Assembly (NCBI GenBank): GCA_903856295.1
Contig: CAIOBP010000120.1
Span: 1 to 57,864 of the forward strand
Reading direction: 5' to 3'
From: an uncultured Rhodospirillales bacterium
GTDB lineage: Bacteria; Pseudomonadota; Alphaproteobacteria; Azospirillales; Azospirillaceae
Length of the DNA stretch: 57,864 nucleotides
The translations under genes were made by a program, and so were the position numbers. The notes under the pieces are model-generated. The model did not search any database, had not been told where the DNA came from, and worked only from the letters and a program-made list of their open reading frames with translations. Below are positions 1 through 57,864 of this stretch, one piece after another (the stretch's first letter is position 1; every line of letters begins with the position of its first letter).

Positions 1-14
1 GGGCCGCAGGCCCC
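1..14 (-). terminator. possible hairpin downstream of yebC (window edge)
   Basis: A GC-rich inverted repeat (GGGCC/GGCCC around a short loop) lies just past the yebC stop codon on the minus strand. Any U-tract would fall outside the window, so this is only a candidate terminator. Confidence 0.25.
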
Positions 15-22
15 AGACCCCA

Positions 23-772
23 TTACCCTGCCAGCTTTTCCATCAGCTCATCCGGAATATCAAAATTGCCTTCGACGGTTTGGACGTCGTCATTGTCGTC
101 GAGGATGTCGATCAGTTTCAGCAGGGTGGCGGCGGCGTCCTCATCGGGAGCCACGGTGTTGAGTGGCACCCAGCCGAGGCGGGCGCTTTCCGCCGGGCCG
201 AAGGCGGTTTCGAGGGCGTCGCGCACCCCGGCGAAGCCCTCGATGCTGGTGGTGACCTCGTGGCCGGCGTCGCTCGAGTCGACATTTTCCGCCCCCGCTT
301 CCAGGGCGGACTCGAAGATCGCGTCGGCCGAGGCGGCGGCGGCGGGATAGAAGATCAGGCCGCAGCGACTGAACATGAAGCTGACCGAATTGGTCTCGCC
401 CAGCGACCCGCCATTCTTGGCGAAGGCCGAGCGGACTTCGGCGGCGGTGCGGTTGCGGTTGTCGGTCAGCGCCTCGACGATCAGGGCGACGCCGCCGGGG
501 CCGTAGCCCTCGTAGCGCACCTCTTCATAGGCGGCGGTGTCGCCGCCGGGCGAGCCGCTCTTGATCGCGCGGTCGATGCGGTCGCGCGGCATGTTCTGCT
601 GGCGCGCCGCCTGAATCGCCGCCCTCAGGCGCGGATTGGCCGCCGGGTCGGGCAGGCCGGCCTTGGCCGCCACCGCGATCTCGCGGGCCAGTTTGTTGAA
701 AATCTTGCCGCGCTTGATATCCTGCGCGCCCTTGCGGTGCATGATGTTTTTGAATTGTGAATGACCGGCCAT
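23..772 (-). CDS. yebC: YebC/PmpR family protein
   Basis: A 249-residue protein of the usual family length (about 240-250). It opens with [18 protein letters not shown], the conserved YebC start, followed by the [10 protein letters not shown] segment, the family's [16 protein letters not shown] stretch and the [14 protein letters not shown] core near residues 88-101. YebC proteins are cytosolic. They were first described as DNA-binding regulators, and members are now also linked to relief of ribosome stalling, so the exact role here cannot be read from sequence. The gene is transcribed divergently from shc. In many proteobacteria yebC precedes ruvC, but here the window ends downstream of it, so that context cannot be checked. 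Confidence 0.95.
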
Positions 773-1023
773 GGCGTCGTCGCTGCCTTCGTCCCTCGTC
801 CCCGAATGGCTGAGGCTTTACCATATCTGGGGAGGCGAATCCATATTTTGTGAGGCTGACGCAACGACCAGCTATGACAGATTAGCAACAATTCGCGGAA
901 AACGGTGTTTGGTGCGACGCAGCGCTTGTGGTGCACCCCGATATTCGTCTACCAGGATTGGAACTCTGTGGGGTGGTCATTACGGCCCGGTTGATCATGG
1001 TTAAAAAAAGATCGGGAACGGTC

Positions 1024-2961
1024 ATGGACGGTTTAGCATTCGGCTTTGGCATCCGGGACGGCGTGGGCGATCTGGTTGATCGCGTCCGGTCGCAGCTCGT
1101 TGCCTTACAGAAACCTGACGGCCATTTCGTGTTTGAGCTTGAAGCCGACGCGACCATTCCGGCCGAATACGTCATGCTCCAGCACTTTCTCGGCGATCCC
1201 AAGCCCGAGATCGAGGCCGAGATCGGCGCTTATCTGCGCAAGGATCAGGGCGAGCATGGCGGCTGGGCGCTGTTCCACGATGGCGATTTCGACATCAGCG
1301 CCTCGGTCAAGGCCTATTACGCGCTCAAGCTGATCGGCGACGATCCCCAGGTGCCCCACATGGTGCGGGCGCGCGAGGCGATTCTCGCCTATGGCGGCGC
1401 CTCGCGCTGCAACGTGCTGACTCGCTTTCTGCTGGCGCTGTACGGCCAGATTCCCTGGCGCGGCACGCCGGTGATGATGGTCGAGGTGATGCTGCTGCCC
1501 CGCTGGTTCCCGTTCCACCTCTCCAAGGTGTCGTACTGGTCGCGGGTGACGCTGATCCCGATGCTGATTCTTCAGGCGTTGAAGCCGACGCCGCGCAACT
1601 GCGCCCGCGTCGACATCCGCGAACTGTTCACCACGCCGCCGGAGCTTGAGACCGTCTACAATATCAATCCCACCGGGTCCAAGTGGGGCGATATTCTGCT
1701 CAAGCTCGACACTTTACTTCAGGGGGCCGACCGCTATCTGCCCCAGTTCGTGCGCAAGCACGCCATCGACAAGGCGCTGGCCTTCATCAAGGAGCGGCTG
1801 AACGGCGAGGACGGGCTGGGCGCGATCTTCCCGCCCATGGCCTTCCTGGTCATGGCCTATGACGCTCTCGGCTATCCCAAGGACCATCCCGACTTCGTGA
1901 CCGCCCGCAAGGCGGTGGACAAGTTGTTGGTGCGCAACCGCCAGGGCGGGTATTGCCAGCCTTGCGTGTCGCCGGTCTGGGACACCAGTCTCGCCGCTCA
2001 CGCCTTGATGGAGGCGGGTGAGCAGACCGATGGCACGGTGGTGCAGGGGGCGCTCGACTGGCTGCGCGACCGGCAGATTCTCGACACCGTCGGCGATTGG
2101 GCCGACAGCACCAAGAAGGGCTTGCGGCCGGGCGGTTGGGCCTTCCAGTACGGCAACTCCTACTATCCCGATGTCGACGACACCGCCGTGGTCGGCATGG
2201 CGCTGCACCGCACCGGCGACGAGCGCTATCGCGAGGCCTGGGAGCGCGCCGCCGAGTGGGTGATCGGCATGCAGAGCCGCAATGGCGGTTGGGGCGCCTA
2301 CGATGCCGACAACACCCACCATTATCTCAACCATATCCCCTTCGCCGATCATGGCGCGCTGCTCGATCCGCCCTCGGCCGACGTTTCGGCGCGCTGTGTC
2401 GGCTTTCTGGCCCAGATTGGTCACGGTCTGGATCATCCGGCGGTCAAGAAGGGCATCGACTACTTGCTCAAGGAGCAGGAGCCCGATGGCTCCTGGTTCG
2501 GGCGCTGGGGCACCAACTATGTTTACGGCACCTGGTCGGTGCTGTGCGCGCTGAACGCCGTGGGCATGGATCATCAGCATCCGGCAATTCGCAAGGCGGT
2601 GAACTGGCTGCTGACCCGTCAGATGCCCGATGGCGGCTGGGGCGAGGACTGCGCCACCTATTGGGCGGCGCGCAAGACCGACGTCAAGGCCAGCACGCCG
2701 TCGCAGACCGCCTGGGCGGTGCTGGGGCTGATGGCGGCCGGCGAGGTTGACAGCGATGCGGTGCGCCGGGGCGTCGCCTTCCTCGAACAGGCGCCGCGCA
2801 CCGGCGCTCGCTGGGACGAGAAGTTGTACACCGGTGTCGGTTTTCCGCGCGTCTTCTACTTGCGGTATCATGGTTACGCCGCCTATTTCCCGCTGTGGGC
2901 GACGGCGCGCTATCACACCCTGATCAATAAGAATGATCGCCGGGTAGCCTACGGGATCTGA
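1024..2961 (+). CDS. shc: squalene-hopene cyclase
   Basis: A 645-residue terpene cyclase that converts squalene to hopene/hopanol, the first committed step of hopanoid synthesis, acting as a monotopic membrane protein. The catalytic DVDDTA motif (aspartates at about residues 383-386) is the protonating DxDD of the class. Several QW-type repeats are visible (GGWGAYDAD, DGSWFGRWG, DGGWGEDCA), as is the GTWSVLCALNA segment. The frame is open from 928. ATG 1024 gives the normal family length and starts at MDGLAFGFGI; ATG 997 (MVKKRSG) is an alternative. The gene stands alone and ends in a strong hairpin terminator. Hopanoids order the outer membrane in alphaproteobacteria. Confidence 0.95.
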   Translation: MDGLAFGFGIRDGVGDLVDRVRSQLVALQKPDGHFVFELEADATIPAEYVMLQHFLGDPKPEIEAEIGAYLRKDQGEHGGWALFHDGDFDISASVKAYYALKLIGDDPQVPHMVRAREAILAYGGASRCNVLTRFLLALYGQIPWRGTPVMMVEVMLLPRWFPFHLSKVSYWSRVTLIPMLILQALKPTPRNCARVDIRELFTTPPELETVYNINPTGSKWGDILLKLDTLLQGADRYLPQFVRKHAIDKALAFIKERLNGEDGLGAIFPPMAFLVMAYDALGYPKDHPDFVTARKAVDKLLVRNRQGGYCQPCVSPVWDTSLAAHALMEAGEQTDGTVVQGALDWLRDRQILDTVGDWADSTKKGLRPGGWAFQYGNSYYPDVDDTAVVGMALHRTGDERYREAWERAAEWVIGMQSRNGGWGAYDADNTHHYLNHIPFADHGALLDPPSADVSARCVGFLAQIGHGLDHPAVKKGIDYLLKEQEPDGSWFGRWGTNYVYGTWSVLCALNAVGMDHQHPAIRKAVNWLLTRQMPDGGWGEDCATYWAARKTDVKASTPSQTAWAVLGLMAAGEVDSDAVRRGVAFLEQAPRTGARWDEKLYTGVGFPRVFYLRYHGYAAYFPLWATARYHTLINKNDRRVAYGI

Positions 2962-2984
2962 TCGCGTTTGCTGCCGTCGTATCT

Positions 2985-3013
2985 GCCCGCCCCTCTGGGG
3001 CGGGCTATCTTTT
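2985..3013 (+). terminator. Rho-independent terminator of shc
   Basis: A perfect 9-bp stem GCCCGCCCC/GGGGCGGGC with a 3-nt loop is followed by TATCTTTT, 24 nt after the shc stop. The right arm runs into the stop codon of the convergent radical SAM gene. Confidence 0.85.
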
Positions 3014-4030
3014 GTCCGCGCGGTTGGCGGCGTGCCAGCGCAGTGTCCAGTACAGGCGCCGCAGCCTGAGTGACGCGTGCTCGCCGAAAAGGCGTTTCGT
3101 GGTCTCCCTGAGCAGGGTTTTCGCGTCCTGCCTGGTGGTTTTCGGCCTGAGGGTCCATTGCCAGCCGTTTTTCAGGTCGTGAGGGGCGGCCGCCGTGCAG
3201 GATTTGCAGAGCGTGGCGCAGGAATGCCCAAGTTTCATGTTCTCCTGTCGCAGGCGATTGAGCGGCTCGCTCTTGAATAAATCATAGTAATCCTGCTCAA
3301 TGAGATTGCCGATAATGTAGGTGAGACCGTAATCCTGGCTGCACAAGGCGACATCGCCATTCGGTAGCAGGACATTGTGGTCATAGAAGGGGCTCTTGCC
3401 GCAGGAAACCGCGGTCGTGTGATCAGGTGTATCCTGAAGGCTGAGCGGGTCCGGGCTGGTGGTCTTGTCAATGTTGCCGGCGCGCGTTTGCCCGTAGAAT
3501 GATTCCGTTCTTATCCGCAGATCGTCCAGCGAGGCGGGCAGGCGGCCGGACCGGTCCATGGTCATGAGGTGAAACCGTGAAATGCCGCATTCCGTGCCAT
3601 AGGCATAGAATTTCGCAAAAACAGCGCGCCACTCCTGAGACTCCGTCCAGCCCCGCATGTTGCCGCCGCGATCGGGCAAGTGCAGGCACAGGGCGTCGAC
3701 CTGATCGTCGTGGGCTCTCAGGAGGGCAAGTATCGAGTCGGCATTCGTTGCGGTGATTCCGGTCAGCGTCGTATAAAGTCCGACTTTGAAGCCGGTCTCC
3801 AGGGTGTGTTTCAGGAATGCCGTGCAGTCCGGGTTGCTCCAGGGCTCGGCCATGCCCGAAAAATCAATTCTGACATGAGCGGGGACCTTGCCCAGACTTT
3901 TTCTGAAGGTGTCGAATGTCAGATATTTGGGGCCGTTTCGCGTGTCGTAGGCTGTCCGCAGTGTTTTTTGTGGACAGAATGTGCACATCAGCGGGCACCC
4001 GATCCGCGTTGTGATCTCGAGTGTGGCCAT
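3005..4030 (-). CDS. radical SAM protein with SPASM-like C-terminus
   Basis: A 341-residue protein. CPLMCTFC near residues 11-18 is the CxxxCxxC motif that binds the S-adenosylmethionine [4Fe-4S] cluster. A C-terminal set of cysteines (VSCGKSPF, VALCSQDYG, GHSCATLCKSC) fits an auxiliary SPASM-type cluster, and the text NGDVALCSQDYG...GNL is typical of SPASM proteins. The frame continues to 4399, but ATG 4030 puts the cluster motif at its usual N-terminal place. It sits at the edge of the glycan locus, divergent from a polymerase-like gene, so a role in modifying a sugar or lipid-linked intermediate is possible but unproven. The substrate is unknown. Confidence 0.85.
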   Translation of the reverse strand: MATLEITTRIGCPLMCTFCPQKTLRTAYDTRNGPKYLTFDTFRKSLGKVPAHVRIDFSGMAEPWSNPDCTAFLKHTLETGFKVGLYTTLTGITATNADSILALLRAHDDQVDALCLHLPDRGGNMRGWTESQEWRAVFAKFYAYGTECGISRFHLMTMDRSGRLPASLDDLRIRTESFYGQTRAGNIDKTTSPDPLSLQDTPDHTTAVSCGKSPFYDHNVLLPNGDVALCSQDYGLTYIIGNLIEQDYYDLFKSEPLNRLRQENMKLGHSCATLCKSCTAAAPHDLKNGWQWTLRPKTTRQDAKTLLRETTKRLFGEHASLRLRRLYWTLRWHAANRADKR

Positions 4031-4314
4031 CAAGTGTGCATCCTTGCCCGGTTTCCCTGACTGACGGGACCAGTGGACATTAGTCTGGTGCCCAATGTCT
4101 CGCAAGTCACTAAAACTGCACCGCGGATAGGGCTGTGGGCGGTGGGCGAACCCCAGGCCCGCGCATTCCTGCGTTGACGGTGGGGATGGCGGGCCGCTAT
4201 AGGGTCGGTCAGAGCGTGTTCCGAAGTGTGACGCCGTTCTAAAATGGTCAGATGGGCCTGCGCGCCCGGCGGTTTGATGACCGCGTTTGTAACAGCCCCA
4301 ATAAGGCGGCTCGG

Positions 4315-5676
4315 ATGAAAAGCCTGCCCCAGGCGCTTTGCCTGTTCGTGATCGGTCTGCTGCTGCTTGGTTACGTGCTGGGCGGTAAAGGTTTCGCACA
4401 TATCGGGGTAGAGCCCATCTACATCGGCGAGGCGGCTTTGGCCGTCAGTCTGCTTTTGTTTCTGATGGCGCCAAATATCAAAAATGTGTTCTGGCTGCCT
4501 GAGGCCTGGATCGTACTGGGGTTGGATTTCTGGTGTCTGCTTCTGACCCTGCCCTTCGTTCGAGAATATGGTGTTAACACCTTCCGCGATGCCGCCATTT
4601 ATGGGTATTCCATTTTTTCCTTTATTATTGCACTCCATATTTCAAATTATAAAGTTATTATGACTATATGTCGTGCTTATCTTAGGGTTCTTCCGTTGTG
4701 TATCATCATTATACCAGTTCTATTGTGGGCGCAGCCTGATGACCCCGATATGATGACGGATGAGTTGCCGCTCATTTACTTGAAGGCCGGAGATGTGATG
4801 GTTCATCTGGTCGGCGCCTTGTCGTTTGCGTTGCTGGGGTTGCGCTCTGCCATTGTCCCCGTCACGAGTTGGGCTGGGAATATCGTCTGGCGGTTGTTCT
4901 GGGTGGCATTGGTGGTCTCTTTGATGTGGACGGTTGCCATGAGTCGTGGCGGGCTGATGGCTATGATCTGTGGCCTCTCCGTGATCGCGGTGTATGGTGT
5001 AAGCTCTCGGAAATTGATTGGTTTTGCGGTTGCGGTGCTCACGTTTCTCGCTGTGCTGGCCGCATTCGATGTCCATTTCGAACGTGATCGGCGTGATATT
5101 TCTCCCTGGCAGGTTATTGAGAATGCCGTCAGTATTGTCAGCCTCGGGACTGGCGAGGATATCGACACCTCTGGCGATCTGGAAGGAACCGCGCGCTGGC
5201 GCTTGGAGTGGTGGACAGAAATCGTAGGATACACGCTATTCGGCGACTATTTCTGGATGGGTAAGGGCTTTGGGATCAATCTCGCGGATGATGACGGCTT
5301 TCAGGTTGATATTGATGAAGGGTCTCTGCGCAGCCCGCACAACGGGCATCTCACCATTTTGGCGCGTGCCGGGGTGATTGGTCTGACGCTATGGGTGTTG
5401 TTTCTTGGGGCGTTCGCGGTGGCACAGGTACGCATGGCGGCACGGATGCGCGAGATGGGCTTGGTCGTCTGGCAACGGCTGAACCTGTGGGTCCTGTCAT
5501 ACTGGGTGACGGCGGTGGTCAACGCCACGTTCGACGTCTATCTCGAGGGGCCGCAGGGCGGCATCTGGTTCTGGTCGATCACCGGATTTGGCCTGGGCCT
5601 GCTGGCGTATCAGCGGCGGGTGTTGGGGGCCGGGCCGCAGACGCCGGAGGCGGTGTCTGCACAGCGTTTCTGCTGA
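4315..5676 (+). CDS. O-antigen ligase/polymerase-like (Wzy/WaaL) membrane protein
   Basis: A 453-residue polytopic membrane protein with about 10-12 hydrophobic segments and one long periplasmic loop (roughly residues 250-350). The loop is followed by SPHNGHLTILARAGVIGL, the HNxxL...xGxxG signature of the Wzy_C/O-antigen ligase family. Such proteins polymerise or ligate lipid-linked glycan repeats at the periplasmic face. ATG 4315 was chosen because the first membrane segment follows at once; the frame is open from 4252. It is divergent from the radical SAM gene and tail-to-tail with the GT-C gene, 8 nt apart. The coding sequence is more AT-rich than its neighbours, especially around 4600-4740. 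It is one of two such proteins in this locus. Confidence 0.85.
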   Translation: MKSLPQALCLFVIGLLLLGYVLGGKGFAHIGVEPIYIGEAALAVSLLLFLMAPNIKNVFWLPEAWIVLGLDFWCLLLTLPFVREYGVNTFRDAAIYGYSIFSFIIALHISNYKVIMTICRAYLRVLPLCIIIIPVLLWAQPDDPDMMTDELPLIYLKAGDVMVHLVGALSFALLGLRSAIVPVTSWAGNIVWRLFWVALVVSLMWTVAMSRGGLMAMICGLSVIAVYGVSSRKLIGFAVAVLTFLAVLAAFDVHFERDRRDISPWQVIENAVSIVSLGTGEDIDTSGDLEGTARWRLEWWTEIVGYTLFGDYFWMGKGFGINLADDDGFQVDIDEGSLRSPHNGHLTILARAGVIGLTLWVLFLGAFAVAQVRMAARMREMGLVVWQRLNLWVLSYWVTAVVNATFDVYLEGPQGGIWFWSITGFGLGLLAYQRRVLGAGPQTPEAVSAQRFC

Positions 5677-5684
5677 TGCGGTCA

Positions 5685-7028
5685 TCATGAGAACGGGTTG
5701 AGAAATGCATAGCATGCCGACAGGACTACGAAGGATAGTAGTACAATATTTCCCAGTCTTTCTTCACGATGAGGCTGGAGGGTACAGAACGTAATCATGG
5801 CAATCATCATCGCGGGCAGCTCATAGTATTTTTGATATATGATGTATGAGTTGGTTATGGCAACGGCAAAGGATATTGCGATAAAAAGCGGAGATGCCAC
5901 TATGAATATGCTTTCAGGGTCTGGTGTGTTTTGGGGCGTTTTCACCCTGATCAAGGCTTGGTGGAGGCAGGCAAGGCCCAGGATGATCAGGAGAACCATG
6001 ATCATGTTGAATCCGCCTATGCTGGAAGCAAACGATGAGAGCCTCCAGACGATGCCATCATGGGAGAAACCGCCCAGCGTTTTCCCCTGAAGGGGGGCGA
6101 TTTCCAGGATGGCGAGAGACAATGCAAGCAGAATTGCGGTCTTGTATAATAATGATATGATTTTCTGTTCTGGTGTTAAAAGAGTTCTCAATAGAATAAA
6201 AGGCGCCGAATATAATCCGATGCAGGCGATGAAGAAGGAAACGGATGCTGGTTGCATGCCGAGATGCATCTGAAATCTTGGTGGGTTCAGGCCTCCCCAC
6301 AACACAGCGAGGGCGGCTAATGGCGCCAATGACACTGCCAGAGCCGTTGATCTGAGTATAAGTCTGCCAGCTTCCGTGCGGCCTCGCAGAAACATGTCAT
6401 ACACTATGGACAACGCAATAACAGCGGCAATCCAGATGTAAAGCTGTCGCGTCATGATGGCGAGGCATGAGAAAATTACGCTCAGAATGAAATATTTGTT
6501 GCACTCCCGATCAAGGCTGATGTGGAGCGATGCCAGGGAGGCGATGGCAAACAGGATACCGATTGCATCGGTCATGACAATGAAGGAAGAGCCGTAATTG
6601 TATGGCGCAAGGTAGAATGTGAGGGATAATAAGACTGCTCTCGGTATGCTCATTCTGAATGGTCCGGAGAACCAATAGAATAAGAGTGAGGCACCAAGAT
6701 ATCCGATAAACGCATTGAAAAGCCGCAAGCCGGATATCTCTGGCCCTATAATTTTAGCAATTGCGGCAAATATGATGTGGCTCAAGGGAGTTGTTGCCGA
6801 GCTGTAATCTGAAAGATTGATGTATGGAAAAGACCGGTAAAACTCCATGATAGTCGGATAGTGAAAGTCGGGCTCGTCCATCCAATGGAAGGTATGGAGG
6901 GGAGTTGAGAGCCCATGCAAAAATATTATCGGAACAATCGCCGGGATCGATAGGATCAGCAATGCACCGAAGGTGTTTATGACCTGATGATTTCTGGGGT
7001 ACTCGGCGCCCCGGGCGGGTGGGCTCAT
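5685..7028 (-). CDS. GT-C fold membrane glycosyltransferase, ALG10/ArnT-like
   Basis: A 447-residue protein with roughly ten membrane segments. The first periplasmic loop carries HWMDEPDFHYP followed by an LSDYSSATTPLSHIIFA stretch. This resembles the acidic first-loop motif and TTPPG-type segment of DIE2/ALG10 and of other GT-C transferases that use polyprenyl-phosphate sugars as donors. GC content is clearly below the window average. The gene runs tail-to-tail with the preceding polymerase-like gene and head-to-head with the DPA-like cassette. Because that cassette would make a polyprenyl-phosphoryl pentose, this is a reasonable candidate for the transferase that uses it; that is inference from context only. 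Confidence 0.75.
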   Translation of the reverse strand: MSPPARGAEYPRNHQVINTFGALLILSIPAIVPIIFLHGLSTPLHTFHWMDEPDFHYPTIMEFYRSFPYINLSDYSSATTPLSHIIFAAIAKIIGPEISGLRLFNAFIGYLGASLLFYWFSGPFRMSIPRAVLLSLTFYLAPYNYGSSFIVMTDAIGILFAIASLASLHISLDRECNKYFILSVIFSCLAIMTRQLYIWIAAVIALSIVYDMFLRGRTEAGRLILRSTALAVSLAPLAALAVLWGGLNPPRFQMHLGMQPASVSFFIACIGLYSAPFILLRTLLTPEQKIISLLYKTAILLALSLAILEIAPLQGKTLGGFSHDGIVWRLSSFASSIGGFNMIMVLLIILGLACLHQALIRVKTPQNTPDPESIFIVASPLFIAISFAVAITNSYIIYQKYYELPAMMIAMITFCTLQPHREERLGNIVLLSFVVLSACYAFLNPFS

Positions 7029-7212
7029 GGTGGGGGCATCCGTGGATCAGCGATGATCGAAGCGAGGCCGGAAGGCTACCACGGTCGGCGCGGCTCTGAA
7101 AAGTGTCATCGAACAACATGATGGCACAAGCTCAGAGCGGAGATGATCGTGCCGTGAACGGGAAGGGCTGGAACGAGAAAACGCAATGGGATAAAAAGAA
7201 CTGCGCTGAAGT

Positions 7213-8148
7213 ATGACTCTGAATGTTCATGGGCGGGGGGTGGATGTGAATGGTGGCGACCCCCGGCATCCTGTGCCCGCCGACTATCTGCGGGCCCTCC
7301 GTCCCCAGCAGTGGCTCAAGAACGGCTTGATTTTGGTGCCAGGGTTGGCCGGTCATGTGACGGCGCCGGGGGCTTATGCCGTCGCCGCGCTCGCTTTCGT
7401 CAGTTTTTGCCTGTGCGCCTCGGCCGCCTATGTGCTGAACGACCTTGCCGACATCGCCAACGACCGGGAGCATGCGGCCAAGCGCCTGCGTCCCTTCGCC
7501 TCGGGAGCGCTGCCGGCCGGCCACGGCTGGTGCCTGATCCCGGTTTTGTTGGCGGTCGCGCTGGTTTTGGCGTTCCGGGTCTCGCCGTCCTTCGTCGCGG
7601 TGCTGGCCGGGTATAGCCTGGGCACGCTGGTCTACACGTTTTGGTTGAAGCGGGTGCTGGTGCTCGATGTGGTGGTGCTGGGCTGTCTTTATGGCCTGCG
7701 GGTGGTCGCGGGCGGGGTCGCCTTCGCCGTGCCGCTGTCGGAATGGCTGGTGGCGTTTTCGGTGTTCCTGTTTCTGTGCCTGGCTTTGATCAAACGTTGC
7801 GCCGAACTGGCCGGACGGGTGCGGACGGGGCGGGGCGATCCGCCCGGCCGTGCCTACCGGCTCGACGATTTGCCGGTGCTGGAAGCGCTGTCCGCCGCCA
7901 GCGGCTTTTCCGCCATCGTGGTGCTGGCGCTTTATCTCAACAGTCCGGCGGTGGCGCGGTTGTATTCATGTCCGCAGGCGCTGTGGGGGATCGGGCTGGT
8001 GCTCGCCTATTGGCTGTGCCGCATGCTGATCCTGACCCACCGTGCCGAGATCAACGATGACCCGGTCGCTTTCGCCGCCACCGACGGCGTCAGTCTGGTT
8101 TGCGCGGGGCTGGTGCTGGTGATCGGCCTGGGGGCGAGCCTGTCATGA
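7213..8148 (+). CDS. UbiA-type polyprenyl-phosphate phosphoribosyltransferase (DPPR synthase-like)
   Basis: A 311-residue integral membrane protein. The RPQQWLKNGLILVPG start, NDLADIANDREH (NDxxDxxxD Mg-binding motif) and KRLRPFASG match the subgroup of UbiA proteins that attach phosphoribose from PRPP to decaprenyl phosphate, the Rv3806c type. This is the first step toward polyprenyl-phosphoryl arabinose. The next two genes encode the matching oxidase and reductase and overlap in ATGA fashion, so the three are translationally coupled. The 5-phosphate phosphatase of the pathway is not seen here. Confidence 0.85.
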   Translation: MTLNVHGRGVDVNGGDPRHPVPADYLRALRPQQWLKNGLILVPGLAGHVTAPGAYAVAALAFVSFCLCASAAYVLNDLADIANDREHAAKRLRPFASGALPAGHGWCLIPVLLAVALVLAFRVSPSFVAVLAGYSLGTLVYTFWLKRVLVLDVVVLGCLYGLRVVAGGVAFAVPLSEWLVAFSVFLFLCLALIKRCAELAGRVRTGRGDPPGRAYRLDDLPVLEALSAASGFSAIVVLALYLNSPAVARLYSCPQALWGIGLVLAYWLCRMLILTHRAEINDDPVAFAATDGVSLVCAGLVLVIGLGASLS

Positions 8149-9467
8149 GGCTTTCGGGCTGGGGCCGCCACCCCTGGGCGGATGGCGCATTGCTGGCGGT
8201 GCGCACAGGCGGCGACGTGACGCGGCGGCTCCGCCCGGCCGCCAGCCTGATTGCCCGGGGCAACGGCCGGGCCTATGGCGACGCCGCGCTCAACCCTCAG
8301 GGCATGCTGTCGATGCTGCCGATGGACCGTCTGCTCGCCTTCGATCCGGCGACTGGCCTGCTCACCTGCGAGGCCGGGGTGACGCTGGCGGATATTCTGG
8401 CGGTGTTCGGGCCGCGCGGCTGGTTTCCCGTGGTGACGCCGGGGACGAAATTCGTCACCATCGGCGGCGCGATCGCCGCCGATGTCCATGGCAAGAATCA
8501 CCATCGCGACGGCGGCTTCGGTGCCCATGTCCGGAGTCTGGATCTGGCGCTCGCCGATGGCCGGGTGGTGACCTGCGGTCCGGGCCGGGAGCCGGAACTG
8601 TTCGCGGCCACCCTGGGCGGCATGGGGCTGACCGGGGTGATCCTGCGCGCGAGTTTCCGCCTGCGGCCGATCGAAACCGCCTGGATACGCCAGGAAACCC
8701 GGCGTGCGGCCACTCTGGACGACGCGCTGGCCCTGTTCGAGCAATCCGGCGACCGCAGCTATTCGGTGGCCTGGATCGATGCGCTGGCCGGGGGCGCCAG
8801 CCTCGGACGCTCGGTGCTGATGCTCGGCGAGCATGCCGTCGCGAGCGATCTGCCCGCCGGTCTGCGGGCGGCGCCCCTGGTTTCCGGCCGTCGCGGGACG
8901 CTCCGGGTTCCCTGCGATTTTCCCGGCTGCGCCCTCAACCGCCACAGTGTGGCGGCGTTCAACGAAGCCTATTACCGGCTGGCGGTGCCCGGAACCCGGC
9001 TTGTCGATCTCGAGCGCTTCTTTTATCCGCTGGACGCGCTGCTCGACTGGAACCGCCTTTATGGCCGCCGGGGGTTCGTCCAGTATCAGTGCGTCGTGCC
9101 GCGCGCCGCCGCTGCCGGGGGGCTGCGCCGGCTGCTGACCGCCACCGCCGCCTCCGGTCTGGCGTCGTTTCTGGCGGTGCTCAAGCTGCTCGGGCCGCAA
9201 GGCGCCGGCTTGCTGTCGTTTCCCCTGGACGGCTATACGCTGGCGCTTGATTTTCCCGCCACGGCGCCGGTTTTTGCGCTGTTCCGCGAGCTTGACGCCA
9301 TTGTCGCCGATCATGGCGGCCGGCTCTATCTAGCCAAGGATGCCCGGATGGATGCGGAGGCGCTGCGGCGCGGCTATCCGGAGCTTGACCGCTTCCTGGC
9401 GGCGCGGCAGGCTTGGGGCGCCCGGAGTATCTTTCACTCCCTTCAGTCCCGGAGGTTGGGGATATGA
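8145..9467 (+). CDS. FAD-dependent oxidase, DprE1-like
   Basis: A 440-residue protein of the VAO/PCMH flavoprotein fold. The N-terminal FAD-binding half contains GNGRAYGDAALN (compare the GRxxSYGD of DprE1), VTPGTKFVTIGGAIAADVHGKN and a GGMGLTGVI segment. Family DprE1 oxidises decaprenyl-phosphoryl-ribose at C2 as the first half of a 2-epimerisation. The start overlaps the stop of the upstream gene by 4 nt (ATGA), and its own stop overlaps the next start in the same way. The Cys387 that DprE1 inhibitors modify cannot be placed by eye. Confidence 0.85.
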   Translation: MRLSGWGRHPWADGALLAVRTGGDVTRRLRPAASLIARGNGRAYGDAALNPQGMLSMLPMDRLLAFDPATGLLTCEAGVTLADILAVFGPRGWFPVVTPGTKFVTIGGAIAADVHGKNHHRDGGFGAHVRSLDLALADGRVVTCGPGREPELFAATLGGMGLTGVILRASFRLRPIETAWIRQETRRAATLDDALALFEQSGDRSYSVAWIDALAGGASLGRSVLMLGEHAVASDLPAGLRAAPLVSGRRGTLRVPCDFPGCALNRHSVAAFNEAYYRLAVPGTRLVDLERFFYPLDALLDWNRLYGRRGFVQYQCVVPRAAAAGGLRRLLTATAASGLASFLAVLKLLGPQGAGLLSFPLDGYTLALDFPATAPVFALFRELDAIVADHGGRLYLAKDARMDAEALRRGYPELDRFLAARQAWGARSIFHSLQSRRLGI

Positions 9468-10204
9468 GCGGATGCGCTCTCGTTCTGATCCTGGGCGCGA
9501 CCTCGGATATCGCGCGCGCGGCTGCCCGGCGCTATGCCGCCTGCGGCCATGCGCTGATCCTGGTTGCCCGCGATGCCACCCGGCTGGAGGATGACGCCGC
9601 AGATCTGCGTTTGCGGTTCGGGGGAGCGGTCGAGACCAGAGTGTGCGACCTGCTCGACGAGGCGAGCCGCGCGGCGCTGCTCGACAGCCTGTCCGTCCTG
9701 CCCGGGATCGTGCTGTGCGCCGTCGGCCTGCTGGGCGATCAGGCCGAGGCCGAGCGCGATCCGGCTCTTGCCGAGCGGATCATCGGCACCAACTTCACCG
9801 CTCCGGCGCTTGTTCTCGGCGAGCTTGCCAATCGCATGGCCGGGCGCGGCTCGGGGGTGCTGATCGGCATCAGTTCGGTCGCCGGGGAGCGCGGCCGGGC
9901 CAGCAATTACCTGTATGGTTCGGCCAAGGCCGGCTTCACGGCGTTTCTCTCGGGGCTGCGCGCCCGGATGGCCGGTCGGGGCGTCCGCGTCGTCACGGTC
10001 AAGCCGGGCTTCGTGCGCACCCGCATGACCGACGGCCTGAACCTGCCGGCGCCGTTGACCGCCGGGCCCGAGGAGGTTACGGCCGCGATTCTCGATGCCG
10101 GGCGGCGGGGCGTGGACGTGGTGTATGTCCGGCCGGTCTGGCGCCTGATCATGCTGGTGATCCGGATGCTGCCGGAGGCGGTTTTCAAGCGGGTGAAACT
10201 CTGA
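9464..10204 (+). CDS. SDR-family reductase, DprE2-like
   Basis: A 246-residue short-chain dehydrogenase with the nucleotide motif GATSDIARAAA near residue 10, SSVAGERGR, and catalytic YGSAK (YxxxK). The order after a DprE1-like gene and the GATSDIA motif fit DprE2, which reduces the 2-keto intermediate to polyprenyl-phosphoryl arabinose. ATG 9464 is preceded by a good GGAGG ribosome site and overlaps the DprE1 stop. The stop overlaps the methyltransferase start by one base (TGATG). Confidence 0.85.
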   Translation: MSGCALVLILGATSDIARAAARRYAACGHALILVARDATRLEDDAADLRLRFGGAVETRVCDLLDEASRAALLDSLSVLPGIVLCAVGLLGDQAEAERDPALAERIIGTNFTAPALVLGELANRMAGRGSGVLIGISSVAGERGRASNYLYGSAKAGFTAFLSGLRARMAGRGVRVVTVKPGFVRTRMTDGLNLPAPLTAGPEEVTAAILDAGRRGVDVVYVRPVWRLIMLVIRMLPEAVFKRVKL

Positions 10205-10968
10205 TGGCCGACGCGAACACCGACGGAGGGGCGGGAGTGCTGCGGCGGTTGCGCGTCGCGGCCAGAAGCCGGGTCAGGCGGCACCGGCGGTTATATGGTT
10301 TGGTGCGGCTGCTCAAATATGGCCCCTATCGCGGCTTCACCGATGACCGGGCGCGGCGGGCGCTGCTGGAGCGGGCGGAGCGGGAGGGCTGGCGCGTGCT
10401 CTATCTGGGCAGCGGCGGCCGGCGCCAGCCGGGGATGGTCAATCTCGATATCACCTGGGAAACCGGTCCCGATGTGGTCGGCGACGGCTTCCGGCTGCCC
10501 TTCGCCGAGGGCACCTTCGACGCCATCTTTTGCGAGGCGGTGATCGAGCATGTGGCCGATCCCGAGCGGTTTTTGGCGCTGGCCTCGCGAGTGCTCAAGC
10601 CCGGCGGCGTCTGGTATCTCGAGGCGCCCCTGCTGCAACCCTGGCACGGCGGCAGCGATTTCCAGCGCTGGACCCTCGAGGGGTTTCGGGATGCCTTGCG
10701 GCGCGCCGGGCTGGTTCCGCTCGGGGCCGGCATCCATATGGGGCCGGGGTTCGGCCTGATGTGGATCGTGCGGGAGTGGCTGGCGCTGCTGTTGTCCGGC
10801 GGTTTCGGGCCGGTGCGGGCGGTGTTGCGCTGGGGGCTGGGCTTCGCGCTCAGTCCGCTGTTGTTGCTCGATCCGGTTCTGATGGCTCTGCCCGCCTCGG
10901 CCGAGCTGGCTTGCGCCAACTGGCACATCGCCCGCAGGCCGCCGGCCGGCGATGGCGAGGCGCCGTGA
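10204..10968 (+). CDS. class I SAM-dependent methyltransferase
   Basis: A 254-residue protein. VLYLGSGGRRQPGMVNLDI is motif I (SAM-binding loop), FDAIFCEAVIEHVADP is motif II with the EHV typical of Methyltransf_11, and LKPGGVWYLEAPL is motif III. The C-terminal 90 residues are hydrophobic and may lie on or in the membrane. Position between the arabinose-donor genes and the flippase suggests methylation of a sugar or lipid-linked intermediate. The substrate is unknown. Confidence 0.85.
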   Translation: MADANTDGGAGVLRRLRVAARSRVRRHRRLYGLVRLLKYGPYRGFTDDRARRALLERAEREGWRVLYLGSGGRRQPGMVNLDITWETGPDVVGDGFRLPFAEGTFDAIFCEAVIEHVADPERFLALASRVLKPGGVWYLEAPLLQPWHGGSDFQRWTLEGFRDALRRAGLVPLGAGIHMGPGFGLMWIVREWLALLLSGGFGPVRAVLRWGLGFALSPLLLLDPVLMALPASAELACANWHIARRPPAGDGEAP

Positions 10969-12284
10969 GCACCCGGCGCGAAACGCTGCTGGCGCAACTG
11001 CTCGGCACCGGCGGCGGCGAGGTGGCCAGCCGGCTGGCCCAGCTCGGCACCGTCGCCCTGGCCGGCTGGATGCTCGGGGTGGAGGGGCTGGGGCTGATCG
11101 GCATCGCCTGGTCGTTGACCACCATCGCCCAGGCCTTGATTCAGGGCGGTCCCGAAATGGCGGGTATTCCGCTGTTAGCGCTGGCTTCCGGCGATACCGA
11201 CCGATCGCAGGCGTCGGCGCCCGGCGTGATTGCCGAGGTGACGCGGCTCAAGCTCTATCTGGCGCTGGCGGCGGCGCCGCTGCTGGTGCTGGCCGGGCTG
11301 GTTCTCGGTCATGGCGACCGGGCGGCCATGCTCCAGCTGGTGGCGCAGATCTGCGCCATGATTGTGGTGACCCTCGGTTATGCCTGGGCGCTGCGCGGGC
11401 TGTTGCGCGCGGTCGAACAGGGGGTGATCCGGACTCTTCAGGCCGTGACGGCGCTGGCCCTGCTCTGGCCGTTGCTGATGGTCTGGCCGTCGCCGCTGGC
11501 GGTGCCGGTGACCGAGGCGGTGGCGGCGTTGCTGGCGCTGGGGCTGGCGCGCCATCGTTTGGACTCCCTTGCCCGCTCGGCCGAGGCCACGCGCTCGGGG
11601 GTGCGGCGGCTGGTCGGTCCGGCGCTGCGCCTGGGGCTGGCCGGGTTGCTGTCCACCTTCGGCTGGCTGGTGCCGATCCTGGCGGCGGCGCGCTGGGCGC
11701 CGATCGAGCAGGTCAGTTATCTGACCGGGACCATGCGCCTGATTCTCGGCATTCTCGGGGTGATTCAGATCGCTTTGCAGGCGCTTTATCCGGCTTTGGC
11801 CCATATTCACGCCCAGTATCCCGGGCGTGGTCGCGCCGCGACGCTCTCTCTCGTCCTATTTGCCCCGGCGGTGACCATGATTGGGCTGATTCCGCTGATG
11901 ATCGGCGCCGAATGGCTGGTGCCGGCGCTGCTGGGGCCGGAATTCGTCGCGGCGGGGCCGCTGTTTCAGGCGCTGCTGCCGGTGCTGATTCCGGTGGCGC
12001 TGTCGTCGCCGGTTTCCTACGCGCTGATGGCGCGCGGCGAGACCTCGACCGTTTTGTCTCTCCATGTGCTGACCACGACCACGACGACGATTGGCTGTGT
12101 CCTGGCCTTCTGGATAGCGCCCTCGGCGTGGAGTGTGCTGGTGCTGCATCCGCTGATCTGGGGGCAGGCCGTGGTGACCTTGGTTGCCGGCTGGCGCTGC
12201 GGTGCCATCGGCCGGCCGTTCGGCGGCTGGCGGGTGTTGGCGGATTTCGGCTTGTTCGCCCGGCTGATCCGGGGTGACCGGTGA
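10965..12284 (+). CDS. Wzx-type polysaccharide flippase
   Basis: A 439-residue protein with about 12-14 membrane segments, matching the MOP/PST (Wzx) family that moves undecaprenyl-linked repeat units across the inner membrane. It starts at a GTG overlapping the methyltransferase stop (GTGA). The EVASRLAQLGTVALAGWMLG start and GLIGIAWSLTTIAQALIQGG segment are typical of the family. It ends exactly where the convergent GT9 gene ends: the two stops form TGATCA with no spacer. Confidence 0.85.
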   Translation: MSTRRETLLAQLLGTGGGEVASRLAQLGTVALAGWMLGVEGLGLIGIAWSLTTIAQALIQGGPEMAGIPLLALASGDTDRSQASAPGVIAEVTRLKLYLALAAAPLLVLAGLVLGHGDRAAMLQLVAQICAMIVVTLGYAWALRGLLRAVEQGVIRTLQAVTALALLWPLLMVWPSPLAVPVTEAVAALLALGLARHRLDSLARSAEATRSGVRRLVGPALRLGLAGLLSTFGWLVPILAAARWAPIEQVSYLTGTMRLILGILGVIQIALQALYPALAHIHAQYPGRGRAATLSLVLFAPAVTMIGLIPLMIGAEWLVPALLGPEFVAAGPLFQALLPVLIPVALSSPVSYALMARGETSTVLSLHVLTTTTTTIGCVLAFWIAPSAWSVLVLHPLIWGQAVVTLVAGWRCGAIGRPFGGWRVLADFGLFARLIRGDR

Positions 12285-13487
12285 TCAGGGAAACGTCCTG
12301 CCGCCGTTCTCGCTTTCTATGGCGCGGACAACCGTGTCCCAGACCTGATCGACGCTCACGCCCGCGATGCAGGGGGCGCAGGCATCGGACAGCCACCGGT
12401 AGCGGCAGACCCAGTTGCAGCCGAAGCAGGGCATGACCCGGCTCACCACCTCCGGTGGCCTGGGGTCGGTCAGGCGCGAGCCGGGGTAGGGCAGGAAGCG
12501 GCCGTAATGGCCGCCGCCGAGGATGCAGACGCAGGGCGTTCCCTGTGCCGCCGCGAGATGAACGGCCCCGGTGTCGTTGCAAATCACCAGAGCGGCATCG
12601 GCGATGATCCCGGTCAGCTGCTCGAGGCTGGTGCGTCCGGTGAGATCGAGAAGCGGCGCCCCGGTGCCGGCGCCGATCTCTGCGGCCAGTCCGGCTTCGC
12701 CTCGCCCGCCGCAGATCACGCCGGTCAGGCCGGTGGCGCGATGGAGGCGGCTCGCCACCGCGGCGAAGTTGGCCGCCGGCCAGCGGCGAATCTCGCGACG
12801 GGCGCCGGGGACCAGGACATAATAGCGCTCGGGTAGGGACGCGGCCGTCAGCGGCGCCCGGGGGAGCGGCAGACGATCCAGGCGCGTCGCCGGAATGCCC
12901 AGCAGATCAAGCAGGCCTTCGTTGCGCCGGAGTTCATGGCCTTTCGGCTCTGGCGGGGTCAGCAACTCGGTATAGACCCGGTTGCCCAGCCATTGCTCCA
13001 GACGGGTGGTGTTGGAGCGGTCGCCGGTCCAGCCGATCCGCCGCGCGGCGCCGCTGAAGCGGACGATGGCGTCGCCGGTGAACAACTCTCGCGACCACAC
13101 CGGATGCAGCACCTCGGCGGCGCGCAGCCGCCGCACCCGGTTCAGAAAGCGGATGCGGTAGAGCGGATCGAGCAGGAAGGCGCGGCGGCGCAGGGGCCAA
13201 ACCTCGTCGAAGAGTCCGGTTCGGTACAGCCAGTCCGCGTGACCGGCGCTGGCCACCATCACGATGCGAAAACCGCGTGCCCGCCAGGCTTCGGTGATCC
13301 GGACCGCCGAGGGCAGCCAGAGCACCGCGTCGCCGATCTGATCGGGCCGGACCAGCAGCAGCGGCGGCGCCGTCGCCGTCGCCGTTGTCGCTCCGGTCGG
13401 TTTGCGGAACACGAACGGCAGCCACAGACTGTCGACCAGCCAGGCGGCCAGCGATAGCAGAGCGGTCATCGCCACGCGCAGCGACAT
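12285..13487 (-). CDS. glycosyltransferase family 9 (heptosyltransferase-like)
   Basis: A 400-residue protein. RPDQIGDAVLWLPSAVRI is the N-terminal GT9 motif, VLVPGARREIRRWPAANF matches the KxWP region, and LVICNDTGAVHLAAAQGTP is the family's sugar-nucleotide-binding NDTGxxHxAAA segment. A C-terminal cysteine cluster (MPCFGCNWVCRY and ACAPCI) is present, as in many cluster-associated GT9 proteins. It is the last gene of a minus-strand operon starting at the outer-membrane barrel gene. The sugar it adds cannot be predicted. Confidence 0.9.
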   Translation of the reverse strand: MSLRVAMTALLSLAAWLVDSLWLPFVFRKPTGATTATATAPPLLLVRPDQIGDAVLWLPSAVRITEAWRARGFRIVMVASAGHADWLYRTGLFDEVWPLRRRAFLLDPLYRIRFLNRVRRLRAAEVLHPVWSRELFTGDAIVRFSGAARRIGWTGDRSNTTRLEQWLGNRVYTELLTPPEPKGHELRRNEGLLDLLGIPATRLDRLPLPRAPLTAASLPERYYVLVPGARREIRRWPAANFAAVASRLHRATGLTGVICGGRGEAGLAAEIGAGTGAPLLDLTGRTSLEQLTGIIADAALVICNDTGAVHLAAAQGTPCVCILGGGHYGRFLPYPGSRLTDPRPPEVVSRVMPCFGCNWVCRYRWLSDACAPCIAGVSVDQVWDTVVRAIESENGGRTFP

Positions 13488-13496
13488 GGCGGAGCC

Positions 13497-14519
13497 TTAC
13501 TCTGTTCCCGCCCCGGTCAGGGCGGATGCCGGCGGGTGAGGTGGGTAGGGGAAGCGGATGCCCCGTCGCCCCCACAGGACTTCACGCCACGCGCCCAGGG
13601 ATTTGGCGAAATAGGCCCGGATCAGCACCGCCCGCTGGGCGCCGAACAGGCTGGCGATCCCGACCAGCGCGGCCAGGATGGGGAGAGCGGCCAGGATGAC
13701 GGCGGTTTCGCGGCCCAGGGCGGGCTTGCTTCGCAGCCGCGCCAGCCGCACCCTCAAGCGCCCGTCGCGTTCGAACTTGGCGATCATCCAGCCCGGAGTC
13801 AGGCGATCGGCATGGACCCGGTGATACACCCGGACGGCGGCCGGGCGAATGACCCGGAAGCCGGCGTGCTCGTAGATATGGCACAGGTCGGTGTCCTCGC
13901 CGCCGACCGGAGACTGGCCGCTGATCGCACCGCCGCCGACGCCCAATTCGACTTGCCGGCGTTCCGGGCTGAGGAAATAGTCGAGGCAGGGATGGCGGCG
14001 CAGCGCCAGACACGCGCCCGGCGGATAGGCCGGATAGGCGCAGATCTCCATGGTGTCCCGGACCGGCAGATCGGGCAATTCGTTGCGCAGCCGGGGGGAA
14101 AACCAGTCCGGCAGCGGGCCGTCGTGCAGGCCGAGAATCGCCGCGCCGACTACGCCCACGGCGGGATCGGTGAACGCGGCCAGCACCGCCTCGAGAAAAT
14201 CCGGCGCTGGCACGACGTCGTCGTCGATGAATATCAGGATGTCGGCGCGGGCGAGCCGGATCGCCGCCACCCGGGCGTGGTAGAGCCCCGGTTGCGGCTC
14301 GGTGATCATCATCAGCCGGGGATTGCCATCGGCCCGTCGGGACAGATAAGCCCCGGTGCCGTCGCGCGAGCCGTTGTCGACCACCAGCAGCCGCACATCG
14401 GCGCGATCATCGATCGCCGTCTCCAGGGCCGCCAGCGTTCCGGTCAGCATCGGCAGCCGGTCGCGGGTGCAGATGGCGATATCGACGGTGGGGGCAGGAG
14501 GGAGGGCAGGGGTCGCCAT
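13497..14519 (-). CDS. glycosyltransferase family 2
   Basis: A 340-residue GT-A enzyme. VDIAICTRDRLPML is the N-terminal strand, LLVVDNGSRDGTGAYL the nucleotide-sugar site, and ILIFIDDDVVPAPDFLEAVL the metal-binding DDD motif. The SGQSPVGGEDTDLCH segment carries the ED catalytic base motif. A C-terminal hydrophobic stretch (about residues 275-300) may anchor it to the membrane. ATG 14519 was preferred; a GTG at 14537 would add six residues. It lies 9 nt upstream of the GT9 start. Confidence 0.9.
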   Translation of the reverse strand: MATPALPPAPTVDIAICTRDRLPMLTGTLAALETAIDDRADVRLLVVDNGSRDGTGAYLSRRADGNPRLMMITEPQPGLYHARVAAIRLARADILIFIDDDVVPAPDFLEAVLAAFTDPAVGVVGAAILGLHDGPLPDWFSPRLRNELPDLPVRDTMEICAYPAYPPGACLALRRHPCLDYFLSPERRQVELGVGGGAISGQSPVGGEDTDLCHIYEHAGFRVIRPAAVRVYHRVHADRLTPGWMIAKFERDGRLRVRLARLRSKPALGRETAVILAALPILAALVGIASLFGAQRAVLIRAYFAKSLGAWREVLWGRRGIRFPYPPHPPASALTGAGTE

Positions 14520-14540
14520 CGGACGGGAGCCTCGCACGGA

Positions 14541-15248
14541 TCAGCGCCCGTTCCCATGCAGGCGTTGGAATTGCGCCAGATCAAACTCGGCCAGCTCGGC
14601 CAGCGCCTCGCGGACCAAAGAGCCGGTGACCGGCCGGTTGCTCAACTCGGCAACGAAATCCGGTTTGATCACCCAGGTCAAGCGAATCTGCCGCTTCAGC
14701 AGGGCGCGGGTTTCGGCATCCAGCGCCGGCAGCAGCCTCAGGCCCAGTTCGATCCGCGGCGCCATCAGGGCCGGCGAGAACGAGCCCGAGAGCATCGACA
14801 TCCGCAGGGCCGCCGCGGCGCCCTCGCGGTTGCCCCGCCGTTCGCGGGAATTGGCGAGGCGCGACCAGACATTCGGCTGACCGGGAGCCACGGCGAGCGC
14901 CGAAATCGCGGCCATTTCGGCGGCCTCGCGCATTTTCGTCCGTTCGGCCGCTGTCGTCGTCATGGTCGCTTGTTGCAGCAGCAGCAGGCCACGGTCGCCC
15001 TCCTGCTCGCCGTCCCGGACCCAGGCGGCGGCGGCGGCGATATCGGCCGCCGCGCCGGCCAGAGTCGCCGGAGCGACCTTGGCCTCCGCGTAGACGTCCC
15101 ACACCACCGTCCGCGACTCCAGGGACAGCAACGCCGCGACCAGCCGGGGCGCACCCAGCGTCAGCAGCAGACAGCCCAGGGCCGCGGCGACGACGGCGAT
15201 GCCCCAGTTGGGTGGCGGCGCGGTGTGTGCCGACGGGTCATTCGCCAT
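14541..15248 (-). CDS. membrane-anchored protein of unknown function in EPS operon
   Basis: A 235-residue protein with a single N-terminal membrane segment (IAVVAAALGCLLLTLGAP, about residues 16-33) and an Ala-rich helical, TPR-like body containing PGQPNVWSRLANSRERRG near the middle. Its start overlaps the stop of the tyrosine autokinase gene by 11 nt, so the two are co-translated. Position and size recall small accessory proteins of exopolysaccharide operons (VpsP-like), but no diagnostic motif was recognised. A longer in-frame start at 15341 would run deep into the kinase gene and is unlikely. Confidence 0.7.
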   Translation of the reverse strand: MANDPSAHTAPPPNWGIAVVAAALGCLLLTLGAPRLVAALLSLESRTVVWDVYAEAKVAPATLAGAAADIAAAAAWVRDGEQEGDRGLLLLQQATMTTTAAERTKMREAAEMAAISALAVAPGQPNVWSRLANSRERRGNREGAAAALRMSMLSGSFSPALMAPRIELGLRLLPALDAETRALLKRQIRLTWVIKPDFVAELSNRPVTGSLVREALAELAEFDLAQFQRLHGNGR

Positions 15249-17478
15249 AGTAGTCCCGGTAACGGCCGTAATATTGTCCATAATCGCGGTAGCCGTAGCG
15301 GCTGTGCTTGCGCTGGTCAACCTGGGACAGGACCACGCCATACAGATTTCCGCCCGCGCCGCGCAGCAGCTTGATGCCGTTCCGCACGGCGTCGCGGGCG
15401 GTGGCGTTCCACTTCACCAGATAGATCACCCGGTCGACCAGGCGTGCCAGGACGCGGGTGTCCGAGACCGCCAGCACCGGCGGTGAATCAATGATGATCC
15501 GGTCGTAGCGGCTGATCAGGTCGGCGAGCAACGGCCGGATCTGGGGTTCCTGGAGAACCTCGGTCAGGTTGGCGTGACGCCCGGCCGGCAGGAAATCGAG
15601 CGTGCCGCTGACCTGCCGCTGGACCGCCTCGTCGAATCTCAGGTCTCCGGACAGGACCTGGGCCAGCCCGCGCTCGCCCTCGACCCCCAGGGTGACATGC
15701 AGGCGCGGCCGGTAGACGTCGCTGTCGATCAGCAGCACCCGCTCCTCGGACTTCGAAAACATGAGGGCGAGGCAGAGGGAAACGAAGGTCTTGCCCTCCT
15801 TGGGTTCCGAGGAGGTCACCAGGATGATCCGCCCGGGATCCGAGGCGTCGCCGGTGAGCAGCGCCGTGCGCAGGCTGCGCACGCCGTCGGCGAGAACCGA
15901 GCGCGGTTGCTGCAGCACGACGTCGACCGGCCGGTCGCCTTGGCCGCGATGGATCGGCACCACGGCCAGCATCGGCAGGCCCGTCAGTTCCTCCGCCTCG
16001 TCGGCGGAGCGCACGGCGTTGTCGATGCGGTCGAGCAGGAAGACCAGCAGCAGTCCAAGCGCCAGCGAAACCAGCGTCACCACCAGCAAGATCTTGTGGG
16101 TTTTGGGAAACGAGGGCGAGACCGGAATGCTGGCCGAGGAGACGACGCGGGCATTGGCCCGGCGCATGTGCCCCTGTTCGGCCTCGTGCTTGAAGCGGGA
16201 GAGGAAGGTCTCGTACAGGCTCTTGCTCGCCTCGGCTTGCCGCTCCAGTTCGCGCAGGCGGACGGTGACCTCGCCGGCGGTATTGCTCTGGGTGCGCAGG
16301 TGATCCAGTTCTTTTTCCAGGGTTCGCGCCCCGGCGGCGGCGATTTCGACATCGCTGGAGAACGAGGCGCCGATCTTGCTGATTTCCGACGCGATCTTGC
16401 CGCGCAGATCGGAAAGGTCGGCCTGCAAGCCGACGATGCGCGGGTGGCGGGCGCCGTAGGTTTTCATCGCCTCGGACAGTTCGCGCGACTTGAGCGATTC
16501 CTGCTCGCGCAGCCGCTGGATCAGCGGCGATTGCAGGACGTCGGACGAGGCGTCGAAGCCGCCGCGCGCCTGGGAGACGGTGCGGATCTGCGCCAACCGG
16601 GCCTGCTTTTGCGCGAGATCGGCCCGGGCGATCACCAGACGCGAGTTCAGTTCGGACAATTGCTGGTCGCCGATGGTGGTTTGGCGGCCGTTGGTATTCC
16701 GGAGATCGTGCTCGGAGCGGAAGCGCTCCACCGCGTTTTCCGCGTTCGCCAAGTCCTTTTGCAAGACTTCCAGGCGGCCGCCGAGCCAATCCGAGATTTG
16801 GTGCGCCTCCTCGAAGCTGGCTTCCAGCCGGTCGAGGACATACAGTTCGGCGAAGCTGTTCGCGACCTGTGCCGCCTTCTCGGGGTCATGGGAACTGAAC
16901 TGGATCGAGATGACATAGGAGCGGCGCTGCGCGGCCACCCTCAGGTTGCTCACGACGGCGTTGGCGATGGCGTCGCGTTCGATGGTTTCCCGCGCGGCCG
17001 GACTCAGGGCCTGAATCAGGTCGCTCTTCGCGCCCCCCGAGCGGGGAAGCCACGACAGCGGGTTGAGCGAGGCGAAAAAGACATCGATCGCCTTGGGCTT
17101 CGCCAATCTGGGATTGAATTCCGGGTCTTCGTCCAAGCGGAGCTTGGTGACGACCCGGCGCGCGAGCGTCTGCGAGCCGATCAACTCGACCTCGGTGGCC
17201 ATGACGCTTTCATTGAGCATCGCGCGCATGCCGCCGGGCGCGCGCTCGGACAGGACATCGTTGGTTTCCGCGGCCTGGACCATCACCTTGGCCTCGGCGG
17301 TATAGGCCGGCGTCGCCTGTTGCAGGAACAGGGTGGTCGGCACCACCCCGATCATGACACAGGCGAGGACGAGATACCGGCTGCGCCAGACCACGCGCCA
17401 TGCCCAGCGGGCGCTTCGCTGCTGGTCGGCGAAAGAGCCTGCGGCAGGCGGCGGAGAAGGCACCGTGAGTTCAGCCAT
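15238..17478 (-). CDS. Wzc/ExoP-type polysaccharide co-polymerase and tyrosine autokinase
   Basis: A 746-residue inner-membrane protein. N-terminal Wzz domain after the first membrane segment (about residues 30-50), a long coiled-coil periplasmic region (about 200-420), a second membrane segment (about 455-480), then a cytoplasmic BY-kinase. Walker A is SSEPKEGKTF, Walker A' is VLLIDSDVYRP and Walker B is IIIDSPPVLAVSD. The C-terminus is a tyrosine cluster (YGYRDYGQYYGRYRDYYGE), the usual autophosphorylation tail. Such proteins control chain length and export together with a Wza partner; a Wza-type gene lies 2.5 kb away on the other strand. Confidence 0.95.
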   Translation of the reverse strand: MAELTVPSPPPAAGSFADQQRSARWAWRVVWRSRYLVLACVMIGVVPTTLFLQQATPAYTAEAKVMVQAAETNDVLSERAPGGMRAMLNESVMATEVELIGSQTLARRVVTKLRLDEDPEFNPRLAKPKAIDVFFASLNPLSWLPRSGGAKSDLIQALSPAARETIERDAIANAVVSNLRVAAQRRSYVISIQFSSHDPEKAAQVANSFAELYVLDRLEASFEEAHQISDWLGGRLEVLQKDLANAENAVERFRSEHDLRNTNGRQTTIGDQQLSELNSRLVIARADLAQKQARLAQIRTVSQARGGFDASSDVLQSPLIQRLREQESLKSRELSEAMKTYGARHPRIVGLQADLSDLRGKIASEISKIGASFSSDVEIAAAGARTLEKELDHLRTQSNTAGEVTVRLRELERQAEASKSLYETFLSRFKHEAEQGHMRRANARVVSSASIPVSPSFPKTHKILLVVTLVSLALGLLLVFLLDRIDNAVRSADEAEELTGLPMLAVVPIHRGQGDRPVDVVLQQPRSVLADGVRSLRTALLTGDASDPGRIILVTSSEPKEGKTFVSLCLALMFSKSEERVLLIDSDVYRPRLHVTLGVEGERGLAQVLSGDLRFDEAVQRQVSGTLDFLPAGRHANLTEVLQEPQIRPLLADLISRYDRIIIDSPPVLAVSDTRVLARLVDRVIYLVKWNATARDAVRNGIKLLRGAGGNLYGVVLSQVDQRKHSRYGYRDYGQYYGRYRDYYGE

Positions 17479-17531
17479 CGGTTCAGGCAGGCTTTCCTGA
17501 TGTTGACCAGAGAGGGGAGGGCGAGGCAGGC

Positions 17532-18977
17532 TCAGTACTGAACGCCAATCCTCAGCATGACCGTCGTCTGATCATAACTGGCCAGGGCGGCCTCCGAGGC
17601 TTTCGTCTTATAACCGATCTCGCCGCCGACAAAAAGCTGGGGGGTGAACGCATAGATTGCCTTCCCTTTTACTTCGTAGGTCATGGCATTCTGATTTTCA
17701 ACCCCGGAGAGCTGGTCGTAAGCCACGCTGCCGAATCCGGTCAGGACGACGTTGCGCCGCAGTTCGTGACGCACGGTCACCGTCGCGGCATTGTGGACAA
17801 GAGCGGACGCCTGGGCGGTGGTGGTGTCGGAAACCGTGCGCGAGAAGGACGGCACGACGAGCGTCAGCTTATCCGGGGTCCAATTGAAGGTCGCACGTAC
17901 GGACAGGCCCTCGGGATCGGTGAGGCGCGAGTCCTTGAATTCCTGATGGAAGTATCCGAGCAGAAAATCTCCGCGGATAAGCTGGCTGATATCAACCCCG
18001 ACGCCGGTTTCAACCCGGTATCCCGAACTGTTGCGGTCAAAGCCGGCCCGGTCCAGCTTTGAATCGAAGTAATGTTTGTTTTCGGACAGCTCGATCACCG
18101 CGGCATATCCCGGTGCCATCTCGTAGCTGGCGCGTTCCCGCGCGGTCAATTCCCAGCGGTTGCGGTCGGTGTTGATGACCGGCGCGCCGTTCGCCGTCGC
18201 GACATTGTCGAAGCTCAGGCGGTCGGATTCGAACTCGCCCTGGAAGGTGTAGCGGTTCCTCTGGTGCTTGAATTTGAGGGTGTTGAGCACGCCCTGGGTC
18301 GGGGTCGGCGCCACGCCATGGGCATCGTCGGGGCTGCCGCGATCTTCGTGACGGGCATAAACCTCGGTGGAAAAGCTGGCCTGGGTGTTGCTGTTGAAGT
18401 CGTAGCGGCCGTCAAGGTCGGCTTGAATCTCGGTCCGGTCATCGCTGGTGTAGGTCGCGAAAAGATATTGTTCGGCCTGTAGGGAAAAATTAAGCTCGTG
18501 TTCTTTGAAGCGGGAGCGCAGCTTCATCGATGGCCGAATCGTGGTGATGCTGTCGCTCTTGGTGTCGACTTCCGTGGCGTAGACGTTCGAGCTGAATGTT
18601 TCGTCGACCTCGATCTTGGGCAGGAACAGGAAGCTGCCCAGCTCGATCCCTTTCGGCTGGTAACTCTCGTTGACCCGCTCCGAGTCGGATTTTGCGTGGG
18701 CGGCTTCATCCGGATTGACTTCAGCGGTGAGGGCGGCTCCCGAGCGGGTGCGGCGCGGGTCTCCCCCGGCCTCGCTGGCGCCGCGCACATCGGCGAACGC
18801 GGCCTGGGCCAGCGCCAACAGGACGATCGCCGCCGCCGAGGCCGTGGAGCCACGGGACAGCGCTTGAACGATAAACCATAATCCAGGGTCCTGGGGTCGG
18901 CGCTCGCCTGGATCACGATGGGAGGGCATTGCCATGCTCGCAGTTGGTGACGCAAAGTTCGAATGATTTATTAACAT
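17532..18977 (-). CDS. outer-membrane beta-barrel protein of EPS export (VpsM/BBP2-like)
   Basis: A 481-residue protein with an N-terminal export signal (AAIVLLALAQAAFA, cleavage before DVRG). Its remainder is rich in alternating polar/hydrophobic strands and ends in TTVMLRIGVQY, an aromatic C-terminal residue typical of barrel proteins. Such barrels head exopolysaccharide operons, where they probably serve as the outer-membrane pore or accessory channel. The first ATG (18977) has a Shine-Dalgarno-like GGAG too close to it; ATG 18935 is a good alternative. It is the first gene of the minus-strand EPS operon. Confidence 0.8.
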   Translation of the reverse strand: MLINHSNFASPTASMAMPSHRDPGERRPQDPGLWFIVQALSRGSTASAAAIVLLALAQAAFADVRGASEAGGDPRRTRSGAALTAEVNPDEAAHAKSDSERVNESYQPKGIELGSFLFLPKIEVDETFSSNVYATEVDTKSDSITTIRPSMKLRSRFKEHELNFSLQAEQYLFATYTSDDRTEIQADLDGRYDFNSNTQASFSTEVYARHEDRGSPDDAHGVAPTPTQGVLNTLKFKHQRNRYTFQGEFESDRLSFDNVATANGAPVINTDRNRWELTARERASYEMAPGYAAVIELSENKHYFDSKLDRAGFDRNSSGYRVETGVGVDISQLIRGDFLLGYFHQEFKDSRLTDPEGLSVRATFNWTPDKLTLVVPSFSRTVSDTTTAQASALVHNAATVTVRHELRRNVVLTGFGSVAYDQLSGVENQNAMTYEVKGKAIYAFTPQLFVGGEIGYKTKASEAALASYDQTTVMLRIGVQY

Positions 18978-19037
18978 CTCCGGGTAGGCTTCACCATAAA
19001 AAGTTTACCCTATCCACCTGTGGTGTTTGACCAGACT

Positions 19038-19862
19038 TCAATATCCCGGTCGCCGGGCCACGGTCAGAATCTTTGCTTCGAGACCGTAGAGATTTGCCGC
19101 CGATAAGCTACCTGTAGCGTAGGCGCCGGTATCGACGGCAATTCGATTGGGCAGAATCTGAGCCTCGGCAACCGGAGTGTGTCCATGCACGATGACCTTC
19201 GGGTGGCGGCGGTGCGACGACAGAAATGGCTCCCGGATACGTTGTAAATCCTCCGGGCGCTGGCGCTCCAGGGCAATGCCCGGGCGGATGCCGGCATGCA
19301 CAAAAGCGTAATCGCCGAGCACGACCATCGGTTCGAGTTGGTCGAGGAAGGTGCGGTGCGCTTCGGGCAAGCGCTCTGCCAGGCTGTCGCGCAGGGCCCG
19401 GCAGCGGGCCGGGGCGGTGATGCCGGTGGAGGCGCGGATGCCATAGCTGGCCAGGGTTTCGGCACCGCCGTAACTTAGCCATTCGGCTTCGGCGACCGGG
19501 TCGGCCAGAAAATCCAGCAGCGCGGTTTCGTGATTGCCGCAGAGAAACCGGCAGGCCGGACCGTCGCCGGCACGGCTCTCCGCCGCGAGCCGGCATAAAA
19601 TGTCGAGAACGCCCCGGCTGTCGGGACCGCGATCGATATAATCACCAAGAAAAATGATGATTTTCCGCACATCCTGTTCGTTGAATCTCTGGTGAAAGTC
19701 CGCCGAGATTGCCGCGAGCAATGAGTCGAGACACTGTCGCTCTCCGTGAATGTCGCCGATAGCGTAAATGCACTGACCATTCGGCGCTTCCGGCCCGTGC
19801 GTGTTCTGCCGTTGAGCGAGGCGCGTTATCGAGGAAAGCGCGCGATGAAAAACCGACACCAT
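19038..19862 (-). CDS. calcineurin-like metallophosphoesterase (PPP-type phosphatase)
   Basis: A 274-residue protein. YAIGDIHGERQ, FLGDYIDRGPDS and FLCGNHETALL are the GDxHG, GDxxDRG and GNHE metal-binding motifs. VIVHGHTPV and IAVDTGAYATG complete the active site. Members dephosphorylate proteins or dinucleotide polyphosphates (ApaH/PrpA relatives). It lies between two EPS operons, upstream of the barrel gene on the same strand, 60 nt apart. A role in reversing tyrosine/serine phosphorylation in the export system is possible but not shown. ATG 19862 was chosen over an upstream TTG. Confidence 0.9.
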   Translation of the reverse strand: MVSVFHRALSSITRLAQRQNTHGPEAPNGQCIYAIGDIHGERQCLDSLLAAISADFHQRFNEQDVRKIIIFLGDYIDRGPDSRGVLDILCRLAAESRAGDGPACRFLCGNHETALLDFLADPVAEAEWLSYGGAETLASYGIRASTGITAPARCRALRDSLAERLPEAHRTFLDQLEPMVVLGDYAFVHAGIRPGIALERQRPEDLQRIREPFLSSHRRHPKVIVHGHTPVAEAQILPNRIAVDTGAYATGSLSAANLYGLEAKILTVARRPGY

Positions 19863-19975
19863 GATTGCGACCTGGAGCTTCCACAACCGAGCTGTTGCAG
19901 TCGATCACGAATGGGCATATGAGTCAATTTCGGCTTCGCCCATGATGGGGGAGGGGGGTGCCGTGGGTGACATTG

Positions 19976-20011
19976 GAAGTTTTTCGTTCGATGGGAGTTT
20001 TTCGTTCGATG
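19976..20011 (+). repeat. 18-bp tandem direct repeat at the wza-like start
   Basis: Two copies of AGTTTTTCGTTCGATG (19978-19993 and 19996-20011) with an 18-bp period. Each copy ends in an in-frame ATG, so the possible start of the export lipoprotein has been duplicated. Confidence 0.85.
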
Positions 20012-20617
20012 TCTGACCATCATGTCCCGAGGACTGCCCGGATGCCGCGTTTCGGCGGGGTTGTGGTTCTGCTTGCCGGTCTGGTCGGTGGCTGCGCGCT
20101 GTTCACCACCAGTTTTCCGGCCGAGGATGCTCCGGCCAAAATCTCCAGCCCGGCCGAGGGCTATCGTCTCGAACCCGGCAATCAGGTGCGGGTGACCGTG
20201 TTCGGCCAGGAAAACCTGTCGGGGACCTTCGCCCTGGACGCCGCCGGTTCGATCGCCCTGCCGCTGGTGGGCACGGTGCCGGCGAGCGGCGTCACCACCA
20301 CCGTGCTGGCGAACCGGGTCGAGACGGCGCTGCGCAAGAACGCCTACATGCAGGATCCGCGGGTCGCGGTCGAGGTGCAGACCTTCCGGCCGTTCTATGT
20401 TCTGGGAGAGGTCCGGCAAGCCGGCGAGTTTCCCTATGTGACCGGCATGACCGTGCTGAGCGCGATCGCGCGGGCCGGCGGTTATGATTACCGGGCGATC
20501 GAAGGCGAGGTCGAACTGGTGCGCCAGGGCGACGATGGCCAGAAGGAATACCGGGCGGTCGAGCGGACGCCGATTCTGCCCGGCGACATCATCAAGGTGC
20601 ACCAGCGGCGGTTTTGA
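20009..20617 (+). CDS. Wza-type polysaccharide export lipoprotein
   Basis: A 202-residue outer-membrane lipoprotein. The signal sequence VVVLLAGLVGGC ends in the lipobox cysteine. The Poly_export domain (YRLEPGNQVRVTVFGQENLS, about residues 52-71) is followed by a SLBB domain (FYVLGEVRQAGEFPYVTGMTV) and the closing PGDIIKV motif. It would form the outer-membrane exit pore for the polymer, working with the Wzc-type kinase. Start choice is uncertain between ATG 20009 and ATG 20042; the latter gives a more typical signal peptide. It is the first gene of the plus-strand EPS operon. Confidence 0.9.
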   Translation: MSDHHVPRTARMPRFGGVVVLLAGLVGGCALFTTSFPAEDAPAKISSPAEGYRLEPGNQVRVTVFGQENLSGTFALDAAGSIALPLVGTVPASGVTTTVLANRVETALRKNAYMQDPRVAVEVQTFRPFYVLGEVRQAGEFPYVTGMTVLSAIARAGGYDYRAIEGEVELVRQGDDGQKEYRAVERTPILPGDIIKVHQRRF

Positions 20618-20643
20618 TCGGCCTGGATTGGGAGGACTTTGAA

Positions 20644-21735
20644 ATGCGAGGACGCTTTTCCCTGCTGATCGCGGCATCGCTTGTCCTGGGGCTGGCGGCG
20701 CCATCGCTCGCGCTCGCCCAGGTGGCGGGCAATCAGGGGCAACAGGGGGCACGGCAACCGGCGATTCCTCTGCCGCCGGCCCTTCAGGCCGCAATGGCCA
20801 CCGGCAACAGCGAAGCGGTGCAGCAGGCGATCGCCACCCTGTCCGGTGGCAATCGTGAACAGGCCGCGCAACTCGCGGTCGCCGTTGTTCAGGCCGCCGA
20901 GCAGATGATGGCCACCAATCCCCAAGGCGCGGTGGCGATGGCCGGGGCGGCGGTGGCGAGCGTCAAGAACGCCGATGTTCAGCAGGCGGCGCAACGTCAG
21001 ACCGAGTCCGTGATTACCACTGCGGCCCGCATCTTTGTTAATCCCAATGTCGAACGGGCCGCGCCGGAGGCTTCCGCGCAACTTGCCCTGGCCACCATGG
21101 CGGCTGCGGTGACCACGGGTAACGCGACCTTGTCGGCGAACACCGCCAATCAGGCGGTCGGTACCGCCGAGCGCGTGCTGGCTGTCGCGCCTGCCGCCGC
21201 CATGCAGGTTGCGGCAGCGGCCGTTCAATCCATCAACAACTCTGGCGTAGCGCAGGCGAATCCTCAGCAGTCCCTGCAGGTTGTGATGACCGCGGCTCGC
21301 ATCATCGTGCAACCGGAAGCCCAGCGGATCGCGCCGGTGGCGGTCGCGGCCATGGCGGCCGCTTCGGTTCAGGTGGTTTCCAATTCAGCTGTCTACCAGA
21401 TGTCGGCGAACTCGGCGGTCTCCGTCATGGCCAGCGCCTATACTGCGGCTTCCAGTCAGGCGGTGACTGCGGCGGTGCCATCGGCCGCCTCGGACGTGCG
21501 GACCGAACTTCGAACGGCCCAGCAGGCCCAGGTTCTCACGGTTGTCAACCCCACAAACGTTTCTGCCATCAACACCATTCTTTCGGGTAAGCAGCCCGAC
21601 ACTCAGCAGACGACCAGCAGTAATACCCAGAACACCAATAACAATACAAACAATAACACGAATAATAATACAAATACGGATACGCATAATAATGATGCCG
21701 GCGACAACAAGACCAAGACCGGGAGTCCGACCTGA
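20644..21735 (+). CDS. secreted Ala-rich repetitive protein with Asn/Thr tail, unknown function
   Basis: A 363-residue protein with a clean signal peptide (LLIAASLVLGLAAPSLALA, cleavage near residue 25). The body is Ala/Val/Gln-rich and almost cysteine-free. It contains an internal duplication of about 90 residues: TAARIFVNPNVERAAPEA at 126-143 and TAARIIVQPEAQRIAPVA at 216-233, each preceded by a matching helical stretch. The last 45 residues are low-complexity Asn/Thr. A GGAGG ribosome site precedes ATG 20644; the gene follows the Wza-type gene by 26 nt and precedes the polymerase. I do not recognise the family. Location and composition suggest an exported matrix or glycan-associated protein. 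Confidence 0.75.
   Translation: MRGRFSLLIAASLVLGLAAPSLALAQVAGNQGQQGARQPAIPLPPALQAAMATGNSEAVQQAIATLSGGNREQAAQLAVAVVQAAEQMMATNPQGAVAMAGAAVASVKNADVQQAAQRQTESVITTAARIFVNPNVERAAPEASAQLALATMAAAVTTGNATLSANTANQAVGTAERVLAVAPAAAMQVAAAAVQSINNSGVAQANPQQSLQVVMTAARIIVQPEAQRIAPVAVAAMAAASVQVVSNSAVYQMSANSAVSVMASAYTAASSQAVTAAVPSAASDVRTELRTAQQAQVLTVVNPTNVSAINTILSGKQPDTQQTTSSNTQNTNNNTNNNTNNNTNTDTHNNDAGDNKTKTGSPT
21601..21700 (+). repeat. AAY-type trinucleotide low-complexity tract
   Basis: Repeated AAC/AAT/ACA codons encode the Asn/Thr tail of the preceding secreted protein. The tract is sharply AT-rich against a GC-rich background and is prone to length change by slippage. Confidence 0.8.
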
Positions 21736-21757
21736 ATGAGTGGCGCGGGCGCCTGAG

Positions 21758-23149
21758 ATGACCGTGACCTCATCGGCCAATTCGGCCGTCTTTCGTCTGT
21801 TGCTCGCCATCGTGCTGTTGTCGCCGCTGCCGTTGGGCGGTCATCGGCCGTGGGCGTGGAGTGTGTTGGCCGTCGCGCTTGGGCTGGTGCTGGGGGCGTG
21901 GTGTGTGCTGGTTGTCGCCGGCCGTGCCCGGGCTCCGGTGCCGATGCATCGGTTGTGGCCGGTGGCGCTGCCGTTCGGAGCGGTCATGCTCTGGGCGTTC
22001 GTGCAAACTCTGCCGACGGTGCCGGCCTCCCTGGCTCATCCGTTGTGGAGCGAGGCGGTTCGTGCCCTGGGCAGACCGCTCGGCGCCAGCATTTCGCTCG
22101 ATCCGGAACTGACGCGGGTGGCCATGCTGCGTCTGGCCATCTATGGCGGGGTGTTTTGGCTGGCGGCGCAGCTTGGGCGCGAGCGCACGCGGGCGCGGGA
22201 GGCGCTGGTCGCGGTCGCGGTCGCCGGGGCCTGTTATGCCGCCTATGGCTTGCTGGTCCATTTCGCGGGGTGGGAGCGCATCCTGTGGCTCGAGAAATGG
22301 GCCTATCCGGGCGACCTGACCTCGACCTTCGTCAACCGCAACGCCTATGGCGCTTATGCCGGCCTGGGGGTGGTGTGCTGCATGGGGCTGTTTCTCCATG
22401 CGCTCCGGCCCTTGAGTGGCAGCAGCAGGCGGCCCCGGCGGCTCTATGACCTGACCGAAACCGTGCTGGTGCGGGCGATGCCCTTCCTGGTCGGCGCGGT
22501 GATCCTGGTCACCGCCCTGCTGCTCTCCCATTCCCGGGGCGCCTTTCTCAGCACCGGCGCCGCCCTGCTGGTTCTGATGGTGGCGGCCGTGCTGTCGCGG
22601 CTCGTTCCGCCGCGCACCGCAGTTTTCCTGGGTGCGCTGGTTGTGGTGCTGGGGCTCGGCGTGCTCGGCCTGAGCGGCGCGGGCACGGTCGAGCGTCTGG
22701 CCGCCACCCCGGCCCAGGCCGCCGAAGAGGTTCGGCCCAACCTCTACCGCCTGACCGCCGACGCGATCGCCGACGCGCCGCTGACCGGGCATGGCTTCGG
22801 CGCTTTCCTGCCGGCCTTCCGTATCTATCGCGACACGTCGCTGGACGCGCCCACGGTTTGGGACTTCACTCACAACGTCTACCTGGAAACGGCCATGGAC
22901 CTCGGTCTGCCGGCGGCGGGGCTGCTATATATCTCCCTGGCGGCGGCGACGCTGACCTGCCTGCGCGGCCTGATGATCCGGCGGCGCGACCATATCTATC
23001 CGGCGGTCGCCGTGTCGGCGGTGGTTCTGATCGGCGGGCATGGGCTGGTCGATTTCAGCGCTCAGATGCCTGCGGTTGCGATGACCCTGGCCTTGCTGCT
23101 GGGGGTGGGGTTTGCGCAGTCGTGGCGGACGAGCGACGATGGACCTTGA
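21758..23149 (+). CDS. O-antigen ligase/polymerase-like (Wzy) membrane protein
   Basis: A 463-residue polytopic protein with about 12 membrane segments. LLLSHSRGAFLSTGAALLVL is the SRG motif of the Wzy_C family, and DFTHNVYLETAMDLGLPAAG is the conserved HNxxLexxxxxGxxG periplasmic segment. It presumably polymerises the repeat unit assembled by this locus. ATG 21758 is used; a GTG 18 nt upstream is possible. It lies 22 nt after the repetitive secreted protein and 12 nt before the priming transferase gene, consistent with one operon. Confidence 0.9.
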   Translation: MTVTSSANSAVFRLLLAIVLLSPLPLGGHRPWAWSVLAVALGLVLGAWCVLVVAGRARAPVPMHRLWPVALPFGAVMLWAFVQTLPTVPASLAHPLWSEAVRALGRPLGASISLDPELTRVAMLRLAIYGGVFWLAAQLGRERTRAREALVAVAVAGACYAAYGLLVHFAGWERILWLEKWAYPGDLTSTFVNRNAYGAYAGLGVVCCMGLFLHALRPLSGSSRRPRRLYDLTETVLVRAMPFLVGAVILVTALLLSHSRGAFLSTGAALLVLMVAAVLSRLVPPRTAVFLGALVVVLGLGVLGLSGAGTVERLAATPAQAAEEVRPNLYRLTADAIADAPLTGHGFGAFLPAFRIYRDTSLDAPTVWDFTHNVYLETAMDLGLPAAGLLYISLAAATLTCLRGLMIRRRDHIYPAVAVSAVVLIGGHGLVDFSAQMPAVAMTLALLLGVGFAQSWRTSDDGP

Positions 23150-23161
23150 AACGGATAAATC

Positions 23162-24544
23162 GTGCCAAATCCTTCGCTAAAGGCAAAGACGGGGCGGAGC
23201 GCGCCTCCGGTGGCGGCGGTGGTCGCCTTTCTGGCCATCGGCGATCTGATGGTGCTGTATGGCGCGCTTTACTGCGCGGTGCTCATCCGGACATTTGCCG
23301 GTCAGTGGTTTCCGATTCTCATTGCTCCTCATGTCTTTGCCGGTGTGGCCATGGCGGTGCCGCTGCTGCCGCTCGCCTATGCCATGGCCCGGCTTTATCC
23401 CGGTTATGGCCTGACCGGGGTCGAGCGCCTGCGCAAGCGCGTGCTCGTGAGCTGCCTGTGCTTCGGGAGCATGATCCTGTTCGACTATCTCGCCCAGAAC
23501 GGCCAGTGGTCGCGGGGCATCCTGCTGGTGACGGCGGCGCTGTCCGTGCTGGCGATTCCGGTGTGGGATGCTCTGGCCCGGCACCTGCTGGTCCACTGGT
23601 CCTGGTGGGGCGAGGCGGTGGTGGTGGTGGGACCGGAAAGCCAGCGGCGCCAGCTGGTCGCGGCCCTCACCAGTCATCCGGAACTGGGATGGCTGCCCGC
23701 CGCGGAGTTCGATCTCGCCGCCGTCGCCGAGCGGGTGCCCGATGTCGATGTCGCTCTGGTGGCGCTGTCGCGCGGCATGCTCGGGGCGCCGTCCTGGACC
23801 GACGATCTGCCCTATCAGCGGGTGGTGCTGGTGCCGGAACCGGGCGACATGCAGACCCTGTGGGTTTCGGTCCGCGACCTGGGTACGCACCTGGGGCTGG
23901 AAATGCGGCGCAACCTGCTGGTCCCCTGGAATCAGGTGGTGAAGCGGGCGCTCGATCTGGTCTTCGGCACCGTGGCGTTGATTTTGGCGCTGCCGGCGAT
24001 CGCCGTGCTGGCGCTGCTGGTGTTCGTGGTGTCGCCGGGGCCGGTGTTCTTTTCCCAGGTGCGGGAGGGGCTCGACAACCGCCCGTTCCGGATGTGGAAA
24101 TTGCGCACCATGCGGCCGGACGCCGACGCCATGCTCGGCGCGCTGATCGCGGAATCCGGCGAGGCGCGGAGCGACTGGAATTATTCGATGAAGATTCGCA
24201 ACGATCCGCGAATCATCCCGGTGCTCGGGCAGTTCCTGCGCCGCTTCAGCATCGATGAACTGCCGCAATTGTGGAACGTCGTTCGGGGCGACATGAGTCT
24301 GGTCGGCCCGCGCCCGTTGCCGCACTACCACCTGTCCCGCTTCGAGCCGCAGACCCAGCACGTGCGCAGGCGCGTGCGTCCGGGGATCACCGGTCTGTGG
24401 CAGGTGTCGGGGCGCAGTTCGATCCCGCTGGCCGAGCAGCAGCGCCACGACATCTACTATGTCCGCAACTGGTCCCTGTGGCTCGATCTCTATATTCTCG
24501 GGCGCACCGTGCTGGTGGTGCTGAGCGGGAAAGGCTCATGGTAG
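23162..24544 (+). CDS. undecaprenyl-phosphate sugar phosphotransferase (WbaP/ExoY family)
   Basis: A 460-residue priming enzyme that loads the first sugar-1-phosphate on undecaprenyl phosphate. Four N-terminal membrane helices (about 15-145) and a soluble middle region precede the catalytic bacterial sugar transferase domain from about residue 260. There, [56 protein letters not shown] and [15 protein letters not shown] are all clear family motifs. It starts at GTG 23162. Its stop overlaps the next start by 7 nt. Confidence 0.95.
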
Positions 24545-25365
24545 GCTCGCCCGGTTCCGGCGGGGTAGATCCGCCCGGTTCCGGCGGGAACCCGCTCTCC
24601 GCCCTGCGCGTGGATGTGCTTGGGGTCGGCGTCACGGCTCAGACCATGGCGGCGGCGGTGGCCCGGATCGGGGCGTGGATCGAGCGGCGGAGCGCCACGT
24701 ATGTCTGCGTCAACGATGTCCACAGCATCGTCGAAAGTCACCGCGACCCGGAGCTTCGAGAGATCTACAACCGCGCGGGCATGGCGACCAGCGACGGCAT
24801 GCCGCTGGTCTGGCTATGCCGCCGGGCCGGTCATGCCGACGCCGAGCGGGTTTATGGTCCCGACCTGATGCTGGCGGTCTGCGCGGCGTCGGTCGGGCCG
24901 GGCTGGCGGCATTACTTCTATGGCGCCACCGGGGAGGCGCTGGAGAAGCTCGGGAGCACTCTTGCCCGCCGGTTTCCCGGGCTTGAGATCGCCGGCAGTC
25001 TGGCGCCGCCCTTCCAGGCTCTGAGCGCGGCCGAAGACCAAGCCGTTGTCGACCGCATCAACGCCGCCCGGCCGGACATCGTCTGGGTCGCCCTGGGCGC
25101 GCCCAAGCAGGACCGCTGGATGGCCGCGCATCTGGGCCGGATTTCGGCGCCGGTGATGATCGGCGTCGGCGCCGCCTTCGACTTTCTGGCCGGGGTCAAG
25201 CCTCAGGCCCCGCGCCTGCTGCGGCGCTGGGGGCTGGAATGGCTGTTCCGTCTGGTCACCGAACCGCGACGGCTGGGGGCGCGCTATCTGCGGTGCAACA
25301 GCCTGTTCCTGTGGCTGATCGCCCGGAGGTTGCTGACCGTTCGCCGGGGGGAGTTCAAGGGATGA
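24538..25365 (+). CDS. WecB/TagA/CpsF family glycosyltransferase
   Basis: A 275-residue GT26 enzyme. VCVNDVHSIVESHRDPE, AGMATSDGMPLVWLCRR (the TPDGxxLV-like donor/acceptor site), FYGATGEALEKL and VWVALGAPKQDRWMAAH are the family signatures. Members add the second sugar (for example ManNAcA) to a lipid-linked primer, fitting the preceding priming-transferase gene with which it overlaps by 7 nt. The first 20 residues contain a short duplicated Gly/Pro/Ser segment from a 24-bp direct repeat and are probably disordered. Confidence 0.9.
   Translation: MVGSPGSGGVDPPGSGGNPLSALRVDVLGVGVTAQTMAAAVARIGAWIERRSATYVCVNDVHSIVESHRDPELREIYNRAGMATSDGMPLVWLCRRAGHADAERVYGPDLMLAVCAASVGPGWRHYFYGATGEALEKLGSTLARRFPGLEIAGSLAPPFQALSAAEDQAVVDRINAARPDIVWVALGAPKQDRWMAAHLGRISAPVMIGVGAAFDFLAGVKPQAPRLLRRWGLEWLFRLVTEPRRLGARYLRCNSLFLWLIARRLLTVRRGEFKG
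24548..24588 (+). repeat. 24-bp-period in-frame direct repeat
   Basis: CGCCCGGTTCCGGCGGG occurs at 24548-24564 and again at 24572-24588. The copy is in frame and encodes PGSGG twice at the N-terminus of the GT26 enzyme. Confidence 0.8.
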
Positions 25366-25385
25366 CGGTCAGAGCATGACCCGCT

Positions 25386-26414
25386 CTAGCTCACCGATTC
25401 CTGGACGATCACGCCGTACCAGCCAAGCCCTTGGTAGGTCTCATAACCGGGGGTGAGCGCGTAGCCGACGATGGCGCCGTTGTCGTCCCGGTAGTTGCCC
25501 ATGGTGTCGGAGCAGTCCAGGCGGACGATCTCGCGCAGCAGGCCGCGGCCGTCGGATGCGGCGATGATCCGGCCGCGGCTGTCGATCAGCATGCAGCGGG
25601 TGCGCGTGCGTTCATCCTCGGTCAGGCGGACGCCGTCGACCACCGCCTTGGCCTGGGGCTCCCAGTCGAAGAAGATGCCGAGCGCCCCGATCGCCCTGCC
25701 GTTGACCTCGCCCCCTTCACGAATGGCGGTGCTGTAGGTGGCCACCATGGCGTTGTCGAGGGCTTCGTTGGTCGAGACGTCGGCGACCGCGAAGTCGCTG
25801 CCGTCGCGGGTGGCCATGGCGTCGCGGAACCACTGGCTGGCGCCGACATCGGTGCCGATGGCGCGCGGGTAGCGTTCGGGCCGGCCATTGGCCACCACGA
25901 TGCCCTCGGCGTTGGCCACCCAGAGATCGAGATAGACGGTGTAGGAGTCGAGGATCACCCCCAGCCGCTTGTTGGCATAGCGGCCGGCGGCCTCCGAATG
26001 CTGGGCGAGGCAATCGACCACCGCCGAGTCGGTGGCCCACCAGCGCACGTCGCACGAGCGCTCATAAAGATTGCGGTCGATGATCTCGATCATGTTCAGC
26101 GACAGATCGGCGAGGCGATTGCCGCGCACATGCATGATCATCGCCTCGCCCAGACAGGACAGCTCGTCGATGTTGGCGGACAACTCCGATTCCAGCTCAT
26201 GGGTGACCTTGTTGATCCGGCCGGAAATGCTTTTGACCTCGTTGGCCACCACCGCGAAGCCCCGCCCGGCTTCTCCGGCCCGGTTGGATTCGACCAGGGC
26301 GTTGAGGGCCAGGATGCGGGTCGAGGCCGTGACCTGCTTGATGGTGCGGATCTTGTCGGTGGCGATGCCCGACACCACGCGCAGCAATTCGACGATACGT
26401 TCAGGCTCGGCCAT
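25386..26414 (-). CDS. soluble chemoreceptor-like protein, signalling part N-terminal and Cache-like sensor C-terminal
   Basis: A 342-residue protein with no evident membrane segment. Residues 20-75 contain ASTRILALNALVESNRAG and FAVVANEVKSISG, the hairpin-tip region of methyl-accepting chemotaxis proteins. Residues from about 120 on (WWATDSAVVDCL, YLDLWVANAEGIVVANG, ASQWFRDAM, AIGALGIFFDW, CMLIDSRGRIIAASDG) look like a dCache sensor. The order is inverted relative to normal MCPs, and the signalling helices are truncated. It is the third gene of an operon with an ODP-like protein and a second MCP-like helical protein, pointing to a cytoplasmic sensory complex. Cache domains usually bind small ligands extracytoplasmically, so a cytosolic one is unusual. 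Confidence 0.8.
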   Translation of the reverse strand: MAEPERIVELLRVVSGIATDKIRTIKQVTASTRILALNALVESNRAGEAGRGFAVVANEVKSISGRINKVTHELESELSANIDELSCLGEAMIMHVRGNRLADLSLNMIEIIDRNLYERSCDVRWWATDSAVVDCLAQHSEAAGRYANKRLGVILDSYTVYLDLWVANAEGIVVANGRPERYPRAIGTDVGASQWFRDAMATRDGSDFAVADVSTNEALDNAMVATYSTAIREGGEVNGRAIGALGIFFDWEPQAKAVVDGVRLTEDERTRTRCMLIDSRGRIIAASDGRGLLREIVRLDCSDTMGNYRDDNGAIVGYALTPGYETYQGLGWYGVIVQESVS

Positions 26415-26444
26415 GGGGGGCGCCCTTTCTTGAAGAGTGAGGAA

Positions 26445-27212
26445 TTACCCGCGCGCCGCGCGGCCACGGTAGGCGTCGACGCCGCAGCCGATGTCAAGGC
26501 CGGACAGCCAATCGAGAAAGCGCTGGATATCCTGGCCGCGAAAGGCCAGCCCGTGCTGGGGAATCATGAAATCGAGCGGCAGCCGCGCCACCATCTCGAC
26601 CCAGGCGTCCCGGGCCTCCCGCGAGGCCAGGACCCGGCGGTGAAAGCCGCTCATGTACTGGACATGGCTGTTGAAATCGCTGACCCAGACATCGCGTGTC
26701 GGGCCGTCGGGCAGAATTGCGGCGCCGATGTCGCCCGAGAACAGCGCCCGCGCCGCCGGATCGTAGACCGAGAACGCTCCCGGAGAATGCATGTAATGGG
26801 AGGGCAAAAAGCGCAGGGTGGTGCCGCCGAGCGTGATCTCGGCCCCCTCGTCGGGGATCGGCGCGAACTTGGTGTCGGCGTCGAAGTGCGAGACATAGGA
26901 GGGCCAAAGGGCGGAAATATGGACCAGGGTTCCCGGTCGCGTCACCTGCCGCCACAAAGCAAGGCCCGAGCCGACGTCGGGGTCCTGGTGAGACAGGAAG
27001 ATATGACCGATGGTCTCGAGGTCGACTTCGTGGACCAGCGCCCCCATCATCGCCGGAAAGACCTCGATGCCGCCGGGATCGAGCAGGATGGCGCCCCCGC
27101 TGGTCGTGATCACCACCTGATTGGTGTCGACGATGCTTCCCGGCTTGTGCTCATCCTGGGTGAAAGCCAGCCAGCGGTGTTCGCCGCGGGCAAACAGCTT
27201 GTAACATTTCAT
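26445..27212 (-). CDS. ODP-type MBL-fold diiron protein (putative oxygen sensor)
   Basis: A 255-residue metallo-beta-lactamase-fold protein. The metal motif is SHQDPDVGSG (HxDxD in place of HxExDH of flavodiiron enzymes), followed by SHYMHSPGAF, FSGDIGAA and IPQHGLAF. These supply the remaining His/Asp ligands expected of a diiron site. There is no flavodoxin domain, so it is not a complete flavodiiron reductase. Stand-alone proteins of this type (ODP) are known to bind oxygen at the diiron centre and to act with chemoreceptors in spirochaetes and others. Here it sits between two chemoreceptor-like genes, overlapping the upstream one by a single base, which supports the same role. Confidence 0.8.
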   Translation of the reverse strand: MKCYKLFARGEHRWLAFTQDEHKPGSIVDTNQVVITTSGGAILLDPGGIEVFPAMMGALVHEVDLETIGHIFLSHQDPDVGSGLALWRQVTRPGTLVHISALWPSYVSHFDADTKFAPIPDEGAEITLGGTTLRFLPSHYMHSPGAFSVYDPAARALFSGDIGAAILPDGPTRDVWVSDFNSHVQYMSGFHRRVLASREARDAWVEMVARLPLDFMIPQHGLAFRGQDIQRFLDWLSGLDIGCGVDAYRGRAARG

Positions 27213-27994
27213 CAGGCGCTCGCTCCCTGGATGGCTGGCTGAAAGGCCGGCTTCGATTGGTGGCGGGTGAGGGTGGTGGCGGCTTCGGACAGGGCCTTGC
27301 AGCCTTCGAGGGCGCCGCGCACGCCCCGGGCCGCCCGGTCGTTCATGGTGCGCAACTCCTCGACATACCGGGTCATGGTCTCGGAGACCGCCGCGAACTC
27401 GGCCTCATGAGCCCCGGCGTTGACCGCTTCGGCGGCGATGTTGGTGGCGATGCTGGCGGCCTGGGACACGACATCGTCGACCACGCTCACCATCTTGCCG
27501 AGGCGGGTGGTGCCGCCGTTGATGCCGGCGATGCGGGCGGCCATTTCATGAAGGTGCCCGGCGCGGACACGTTCCAGCACATCAAGGGCGCTCTGGCCGG
27601 AAGGCGAGATGTCGGCGATATCCACATGCACCGCAGCTTCCTCCAACTGGCGCAAATGCCTCAGGGTGCGCAGCGCCGAAGTGGTGGTGCCATACAGCGA
27701 CTGTAGTCCCGAGGCGTCGGCGTTGATCTCGACCAGGCGTCGCACCAGACCCCGGGTATACTGGGTCAGCGCCCGCACCGCCGTGCCTCTGGGACCGGCC
27801 CGCCCGGCCGCCAACTCGGCATTGAGGGAGAGGATGCGCATGTCCTCGGACAGGTCGGTCAGTCGGAACAGGGCGCGGTTGGCCAGATTGATGTCCGGAA
27901 ACAGTGCCCGGATCCGAACCTCGACCTGTCTGAGAATCCCGCGATAGCGCCGGGTTCCGGTATTTCGCGGAGTTGGCGTTCCAGAAGGCGACAT
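27212..27994 (-). CDS. helical chemoreceptor-like signalling protein
   Basis: A 260-residue, mainly helical protein without membrane segments. DMRILSLNAELAAGRAG resembles the MCP hairpin tip, while ASIATNIAAEAVNAGAHEAEFAAVSETMTRYVEELR resembles a second MCP-type helix (I break the family text here only to show the A-x-E-A-x-x-A-G pattern). It leads a three-gene operon; its TGA overlaps the ATG of the ODP-like gene. ATG 27994 was chosen; an in-frame start at 28021 exists. It may be the adaptor or signalling arm of the ODP sensor. No exact family name could be given. Confidence 0.6.
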   Translation of the reverse strand: MSPSGTPTPRNTGTRRYRGILRQVEVRIRALFPDINLANRALFRLTDLSEDMRILSLNAELAAGRAGPRGTAVRALTQYTRGLVRRLVEINADASGLQSLYGTTTSALRTLRHLRQLEEAAVHVDIADISPSGQSALDVLERVRAGHLHEMAARIAGINGGTTRLGKMVSVVDDVVSQAASIATNIAAEAVNAGAHEAEFAAVSETMTRYVEELRTMNDRAARGVRGALEGCKALSEAATTLTRHQSKPAFQPAIQGASA

Positions 27995-28413
27995 GGTTCT
28001 CCCCAGCCCAAGACCACACACAAAAAGACGGCCAGACCGGCAGTCCGGTCGGTCGGGTCATTTCCTTAAGTCGTTTGAGCCAAAGCAAATTTCGCGCCAG
28101 GAAATCAGCGTGTGATTTCAGCCGGATAATTTGAGTCTGCCCGTGAAGTGGGCATGGGAAAAGTCAGTCTGTGCAAATTGTGGGCAGTGTTTTGGAGTCA
28201 ATCTGAGCAATCATATAGATTACCGTCCTGGATTTGCGGCGCCGTCATGGAAGTGCTCTTGATTTCGGCACAGTACATTGTGTGTAGCCAAAAGACTAAG
28301 CCATAATATTGTGAGATTCCGGTGTCTATCGCGGCTTTAATGTTCATTACCTCTGGTTGGCACGGCGATTGCGTTCGTTTTTTCTTGCGTATGAATGGAG
28401 AGGGATAAAGCCA
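27995..28413. other. 419-bp intergenic region with regulatory signals
   Basis: No gene seen. It holds a small hairpin on the minus-strand leader of the ODP operon (GACCGG/CCGGTC, 28035-28050), an AT-rich stretch, an imperfect palindrome at 28270-28281 (ACAGTACATTGT) and the sigma-54 promoter listed separately. Confidence 0.6.
28358..28372 (+). promoter_or_regulatory. sigma-54 (RpoN) -24/-12 promoter
   Basis: TGGCACGGCGATTGC matches the RpoN consensus TGGCACG-N4-TTGC at every conserved base and with exact spacing. Transcription would start near 28384, about 30 nt before the ATG of the small gene at 28414. The imperfect palindrome about 80 bp upstream is at a plausible distance for an enhancer-binding protein. 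Confidence 0.8.
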
Positions 28414-28635
28414 ATGCCAACAATGTTCGCCAGCCACAATGGCGGTGTTGCCAATACCGCGATCGTCAAACGCGATGCTCCGGAGTCCGAGATGGCGGCC
28501 GTGGCCGGCTCGGCGTCGCACTCGGTGCCGCTGCTGTCGATTGTCGGAGGACAGCTCGGCCGGGTCACGGCCGCCATCAATTCCGTTGGCTGGAATCACC
28601 ATCAGGTGCCGCGGAGCGAGCGCGTCACGACCTGA
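28414..28635 (+). CDS. 73-residue protein of unknown function behind a sigma-54 promoter
   Basis: The ORF starts MPTMFASHNGGVANTAIV and ends in SERVTT. A purine-rich GGAGAGGG ribosome-binding stretch lies a little far upstream (about 10 nt). The protein has no signal peptide or membrane segment and a mixed Ala/Val/Ser composition; I do not recognise a family. The chief support for it being real is the excellent sigma-54 promoter immediately upstream and lack of any other gene it could serve. It converges with modC. Confidence 0.5.
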   Translation: MPTMFASHNGGVANTAIVKRDAPESEMAAVAGSASHSVPLLSIVGGQLGRVTAAINSVGWNHHQVPRSERVTT

Positions 28636-28706
28636 AGTCCCGCGACACCGGAGGTTTGCCGATAGATGCAACTGCGCGGCCCGTTTCAGGGTTTCGCCAT
28701 GATCGA

Positions 28707-29843
28707 TCAGGCTCCGGTGTCGCTCTTGCCGGCTCCTTCCAGAGCGAAGTCCACCAGCGCCACGCCCTTGATCTGGGCGAAGACCGGCTGGCCGGGGGCC
28801 AGACCGAGGCTGTCCCAGGATTTGCGGGTGACGCGGGCGAGCAGGCGGGCGCCGCGCCCATCGCTGCCCAGCGCCACGGCAACCATCATTTGCACGCCGT
28901 TCTGGGCTTCGGCGGCCAGGATGCGGGCGGGCAGGGTGTTGAGAATGGTGCTCCCCGCCGCCGGCGCGCGGGCCAGACTGACGTCGGAGGCGGCGATGCG
29001 GACGCGCCGGGTCGCGCCCGGTGTCTCCGGATGGCCCGGCACCAGCAGCCGGCCGCCGGCCAGGGCCAGGGTCGCGAGGCCATAGTCCGGATCGAAGTGC
29101 TCGACCACCGCCGGCAGGGTGACGCCGGCCTCGGGCATACGGGCGATCGGCAGCGCCGGGTCGGATTGAAGCTCCTCCAGCGGTCCGGCCGCGGTCACCC
29201 GCCCGCCTTTCAGCAGCACCAGATGATCGGCCAGCCGCTCGACCTCGGCGATGTCGTGGCTGACATAGAGCACCGGCACCGACAGTGCGGTGTGCAACCG
29301 CTCGAGATAGGGCAGAATCTCGTCCTTGCTGAAGCGGTCGAGGGCGGCCAGGGGTTCGTCCATCAGCAGCAGCTTGGGTTGCGACAGCAGCGCCCGGCCG
29401 ATGGCCACCCGCTGGCGCTCGCCTCCGGAAAGGTGCAGCGGCGCCCGTTCGAGCAGGTGGTCCAACCCGAGCAAGCCGGCGACCTCGTCGAAACCAATGG
29501 TCTCCCGCAGGCCGCGCCCGGTGATCCGGCGATGGCCATAAAGCAGGTTGGCGCGCACCGAGAGGTGGGAAAACAGGCTGGCTTCCTGGAAGACATAGCC
29601 GACCGGCCGCCGGTGGGTCGGGCGGACGTCGCGGCCGTCCTGCCAGACCTCGCCGTTCAGCGCGAAATAGCCCTCATCCGGCCTGTGCAGGCCGGCGACG
29701 CAGCGCAGCACCGTGGTTTTGCCGCAGCCGGAGGGACCGAACAGCGCCGTGATCCCCCGTGCCGGCGCCTCGAAGCCGACATCGAGGACAAAGCCGCCGA
29801 GCCGGCTCCGGAAGCGGGCTTCGATAGTCGGAGCGTCGCTCAT
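28707..29843 (-). CDS. modC: molybdate ABC transporter ATP-binding protein
   Basis: A 378-residue ATPase that powers molybdate import. [10 protein letters not shown] is Walker [17 protein letters not shown] the ABC signature, [12 protein letters not shown] Walker B, and [14 protein letters not shown] the switch. The C-terminal 130 residues carry a MOP/TOBE domain ([32 protein letters not shown]) that binds molybdate, distinguishing ModC from other importers. Its ATG overlaps the modB stop. It would supply molybdenum to the molybdoenzyme encoded 15 kb downstream. Confidence 0.95.
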
Positions 29844-30508
29844 GGCCCGGTCCGCCCGATGCGCTTTTCCAGCACCATCATGCTCAGGATCACCAGGAAG
29901 GAGAAGGCGAGCATGCCTCCGGCCAGCAGATGGGCGGTGCTCCAGTCGCCGGTTTCCACATAGTCGAAGATGGTCACGGACAGCACCCGGGTCTGGCCGG
30001 GAATGTTGCCGCCGATCATCAGCACGACGCCGAACTCGCCGACGGTGTGGGCGAAGCCGAGCACGGCGCCGGTGAGGAAGCCGCGCCGCGCCAGTGGCAG
30101 CGCCACGGTGAAGAAGCGGTCGAGCGGCCCGGCGCCCAGGGTCGCCGCCACCTCGTGCGGCCGGTCGCCGATCGCCTCGAAGGCGTTGCGGATCGGCTGG
30201 ACCACGAAGGGCATCGAGTAGAGCACCGAACCGATCACCAGTCCGGGAAAGCTGAAGGCCAGCGAATGGGCGCCCCACAGCCCGGCCAGCCAGCCGCCGG
30301 GGCCATGGGGGCCGAGCAGCAGCAGCAGATAGAAGCCGAGCACGGTCGGCGGCAGCACCAGCGGCAGCGCCACCACGGTGGCCACCGCCTCCTTCCACCA
30401 CACCGGGCTGCGCGCCAGCCACCACGCGAGCGGCGTGCCGACCACCAGCAGAATCGCGGTGGTCAGCGCCGCCAGGTGCAGAGTCAGCAGGATCGGCTGG
30501 ACGAGCAT
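29840..30508 (-). CDS. modB: molybdate ABC transporter permease
   Basis: A 222-residue inner-membrane protein with five to six helices. The EAA-type loop that docks the ATPase is visible as [25 protein letters not shown], split here as [10 protein letters not shown] then [27 protein letters not shown] and [20 protein letters not shown] are conserved ModB segments. It lies directly between modA and modC, 4 nt after the modA stop and overlapping modC by 4 nt. Confidence 0.95.
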
Positions 30509-30512
30509 CGGG

Positions 30513-31271
30513 TCAGGGCGCCGGGGCGGTGCCGTAGCCGTAGGTCTCGATCACCTTCAGCGCCTCCGGCCCCTTGAGGAAGTCGAGGAACGCCTTGGCC
30601 ACCGGATCGGCGGCGCCCTTGGCCAGCAGCACGGCATCCTGACGGATGGGCGCGTGCAGCGTCTCCGGCACCAGCCAGGAGGAGCCCCCGGCCTTGGCGA
30701 TCACCTGAGACAGCGCCACGAAGCCCAATTCGGCGTTGCCGGTGTCGACGAACTGGAAGGTTTGGGCGATGTTGTTGCCCTGGACCAGCTTGGGCGCGAG
30801 CGCCTCGTAGAGACCGAGCTTTTGCAGCGTCTCGACGGCGGCGGCGCCATAGGGCGCGAGCTTGGGGTTGGCCACCGCCAGCTTTTCGAAACCGCCGCTT
30901 CTCAGCACCGCCTCGCTGGCCGGGAGGGCCGAGCTTTTGCCCCACAGCACCAACCGGCCAATGGCGTAGGTGAAGCGCGAACCGGCCACCGCCAGCCCCT
31001 CGCCGAGCAGCTTGCCCGGTGTTTCCGCGTCGGCGGCGAGCAGCACGGCGAACGGCGCGTCCTGCTTGATCTGGGTGTAGAACTGGCCGGTCGAGCCGAA
31101 GCCCAGCTCCACCGCGTGGCCGCTCCTGGTCTCGAACGCCTTGGCGATTTCCTTGGCCGGTTCGGCGAAGTTGGCGGCGACCGCGACCAGGGGGCCGGCG
31201 GCGGCGGCGCGGCCCGAGAGCGCCAGCAGAACCAGCGCGGCTGGTAGAACCAAACGGAACAGGCTTTTCAT
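30513..31271 (-). CDS. modA: periplasmic molybdate-binding protein
   Basis: A 252-residue protein with a Sec signal ([19 protein letters not shown]). The mature start [21 protein letters not shown] and the segment [19 protein letters not shown] resemble ModA: VAANF and the GSTGQ oxyanion-binding loop. Later motifs [15 protein letters not shown] are also family text. ATG 31271 is preceded by a GGGG-rich ribosome site and gives a proper signal peptide, so the in-frame start at 31346 was not used. It is the first gene of modABC. Confidence 0.95.
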
Positions 31272-31594
31272 CGCAAGACCCCCCTTTTTGGGCTTTCGCC
31301 CGGTGAGCGGACTGATAACGCTGGCATCGTAATGTAGGTGTGCCAAGATGCCACGGACATTTTCCGGAAAAATGTCACCGGCATGTCAAATCGCAATGCG
31401 CGGCCGCGCCCGACCGTGTACACGAACGGCGGGGATCGATGGCTGTCGGGACGGGGGGGAAAGTTCGGCGGTTGATGGTGCGGGAGCCTCGGCGGCTTGC
31501 GGCCGGATCATCGCGGTATCGCGTCGATAACAGTGAATATTGCCAGAAGCAGGCCCGAGACCAGCGCCGCATGCAGGGGACGAATGGCTAGCAT
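31272..31594. other. divergent intergenic region between modA and mamX
   Basis: 323 bp without a supported gene. It contains the palindrome listed at 31356-31376; no canonical ModE-type Mo box (TATA-rich arms) was found. Confidence 0.6.
31356..31376. promoter_or_regulatory. 21-bp inverted repeat, candidate operator
   Basis: GACATTT (31356-31362) and AAATGTC (31370-31376) form a perfect 7-bp arm pair around TCCGGAA. A further ATGTC half-site follows 13 bp later. The site is about 85 bp upstream of modA and 219 bp upstream of mamX, where a dimeric regulator could act on either gene. The protein that binds it cannot be named. Confidence 0.5.
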
Positions 31595-32413
31595 ATGAAG
31601 ATCAACTTTCCAGCGCGCCAGGATATCGCCCCCTGGATCATGGCTTTTGGCATTGTCTTTGGCATGGCGATGTTTTTGATGGCCGTGTTCAACAAGAATC
31701 CCTGGAGCGATCATACATACGCCAAAGCGTCTCCGATCATCGCCGGCATGCCGGGGCCTCACCGGGATGGCCGCGAGAAGATGGTTTGTTCCAGTTGTCA
31801 TATCGTGGTCCCGGCAAAACAGGTCGCCGGTCCCAAGAGTTGGGTGCTGCCGATCGTGCAAGGGACGAAGGCGCCGCATGTCGACGGTCGTGAAAATGCC
31901 CCGTGTGCCAATTGCCATACAATATTGGCCAAGGATATCGGGACGGCGCCGACCGGGCCTCAACTGCGTCCGGCGAAGAGTTCCACTCCGGCATCACCAA
32001 AAATGCAGACTGTCGCCATTCCCGTCGATCTGAATGGCCCGCCACCGGCGGAGATATTGTCTCCGGAAGCCCATGAGTGGTTTCAGGCCTACCGCTTCCA
32101 GGGGAACGTTTTGCGAGTCTCGGGCACGGGCAGCCGGTCTGTGTGGGGCGATGTCTATGTGCTGATCGATGACGGCATCAATGCGCCGGGGTGGCTCGAT
32201 CTTGCTCCCCGCCTGTTCCTGCAATCCGGGGGCTGCTTTGTTCGTCCCGGCATGTTCGTCAAGGGCACGGCGTATCACGATCCAGCTGGTGGCCCCGGCA
32301 GTCTCGGCTACGCCAAAAGTATCATGGTGAATGGTGAGTTTTGCGCTCTGCGGGACTCGCACCTTAATGGATTGTGGGAAGAAGTTGGTGGAGCCGATGC
32401 CGAAGAGCCTTGA
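31595..32413 (+). CDS. mamX: magnetosome c-type cytochrome MamX
   Basis: A 272-residue protein anchored by one N-terminal membrane segment (about residues 12-32). It has two magnetochrome motifs: PHRDGRE then CSSCH (C65, C68, H69), and PHVDGRE then CANCH (C104, C107, H108). The paired HxDGRE...CxxCH pattern is specific to magnetosome cytochromes (MamE, MamP, MamT, MamX). Two motifs, a C-terminal OB-like domain (about 140-260) and immediate linkage to mamZ identify it as MamX, which in Magnetospirillum is 269 residues and takes part in redox control of magnetite formation. The gene overlaps mamZ by 17 nt. GC content is lower than in surrounding genes. Confidence 0.9.
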   Translation: MKINFPARQDIAPWIMAFGIVFGMAMFLMAVFNKNPWSDHTYAKASPIIAGMPGPHRDGREKMVCSSCHIVVPAKQVAGPKSWVLPIVQGTKAPHVDGRENAPCANCHTILAKDIGTAPTGPQLRPAKSSTPASPKMQTVAIPVDLNGPPPAEILSPEAHEWFQAYRFQGNVLRVSGTGSRSVWGDVYVLIDDGINAPGWLDLAPRLFLQSGGCFVRPGMFVKGTAYHDPAGGPGSLGYAKSIMVNGEFCALRDSHLNGLWEEVGGADAEEP

Positions 32414-34511
32414 GAATCCCGCATCCGCGCCTGTCCAGCGGTTCGGCCGGCTACAGTGGAACACGATATACTTGCTGTCGTGTTCTGGTGCCATGGTTGC
32501 TGCGCTTACAATCAGTATTCAGCCGCTACTGCTTGATACGGTGTTTGGTATCGCCTTCGAGAAAGAGGGGGCAATCAACGCCGATATTCAAGTCTTCGCG
32601 GAAATCGCCTCGATCCTTGGGGTCGGTTGGTTCGGATTGCTGTCCGACCGTATCGGACGTCTTCCGATCATCAAGGGCGGCTTTCTGGCAATTTGCGCGG
32701 GCACGCTGTTGTCGCTGATCAGTCTCAATGTCGGTCTGACCGTCGGGACGGGAGCGCTGGCCCTGCTCTATGTCACGCGCGCGCTTATTTCGGGCGGTGC
32801 CGATGCCGTTCAGCTTGAGTTGTCAACACTGGTTGGCGATGTTTCGGAGTTTCACAACAGACCAAAATTGCTGACCGACGTCATTTTCATGATGGTCTTT
32901 GGCGGAACCGTTCTTTCTTCTATCATCATGCAGGTTGCCGAACAAAAAAATGGCATCGTGTTGATTGTCGCGATTCCGATGCTGGCCGGCGTGTTCGGTT
33001 ATTTTATGTCTAAGAACAATCTGTATGATATCTCTGCGAGAACTGACAGCCGGGAGAACCCCTTGCGTCAGGTGTTCCGGTTTGTCAGCCGTGATCCTCG
33101 AATGCAGTTGGCTTTTGTCGCGACATTTTACACGCGTGCCGACGTAATTGTTTTGAGCCTGTTCTATACACTCTGGTGCATTTCGGTCTCCGACATTGTT
33201 GGCGTGACGCGGTTGTTCGCGGCCACCCACGCCGCGGTTCTGATCGGCCTGCTGGGGGCGAGCGTCCTGGCGTCGATTCCGATATGGAAAATGGTCATCG
33301 AACGCCAAAGCCGGATATCGGCGATCGGCGCCAGCTTGTCCATGGCCGGCATCGGCTATCTTTCACTTGGTTTGTTCGCGAATCCGTTCAATTGGCTGAT
33401 CATCATGCCAATGGTGCTCATTGGAATTGGTCATGCCGGCTGCATGGTTACTTTGCAGGTTCTGACTGTCGACATCGCACCTCGAAGGATACTTGGTGCT
33501 GTTCTTGGCATGGCCTACCTGACCGGCGGTGCCGGCATCATCATGCTGACGCAAAGCGGCGGATATTATTTCGACGCCGTTGGACCCCGGGCGCCCTTCA
33601 TGCTGATGGGAACGGCCAAGCTCCTGGTCACGCTGTTCGCCGGTTGGCTGATCTTGAACGGCATTGATGAAACCGTCGATCATACAATGAAGATCAGCCG
33701 GAAGGTCGACTGGAAGCCCCTGGTTTTCATGACGGCCTCTTTGCCTTTCATATGGCTGCTCGGGCGATTCTTGATCGGCGGCTACATGCTTGGCCCCTCA
33801 TTGACCGAGACCCCTGTCGGTTTCATCAATCGCTATTTGGGGGACTGGGCTTTTACCTTCATGATTATTTCTCTGGCCATGCGTCCGGTTCAAGAAATCA
33901 CCGGTATCAGCACGCTGGCGAAATACCGCAGGATGGTCGGGCTTTATGCGTTTTTCTATGCCGTTCTGCACGTCATCGCCTTCATCGCCCTGGAGTGGGC
34001 GTTCAATCTCGATGACATGATCGCCGACGTTTATAAAAGACCGTTCATCATTCTGGGGTTGATTTCCTTCATGCTGATGGTGCCCCTGGCGGTCACCTCG
34101 ACAAACGCCCAGATCAAGCGCCTGGGCGGAAAGCGTTGGAAGCAACTGCACCGCTCGGTCTATGTCATCAATGTCTTGATTGCCCTACACTTCATCTTTG
34201 CCGCCAATCACGAAAACGGTGAACCATATATATATGCGGCAGTCGTGCTGGCTCTGATTCTGTATCGGACGAAACTGTCCGATAAGTGGCCGCTGTTGAG
34301 AAAGCTGGGGTCGGCATTCACGGTTTTTCGTGTGCAGTATCGATCGCGGATATGTACCTTATGCACCGGTTTTCTTGGAAAGCTGTCCACCAAGAGGGGA
34401 TGTTATGGTGGTGAGGGCTGTGGCGCGGCTATTCAGGCCCAGGTGCTCCAGGATGAGTTCGCCCCGCCGAAGCCTCGTCCGGATAACGCGCCGTCCGAGG
34501 CCAACCGCTGA
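32397..34511 (+). CDS. mamZ: magnetosome MFS/ferric-reductase fusion MamZ
   Basis: A 704-residue fusion protein. The first 430 residues are a 12-helix major facilitator domain (LLSDRIGRLPIIKGG is the loop 2-3 signature). The remainder, from about 450, is a YedZ/MsrQ-like heme-binding ferric reductase membrane domain: DWAFTFMIISLAMRPVQE, YAVLHVIAF, WKQLHRSVYVINVLIALHF with the expected histidines. This MFS plus ferric reductase arrangement is that of MamZ; MamH has the MFS part only. It probably moves and reduces iron at the magnetosome membrane. Start ATG 32397 overlaps mamX. The last 80 residues form a Cys- and Lys-rich tail (CTLCTG, RGCYGGEGC), not obviously part of either domain. Confidence 0.9.
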   Translation: MPKSLENPASAPVQRFGRLQWNTIYLLSCSGAMVAALTISIQPLLLDTVFGIAFEKEGAINADIQVFAEIASILGVGWFGLLSDRIGRLPIIKGGFLAICAGTLLSLISLNVGLTVGTGALALLYVTRALISGGADAVQLELSTLVGDVSEFHNRPKLLTDVIFMMVFGGTVLSSIIMQVAEQKNGIVLIVAIPMLAGVFGYFMSKNNLYDISARTDSRENPLRQVFRFVSRDPRMQLAFVATFYTRADVIVLSLFYTLWCISVSDIVGVTRLFAATHAAVLIGLLGASVLASIPIWKMVIERQSRISAIGASLSMAGIGYLSLGLFANPFNWLIIMPMVLIGIGHAGCMVTLQVLTVDIAPRRILGAVLGMAYLTGGAGIIMLTQSGGYYFDAVGPRAPFMLMGTAKLLVTLFAGWLILNGIDETVDHTMKISRKVDWKPLVFMTASLPFIWLLGRFLIGGYMLGPSLTETPVGFINRYLGDWAFTFMIISLAMRPVQEITGISTLAKYRRMVGLYAFFYAVLHVIAFIALEWAFNLDDMIADVYKRPFIILGLISFMLMVPLAVTSTNAQIKRLGGKRWKQLHRSVYVINVLIALHFIFAANHENGEPYIYAAVVLALILYRTKLSDKWPLLRKLGSAFTVFRVQYRSRICTLCTGFLGKLSTKRGCYGGEGCGAAIQAQVLQDEFAPPKPRPDNAPSEANR

Positions 34512-34574
34512 TCCCGAGCGCGCCCCTCGACATGAGCGGCCGCGCGCCGGTATCGCCGGAGACGAGGGTCAGGA

Positions 34575-36686
34575 CTAGGTTATCTTGGCGTTCCGGATGA
34601 AGGGAGCATAGGCCCGGTCGGAAACCTGGATGTGCTCGACCAACCAGCGTTTGACGAACTCCATGGTTTCGATAATCAGGCTATTGCTTTCGCTTTCCAT
34701 GTAGCGATCACGAATGCTTTTTGCCTTGTCGACGAACATCCGGTGCTCGTCTCGTTGGGCCTGGAGCCCCTGATACTTGACCGAGGCCAGAGCTTCCTCT
34801 TCACGGCGGAAGTGGTTGACCGTGTAGTCGATCAGGGCGTCCAGGGTGCGCAAGATGGTGGCCTTTGCGCTGCCATCGCGCATCGCCGTGGCCAGATCGT
34901 TGAAAAGACGGAACAATTGCTTGTGGTCATCGTCGAGGGCGGGATGGTTGACGCTCAGGCTATCGCGCCATTCGAGCGTCGGCACATCGGAAGACGCCTC
35001 GTTGGCCCCCCTGACGACCTGACGGACATCCGCGAGGAACCGTGTAACGGTGTTCTGCATCTGCTCGGTTTCGCCATAGACCTGATTTGCGGCAATGGCT
35101 ACGTTATCGACAATCTTGACGGCATCCTGGGACACCCGTGTGACGTCTGATATGCGCTCGGTCACCAATCTCGTGCTTTCCGCCGCTTCCCCGGCGTGGC
35201 TGGCAATCTCTTTGGTTGTGCTCTCCTGGCGTCCCATCTCGGATGCGATGGTGTTGGCGATTTCGTTGATCGATCCGATGGTGCGGGAAATATTGCCGAT
35301 CGCCGACACGGCTTCGGCGGTTTCCTGCTGAACCTGGGAGATGCGGGCGGCGATATCCTCGGTCGCCTTGCCGGTCTGGTTGGCCAGATTCTTGACCTCG
35401 CCGGCCACCACCGCGAAACCCTTGCCGGCATCACCGGCCCGGGCCGCCTCGATGGTGGCGTTGAGCGCCAGCAGGTTGGTTTGACTGGCGATATTGGAAA
35501 TCAGCTTCAAGACCTCGCCGATGTCGGCGACGGTCTGGCTCAGGCTCTGGATGCGCTGGTTGGTCGCTCCGGCCTGATCCACGGCGCTCGCCGCGACGAC
35601 GGCGGCGCGCGACACTCGCTCCCCGATCGAACCGATGCTGACCGCCAGGTCGCCCGCGGCCGAGGACACCGCCCGGGCGTTGCCGTTGGCCTGATCGGCG
35701 GCGGAGGAGGCGAGGGACGCGGTCTTGAAGGTTTCGGAAACGCCCGCGCTCAGGGCGTCGGAGGCGCTTGAGACCTCCTTCACCGAGTTGGAGACCGAAC
35801 CGAACAGACGGGCCACCGCGCCCGAAAAATCGTTGGCGAGAACCTCGATTCTCTGCTGGCGCCCGGCCCGCTCGGCCTGGGCCTGCTGGGAGCGGATGCG
35901 CTCCATCTCGATGGCGTGGTCCTTGAAGACCTGAACCGTTGCCGCCATCGAACCGATTTCGTCATTGGCGTCAATGTGGGGCACGGTCACCGAGAGATCG
36001 CCGTCCGCGAGGGTTTTCATCGCCTCGGTGATGCGGCGCAACGGAGCGACGATTCTGCGCGAGACGATCAGGGATGCCACGACAATGCCGCCGGTAATTC
36101 CAACAATCGTCAAGATAATGATCAGCCAGAAATCCCGGCGATACTCCGAGGCAACCTCGTCTCTCAGGCGCAGGACTTCCCGTTCATTGGCGGCGGACAG
36201 GGTTTTGATTTTGTCATTGAGAGCGGTTCGTACCGCCCGGTTGGCGTCATTGTCCCCGAAGGTCCGGGCCTCGTCCAGACCGACCTCCCGGGACAGGCGG
36301 ACCAGTTCGGTGCGGAAGCGGATGAACTCTTCGGTCGCCTGTTTGGCGGCATCGAAGGCGCTCCGTTGTTCTCCGGGATAGGCCTCGCTCCAGTTGCCGA
36401 GGGCGGCGCGCAGACGCTCAAGGCTGGCCAGCAGCGGTAAGGCGTACTTTTCCGATTCGCTCCGAGATTTCGACATGTAGATCCCGCGCGAATCCATCAC
36501 CACCGCGAGAATCAGGCCGTTGACCCGCTCGCCGAGGATGGCGCCCCTCGAGGCTCCCTCCATTTTCGTCACGACCTCCTCGTAGGAGGTGAGAATCCGG
36601 ATGCCATACAGGCTCACGGTGGCGGCGGCCAGGGCCAGGATGGCCATCGCGAGGTAGACGCGAGCGCTGATACTCTTCGTGTTCAT
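34575..36686 (-). CDS. methyl-accepting chemotaxis protein with C-terminal hemerythrin domain
   Basis: A 703-residue chemoreceptor. A membrane helix (about 8-30), a short periplasmic 4-helix region, a second helix near 185-210, HAMP, then the MCP signalling domain with the tip [18 protein letters not shown] and [16 protein letters not shown]. The C-terminal 135 residues are a bacteriohemerythrin: [28 protein letters not shown] and [10 protein letters not shown] supply the His/Glu/Asp ligands for a diiron site. Such domains sense oxygen or deliver it. ATG 36686 was chosen over a TTG 12 nt upstream. It converges with mamZ and is the last gene of a sensory gene group. Confidence 0.95.
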
Positions 36687-36814
36687 CGATCTCTCCAAAC
36701 GCGTCGTTGTCGGACGAATGCTTCGCGGTTGATCTGCCTATTTTGTAATCCGACTCTCTAAAAAATTCCGGCCGGGCTGGCGCTGGCAGTCAGGTGCTCG
36801 GCTCTGGGAAAATT

Positions 36815-38317
36815 TCAAGCCAGGCCCGCCTTGCGCGCGCTCGCGCCCTTGCCCGGCATCGCTTCGGGGAAGAGGTGGCGGATGTGCTGGGCGACATCCT
36901 CGGCAAAGTCGCCGTCGTCAAGGCCCTTGAAGGCACGGGGCTGCCCCTTGGGCGCCTGCTGCCGCTGGGCGATATTGCGGCTGATGACCGGCAGGGCCTC
37001 GGAACTCGTCTTGAGCAGTTCGGCGAGCAGATCGCGGCTGAGTTCGCAGAGCAAAACCGGAGTGCGGGTGCGCACCGTCGATGCGTGCGCCTCGCCCTGA
37101 AAAATCACCGCGGGATCGAACAGGTCGCCGGGCCGCAGCATCGGCGGCGTCTCGCCGCGCGCCGGTTTGCGCCGGCTGGTCTCGGCCGAGAGCAGCCCCT
37201 CCAGCACCAGATAGAGGGTGGTGCCCGCTTCGCCGGCCTGGGCGATCAGCTTGCCGGCGACCTCTTCCCGCAGCCGGGCGCCGCGCGCCAGCACCAGAAG
37301 GTCGCCTTCGGCAAGGCCGCGGAACAGCTCCGTGGCCCCGATTAGCGCGCTCAGCCGGGTGGCGTCGGGCAGATGCAAGCCCTCGTGGGGCGTGTCGGCC
37401 ACGGCCTCCTGGCGCGGCAGGGCGGGCTCCAGCCCGGCCTGGGCCAGATGAATCAGCACGTTCTGAAGCACCGCCGGACGGGCATTGACCAGATATTGCC
37501 ACTCGGCCTTGTAGAAGATGGCGTATTCGACCCCCTCGAGCTTGATCGCCTTCACTTCGATCCAGGGCTGGTGGGTCGAGGGACCAACCAGCTCGGTCAG
37601 CGCCTCGAGCGCCGCGGCCTGGAGGATGCGCACGGCGCGGCCCAACGGGACGCGGGCATCCAGGGTCACGGTGGCGAAGCGGTAGCTTGAGGGTTCGGGC
37701 TGGCTGAAATTGGTGATCGTGCACGAACTGAACTTGCTGTTGGGCAGGATCACGACATCGCCGTAGAAGTCGCGGATGCGGCTGGTGCGCCAGCTGATTT
37801 CCAGCAATTGGCCGACGATCGCGTCGTCTCCCGACTTGTGCAGCCGGATATGCTCGCCGATCCGCACCGCCCGGTCGATGTTGAGGGCGATGCCGGCGAA
37901 GACGTCCTGAAGCAACTCCTTCAGCGCCATGCCGAGCACCAGTCCGGCGACCCCGGATGCCGCCCACAGCACCGTCAGATCCTGGTCGAAGACGATGCCG
38001 GCGCAGGCCGAGGTCGCGATCAGATAAATCACCAGTCCGGAAATCTGGCTGAGCAGGCGCGGCACCGGCGTCCCGGTGGCACGGACGACGATGCCGTCGA
38101 AGATGACATAGCGGATGATGCGCTGGGCCAGAATTGCCAGCGACAGAAAGGCGATGACCCCGAGAATGTACTTCAGGGCCTTGCGCGTGCTGTCCACCGC
38201 CGCCAGACCGAAGGTCTGGTAGGTGTCGCCGCCCAAATAAAAGAACGCGAAGATGGCGCAGCACACCAGCAGCGGCGCAATGATCTTGCCGATGATTTGC
38301 CGGAGGGACTCGTTCAT
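36815..38317 (-). CDS. MscS-family mechanosensitive channel with cyclic nucleotide-binding domain
   Basis: A 500-residue protein. Four to five N-terminal helices lead into the pore helix and beta domain (SGVAGLVLGMALKELLQDVF; DRAVRIGEHIRL; ISWRTSRIRDF; VVILPNSKFSS), all standard MscS text. Residues about 340-470 form a cNMP-binding beta-roll (LFRGLAEGDLLVLARGARL, GTTLYLVLEGLL, LRPGDLFDPAVIFQGEA, ASTVRTRTPVLL). The fusion suggests gating tuned by a cyclic nucleotide; it belongs to the MscK/bCNG-like branch. It lies 10 nt downstream of the MCP gene on the same strand. Confidence 0.9.
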   Translation of the reverse strand: MNESLRQIIGKIIAPLLVCCAIFAFFYLGGDTYQTFGLAAVDSTRKALKYILGVIAFLSLAILAQRIIRYVIFDGIVVRATGTPVPRLLSQISGLVIYLIATSACAGIVFDQDLTVLWAASGVAGLVLGMALKELLQDVFAGIALNIDRAVRIGEHIRLHKSGDDAIVGQLLEISWRTSRIRDFYGDVVILPNSKFSSCTITNFSQPEPSSYRFATVTLDARVPLGRAVRILQAAALEALTELVGPSTHQPWIEVKAIKLEGVEYAIFYKAEWQYLVNARPAVLQNVLIHLAQAGLEPALPRQEAVADTPHEGLHLPDATRLSALIGATELFRGLAEGDLLVLARGARLREEVAGKLIAQAGEAGTTLYLVLEGLLSAETSRRKPARGETPPMLRPGDLFDPAVIFQGEAHASTVRTRTPVLLCELSRDLLAELLKTSSEALPVISRNIAQRQQAPKGQPRAFKGLDDGDFAEDVAQHIRHLFPEAMPGKGASARKAGLA

Positions 38318-38327
38318 GAGCGATCCT

Positions 38328-40277
38328 TCACGCGAACCGGATACGGTCGGACGCCGCCTTGAGGCGCTGCGCCATCTCGCTGAGCGAGCCCATGGTGGCG
38401 GAAATTTCCTCGGCGGCGCCGGCCGTGGTCTGTCCGACCATGTGCAGATGGGTCACCCGGTCTTTCAGCACATGGGTCATGGCGTTCTGCTCGTCGATGG
38501 CGGCGGCGATGGCCTGGACGGTCGCGCCGCTGTCCCGGGCGCTGCCGACGATCTGGGTGATGGCCGAACCGGCGGCCTGCGCCGCGACGACGCCGCTCTG
38601 AACCGTGCCGGCGGCCTCGTCGATCAGGCTGCGGATGTCCCGGGTGGCGCCGGCCACCTCTTCGGCCAGCTTGGTGATCTGGTGGGCGATCAGGCCAAAC
38701 CCCCGGCCATGTTCGCCCGCCCGCACCGCCTCGAGACCGGCATTGAGGGCCAGCACATAGGTTTTGTCGGCGATGGTGGTGATCAGGCTGCTGATCTGGC
38801 CGATCCGGGCGTTGCCCTTGTGGATGCTTTCCACGACCGCCGACAGATGGGTGAGCTTGGTTTGACCGTTCTCGGCGGCGATGGCGGTTTCTCCGGCCAG
38901 CGAACTCGCCCGCTCGGCGCTGCGCGCGATTTCCCCCACCGCCGCCGCCGTTTGTTCGATGGCCGAGGAGACCTCCGCCAGCGTGATCATCTGGCTGGCC
39001 GCCTGCCGGGAGACGTCGACCGCCGCCGCCGTGGTTTCGGTGGCGGAGAGCGCGACCTGGGCGGTCGAGTCCGCGACCTCGCCGATCACCGCGCGCAGCT
39101 GGGCCGCGGCCTGATTGAGATTGACCTTGATGGCGGCGAAATCGCCCTGATAAGAGCCGTCGATCGAGCGGGTGACATCGCCTCCGGCCATGGCCTGGGC
39201 GAACACCGAAATCTCGTCGAGCAGCGAGACCAGCGCTTCGAGGCTGCGGTTGACGTTGCCCTTGAGCGCGCGCAAATCGCCTTCGTAGGCGCCGGTGATG
39301 CGGCCGCGCACGTCGCCCGCCGCCAGTTTCGCCATCACCGAGGCGACCTCGAAGAGCGGTGCCGTCAGGATTTCCACCAGATCGTTGACCCCGCCGACCA
39401 GGACGGCGAATTCACCGGCATGACGCGCCGGATCGGCACGGGTCGACAGCGCGCCGGTCCGGGCCGCTTCGATCAGGGCGCCGAGATCCCCGGCCACCGC
39501 CTTGAGCGTCGACACGATCAGCGCCGCCGCCCGGACCATCTCGCCGATTTCGTCCTGGCGCCCGTCGTCGGTGAGATCGACCGACAGGTCGCCCTTCGCC
39601 AGCCGCTCGATGATGGCGCTGACATGGCGGACGGGCAGGGTGATCGAGCGGATGATCACGGCGCTGAACCCGATCCCCAGCACCACGGCGCCGGCCAGCA
39701 GGCCGATCATCAGCGTGCGCAGGCGGTCGTAGCGGATCTGCGAGGCTTCGTATTCGGCCTTCGCCACCTCGATTTGAACGTCGATCAGCGCGCCGAACTT
39801 CTCCGACACCGGATCGATGCCGGGATAGAGCGACTTTGCCGCGAACTCGGCCAGCTGGTCGGCCTTGCCGGCCTCGAGGATGGCATGGATGCGCGCGACC
39901 TCACGGTCGGCCGCGATCATCAGCGGCTCGATCTGGGCGACCAGCTTCTTTTCCTCGTCGACCAGGAACGTGGCCAGATAGTCCTGCCATTTCTTGTGGA
40001 TGATCTGGCTGGCGGTGTCGATGTTCTTGAGGGCCTCGGCATAGGAGAGACCACCGTTCCGCGCCTTGTGGGTGGTGTCGACGATATTCACCGCGTACAT
40101 GTCGGCGATGATCTTCAGATCGCGCAGCGGCACCACACGGTCGTTGTAGACGGTATCGAGGGCCGCGTCGGTCGTCTTGATCCCCTGAAGGCCGAGCATC
40201 CCGACCATGGTCATGAACACGATCAGCAAGGCTACCAGCACCATCAGGCGGTGACCGATCTTGAGATTCTTCAGCAT
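38328..40277 (-). CDS. methyl-accepting chemotaxis protein
   Basis: A 649-residue transmembrane chemoreceptor. Membrane helices at about 10-30 and 187-208 flank a helical-bundle periplasmic domain (TVYNDRVVPLRDLKIIADMY is 4HB-type). HAMP and a second HAMP-like stretch precede the signalling domain, whose tip is YVLALNAGLEAVRAGEHG and FGLIAHQITKLAEEVAGAT. ATG 40277 gives a normal start; the frame extends upstream to 40466 without biological sense. The ligand is unknown. Confidence 0.9.
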   Translation of the reverse strand: MLKNLKIGHRLMVLVALLIVFMTMVGMLGLQGIKTTDAALDTVYNDRVVPLRDLKIIADMYAVNIVDTTHKARNGGLSYAEALKNIDTASQIIHKKWQDYLATFLVDEEKKLVAQIEPLMIAADREVARIHAILEAGKADQLAEFAAKSLYPGIDPVSEKFGALIDVQIEVAKAEYEASQIRYDRLRTLMIGLLAGAVVLGIGFSAVIIRSITLPVRHVSAIIERLAKGDLSVDLTDDGRQDEIGEMVRAAALIVSTLKAVAGDLGALIEAARTGALSTRADPARHAGEFAVLVGGVNDLVEILTAPLFEVASVMAKLAAGDVRGRITGAYEGDLRALKGNVNRSLEALVSLLDEISVFAQAMAGGDVTRSIDGSYQGDFAAIKVNLNQAAAQLRAVIGEVADSTAQVALSATETTAAAVDVSRQAASQMITLAEVSSAIEQTAAAVGEIARSAERASSLAGETAIAAENGQTKLTHLSAVVESIHKGNARIGQISSLITTIADKTYVLALNAGLEAVRAGEHGRGFGLIAHQITKLAEEVAGATRDIRSLIDEAAGTVQSGVVAAQAAGSAITQIVGSARDSGATVQAIAAAIDEQNAMTHVLKDRVTHLHMVGQTTAGAAEEISATMGSLSEMAQRLKAASDRIRFA

Positions 40278-40323
40278 GAAAGCCTTCCAGGATAGGGGGC
40301 GTCGGTGATGGAGTGTCGCGGCA

Positions 40324-41718
40324 TCAAGGAGGAGGGGGCTCGTCGTCGGGAGCCGGCGAAAGCTGGGCCCAGCCCGCGAGGCAACCGGCCCCGTGCGCCG
40401 AAACGATCCGGCTGATGTCCCGTCCGAGGGCACTCTCGCGGACGAGAAAATAGCAGCGTTCGCCATCGTCGCCGATCGCCTCGAAGAGCGCGCGGACCCT
40501 GGCGGGCAGCGCGGGCAGGGGGGACCAGCGGATTTCCGGCGATAAGGGGGCCACGGAGTCGGTGAGCAGGGCGGCGGGTCTGCGTCCGGCGCGGCGGACC
40601 ATCAGGATGTAACGGCCGGACTCCGGCCGGGCGCCGGTCCCGAGGAACGCGCCGAGGTCGAGCAGCGTGGCACTCCCCGCACCGCGCGCCGGGACGCGCG
40701 GCACCTCGGCATTCCGGAGAATTCCCAGGGACGCCGCGACCGGAAACACGCAGGCATAGTCCCCGGCCCGCGCGACCACGCCGTTTCTGCTCGCCAGCCC
40801 CTGCCGCCGTTCGGTGGCGTGGCGCCGGGCGCCCTGGGTGGTGTGAAAGTCGGAAATCGGCCCGAGATGGCGGGTCAGGGTCTCCACTCCGGCCGCGTCC
40901 CCGCCCAGCGCTCCCGGGTCGATCACCTCGAGCGCGCCACGGCTGGGATCGAGGAAGCAGACGAAGTCGCCGCGGCGGTGGGATACCGTCTGCAACTGCC
41001 GGCTGTGGGCGATGGCCATGCCATGGATGGTCGAGACCGTGGCGGCGATCCGGCGGGGGCCGCCATCGAGCACCAGCCCCCATGGCTCGTCGGCGGCGGC
41101 CTGTCCCAGCCAGCCGCCGAGCGATACTCCGGCCAGCATTTCACCGGCCAGGGTCACCAAGCGCTCATAGGGTTCCCCGGCGCGCAGGGGCGCGCAGCCC
41201 TCGTGGCGTCCGGCGAACAGCACGGCGGCGGCCGGCAGGGCGAAGCAGGTGCCGGCGACGCCGACCACCAGCAAGGGGATGTCCCGGCCGTCCTCGGCGG
41301 GTGCGGATGCGCCCGGCGGCAGGGGCGCCTCTCCCTCGGCCGCGACCAGACCGGCGAGGATCTGCTCGATTTCAGGCTGAGCGCTGGCGGGCGCCCGCTC
41401 TCGCACCCGGCCACCCGACATCACGCCATCGACCCGCAGCACCACCGGTCCCTTGGCGGTCAGAACGCGCAGTCCGAACTGGCCACCGCGCGGCTCCCCG
41501 CCCCACAAACCCGCCAGGTCGATCTGAAGCATCGGCGCGGTTTCGTGAAACACGATCCCCTCGATGGGCGGTTCCGTGAACGGAACCGCCGCCGCGACCG
41601 TCGCCCGGGAGATGCCGAGCACCATGTGTGCCGGAATCGCGGCCTGACGCCCGCCGCAGCTGAAGACGATCATCTCCCCGACGGGATTCGAGGTGGTTGG
41701 CGCGGGCGCTGATTCCAT
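40324..41718 (-). CDS. protein with three CheW-like domains
   Basis: A 464-residue soluble protein in which CheW-like beta folds appear three times: about residues 14-125 (MIVFSCGGRQAAIPAHMV ... VVLRVDGVMSGG), 147-275 (PLLVVGVAGTCFALPAAAVL ... FLDPSRGALEVID) and 310-440 (DYACVFPVAASLGILR ... LLTDSVAPLSPE). CheW proteins couple receptors to the CheA kinase. No CheA, CheR or CheB gene is in the window. The gene lies 46 nt upstream of the MCP gene on the same strand. Triple-CheW adaptors are uncommon; the repeats are divergent, so domain calls are by eye. Confidence 0.65.
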   Translation of the reverse strand: MESAPAPTTSNPVGEMIVFSCGGRQAAIPAHMVLGISRATVAAAVPFTEPPIEGIVFHETAPMLQIDLAGLWGGEPRGGQFGLRVLTAKGPVVLRVDGVMSGGRVRERAPASAQPEIEQILAGLVAAEGEAPLPPGASAPAEDGRDIPLLVVGVAGTCFALPAAAVLFAGRHEGCAPLRAGEPYERLVTLAGEMLAGVSLGGWLGQAAADEPWGLVLDGGPRRIAATVSTIHGMAIAHSRQLQTVSHRRGDFVCFLDPSRGALEVIDPGALGGDAAGVETLTRHLGPISDFHTTQGARRHATERRQGLASRNGVVARAGDYACVFPVAASLGILRNAEVPRVPARGAGSATLLDLGAFLGTGARPESGRYILMVRRAGRRPAALLTDSVAPLSPEIRWSPLPALPARVRALFEAIGDDGERCYFLVRESALGRDISRIVSAHGAGCLAGWAQLSPAPDDEPPPP

Positions 41719-42038
41719 CGTTAGTTAAGCATTCGTGAGAAAAAGGACTGCCGCAGACGTTTCACGGACTATCGCGCCTTCCCAGGCCGATCACAAACGA
41801 TTTTATGATGCCCCGACTCTTGCGTGCCGCCAAAATAGTCCCGGCGGGCGGGTGCATTGTCATCGAACAATACAGTGTCGAGCCTGATTCTCGCGAACCG
41901 CTCGGATTGACGCACCTGTCCCGGACCCCACTGTGCGCGTTCCCGGTTATCAATCGTCAAGGGCTTGCAGGGGGAGATGCGGTAATGAGTGGCCCTGGGC
42001 ATTGAGTTCCGAGCGCAACCGATCCACCTTCAGGGGCA
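41719..42038. other. 320-bp divergent intergenic region
   Basis: No gene seen. A partial Fnr/Nnr-like half-site pair (TTGACGATTGATAA on the minus strand, 41947-41960) is present but the second half differs from consensus at two bases. Confidence 0.4.
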
Positions 42039-43742
42039 ATGACACACGATCTGCCACCGACCGCCGCTCCGGAGCCGGCTTGCGCCTCCCAGCCCGCCGC
42101 CGACCCGCCCTGCCGGGGCGGGCCGGTGCCCGACGCCGCCGTTGCGGCCGAAGCCGTTCCCGCATGGCTGGCCGGCTTTGATGCCAGCGCCGCCGCGCTG
42201 GTCGATGTCCGGCCGATGCTGGCCGAGGGGCGCGAACCGATCGCCGATGTGCTGGCGGCGGCCGAACAGATTCCCTCTGGCGGCGGCCTGATCATCCTGG
42301 CGCCGTTCAATCCGGCGCCGCTGCGCGGGCTGCTTCATCAGCGGGGGTTCGCGACCTATGGCCGCCGTCTCGGCGAGCGCCGCTGGAACATCCGGGTTGT
42401 CCGGGGCGCGGCGGCTCCCTCGCCGGTCCGCGAGGCGCGCCCTGTCGAGGTCCGGCGGACGGGCGGGGGCGGGTTGAAACTGGGCGGGGCCACGCAAAGG
42501 CTGCTGCCCGAGGTGATTCCGCTGCGCTTCTTCGGGGTCGCGCTGCTGTGCCATGCCGCCGCCTGGGCCGGGATTCTGATTTTTGCGGAGGAGGTGTCGG
42601 GGTATCGGGGCGGAGCGGGGCCGGTGCTGGCCGTTCTGCATCTGGTTGCCCTCGGCGTTCTGCTGGCCACCGCCATGGGGGCGTCGTTCCAGATGCTGCC
42701 CGTGGCCTTCGCGCTGCCGCCGCCGCCCGCCCGGTTGTGCCACCTCGCCTTCGTGCTGCTGGTGACCGGCGGGGCCGGGCTGATCTCGGGCTTCGCCCTG
42801 TACGAACCGCTCCCGATGGTCGGCGGCGCCATCCTGTTGGGCGGAGCGGTGATGCTGCATGGGCTGTCGATGACGCGGCTGGTCATGCAGGCGGGCGACG
42901 ACGGCCTGCTCCGGTGGCATCTCGGCGCGGCGCTGGTGGCCATCGGCTGCGCGGTCGTGCTCGCCATCGGGTTGAGCCTGGACGTCCGGTTCGGTTGGCT
43001 GGACAGCCATCCGGATGTGGCGCGGGCTCATCTCGTGTTGGCCGGTTTCGGTTTCATGGGTCTGCTCGTGCTGGGCTTTTCCCAGATTCTGATGCCGATG
43101 TTCGCGGTTTCGAATCCCACCGGCGACAGGCTGGCCTGGGCGGCCTTCGCGCTGGCCGTGCTGGCGGTGCTCGGCGCCGAGGCCGGAGCCCTGGCCGATC
43201 TCCGTGCCTTGCTGATCGCCGGTCTGGTGGCCGGGCTTTGCGCCGCCCTGTGCCACATTATTCAGATGACTCTCATGCTCCGGAAGCGCATCCGGGCGCG
43301 GCTGGGGCCGGAATTTCTGTTGATCCGGCTGTCCTGGCTGTTCTGCCCGCTTTCGCTCGGGTTGGCGCTGGCGATCGTGCTGGAGGCCGGCCCGGATACC
43401 CTGACGCCTCTGTTCGGGTTCTGCCTGATCTTCGGCTGGTATCTGAGCTTTCTGCTCGGGGTTCTGCAACGAATCCTGCCGTTTCTCGCCTCGATGCACG
43501 CCAGCCGCCTCGGCGCCAAGGCGCTGTCGCCGGTCAAGCTGGCGTCCGAACCCTGTCTCACGGTCCACCGGTGGTGCCATATCGCGGCGCTGGCGCTGGT
43601 GGGCGCCGGTCTGATCCTGGCCGATGGCTGGATCATCAGGCTGGGCGCTCTGGCCGGTTTGGCCGGAGCCCTGGCCTTCCTTCTGTTCGGGGCCGAAGTC
43701 CTGAAACGAACGCGGGGACACATCTCCGCTGCTTCGGCCTGA
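42039..43742 (+). CDS. DUF2249 domain fused to polytopic membrane protein
   Basis: A 567-residue protein. Residues about 45-120 (ALVDVRPMLAEGREPIADVLAAAEQIPSGG is split family text; LDVRPxL and PLRGLLHQRGF are its marks) form a DUF2249/SirA-like domain. The C-terminal 420 residues contain about 12 membrane helices of the NnrS/heme-copper-oxidase-subunit-I-like type, with histidines in several helices (CHAAAWAG, LHLVALG, MLHGLSM, ARAHLVLAGFG, CHIIQMT). DUF2249 proteins and such membrane proteins commonly sit beside nitric oxide or nitrate metabolism genes. Together with the next hemerythrin gene this suggests nitrosative-stress or redox duty, unproven. Confidence 0.75.
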   Translation: MTHDLPPTAAPEPACASQPAADPPCRGGPVPDAAVAAEAVPAWLAGFDASAAALVDVRPMLAEGREPIADVLAAAEQIPSGGGLIILAPFNPAPLRGLLHQRGFATYGRRLGERRWNIRVVRGAAAPSPVREARPVEVRRTGGGGLKLGGATQRLLPEVIPLRFFGVALLCHAAAWAGILIFAEEVSGYRGGAGPVLAVLHLVALGVLLATAMGASFQMLPVAFALPPPPARLCHLAFVLLVTGGAGLISGFALYEPLPMVGGAILLGGAVMLHGLSMTRLVMQAGDDGLLRWHLGAALVAIGCAVVLAIGLSLDVRFGWLDSHPDVARAHLVLAGFGFMGLLVLGFSQILMPMFAVSNPTGDRLAWAAFALAVLAVLGAEAGALADLRALLIAGLVAGLCAALCHIIQMTLMLRKRIRARLGPEFLLIRLSWLFCPLSLGLALAIVLEAGPDTLTPLFGFCLIFGWYLSFLLGVLQRILPFLASMHASRLGAKALSPVKLASEPCLTVHRWCHIAALALVGAGLILADGWIIRLGALAGLAGALAFLLFGAEVLKRTRGHISAASA

Positions 43743-43773
43743 TCCTGATTGGCCCCCGAAAGGAGCCCCGCCC

Positions 43774-44274
43774 ATGATCGACGCGATGCTGCATGAAGAC
43801 CACGTGGCGACACTCGATATCATCAACAAACTCGAGGTCCGGATCGGCAACGGCAAATGGGATCGCCGGCTGGAGCCGTCGGTACCGTCCGACCGGTTGC
43901 TCCTGGAAGCGCTGATCGCGATGATGGACAGTGAAGTCCGTCATCATCTGCCCTTCGAGGAGAAAGAGCTGTTTCCGAAGCTCGATGATTTCGGCTTCGA
44001 GGATGTCACCGGCATGCTCTTCGACGAGCACGAGGCGATCCGCTCGCTGATCGCCAGCCTGCGCCCGCTGTCGGACGCGGCGCTGGCCGGCGGATTCCGG
44101 GAGGATAGCTGGAAGGCCTTCCACGGTTTTCTCGCCGACCTTGCCGGCCTTGTCATCTTTCACATTCAGAAGGAGGAGATGGGCATCATCTCGCGCTTGC
44201 GGATGCTCCTGGGGCCGGACGAGTGCCAGGAGATGGCGTCGACATACACAGCCCTGCTGTCCAAGAGCCGGTGA
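43774..44274 (+). CDS. hemerythrin-domain protein
   Basis: A 166-residue four-helix-bundle protein. MLHEDHVATLDIINKLE, EVRHHLPFEEKELFPKL (HHLPFEE), MLFDEHEAIRSLI and FHIQKEEMGI provide the His and Glu ligands of a non-haem diiron centre. Family members bind oxygen or NO or repair iron-sulphur clusters. A good GAAAGGAG ribosome site precedes the ATG. It lies 31 nt after the DUF2249 fusion and is presumably co-transcribed; it converges with the chaperone gene of the molybdoenzyme operon. Confidence 0.9.
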   Translation: MIDAMLHEDHVATLDIINKLEVRIGNGKWDRRLEPSVPSDRLLLEALIAMMDSEVRHHLPFEEKELFPKLDDFGFEDVTGMLFDEHEAIRSLIASLRPLSDAALAGGFREDSWKAFHGFLADLAGLVIFHIQKEEMGIISRLRMLLGPDECQEMASTYTALLSKSR

Positions 44275-44298
44275 GCGGTTCCGGGACGGGGCTTCCGT

Positions 44299-45069
44299 CT
44301 ATTCGGTCGCGGCGCCGGCTTCCGCGCGGGGGCAGGAAAATGACTCGTCCTGCATGGCGTCGCGGGCCGGAACCGCCTCGGTGGCCGTGGGGTGGAGGCG
44401 GCGCAGCCGGCATTCCTCGGTGACCGCAGTTTCCAGCAGCGCCGCCATCTGGCGGTAGAGCGGTGGGGCATCGCTGGCCCGGATGGCCCGGCACAGCGGC
44501 GCGATCCAGCGGCCGAGATGGTAGTCGAGAAACGCGCCGATCGCCGCCATGGTCACCGCCCGCCGGGAGCGCCAGCCCTGGGTGAGGGCGTAGGCCTCCT
44601 TGACCAGCAGCAGGCTGAGAAACTCCAGCTCCGCCCCGAGATGATCGGCGCGGTTGCGGTCGGGGCCGGCGGCCTCGAGCCCGAACGCCTTGTAGAAGCC
44701 GCTGATATCGGCCATTTCCACCGAACGCCCGCCCAGCCGCCGGCCGTCGCCATAGGCGGTTTCGTAGAGCTGAAGCGGTCCGGCGCCATGAAACAACCGC
44801 AGATATTCCGGGGCGAGGTCGGCGGCGGTCGCGCCGGCCCAACTCCTCGCCGCCAGCCGCAGCCGCGCCGTCACGCGGGCGGGCAGAGTCTCCGGCCGGG
44901 ATGGCGAGGATTTGGGCAGCAGGCGGCGGCAGTCGGCCCGCATGGCCACCGCATGGCCTTCGCCGGGATAGGCGAAGCCGCGGGCGATCAGGCGGAACAC
45001 CGCCGCGCGGGCCAGCAGGCTCTCGGCGGTCCGGTCGCCGGCCTGTGGCGGCGGCTTGAACAGCTTCAT
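44299..45069 (-). CDS. TorD/NarJ-type molybdoenzyme maturation chaperone
   Basis: A 256-residue helical cytosolic protein. AAVFRLIARGFAYPGEG, LAPEYLRLFHGAGPLQLYETAYG and FYKAFGLEA... are typical TorD/DmsD family text (E-Y-x-R-L-F ... P-x-Y-E-T). Such chaperones bind the Tat signal of the catalytic subunit and hold it until the molybdenum cofactor is inserted. As the delta gene, last in the alpha-beta-gamma-delta operon, it is the match for the Tat-exported alpha subunit here. It lies 7 nt after the gamma gene. Confidence 0.85.
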   Translation of the reverse strand: MKLFKPPPQAGDRTAESLLARAAVFRLIARGFAYPGEGHAVAMRADCRRLLPKSSPSRPETLPARVTARLRLAARSWAGATAADLAPEYLRLFHGAGPLQLYETAYGDGRRLGGRSVEMADISGFYKAFGLEAAGPDRNRADHLGAELEFLSLLLVKEAYALTQGWRSRRAVTMAAIGAFLDYHLGRWIAPLCRAIRASDAPPLYRQMAALLETAVTEECRLRRLHPTATEAVPARDAMQDESFSCPRAEAGAATE

Positions 45070-45076
45070 GTCGCGC

Positions 45077-45937
45077 TCACTTTTCCAGGCTTAAGGGCAC
45101 CCAGTCGGACCAGGCCTTGCGCGAGCCGGTTTCGTCCTTGCCGCCCTCCCAGACCGCGAACGCGGCGACGCTGCCGTCTCCGGGGGCCAGTTTGGGATCG
45201 AACTCGCCATCGGTTTTCATGGGGCGGGCGATCACCACCGTCCAATGGCCATCGGCCCACACCCCCTTGGCGCCGGCCCGCTGCTGCGGCTTGACGGTCA
45301 GCGAGCCGAAGCCCGCCGCCATCTGGTCGAGCACCGGCGACTTGCCGACCCGCGACACCGGATTGCCCAGCCCGACCGCGCCGGTATAGGCCCGGGCTTC
45401 CTCGGGCTTCAGCAGGTCCCCGGTGTAAAAATCGATATGGGCGTTGGGGTAGATGTCCGGGAGCTTGGGCTCGCCCTGTTCCTGATCGCGCTGAAGCGCC
45501 GCCCGCCATTGCATGATGGTCACCGGCTGATCGGCGTCGCCCATCATCGGATTGGGCGGATTGTTGGCGTCGTAGGCCTTGACCGGCAGTTCCACCGCCG
45601 CCTGATCGCCGAAGCGGTCGAGATCGATGGTGTCGCTCTTGGTCGGATCGTCCCAGCGCAACTGGAAGGTGAGCCACAGCCCGTCATGGACCGCGCGCAC
45701 GGTCAGCGCCGACACCGCCGGCTCGGCATTGACCGGCGTCGCGATCATCTGGGCCTGAAGGGCGACCGTCAGCGGCGTCGCCTGCTGCCACAGCCCGGCA
45801 TCGGGATCGAGCACCGGTCCGGTGCCGGCGGCGATGCGCTGGACCAGCAGGTGATCATCGGCAGCCGCCATCCCGGTTCCGGCCAGCAGCAGCGCGGCGG
45901 CCAGGGCGGCACGTGAAACCATACCCGTGTACCTCAT
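45077..45937 (-). CDS. gamma subunit, ethylbenzene-dehydrogenase-like heme b protein (NxrC/EbdC-like)
   Basis: A 286-residue exported protein. The Sec signal (ALAAALLLAGTGMAAA) is followed by the EB_dh fold: LWQQATPLTVALQAQM, VRAVHDGLWLTFQLRWDDPT, QAAVELPVKAYD, MMGDADQPVTIMQWRAAL, ADGHWTVVIARPMK. Family members coordinate one b-type heme through Met and Lys and pass electrons from the beta subunit to a periplasmic acceptor. It has no CxxCH. Its order after alpha and beta matches type II enzymes of the DMSO reductase family (Ebd, Ddh, Ser, Nxr). GGGAGAG precedes ATG 45937. Confidence 0.85.
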   Translation of the reverse strand: MRYTGMVSRAALAAALLLAGTGMAAADDHLLVQRIAAGTGPVLDPDAGLWQQATPLTVALQAQMIATPVNAEPAVSALTVRAVHDGLWLTFQLRWDDPTKSDTIDLDRFGDQAAVELPVKAYDANNPPNPMMGDADQPVTIMQWRAALQRDQEQGEPKLPDIYPNAHIDFYTGDLLKPEEARAYTGAVGLGNPVSRVGKSPVLDQMAAGFGSLTVKPQQRAGAKGVWADGHWTVVIARPMKTDGEFDPKLAPGDGSVAAFAVWEGGKDETGSRKAWSDWVPLSLEK

Positions 45938-45952
45938 GGCGTTCTCTCCCGC

Positions 45953-47086
45953 TCAGGTGATGTTGGACCGGTAGGCCTGGAGCTTCTCGTCGAAGACGGC
46001 GCGGGTGAAGATCGGTTCGTGCATCGGCACCCGGATGATCTCGTCGCCCTGTTCGGTGTAGCCGGTCACGGTGTCGCCATCGACCTTGTAATGGTGGCTG
46101 ATCTCCTTGGTGGCGCCGAACAGCATCAGCGCGCCGAGCAGCTTTTTATCTTCGGCGGCCCGGCGATAGACATTGACCGCCTGATCGACGGTCGCCCCGA
46201 ACATCTGCTTGAGGAACCACGAGGGCACATGCATCGGCGGGATGTAATAGACGTTGGGCTCGAGCCCCAATTGCGGGAACAGCGGCCGCGCCACCTTGGC
46301 GATGTGGACGATATAGTCGAGCGGATTGTCCTCGCGCGCCTGATCGGGGGTGTTGATGAAGCCCTGGAGGCGGATTTTGCCGATGCAGCCGATGGTGCAG
46401 CGGGTCTGCTGGCCGGCTTCGACGGCGGGATAGCAGCCGACGCACTTTTCCGAGGTGCGGTTGAGGGCGTTGAAGAACGGCTTCTTGTAGGGGCAGCCCT
46501 TGACGCACTCCCGGTAGCCCCGGCAGCGCTCCTGATCGATCAGCACGATGCCGTCCTCGGGCCGCTTGTAGACCGACTGGCGCGGGCAGGCGCCGAGGCA
46601 GGCGGGATAGGTGCAGTGATTGCAGATGCGCGGCAGGTAGAACATCCACTGCATGTGCGGCATTTGCAGATAGGCGCCGCCCTCGTTGATGATGCCGCCG
46701 GTCGAATCATCTTCGCCGATGTTGGGGCTGGTGTAGTCCATGTCCTCGGGGCGATAGCCGAGCACCCGCTCGCCCTCGGGCGCGGCCTCGAAGATGGTCT
46801 TGCCCTGATAGGGGCCGGCATCGATCGGCTGAACCCCGAGCTTCTCCAGAATCCGCACGTCCCAGCCCAGCGGATAATAGCCGTAGGGCTTGCTCTCGAC
46901 ATTGTTCCAGAACTGGTATTCCTGGCCGCGTCCCGACGTCCACGTCGTCTTGCAGGCGATGGTGCAGGTCTGGCAGGCGATGCATTTGTTAAGGTCCATC
47001 ACCATGCCGAACTGCTTTTTCGGCCGGGCGCCCTCATAGAGGTAGTCCATGTCCCGGCCGATTTGCCAATTGAAAACCTTGGGCAT
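45953..47086 (-). CDS. iron-sulphur beta subunit, Nitrospira-type NxrB-like
   Basis: A 377-residue electron-transfer subunit with four Fe-S clusters. CIACQTCTIAC (35-45), CNHCTYPACLGAC (155-167) and CRGYRECVKGC (188-198) plus CVGC (215-218) and C230/C234 supply the ligands. A Tyr at 191 sits where a Cys would complete a fourth ligand, so that cluster is probably [3Fe-4S], as in NarH (Trp there). The text GQEYQFWNNVESKPYG, IFEAAPEGERVLGYRPED and SPNIGEDDSTGG closely resembles NxrB of Nitrospira/anammox, which contains WWNNVETKPYG. NarH and EbdB lack these segments as far as I recall. No signal of its own; it would be co-exported with the Tat-bearing alpha subunit. Confidence 0.85.
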   Translation of the reverse strand: MPKVFNWQIGRDMDYLYEGARPKKQFGMVMDLNKCIACQTCTIACKTTWTSGRGQEYQFWNNVESKPYGYYPLGWDVRILEKLGVQPIDAGPYQGKTIFEAAPEGERVLGYRPEDMDYTSPNIGEDDSTGGIINEGGAYLQMPHMQWMFYLPRICNHCTYPACLGACPRQSVYKRPEDGIVLIDQERCRGYRECVKGCPYKKPFFNALNRTSEKCVGCYPAVEAGQQTRCTIGCIGKIRLQGFINTPDQAREDNPLDYIVHIAKVARPLFPQLGLEPNVYYIPPMHVPSWFLKQMFGATVDQAVNVYRRAAEDKKLLGALMLFGATKEISHHYKVDGDTVTGYTEQGDEIIRVPMHEPIFTRAVFDEKLQAYRSNIT

Positions 47087-47119
47087 TTGAATGCTCCTGA
47101 AGTCGATGAAACCGCCGGA

Positions 47120-50100
47120 TCAGCCGACCTTGACGAAACCGCCCTTGAGATAGGAGAGCAGCGAGGCGTTCTCGGAGGCCGGGCGGAAGCCCAGCGACGC
47201 CGGGCGCCATGTTCCCTTGCCGTCCATGCCGCCATCCTCGGCCTTGGTGAAGCGGGCCATGGATTCGCGTGGCGCGCCGGTCACGCAGTGAACATCGACG
47301 TTGAAGCCCTTGGTCACCTCGTTGGTCCAGGTCTTGCGGCTGATCAGCGAGGCGGTCTGATGGGTCGGCTTCAGCCAGGAGCGGGTCAGGCTCTGCTGGC
47401 TGCCATAGCGGAACATCGCCTGGTAATTGGTCTCGGGGTTGCGGGCCAGACCATCGGCCCGGGTCTCGTGGCCCTTCACCGAACCGGGGGTCGCCGGATA
47501 GGCGTTGTGCCACATGCGGGTGACGCCGCGCGGTGTGCCGGGATAGAAGCGCACCCGGACCATCAACCGCGCCACCTTGTATTCGGCCTTGCGGGCGGGA
47601 TCGTCCCAGCCCCGGAAGGGCAGATCGGCGGGGTCGCCGTCGATATGGACGTAATCGCCGTCCTTGAGGTTCATGGCCAGCCCGTCGAGCGGATGCATGT
47701 CGACGTACATTTCGCCGGTACTGGGGCTGCGCTTGTCGTGGCGGTAGATGTCGCCGAAGGGGCCGAACAACACCGTCATCATGTCGGTGTCGATCGGCGT
47801 GGTGTGGGCGCCGTGGCGGTATTTGGGCGTGTGGAAGATGTGCTTGAAGCCCTTGGCGTCCAGCGGATGCTTGGTCTTGACCAACTCCTCGACGGTGTAG
47901 GAGGTGTTGCGCATCTGGCGGGACTGGGCGCTGCGGTCTTCGGCGCCGATGCCCCAGTCGGCGGGCAGCTTGGCCCGGATCGCCGGATGGGGCGCGGCGG
48001 CGATGGCGCAGGGGTCGTGGAAGGTCGCTTCCGAGGGCTCGCGATGGACGATCAGGTTTTCGCCCGCCTCGATGAACTCGGCTTCCGGCCGGTAGAACTC
48101 CAGCCGGCCGGTCTTGGTGTACCAGGGCCGGGATTCGCTGACCTGCTCCCAGCTGTTGATGCGCGGGTAGGTGCGGGTGTTGAGCAGCGCCGGGATGCCC
48201 AGCTTGGCCTTGGCCTCCAACTCCTCGACCTTGTAGCCCTTGAGCGGGGTCGAGGCGTCGATGATGCGCTGGAGATAAACCTGGGGCTGGCCGCTGGTCA
48301 CGAAATGCCACATCTGGGCGAAACGGGGGTCGCCGGTCAGTTTTCCCAGTTCTCCCGCCACCAGCGGATAGATTTCGATGTCCGACAGGGTTTCGTAGAC
48401 CCGCTTCATCGGCGTGCGCGGATACATCTGCACGAAGGGGTTGGTGTTGGAGCCGGTCATGTCGGCGATCTTGAATTCCGCCCAGGAATCGACGCCGTAA
48501 ACAATGTCGGAGAACTCGCAGGAGCCGGTCCACCACCAATCATTATAGGCGACGACCTCGCATTTTGGCAGGGTGTTGAACACCACGTCGTAGAACCATT
48601 TCTGGTTGCCCAGGCTGGAGTTGGAATTGACCTGCCAGATCGCCTTGGTTGGCGTCGGCATGTGGGCGCCGGCGGTGATCTTCTTGGTGCCGGCCTTCAT
48701 CGGCCGTTCGCCGTTGATCCAGTAATGCATGGATTCCGGGCGATAGGCCGGGCGCAGCTTGACCGGGCCGGCGGGGTCGAGTTGGGGATTGAACGGGTCT
48801 TCGACGGTGTAGCGCGGAATACCCGAAAACAGGGTGTTCTTGTAGTTGCCGGCATAGCTGCCAAGATTGCCGCCATGGCGGCCGAGACTGCCGGCCAGGG
48901 CCAGGATCAGGAACTGGGAGCGGTCCTTGTTGTCGTTGTTCCAGAACTGGTTCGGCCCCATGCCGCAGGCGAGCAGGGTGTGTCCGCCCGAGGCCGCGAC
49001 CTCGCGGGCGAGATTGATCACCGCCTCCTTGGGCGCCCGGGTGATCTGGGCGACCTGATCGGGCGTCATGTTGGCGTCGAGATACTGGCGGGTGAGATCG
49101 AAGACCGAGCGCACCTCGACGGTCTTGCCGTCGGTGGTGGTGACCATGAAGGTGCCGTGCAGCGCCGGCTTCAATTTGAGCTTGGCGAAATGTTCGCCGA
49201 CGTGATCGTGACTGACTGGCACCGGTTTTCCGGACTCCAGGTCCCAGATCACGTAATCGTTGAAGTCATGGGCATAATGGCTGCCGATCACCATGCCAGA
49301 CTGCATCGTGGTCGGCGGCGCCTTTTCCTCGCCGACCAGCACCTTGGTGAAGTTCTTGTACTCGGCGGTTTGGTAGTTGGGCAGGATGTCTTTCGCTTCC
49401 AGCCGCTCCAGGGTGTCCATGCGCACCAGGCTGGGCAGATCGGTGAAATTGGCGACGAACTGTTCATCGTAGAGCTTTTCGGCGATCATCACCTGGGCCA
49501 TGCCGAGGGCGAAGGCCGGATCGGTGCCGGGGCGGATCACCACCACATCGTCGCAGCGGCAGGCGGTGGCCGAATATTCCACTGTGATGGCCACCACCCG
49601 CGCGCCCTTGAGCCGGGCCTCGGTCAGCCAGTGGGAATCCGGCATCTTGGTGGTGATCCAGTTCATGCCCCAGACCAGGATCAGCTTGGCGTTCTCGGTG
49701 TCGAACAGCTCGAAATCGTTGGTCTGCTCGCCGGTGACCATCGGGTGTCCGGGCGGCAGATCGGTGTGGAAGGTGTAAGAGTCGAAGGTGCCCGAGCCCT
49801 TGGCCTCCTCGGGCTTGACGCCGCGCAGGTTGGCATCGAGCAGGGCCAGCGAGTTGCCCATGCGGAAGGCGCCGAAGATGCGCGTCGCCCCCTGATAGGC
49901 CATGCCGCCGCGGAACTTGGTCACCCGGGTGCCGGCGCCGTCCACGGCGTTCACCATGTCGGGGTCATAGCCCTGGGCGAGCAGGCGCTTCTTGCCCTCG
50001 TCGCCGGAATAGGTCTTGGCGATGTCGTGCAGCGCGCGGGCGTGGTAGGCGGCGGCCTCGGCATGGCTGACCTTGACCCAGCCGTCCCAGCCGCGCTTCA

Positions 50101-50605
50101 TCTTGTCCGGGGGTGCGGCGCCGGTCACCGGATCGCGCGGGAAGCCGGCGTCGGCCCAGGCCTTGAAGCCCTTGCGCAGAAAGGCGCCATTGATCCGGCG
50201 GTCGCCGTAAAAGCGCCGCGCCAGCACCAGCCCCTTCTGGCAGCAGCGCGGGTCCCAGCGCGCCGAGGATTTGTTGCCATAGAGGTCCTCGGCCTTGCCA
50301 TAGCCGTAGGTCGGCTCGATGCGCACCACGACATCGTTTTTGACAAAGGCGTTGAGCAGGCAATTATGGGTGTCGTTGGGACAGCACATGAAGACGAACG
50401 AGCCGTCGGTGCGGAAGATGTCGCGGTAGAGGTGCTCCCAGTCGCGGTTCGGGTACTCGGCCAGCGGATTGGCCACCGACACCGGCGCCAGATGGCGGAA
50501 GTCGGCCAGCGCCGCCCCCGGTGCCGCCAGCGCGCCGAACCCGGCGGCTCCCGCCAGTTTCATGAACCGGCGCCGGGACCATGAAGCCTGTTTCATCTCC
50601 GCCAT
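47120..50605 (-). CDS. molybdopterin oxidoreductase alpha subunit, NXR/periplasmic nitrate reductase-like
   Basis: A 1161-residue type II DMSO reductase family protein with a Tat signal ([10 protein letters not shown] near residues 10-19, cleavage near 34). The length is close to that of periplasmic NxrA (about 1150) and well above EbdA, SerA, DdhA or PcrA (about 900-980). The N-terminal cluster region has C74, C75, D78, C82 and C121/C122. [15 protein letters not shown] (281-295) aligns with the CDLPPASPQTWGEQT of NarG, and [16 protein letters not shown] with its cofactor loop. AGG AGG at 50613-50618, 7 nt upstream, fixes ATG 50605. No NarI-like anchor is encoded, so electrons must go to or come from a periplasmic carrier. 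Substrate: nitrate or nitrite is the best guess; selenate, chlorate or hydrocarbons cannot be excluded. Confidence 0.85.
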
Positions 50606-50708
50606 TATCCAGCCTCCTGAACGTGCGAGCCCTGCGGCTGCCCAATCTATGGGCAAGACGATGTTTACAGAATTTTAAGGAACAGCGACAGGTCCATTAA
50701 GCCGCACG

Positions 50709-50714
50709 ATCGTA
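50709..50714 (-). promoter_or_regulatory. candidate -10 hexamer of the molybdoenzyme operon
   Basis: TACGAT on the minus strand (4 of 6 to TATAAT), centred 34 bp downstream of the Fnr-type box centre, near the spacing of class II Fnr-activated promoters. Confidence 0.4.
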
Positions 50715-50738
50715 CCATGAGCCCGCAGGAGGGCTGGC

Positions 50739-50752
50739 TTGATGCTTGTCAA
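50739..50752 (-). promoter_or_regulatory. Fnr/Nnr-type binding box
   Basis: TTGACAAGCATCAA on the minus strand matches the CRP/FNR-family consensus TTGAT-N4-ATCAA with one change (T to C). It lies 134 bp upstream of the alpha-subunit ATG and suggests activation under low oxygen or by nitrogen oxides. Confidence 0.6.
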
Positions 50753-50887
50753 GGCCGCTAAGTAAGGGGCGCGCATAAAGTGCGACGCATCGACGCATCG
50801 CGCCCGCTCACGCGCCGATTGGGCCGAGAGCGGGCGGTGCGGTGCGCGGGAGTTGGTATCGGCGGCGACCGCCGCCGATGAGCGAGG

Positions 50888-50915
50888 TTTCGCTGATGGG
50901 TTTTCATCAGCGAAA
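50888..50915. repeat. 11-bp perfect inverted repeat
   Basis: TTTCGCTGATG (50888-50898) and CATCAGCGAAA (50905-50915) with a 6-nt spacer. Neither side is followed by a U-tract, so an operator or remnant is as likely as a terminator. Confidence 0.6.
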
Positions 50916-51217
50916 AGTAGCGCAAAGGTCAGCCGCCCTTACTGCCGCTTATCCCCGCCTTGACACGCGTCTTCACGGGCAAGCCAATTTTCGTCATCAT
51001 GAGCGTTCCAATTCGAGGCCGCGCGACGCCACCAACCCCGGTACGAGTCGGGATCGATGCGGCGGGCTACAGTTCAGGGGAAACCGGCCGGGTCAGTGCC
51101 GTGTCGGCAAGATAGCTGAGTTGGGAGGGACGGACAAGGCTCTGCCAAATTCTCAAACCAAACGGCCTCCGGCAATCCCGGCGCGGTTCACTCTGCAAGC
51201 CAAAGGCGGAAACAGTC

Positions 51218-52834
51218 ATGAGAATGCTCCAGGCGTTTTTCTCAGCTCGATATTTCGTGTTCCTGCTTGCCGCGGGCGGTGGGACGGTGCTGGCGGCGGT
51301 CGCCATAACCGGCGGCGGATGGACTTGGGCGCTGGTGGCGGCTCTCGCGCTCACCGCGCTGGGCGTCCACGACATTGTCCAGGCTCGCCACAGTCTTTTG
51401 CGTAACTATCCGATCGTGGGCCACGCCCGCTTCATGTTGGAAGAGCTGCGCGGGGTGGTTCGGCAGTATTTTCTGGAAGGGGACGACGAAAATGTTCCGT
51501 TCAGCCGCAACAAGCGGTCCGTGGTCTATCAGCGGGCCAAAGAGGAACTCGACAAGCGGCCGTTCGGAACAAAGCTCAATGTCTATGCCCCGGCCTTCGA
51601 ATGGCTGAATCACTCCATTGCCCCGAAGCAGCCTGTCCCGCAACCGGACAGGCTGATAGTCGGTAGTCCCGACTGCTCCCGCCCCTATTCCATCTCGCGG
51701 CTCAATATCTCGGCGATGAGTTTCGGAGCGCTCGGCGCCAATGCCATCCGGGCGCTCAACCGCGGTGCCCGCATGGGGGGATTTGCCCACGACACCGGCG
51801 AGGGGGGCTGCAGTGTCCACCACCTTGAGGAAGGCGGGGACCTCATCTGGGAAATTGGCAGCGGCTACTTCGGCTGCCGTACTCCAGACGGACACTTCTC
51901 TCCTGAGCGCTTTTCCGAGCGCGTTGCTCTCGAACAGATCCGCATGGTGGAGATAAAGCTATCCCAGGGCGCCAAGCCCGGACATGGCGGCGTACTGCTC
52001 GGGGCGAAGGTCACACCGGAAATCGCGGCGGCGCGCGGGGTGCCGGTCGGAGTGGACTGCGTCTCTCCGCCCGGTCACTCGGCGTTCAGGACGCCGCTGG
52101 AACTGATGAGGTTCATCGGCGAGTTGCGCACGCTCTCTGGAGGAAAACCGATCGGCTTCAAGCTTTGCATCGGTCTGGAATGGGAGTTCATCGCCCTCGG
52201 CAAGGCAATGCTTGAAACGGGCATTCGTCCCGACTTCATCGTTGTCGATGGCGGCGAAGGCGGGACCGGTGCCGCACCACCGGAATTCATGGATCACGTG
52301 GGCATGCCCCTTCGCGATGGCCTGCTGTTCGCGCATAATGCTCTGGTCGGGATGAATCTGCGCAAAGACATCCGGCTTGCGGCCAGCGGCCGAATCGCGT
52401 CCGCCTTCGACATCGCCCGGGCCATCGTGCTTGGCGCCGACTGGTGCAATTCGGGCCGCGGCTTCATGTTCGCCGTCGGCTGCATCCAGGCGCAGAACTG
52501 CCATACCGGCCTCTGCCCGGTCGGCGTGGGGACCCAGGACCCGGCGCGCCAGCGGGCTTTGGTGATCGCCGACAAGGCCGAGCGCGTCTTTCACCTCCAC
52601 CGGAACACGCTCGCCACCCTCGGCGAACTGGTGGCCGCGGTCGGCCTGGACCGTCCCGGACAACTGCGACCCCATCATTTCTCCCGGCGGCTCGGTCCGG
52701 ATCGGGTGGAAACCTACGACCGCCTCTATAAGTTCCTTGAACCTGGCGAATTGCTGGCTGGCACCGACGATCCCTTGTTCAGGGCCGCCTGGTCTGCTGC
52801 CCGAGCCGACAGTTTCGCGCGGGCTCAGGCATGA
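51218..52834 (+). CDS. FMN-binding glutamate synthase family protein
   Basis: A 538-residue protein of the GltB-like stand-alone family. Two N-terminal membrane helices (about 6-50) precede the FMN barrel: ISAMSFGALGANAIRALNRG, GEGGCSVHHLEEGGDLIWEIGSGYFGC, KPGHGGVLLGAKVTPEIA, IVVDGGEGGTGAAPPEF and the cysteine-bearing CIQAQNCHTGLCPVGVGTQ for a [3Fe-4S]-like cluster. It lacks the amidotransferase domain of true glutamate synthase; physiological substrate of this membrane form is not established. It is the first of three plus-strand genes with an SDR fragment and a photolyase. Confidence 0.9.
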   Translation: MRMLQAFFSARYFVFLLAAGGGTVLAAVAITGGGWTWALVAALALTALGVHDIVQARHSLLRNYPIVGHARFMLEELRGVVRQYFLEGDDENVPFSRNKRSVVYQRAKEELDKRPFGTKLNVYAPAFEWLNHSIAPKQPVPQPDRLIVGSPDCSRPYSISRLNISAMSFGALGANAIRALNRGARMGGFAHDTGEGGCSVHHLEEGGDLIWEIGSGYFGCRTPDGHFSPERFSERVALEQIRMVEIKLSQGAKPGHGGVLLGAKVTPEIAAARGVPVGVDCVSPPGHSAFRTPLELMRFIGELRTLSGGKPIGFKLCIGLEWEFIALGKAMLETGIRPDFIVVDGGEGGTGAAPPEFMDHVGMPLRDGLLFAHNALVGMNLRKDIRLAASGRIASAFDIARAIVLGADWCNSGRGFMFAVGCIQAQNCHTGLCPVGVGTQDPARQRALVIADKAERVFHLHRNTLATLGELVAAVGLDRPGQLRPHHFSRRLGPDRVETYDRLYKFLEPGELLAGTDDPLFRAAWSAARADSFARAQA

Positions 52835-52883
52835 GTTATGGGCAACTTCGTGCCATGCACCCCAAAAACGGAGAATAACAGAC

Positions 52884-53156
52884 ATGAAGGGTGAAACGCC
52901 CGCGGTCGCCATCGACGACTATGCCGCCACGGCGGGAGCGCGCAGGGCGGCAATTCAAGGGTACAGCGGCTCCCAACCGGGGGATCCGCTCCGTGCCGCC
53001 GAGGCCATCGTCCAGGCCGTGCAGTCGCCGGAGCCGCCATTGCATCTGGTGCTTGGCCGTCCGGCCTACGAGCAGGTGGCGGCGAAGCTGCGGGAGTTCC
53101 TGGGCGAGATGGAGACGTGGCGGGAAGTTTCGCTCGGCGCGGATTATCCTGTCTGA
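52884..53156 (+). pseudogene. C-terminal remnant of a short-chain dehydrogenase
   Basis: A 90-residue ORF whose text QPGDPLRAAEAIVQAV, PPLHLVLGRPAYEQVAAKL and FLGEMETWREVSLGADYP matches the last quarter of SDR oxidoreductases (GDPxKAAxAI...LxLGxDA...KL...W). The Rossmann motif and YxxxK catalytic site are absent. The ATG at 52884 follows a GGAGA ribosome-like stretch, so the fragment may still be translated. It could be a relic of a longer gene lost by deletion between the glutamate synthase and photolyase genes. Confidence 0.65.
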
Positions 53157-53200
53157 CGGATTGCCGGAATTTCCCGAAAGGACCACGATGAGGGCTGAAA

Positions 53201-54637
53201 ATGAGTGAGCCCGGGCTACCGCCCGTCCTGCTGTGGTTTCGGAGCGATCTGAGACTGGCCGACAATCCGGCCCTGACTGCGGCGGTTCTGTCGGAGCGCC
53301 CGGTCATTCCGGTCTTCATCCATGATGATGACCAGTCCGGCCTCGGCGGAGCATCCCGGTGGTGGCTTCACCACAGTCTCAAGGCATTGTCACGGGACAT
53401 CGGCGCCTTTGGCACGACGCTGGTGGTCCGCCGGGGAGACGCGCCAACCGTTCTGGGAGCGCTTATCGAGGAGACCGGAGCCGATACTCTTCATTTCAAC
53501 CGCGTGCCTCGCCCCCGCGAGACCCGCCAGGAAGAGCGGGTTGCCGGCTTGCTCGGGAGACGCGGCAGTGCCGTTCATGGCCACGACGCGGCCCTTCTCT
53601 TCGAACCGCGCGCCGTCAGGACGCAGGCCGGAGGTAACTTCAAGGTCTTCACCGCCTTCTGGAAGACCTGCATGGCTATGCCGGAGCCGTCTCGGCCGCT
53701 GCCGGTTCCGAAGGCACTGACCGGGTGGCCGCGATCCGTTCGGGGCATCGACGTCGAGGCCCTTGGGTTGCTGCCGACCGGCGTCGATTGGGCCGGAGGG
53801 CTTCGGGCCGTCTGGACACCGGGAGAACGGGGCGCCCAGGAGCGCCTGACCGATTTCCTCGAGGATGGCGTCATCGAGAGCTACGACAGCGACAGAGATC
53901 GTCCCGACCGCGAGGGAACGTCACGCCTTGGACCCCATCTCGCATTTGGAGAAATCAGTGTCCGGACGGTGTGGCATGCCGTCAGGACACTGTGCGCGCC
54001 AGGAAGCGGGGTGACGCGGTTCCTGACCGAGTTGGGTTGGCGCGAATTCTGCCACGACCTGCTGCTCCATCACCCCGACATGGCGGAACATCCTTTACGC
54101 CCGGAATTCAGGAACTTTCCCTGGAGGAGCGATCCCGAAGCGTTCCGGGCTTGGTGCCGGGGACGGACCGGCTATCCCATCGTCGATGCCGGTATGCGCC
54201 AGCTTTGGCAAACGGGCTGGATGCACAACCGGGTGCGGATGATCGCGGCGTCGTTCCTGATCAAGCATCTGCTCTGTCCCTGGCAGGATGGCGAGCGGTG
54301 GTTCCGGGATACCCTCGTCGACGCCGACGCCGCCAACAACGCGGCAGGCTGGCAGTGGGTCGCGGGATGCGGTGCCGATGCCGCACCGTTCTTCAGGATT
54401 TTCAATCCGGTCCTGCAAGGCGAGCGTTTCGACCCCGATGGTACCTATGTCAGACGATACGTGCCCGAGTTGGCCGAGGTGCCAGCGCAGTGGATACACA
54501 AACCGTGGAACGCCCCGCCGAAGGTGCTCGGGGCGGCCCAGGTCAAACTCGGTGCCGACTATCCGTTGCCCATGGTCGACCATACCCGGGCGCGGGCACT
54601 GGCCATGTCTGCGTTCAGGGCAATGTCAAGATCGTAA
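53201..54637 (+). CDS. phrB: deoxyribodipyrimidine photolyase
   Basis: A 478-residue cryptochrome/photolyase. The antenna domain (LLWFRSDLRLADNPALTAA) is followed by the FAD-binding domain: GASRWWLHHSLKAL, LTELGWREFCHDLLLHHPDM, WCRGRTGYPIVDAGMRQLWQ, TGWMHNRVRMIAASFLIKHL and DADAANNAAGWQWVAGCGAD. These WxRGxTGYPIVDAGMRxL and NNxxxWQWxAG motifs are those of class I CPD photolyases. It repairs UV dimers with visible light. The start is taken at ATG 53201; the next gene region downstream is unassigned. Confidence 0.95.
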   Translation: MSEPGLPPVLLWFRSDLRLADNPALTAAVLSERPVIPVFIHDDDQSGLGGASRWWLHHSLKALSRDIGAFGTTLVVRRGDAPTVLGALIEETGADTLHFNRVPRPRETRQEERVAGLLGRRGSAVHGHDAALLFEPRAVRTQAGGNFKVFTAFWKTCMAMPEPSRPLPVPKALTGWPRSVRGIDVEALGLLPTGVDWAGGLRAVWTPGERGAQERLTDFLEDGVIESYDSDRDRPDREGTSRLGPHLAFGEISVRTVWHAVRTLCAPGSGVTRFLTELGWREFCHDLLLHHPDMAEHPLRPEFRNFPWRSDPEAFRAWCRGRTGYPIVDAGMRQLWQTGWMHNRVRMIAASFLIKHLLCPWQDGERWFRDTLVDADAANNAAGWQWVAGCGADAAPFFRIFNPVLQGERFDPDGTYVRRYVPELAEVPAQWIHKPWNAPPKVLGAAQVKLGADYPLPMVDHTRARALAMSAFRAMSRS

Positions 54638-55051
54638 GGATTTCTTGGGACTCATGGGACGCATCTCAGTCGAACGTGTCGTAGAAGTCGGCTCCGACGT
54701 ACTCGTGGAGGCGCCGCTCTGCCGCCAGATTTACTTTCGGAGGCCGATGATGGCTCCTGCGGCGAGGCCCGGTAGGATCGCCCGTTGTTAGGTGCCCTGT
54801 CGCTCAACGGAGGACAGCATGTTTGGTTATGCAGCGCTTGACCATGCCGCCGCGCCCCCCTGCCGGACACCTCGAACAATTCCGGATTGGACTCGCGCTC
54901 GCCGGGAAGGACTTCGCTGACCACCACGCCCCTGATTATCTAGCGGCTGCGGTGAACGCTCTCGACCGTGGGCGAAATAGGTAACATGCCCACAATCGCG
55001 CCTATTTTGAGATTTTCAGGAGGAAATTTCGGTCCGACCCATTGAGAAGAA
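54638..55051. other. 414-bp region without a recognised gene
   Basis: Open frames in both directions are present (for example minus 54652-54927), but none has a recognisable domain, a good ribosome site or convincing codon use. A minus-strand text GLAAGAIIGLRK could be the relic of a small membrane protein. Confidence 0.5.
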
Positions 55052-55126
<75 letters not shown>

Positions 55127-55182
55127 GTCCTGACCGGCGGCGGGGTTATGACATGGGTGAGGGGGGAGCGCAAGGGGAGTTC

Positions 55183-55803
55183 TCAACTTTGCGCACAGTT
55201 TCCTGCCGGTTCCGGTTTGGCTGGCTGGATGGCCACAGTTACCTTGTTCATGAACTTGTCGGGAGCGCTGGCGGCGAGCAGGGGAAAGGCGTCGGCGCAG
55301 GCGGCGAGCAGGGGAGGGAGCCAGGAGGCGTCGGCCTTGGCGAAGTCGCGCAGAACGTAAGCGTGGACCAGGGCCTTGTCGCCGGGATGGCCGATGCCGA
55401 GGCGCACCCGCCAGTAGTCGGGACCGAGATGGGCGTCGATGGAGCGCAGGCCGTTGTGGCCGCCGGCGCCGCCGCCCCGCTTGACCCGCAAGCGGCCGGG
55501 CGCGAGGTCCAGTTCATCGTGAAAGACCACCACCCGCTCGGGTCCGAGCTTGTAGAAGCCGGCGGCATCGCCCACCGACTGGCCCGAAAGGTTCATGTAG
55601 GTCTGGGGCTGGATGGCCAGCACCTTCTCGGTGCCGCCGTTGGGCAGAGCCACCGTGCCTTCGGCGATTTTAGCCTGAAAGCGCTTGCGCCAGGGGCCGA
55701 AGCCATGGCGGCGGACGATTTCGTCCACCGCCATGAATCCGATATTGTGCCGGTTTCCTGCGTATTCCGCTCCGGGATTGCCGAGGCCGACCAGGAGCAG
55801 CAT
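55183..55803 (-). CDS. pth: peptidyl-tRNA hydrolase
   Basis: A 206-residue enzyme that frees tRNA from prematurely released peptidyl-tRNA. [21 protein letters not shown] carries the catalytic His-21 region, [12 protein letters not shown] is the substrate loop, [18 protein letters not shown] has the catalytic Asp, and [12 protein letters not shown] is the second substrate motif. It lies 23 nt after rplY in the conserved prs-rplY-pth order. Confidence 0.95.
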
Positions 55804-55826
55804 CCGCCGGGTCCGTTTTGCTCAGG

Positions 55827-56444
55827 TCAGGCCTTGGCCGCGTCCGCCGGAGTCGCCTCTCCCGCGTCAAGCTTCAGGCCCGACGGCGTGGCGATGGTGA
55901 CCACGGTCATGTCCTGGGCGGCATGGGTGACGCTGGTGCCGGCCGGCAGCGCGATGGTGTTGAGGTGGACCGAGGCGCCAAGGTCCAGGCCCTCGAGGTT
56001 GATGTCGATATGCTCCGGAATATGAGCGGCATCGCAACTCAGCTCGATCTCGTGCAACACGATGTTGAGGGTGCCGCCGCGCTTCAGGCCCGGGCTCTTG
56101 TCCTGGCCGACGAAGCGGACCGGAACATGCACGGTGATCTTGGTTTCGGCGCTGACCCGCAGGAAATCCACATGCTCGGGCACGTCGGTGACCGGATGGA
56201 ACTGGACATCGCGCGGCAGCACCCGGTGGGTGGCGCCTGCGACCGTGACGTCGAAGAGATGGGTGAAGAAGCCGGGCTTCTTCAAAATCTTCGAGAACTC
56301 GTTGAGGTCCAGCGAGATCATCAGCGGGGTTTGCTTGTTGCCGTAGATCACGGCGGGAATGCGACCGGCACGGCGGGTCTGGCGGGCGGTCCCCTTTCCG
56401 GCCCGCTGACGCGGCTCGGCGGTCAGCGTGTGGGTTTCAGTCAT
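55827..56444 (-). CDS. rplY: 50S ribosomal protein L25 / general stress protein Ctc
   Basis: A 205-residue L25 of the long (Ctc/TL5) type that binds 5S rRNA. RQRAGKGTARQTRRAGRIPAVIYG is the N-terminal L25 motif set (split: AGKGTARQTRR and GRIPAVIYG), LPRDVQFHPVTDVPEHVDFL the middle segment, and the C-terminal beta domain HIPEHIDINLEGLDLGASVH follows. The Ala-rich tail (TPADAAKA) is usual in alphaproteobacteria. Confidence 0.95.
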   Translation of the reverse strand: MTETHTLTAEPRQRAGKGTARQTRRAGRIPAVIYGNKQTPLMISLDLNEFSKILKKPGFFTHLFDVTVAGATHRVLPRDVQFHPVTDVPEHVDFLRVSAETKITVHVPVRFVGQDKSPGLKRGGTLNIVLHEIELSCDAAHIPEHIDINLEGLDLGASVHLNTIALPAGTSVTHAAQDMTVVTIATPSGLKLDAGEATPADAAKA

Positions 56445-56568
56445 CGAAGACTCTCCTCAGGGCTGGCGGACTCTGCGGCCCGCCGTGGGTGAGACGCCGG
56501 CCTCCAGGGGTGCCGGGCGCCACGACCACCCCCCGCGACGGCGCGGGCGGCGGGCATCTCGAAAAAGA

Positions 56569-57501
56569 CTAGCCGAACAGCGTGGAAACCGACCGTTCCT
56601 CGTTGATTCTCCGCATCGCTTCGGCGATCAGCGGCGCGATGGTCAACTGGCGGATATTGTGGGAAACCTTCATGGCCTGAGTCGCGGCGATGCTGTCGGT
56701 GGTCACCAGCATGTCGATGGGCGAGGAGCCGATCAGCGCCACCGCGCCGCCGGACAGCACACCGTGGGTGGTATAGGCGCTCACCGACACCGCTCCGGCG
56801 GCCTTGAGCGCGCGCGCGGCGTTGCACAGGGTGCCGCCGCTGTCCACGATGTCGTCGATCAAAATGCAGGCACGACCGGCGACGTTGCCGATGATGTGCA
56901 TCACTTCCGATTCGCCGGCCCGCTCGCGGCGCTTGTCGATGATCGCGAGTTCGGCGCCGAGGCGGCTGGCCAGCTTGCGCGCCCGCACGACACCGCCGAC
57001 ATCGGGGGACACCACCACCAACTCGCCGGTGGTGTGAGTTTCGCGAATGTCCTTCTCGAACACCGGCCCGGCGACCAGATTATCAAGGGGAATGTCGAAA
57101 AAGCCCTGGATCTGCCCGGCATGGAGATCGAGTGTCAGCACCCGGTCGGCACCGGCCACCGTGATCAGGTCGGCGACCAGCTTGGCTGAAATCGGGGTGC
57201 GCGGTCCGGCCTTGCGGTCCTGACGGGCATAGCCGTAGTAGGGCAGCACCGCGGTGATGCGCCGGGCCGAGGCGCGCTTCAGCGCGTCCATGATCACCAG
57301 CAGTTCCATCATATGGTCGTTGGCCGGAGCCGAGGTCGACTGGATGACGAAGCAATCCTCGCCGCGGACGTTCTCGAGAATCTCGACGAACACCTCCTGA
57401 TCGGCGAAGCGCTTGATGTTGGCTTTGGTCAATGGTGTGTTGAGACACACAGATATCGCCTCGGCCAGCGGCCGATTGCTGTTGCCGGCAATCACCTTCA
57501 T
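56569..57501 (-). CDS. prs: ribose-phosphate pyrophosphokinase
   Basis: A 310-residue enzyme that makes PRPP from ribose 5-phosphate and [18 protein letters not shown] is the N-terminal motif, [20 protein letters not shown] the ATP loop, [10 protein letters not shown] the flexible catalytic loop, and [13 protein letters not shown] the PRPP-binding site. ATG 57501 gives the standard length; the frame is open to 57576. PRPP is also a substrate of the UbiA-type phosphoribosyltransferase in the glycan locus. Confidence 0.95.
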
Positions 57502-57864
57502 GGGTGTCAGCTCTCCTCTGAGGCTGCCCGCTGGAAGCCCCTCGCCAAAATCGGCCGGACCATACCAGGGTGTCATCGAGCTGTAAATATTTCATCCGGG
57601 GGCTCCTTCCGCACGGTCCGCTGTGGCCGTTGCCGGTTCGCCAGCATGATGGCGGGGAGGGCGGTGCTGTCAGGGTGTTTTTGGAGTATTGTTGTGGATT
57701 TCCGAGGTAATCGTCTGAAAAAAGTTGGCCCGTCGCTGCGACTCGTGGGTTAGAACTCGCGTTGAAGTAGCTGCCTGCCCCTGACGCCGGACGCCGGCCT
57801 CCCATCATTTATCCCTTGGTGAGACCGGAGAGACCATCCCTCGGCGCCGACCTGCCGCTTGGCA
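57502..57864. other. 363-bp region upstream of prs, no gene seen
   Basis: Holds the prs leader and promoter region. No open frame with recognisable content and no strong repeat or hairpin was noted. Confidence 0.5.

Follow-up and report, generated by a model that had tools for sequence, protein, structure and literature searches.

Introduction

Do two genes resembling mamX and mamZ, standing between modABC-type and chemotaxis genes and apart from other magnetosome genes, still serve a magnetosome, and how did they come to lie there? In the mamXY operon of Magnetospirillum gryphiswaldense MSR-1 the order is mamY-mamX-mamZ-ftsZ-like. Genes of the mamXYZ cluster are known to be inserted into mamAB or scattered outside it, as described in PMC9840458. 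Magnetotactic Azospirillaceae, together with gene clusters in related lake genomes, have also been reported, in a clade to which Umea3_bin-0647 belongs (PMC11773610). The initial annotation had offered three options for the pair, namely a rearranged set of magnetosome genes, a relic in a non-magnetic strain or a redox module used outside magnetosomes, and had read its low GC content as a sign of separate origin. We analyzed the contig stretch of 57,864 nucleotides carrying the pair, termed here the window, along with the rest of its genome (G000) and related genomes.

Two intact genes of the MamX and MamZ families

The first gene, mamX (31595–32413, forward strand, as are all features of the pair), encodes a protein of 272 residues with an N-terminal hydrophobic segment, two magnetochrome domains and a MamS-like C-terminal part. 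Both HxDGRE...CxxCH motifs recognized at the outset proved intact: domain 1 (HRDGRE...CSSCH; 31733–31816) matched PF18509 with 49 bits and domain 2 (HVDGRE...CANCH; 31850–31927) with 43.5 bits, at a whole-protein E-value of 1e-22. The same family matched none of 14 control genomes, and the CxxCH of both domains is retained in all four MamX proteins compared. Against NCBIfam NF040996 the protein scored 345 bits (E 2.5e-103) over model positions 1–263 of 264, with MamS as the next-best family at 68 bits. This score lies below the curated cut-off of 400 bits, as does that of the MamX of relative L072 (329 bits), and we take the cut-off to be a threshold for automated naming, not a biological criterion. 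A sequence search of the PDB yielded nothing usable (best E 0.38; MamP 4jj0 at E 3.3), and an AlphaFold model of MamX from four sequences was set aside (mean pLDDT 34).

The longest reading frame of the second gene, mamZ, opens with an ATG at 32331 and encodes 726 residues. The ATG at 32397 is the likelier start, favored by a GGAG just upstream, by a sequence context kept in two relatives (L057 of the congener described below, and L072) and by the resulting 17-nt overlap with mamX; mamZ then spans 32397–34511 and encodes 704 residues. Numbered in the 726-residue frame, the protein comprises an MFS transporter domain (PF07690, MFS_1; residues 55–404; 32493–33542) and a ferric reductase-like membrane domain (PF01794, Ferric_reduct; residues 504–617; 33840–34181), for which H547, H607 and H620 are shared with the congener, followed by a cysteine-rich C-terminal tail (34353–34421) that extends beyond the family model and is poorly conserved in the congener. 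MamZ scored 936 bits against NF040998, well above the cut-off of 650, and matched the MamH (384 bits) and MsrQ (152 bits) families more weakly. The initial reading of the locus as mamX overlapped by a fusion of MFS and reductase parts, i.e. mamX-mamZ, is hence borne out. As in MSR-1, a MamX with two magnetochrome domains is directly followed by a MamZ combining MFS and ferric-reductase parts, whereas the MamZ tail lies outside the family model, mamY and the ftsZ-like gene do not adjoin, and the flanks are ordinary chromosomal genes.

Upstream lies a divergent modA-like binding-protein gene (30513–31346, reverse strand), outside the mamX-mamZ system and part of a modC/B/A-type group; downstream, tail-to-tail with mamZ, lies a gene for an MCP that ends in a hemerythrin domain (34575–36698, reverse strand), whose membership in the system is only putative, followed by an MscS-like channel and a second MCP. 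Among the neighbors scanned, then, neither mamY nor an ftsZ-like gene adjoins the pair, and the detachment from mamAB and the molybdate and chemotaxis flanks were correctly described at first sight. The MamY family matched neither this genome nor the congener, a silence from which absence cannot be read since the controls were silent too. Searched with 16 proteins of the congener and 14 ORFs from contig C528 of G462, the window held no mam homolog beyond the pair. Its sole tRNA lies at 55052–55126. Predicted promoters and terminators (2 and 5 sites) matched shuffled sequence (1.9 and 4.0), and a scan of viral contigs returned no relative. Between 28000 and 38000 we found 18 families of direct repeats and 13 inverted pairs; of the direct repeats, the pair that most closely brackets mamX-mamZ (24 nt, 79% alike; 31141–31164 and 35254–35277) lies inside the modA and MCP genes and was read as chance.

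The pair in related genomes

A profile search at E 0.001 found full-length MamX in one of 385 genomes of the class, the window's own. Only two partial matches were seen beyond it, precluding a larger tree: G422 matched over 101 of 264 positions (E 1e-18), corresponding to the MamS-like region, and more weakly at a second place, and G451 over 37 positions in a frame containing stops. Of the 82 genomes of the order, this genome and the congener were the two in which MamZ exceeded its cut-off; a peptide-pattern scan of genome contigs with two MamZ patterns returned two loci and may have missed relatives. Among 72,556 plasmid records none matched MamX, and 55 matched MamZ, none reaching 80% query coverage; the eight MamZ matches listed all fell in the C-terminal half, five of them annotated as msrQ.

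In the congener, Umea3_bin-0647 (G050; CAIZDL01), mamX-mamZ is detached as well, at a different chromosomal site beside ATP synthase genes. The two pairs are 79–80% identical and share the same overlap context, and neither contig carries another magnetochrome or MamZ-family gene; for comparison, SerA is 92% identical between the two genomes. The congener encodes mamE, K, M, O, P, A, Q, B, S and T, five of these ten reaching the NCBI cut-off, as well as mamH, X and Z, with mamE-K-M-O and mamPAQRBST on contigs other than that of mamX-mamZ. In AlinenLipids_bin-2225 (G462; CAIYCT01), mamH-mamX-mamZ lie together on a contig whose MamZ is 88% identical to ours; the SerA yardstick failed for this genome, one of four among 18 that gave no match at 1e-50. 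Unlike here, that genome has mamX-mamZ a second time, in divergent form, besides a contig with mamAB genes in the usual order, and one of its two mamX copies may sit on a mis-binned contig. MamX thus occurs alongside other mam genes in all three genomes examined (G000, G050 and G462).

The Nei–Gojobori (NG86) dN/dS was 0.045 for mamX and 0.036 for mamZ over 625 codons, values that are approximate because dS is saturated for both genes. Judged from these alignments, mamX and mamZ look to be under purifying selection.

Composition and gene trees

The pair has a GC content of 55.7%, compared with a mean of 65.5% (sd 3.5%), confirming the lower GC first noticed, and 37 of 1074 segments of equal length, taken from ~136 kb of host DNA, are as low or lower; elsewhere in the window, GC falls below that of the pair in a stretch beginning near 3.8 kb. 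GC3 is 0.66–0.67 for mamX and mamZ vs 0.76–0.87 for six other magnetosome-linked genes of the genome, although in the congener the GC3 of the pair (0.60–0.64) resembles that of several other mam genes. MamZ is closer to the AlinenLipids_bin-2225 contig (88% over 558 residues) than to the congener (80%), whereas MamH shows the reverse (52% vs 78%), and nucleotide similarity to relatives begins at the mamX start codon (congener) or two bases earlier (L072). In a tree of concatenated MamX and MamZ the grouping with the congener was rejected (AU p 0.0125), as was the third topology (p 0.024).

The low GC and GC3, the MamZ and MamH identities, the point where similarity begins and the concatenated tree speak for a transfer of mamX-mamZ from a lower-GC magnetotactic bacterium, separate from mamAB, which would add to rather than replace its role as a magnetosome locus. 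We consider such a transfer a serious possibility, somewhat short of an even chance. The trees contain four sequences plus a single distant outgroup; with MamX by itself neither alternative topology is rejected (p 0.064 for each), and with MamZ by itself the grouping with the congener is rejected (p 0.025) but the third topology is retained (p 0.11). MamX is about as similar to the AlinenLipids_bin-2225 contig (80.5%) as to the congener (79.4%), the MamH on that contig may be a paralog, and the contig itself may be mis-binned or chimeric, given its GC of 49.7% vs 57% in two other mam contigs of the bin. The separate origin first proposed from GC content is thus backed by composition and gene trees and weakened by the small sample, the doubtful contig and the indecision of MamX alone; that the two genes moved horizontally as one module is plausible but unproven. 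Still more tentatively, and less likely than not, the two overlapping genes might form a minimal redox cassette exchanged among freshwater magnetotactic alphaproteobacteria independently of mamAB and landing at unrelated chromosomal sites, in which case magnetosome iron-redox control would be swappable between lineages.

The remaining magnetosome genes of the genome

A search of the genome for mamAB genes and mms6, as initially suggested, recovered whole mamT and mamH on contig C134, a whole feoB and an mms6-like gene, the last and MamT scoring below NCBI cut-offs. MamH and MamT are 78–84% identical to those of the congener and the mms6-like/feo block is conserved, whereas mamH follows mamT here and feoB there; here feoB is followed by a permease gene and the tip of mamP. 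Of mamP only this 5' tip was found (82% identity across 106 aligned positions, stopping at position 3 of C243), along with 3' tips of mamS (46 residues, 83% identical to the congener; ending at position 6955 of 6957 in C134) and mamO (44 residues, 91% identical; ending at position 4918 of 4920 in C138). In the congener ~4.2 kb separates the positions matching the mamP and mamS tips. MamE-family matches on C25, C209, C47 and C136 were dismissed as common Deg/HtrA-type or PDZ proteins, because no magnetochrome match was seen on these contigs and 12 of 14 control genomes also match the family.

In the assembly we did not find the inner part of mamAB, comprising E, K, M and most of O and, in addition, A, Q, R and B with most of P and of S; this would be expected had magnetosome formation been lost and mamX-mamZ, mamT, mamH and fragments of P, S and O been left over. 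No magnetochrome proteins occur in three of the five genomes from this genus, and silent clusters are known from Rhodovastum atsumiense G2-11, the closest relative of these alphaproteobacterial clusters being the Azospirillaceae magnetotactic bacterium CCP-1; according to PMC9938234, G2-11 is non-magnetotactic and, unlike the genome studied here, lacks mamX and mamZ. However, all three tips end at contig ends, as assembly breaks would make them. The rest of mamAB is therefore probably absent from the draft assembly and not from the organism, although, the interior not having been found, it may formally have been deleted. Moreover, mamX, mamZ, mamT and mamH contain no internal stops, with dN/dS of 0.04 to 0.16, well below 1. 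A relic is therefore improbable.

Least probable is a redox and transport module serving molybdate or chemotaxis physiology outside magnetosomes, as the modABC-type and MCP neighbors, one with a hemerythrin domain, could suggest: the congener's pair has ATP synthase genes as neighbors, modABC (in G048, G049 and G050) and the adjoining MscS and MCP genes (in G047 and G049) are also present at loci lacking mamX-mamZ, MamX was missing from the plasmid records and, at full length, from the other class genomes, and all three MamX-bearing genomes carry other mam genes.

Discussion

Rearranged magnetosome genes fit best among the options first offered. The intactness of both genes, their family membership and conserved overlap, the hints of purifying selection and the presence of further mam genes in the genome make it very probable, as far as sequence comparison can tell, that the pair truly belongs to the magnetosome gene set of an Azospirillaceae-type bacterium, itself probably magnetotactic, in which such genes are split into several chromosomal blocks.

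A redox model for MamX, MamZ and MamH has been proposed in M. gryphiswaldense; that source describes the direction of electron flow and the partners of MamX as not established as of 2014 (PMC3971196). By analogy, MamX would be a di-heme cytochrome anchored in the magnetosome membrane that, with MamZ and the MamH encoded elsewhere in the genome, would move iron and electrons through the vesicle membrane and adjust the ratio of Fe(II) to Fe(III) such that the product is magnetite instead of hematite. The pair would work without mamY or an ftsZ-like gene as neighbors, and it has probably moved, and was possibly acquired, separately from the mamAB block.

Scattered mamXYZ genes being already known, the modest surprise is the possible separate history of the pair. 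The genome adds a probable magnetotactic species to an Azospirillaceae-type lineage of stratified lakes, some members of which also make intracellular carbonate, and its magnetosome blocks have different neighbors from those of its congener. It also cautions that a genome recovered by binning may give the impression of containing a mere detached fragment when the rest probably lies in assembly gaps. If the separate history of mamX-mamZ holds, the redox part of the organelle would be exchangeable on its own.

The mamX–mamZ pair and its neighbours

The initial annotation had called mamX and mamZ at window positions 31595–34511, and both the coordinates and the gene calls were correct. mamX (31595–32413) encodes a protein of 272 residues with two magnetochrome domains (PF18509), which matches the MamX family best in NCBIfam, over model positions 1–263 of 264 and with 345 bits (E 2.5e-103), a score below the curated cut-off of 400 bits. 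Both CxxCH motifs are present, and they are kept in all four MamX proteins compared. The following open reading frame encodes a fusion of MFS_1 and Ferric_reduct domains and matches NCBIfam MamZ with 936 bits (cut-off 650). Its longest frame begins at 32331, the ATG at 32397 being the likelier start because of a preceding GGAG and a context conserved in two relatives; from this start the two genes overlap by 17 nt. Histidines H547, H607 and H620 of the reductase domain, which we take from MsrQ/YedZ to be haem ligands, are the same in Umea3_bin-0647, a genome of the same genus (termed the congener). Past the end of the family model, MamZ carries a cysteine-rich C-terminal tail (34353–34421), of which several cysteines are retained in the congener, the rest of its tail being different.

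Pairwise comparison with the congener (NG86) yielded a dN/dS ratio of 0.045 in mamX; in mamZ, compared over 625 codons without the tail, it was 0.036. In both genes dS was saturated, near 3. The corresponding values were dS 1.1 and dN/dS 0.09 for mamT, and dS 0.9 and dN/dS 0.16 for mamH.

The pair is flanked on one side by modA/B/C-type genes. On the other side, tail to tail with mamZ, lies a gene for a methyl-accepting chemotaxis protein (MCP) with a carboxy-terminal hemerythrin domain (34575–36698, minus strand), followed by an MscS-like channel and a second MCP. The hemerythrin MCP is perhaps an oxygen- or redox-sensing taxis receptor beside a magnetosome redox pair, and perhaps adjacent by chance; at a threshold of 1e-20 it matched nothing on six loci compared, nor on the congener's 20-kb mamX–mamZ locus.

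Other magnetosome genes in the same genome

Searching the rest of the genome for mamAB and mms6, as the initial annotation had proposed, recovered mamT, mamH, an mms6-like gene and the tips of mamS, mamP and mamO. The magnetochrome model matched a second contig, C134. It carries mamT, whose 197 bits fall just short of the NCBIfam MamT cut-off of 200, and mamH, whose 493 bits exceed the cut-off of 300. The contig ends in the final 46 residues of mamS, which share 83% identity with the congener. Contig C243 holds the 5' end of mamP at its tip (bases 3–106). Also on it are feoB, a gene resembling mms6 (60 bits with NCBIfam Mms6 against a cut-off of 200), a small and presumably mmsF-like gene with similarity to DUF4870 (20.1 bits against a cut-off of 25), a small gene named by its feoA position (no NCBIfam match) and a Cu/Zn-efflux-type permease gene. 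The final 44 residues of mamO lie at the tip of C138 (bases 4791–4918 of 4920). Congener DNA queries (7.3 kb ending just past mamS, and mamE to mamO) matched four places in the genome, namely two non-mam flanks (C141, C238) and two contig tips, those of C243 (mamP) and C138 (mamO). The straightforward reading is that mamAB is present in the organism and that its interior is absent from the bin; a real deletion of this interior is less probable.

The gene immediately following the mamO tip (L068:3240–4718, minus strand) encodes a pentapeptide-repeat protein that matches PilZ weakly, and a pentapeptide-repeat protein is also found upstream of mamX on L100, a contig of AlinenLipids_bin-2225. An Mms6-like protein (L067:4548–5168, minus strand) contains a long Ala/Lys/Gly repeat region followed by an LG-rich segment.

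Rearrangement within the genus

MamZ reached its cut-off in two of the 82 genomes of the order, the present one and the congener; matches at E 0.001 occurred in 67 of the 82, all but those two partial. Magnetochrome domains were found in 2/5 genomes of the genus. Umea3_bin-0647 has been placed in a clade within the Azospirillaceae (PMC11773610). It carries mamE (partial), K, M and O on its contig C43, and mamP, A, Q, B, S and T on C153, where mamR was assigned by position; five of these ten genes (P, Q, B, K, M) reached the NCBI cut-offs. Its mamX–mamZ pair (C65) has a gene with an exonuclease domain on one side and ATP synthase genes on the other.

Protein identities between the two species were 79% for MamX, 80% for MamZ, 84% for MamT and 78% for MamH, and the block from the mms6-like gene to feoB is common to both. 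The junctions differ: mamH follows feoB in the congener (C99) and mamT in the present genome, and the genes that border mamP upstream and mamO downstream in the congener lie on other contigs here. In other genomes of the genus, modABC and the MscS–MCP pair are found on loci without mamX–mamZ. Magnetosome blocks therefore change place within the genus.

A 31-bp palindromic repeat is common to both species (L058:6078–6108; L070:4849 and 7256), one copy forming the contig end just past mamH in the congener. Between mamE and mamK, two genomes encode a long Pro/Ala-rich or acidic low-complexity open reading frame (L060:1306–3051, L099:12254–13450), which we take to occupy the place of mamJ in Magnetospirillum; the 581-residue product from L060 had no NCBIfam or Pfam match.

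Composition and history of the pair

The GC content of mamX–mamZ is 55.7%, compared with a mean of 65.5% (sd 3.5%) over 1074 equal-length windows of about 136 kb of host DNA. Of these, 37 had a GC no higher than the pair; among those listed, which are the lowest eight, the start positions are 3801–4501 of the stretch. GC3 is 0.66 for mamX and 0.67 for mamZ, against 0.76–0.87 for mamT, mamH, the mms6-like, mmsF-like and feoA-position genes and feoB. The lower GC is thus real, and the remaining magnetosome genes recovered here do not show it. In the congener, GC3 of the pair (0.60, 0.64) resembles that of several of its other mam genes. Another stretch, at about 3800–7400 of the window, has a GC content below that of mamX–mamZ.

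AlinenLipids_bin-2225 includes a contig (L072) with the order mamH–mamX–mamZ, whose MamZ and MamX are 88% and 80.5% identical to those of the window, and whose MamH is only 52% identical to that of the present genome and may be a paralogue. On another contig of the bin mamAB is arranged in the usual way, its proteins being 39–61% identical to the congener's; for a second mamX–mamZ pair in the bin the range is 51–71%. In this divergent mamZ the reading frame changes at about L100:401–420, the gene being either broken or affected by a sequencing error.

A tree of concatenated MamX and MamZ from four sequences, with the divergent copy as outgroup, grouped the window with L072; grouping with the congener was rejected (AU p 0.0125), as was the third tree (0.024). 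For MamX alone neither alternative was rejected (p 0.064 each), and for MamZ alone the congener grouping was rejected (p 0.025) and the third tree was not (p 0.11). Nucleotide similarity starts at the mamX start codon for the congener and two bases ahead of it for L072. As its GC is 49.7% compared with 57% in the bin's other two mam contigs, L072 may be mis-binned or chimeric. The separate origin that the initial annotation had suggested from low GC is partly supported by composition and by the four-sequence tree, but MamX alone is indecisive and L072 possibly misplaced; that the two genes moved horizontally as a separate pair is conceivable, with the balance tilting slightly against it.

Relation to known systems and proposed function

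mamXYZ genes at the mamAB margin or elsewhere have been described (PMC12724286, PMC9840458); between insertion into mamAB and scattering outside it, the present pair fits the latter. Also described are magnetotactic Azospirillaceae and clusters of magnetosome genes from several related genomes of lake origin (PMC11773610); the supplementary figures of that study may already depict the cluster of the present genome. Horizontal exchange is described for mamAB and mamAB-2 (PMC12724286); in the open-access literature searched we found no report of mamX–mamZ alone moving between lineages. The pair is thus genuine and was recognized correctly; its kind is known, the slightly unexpected part being its possible separate evolutionary history.

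The features needed by the mechanism proposed for Magnetospirillum gryphiswaldense (PMC3971196; further source PMC3847676) are present, namely both CxxCH motifs, the reductase-domain histidines and mamH elsewhere in the genome. By analogy, MamX and MamZ would act here as in that model, setting with MamH the Fe(II)/Fe(III) balance for magnetite.
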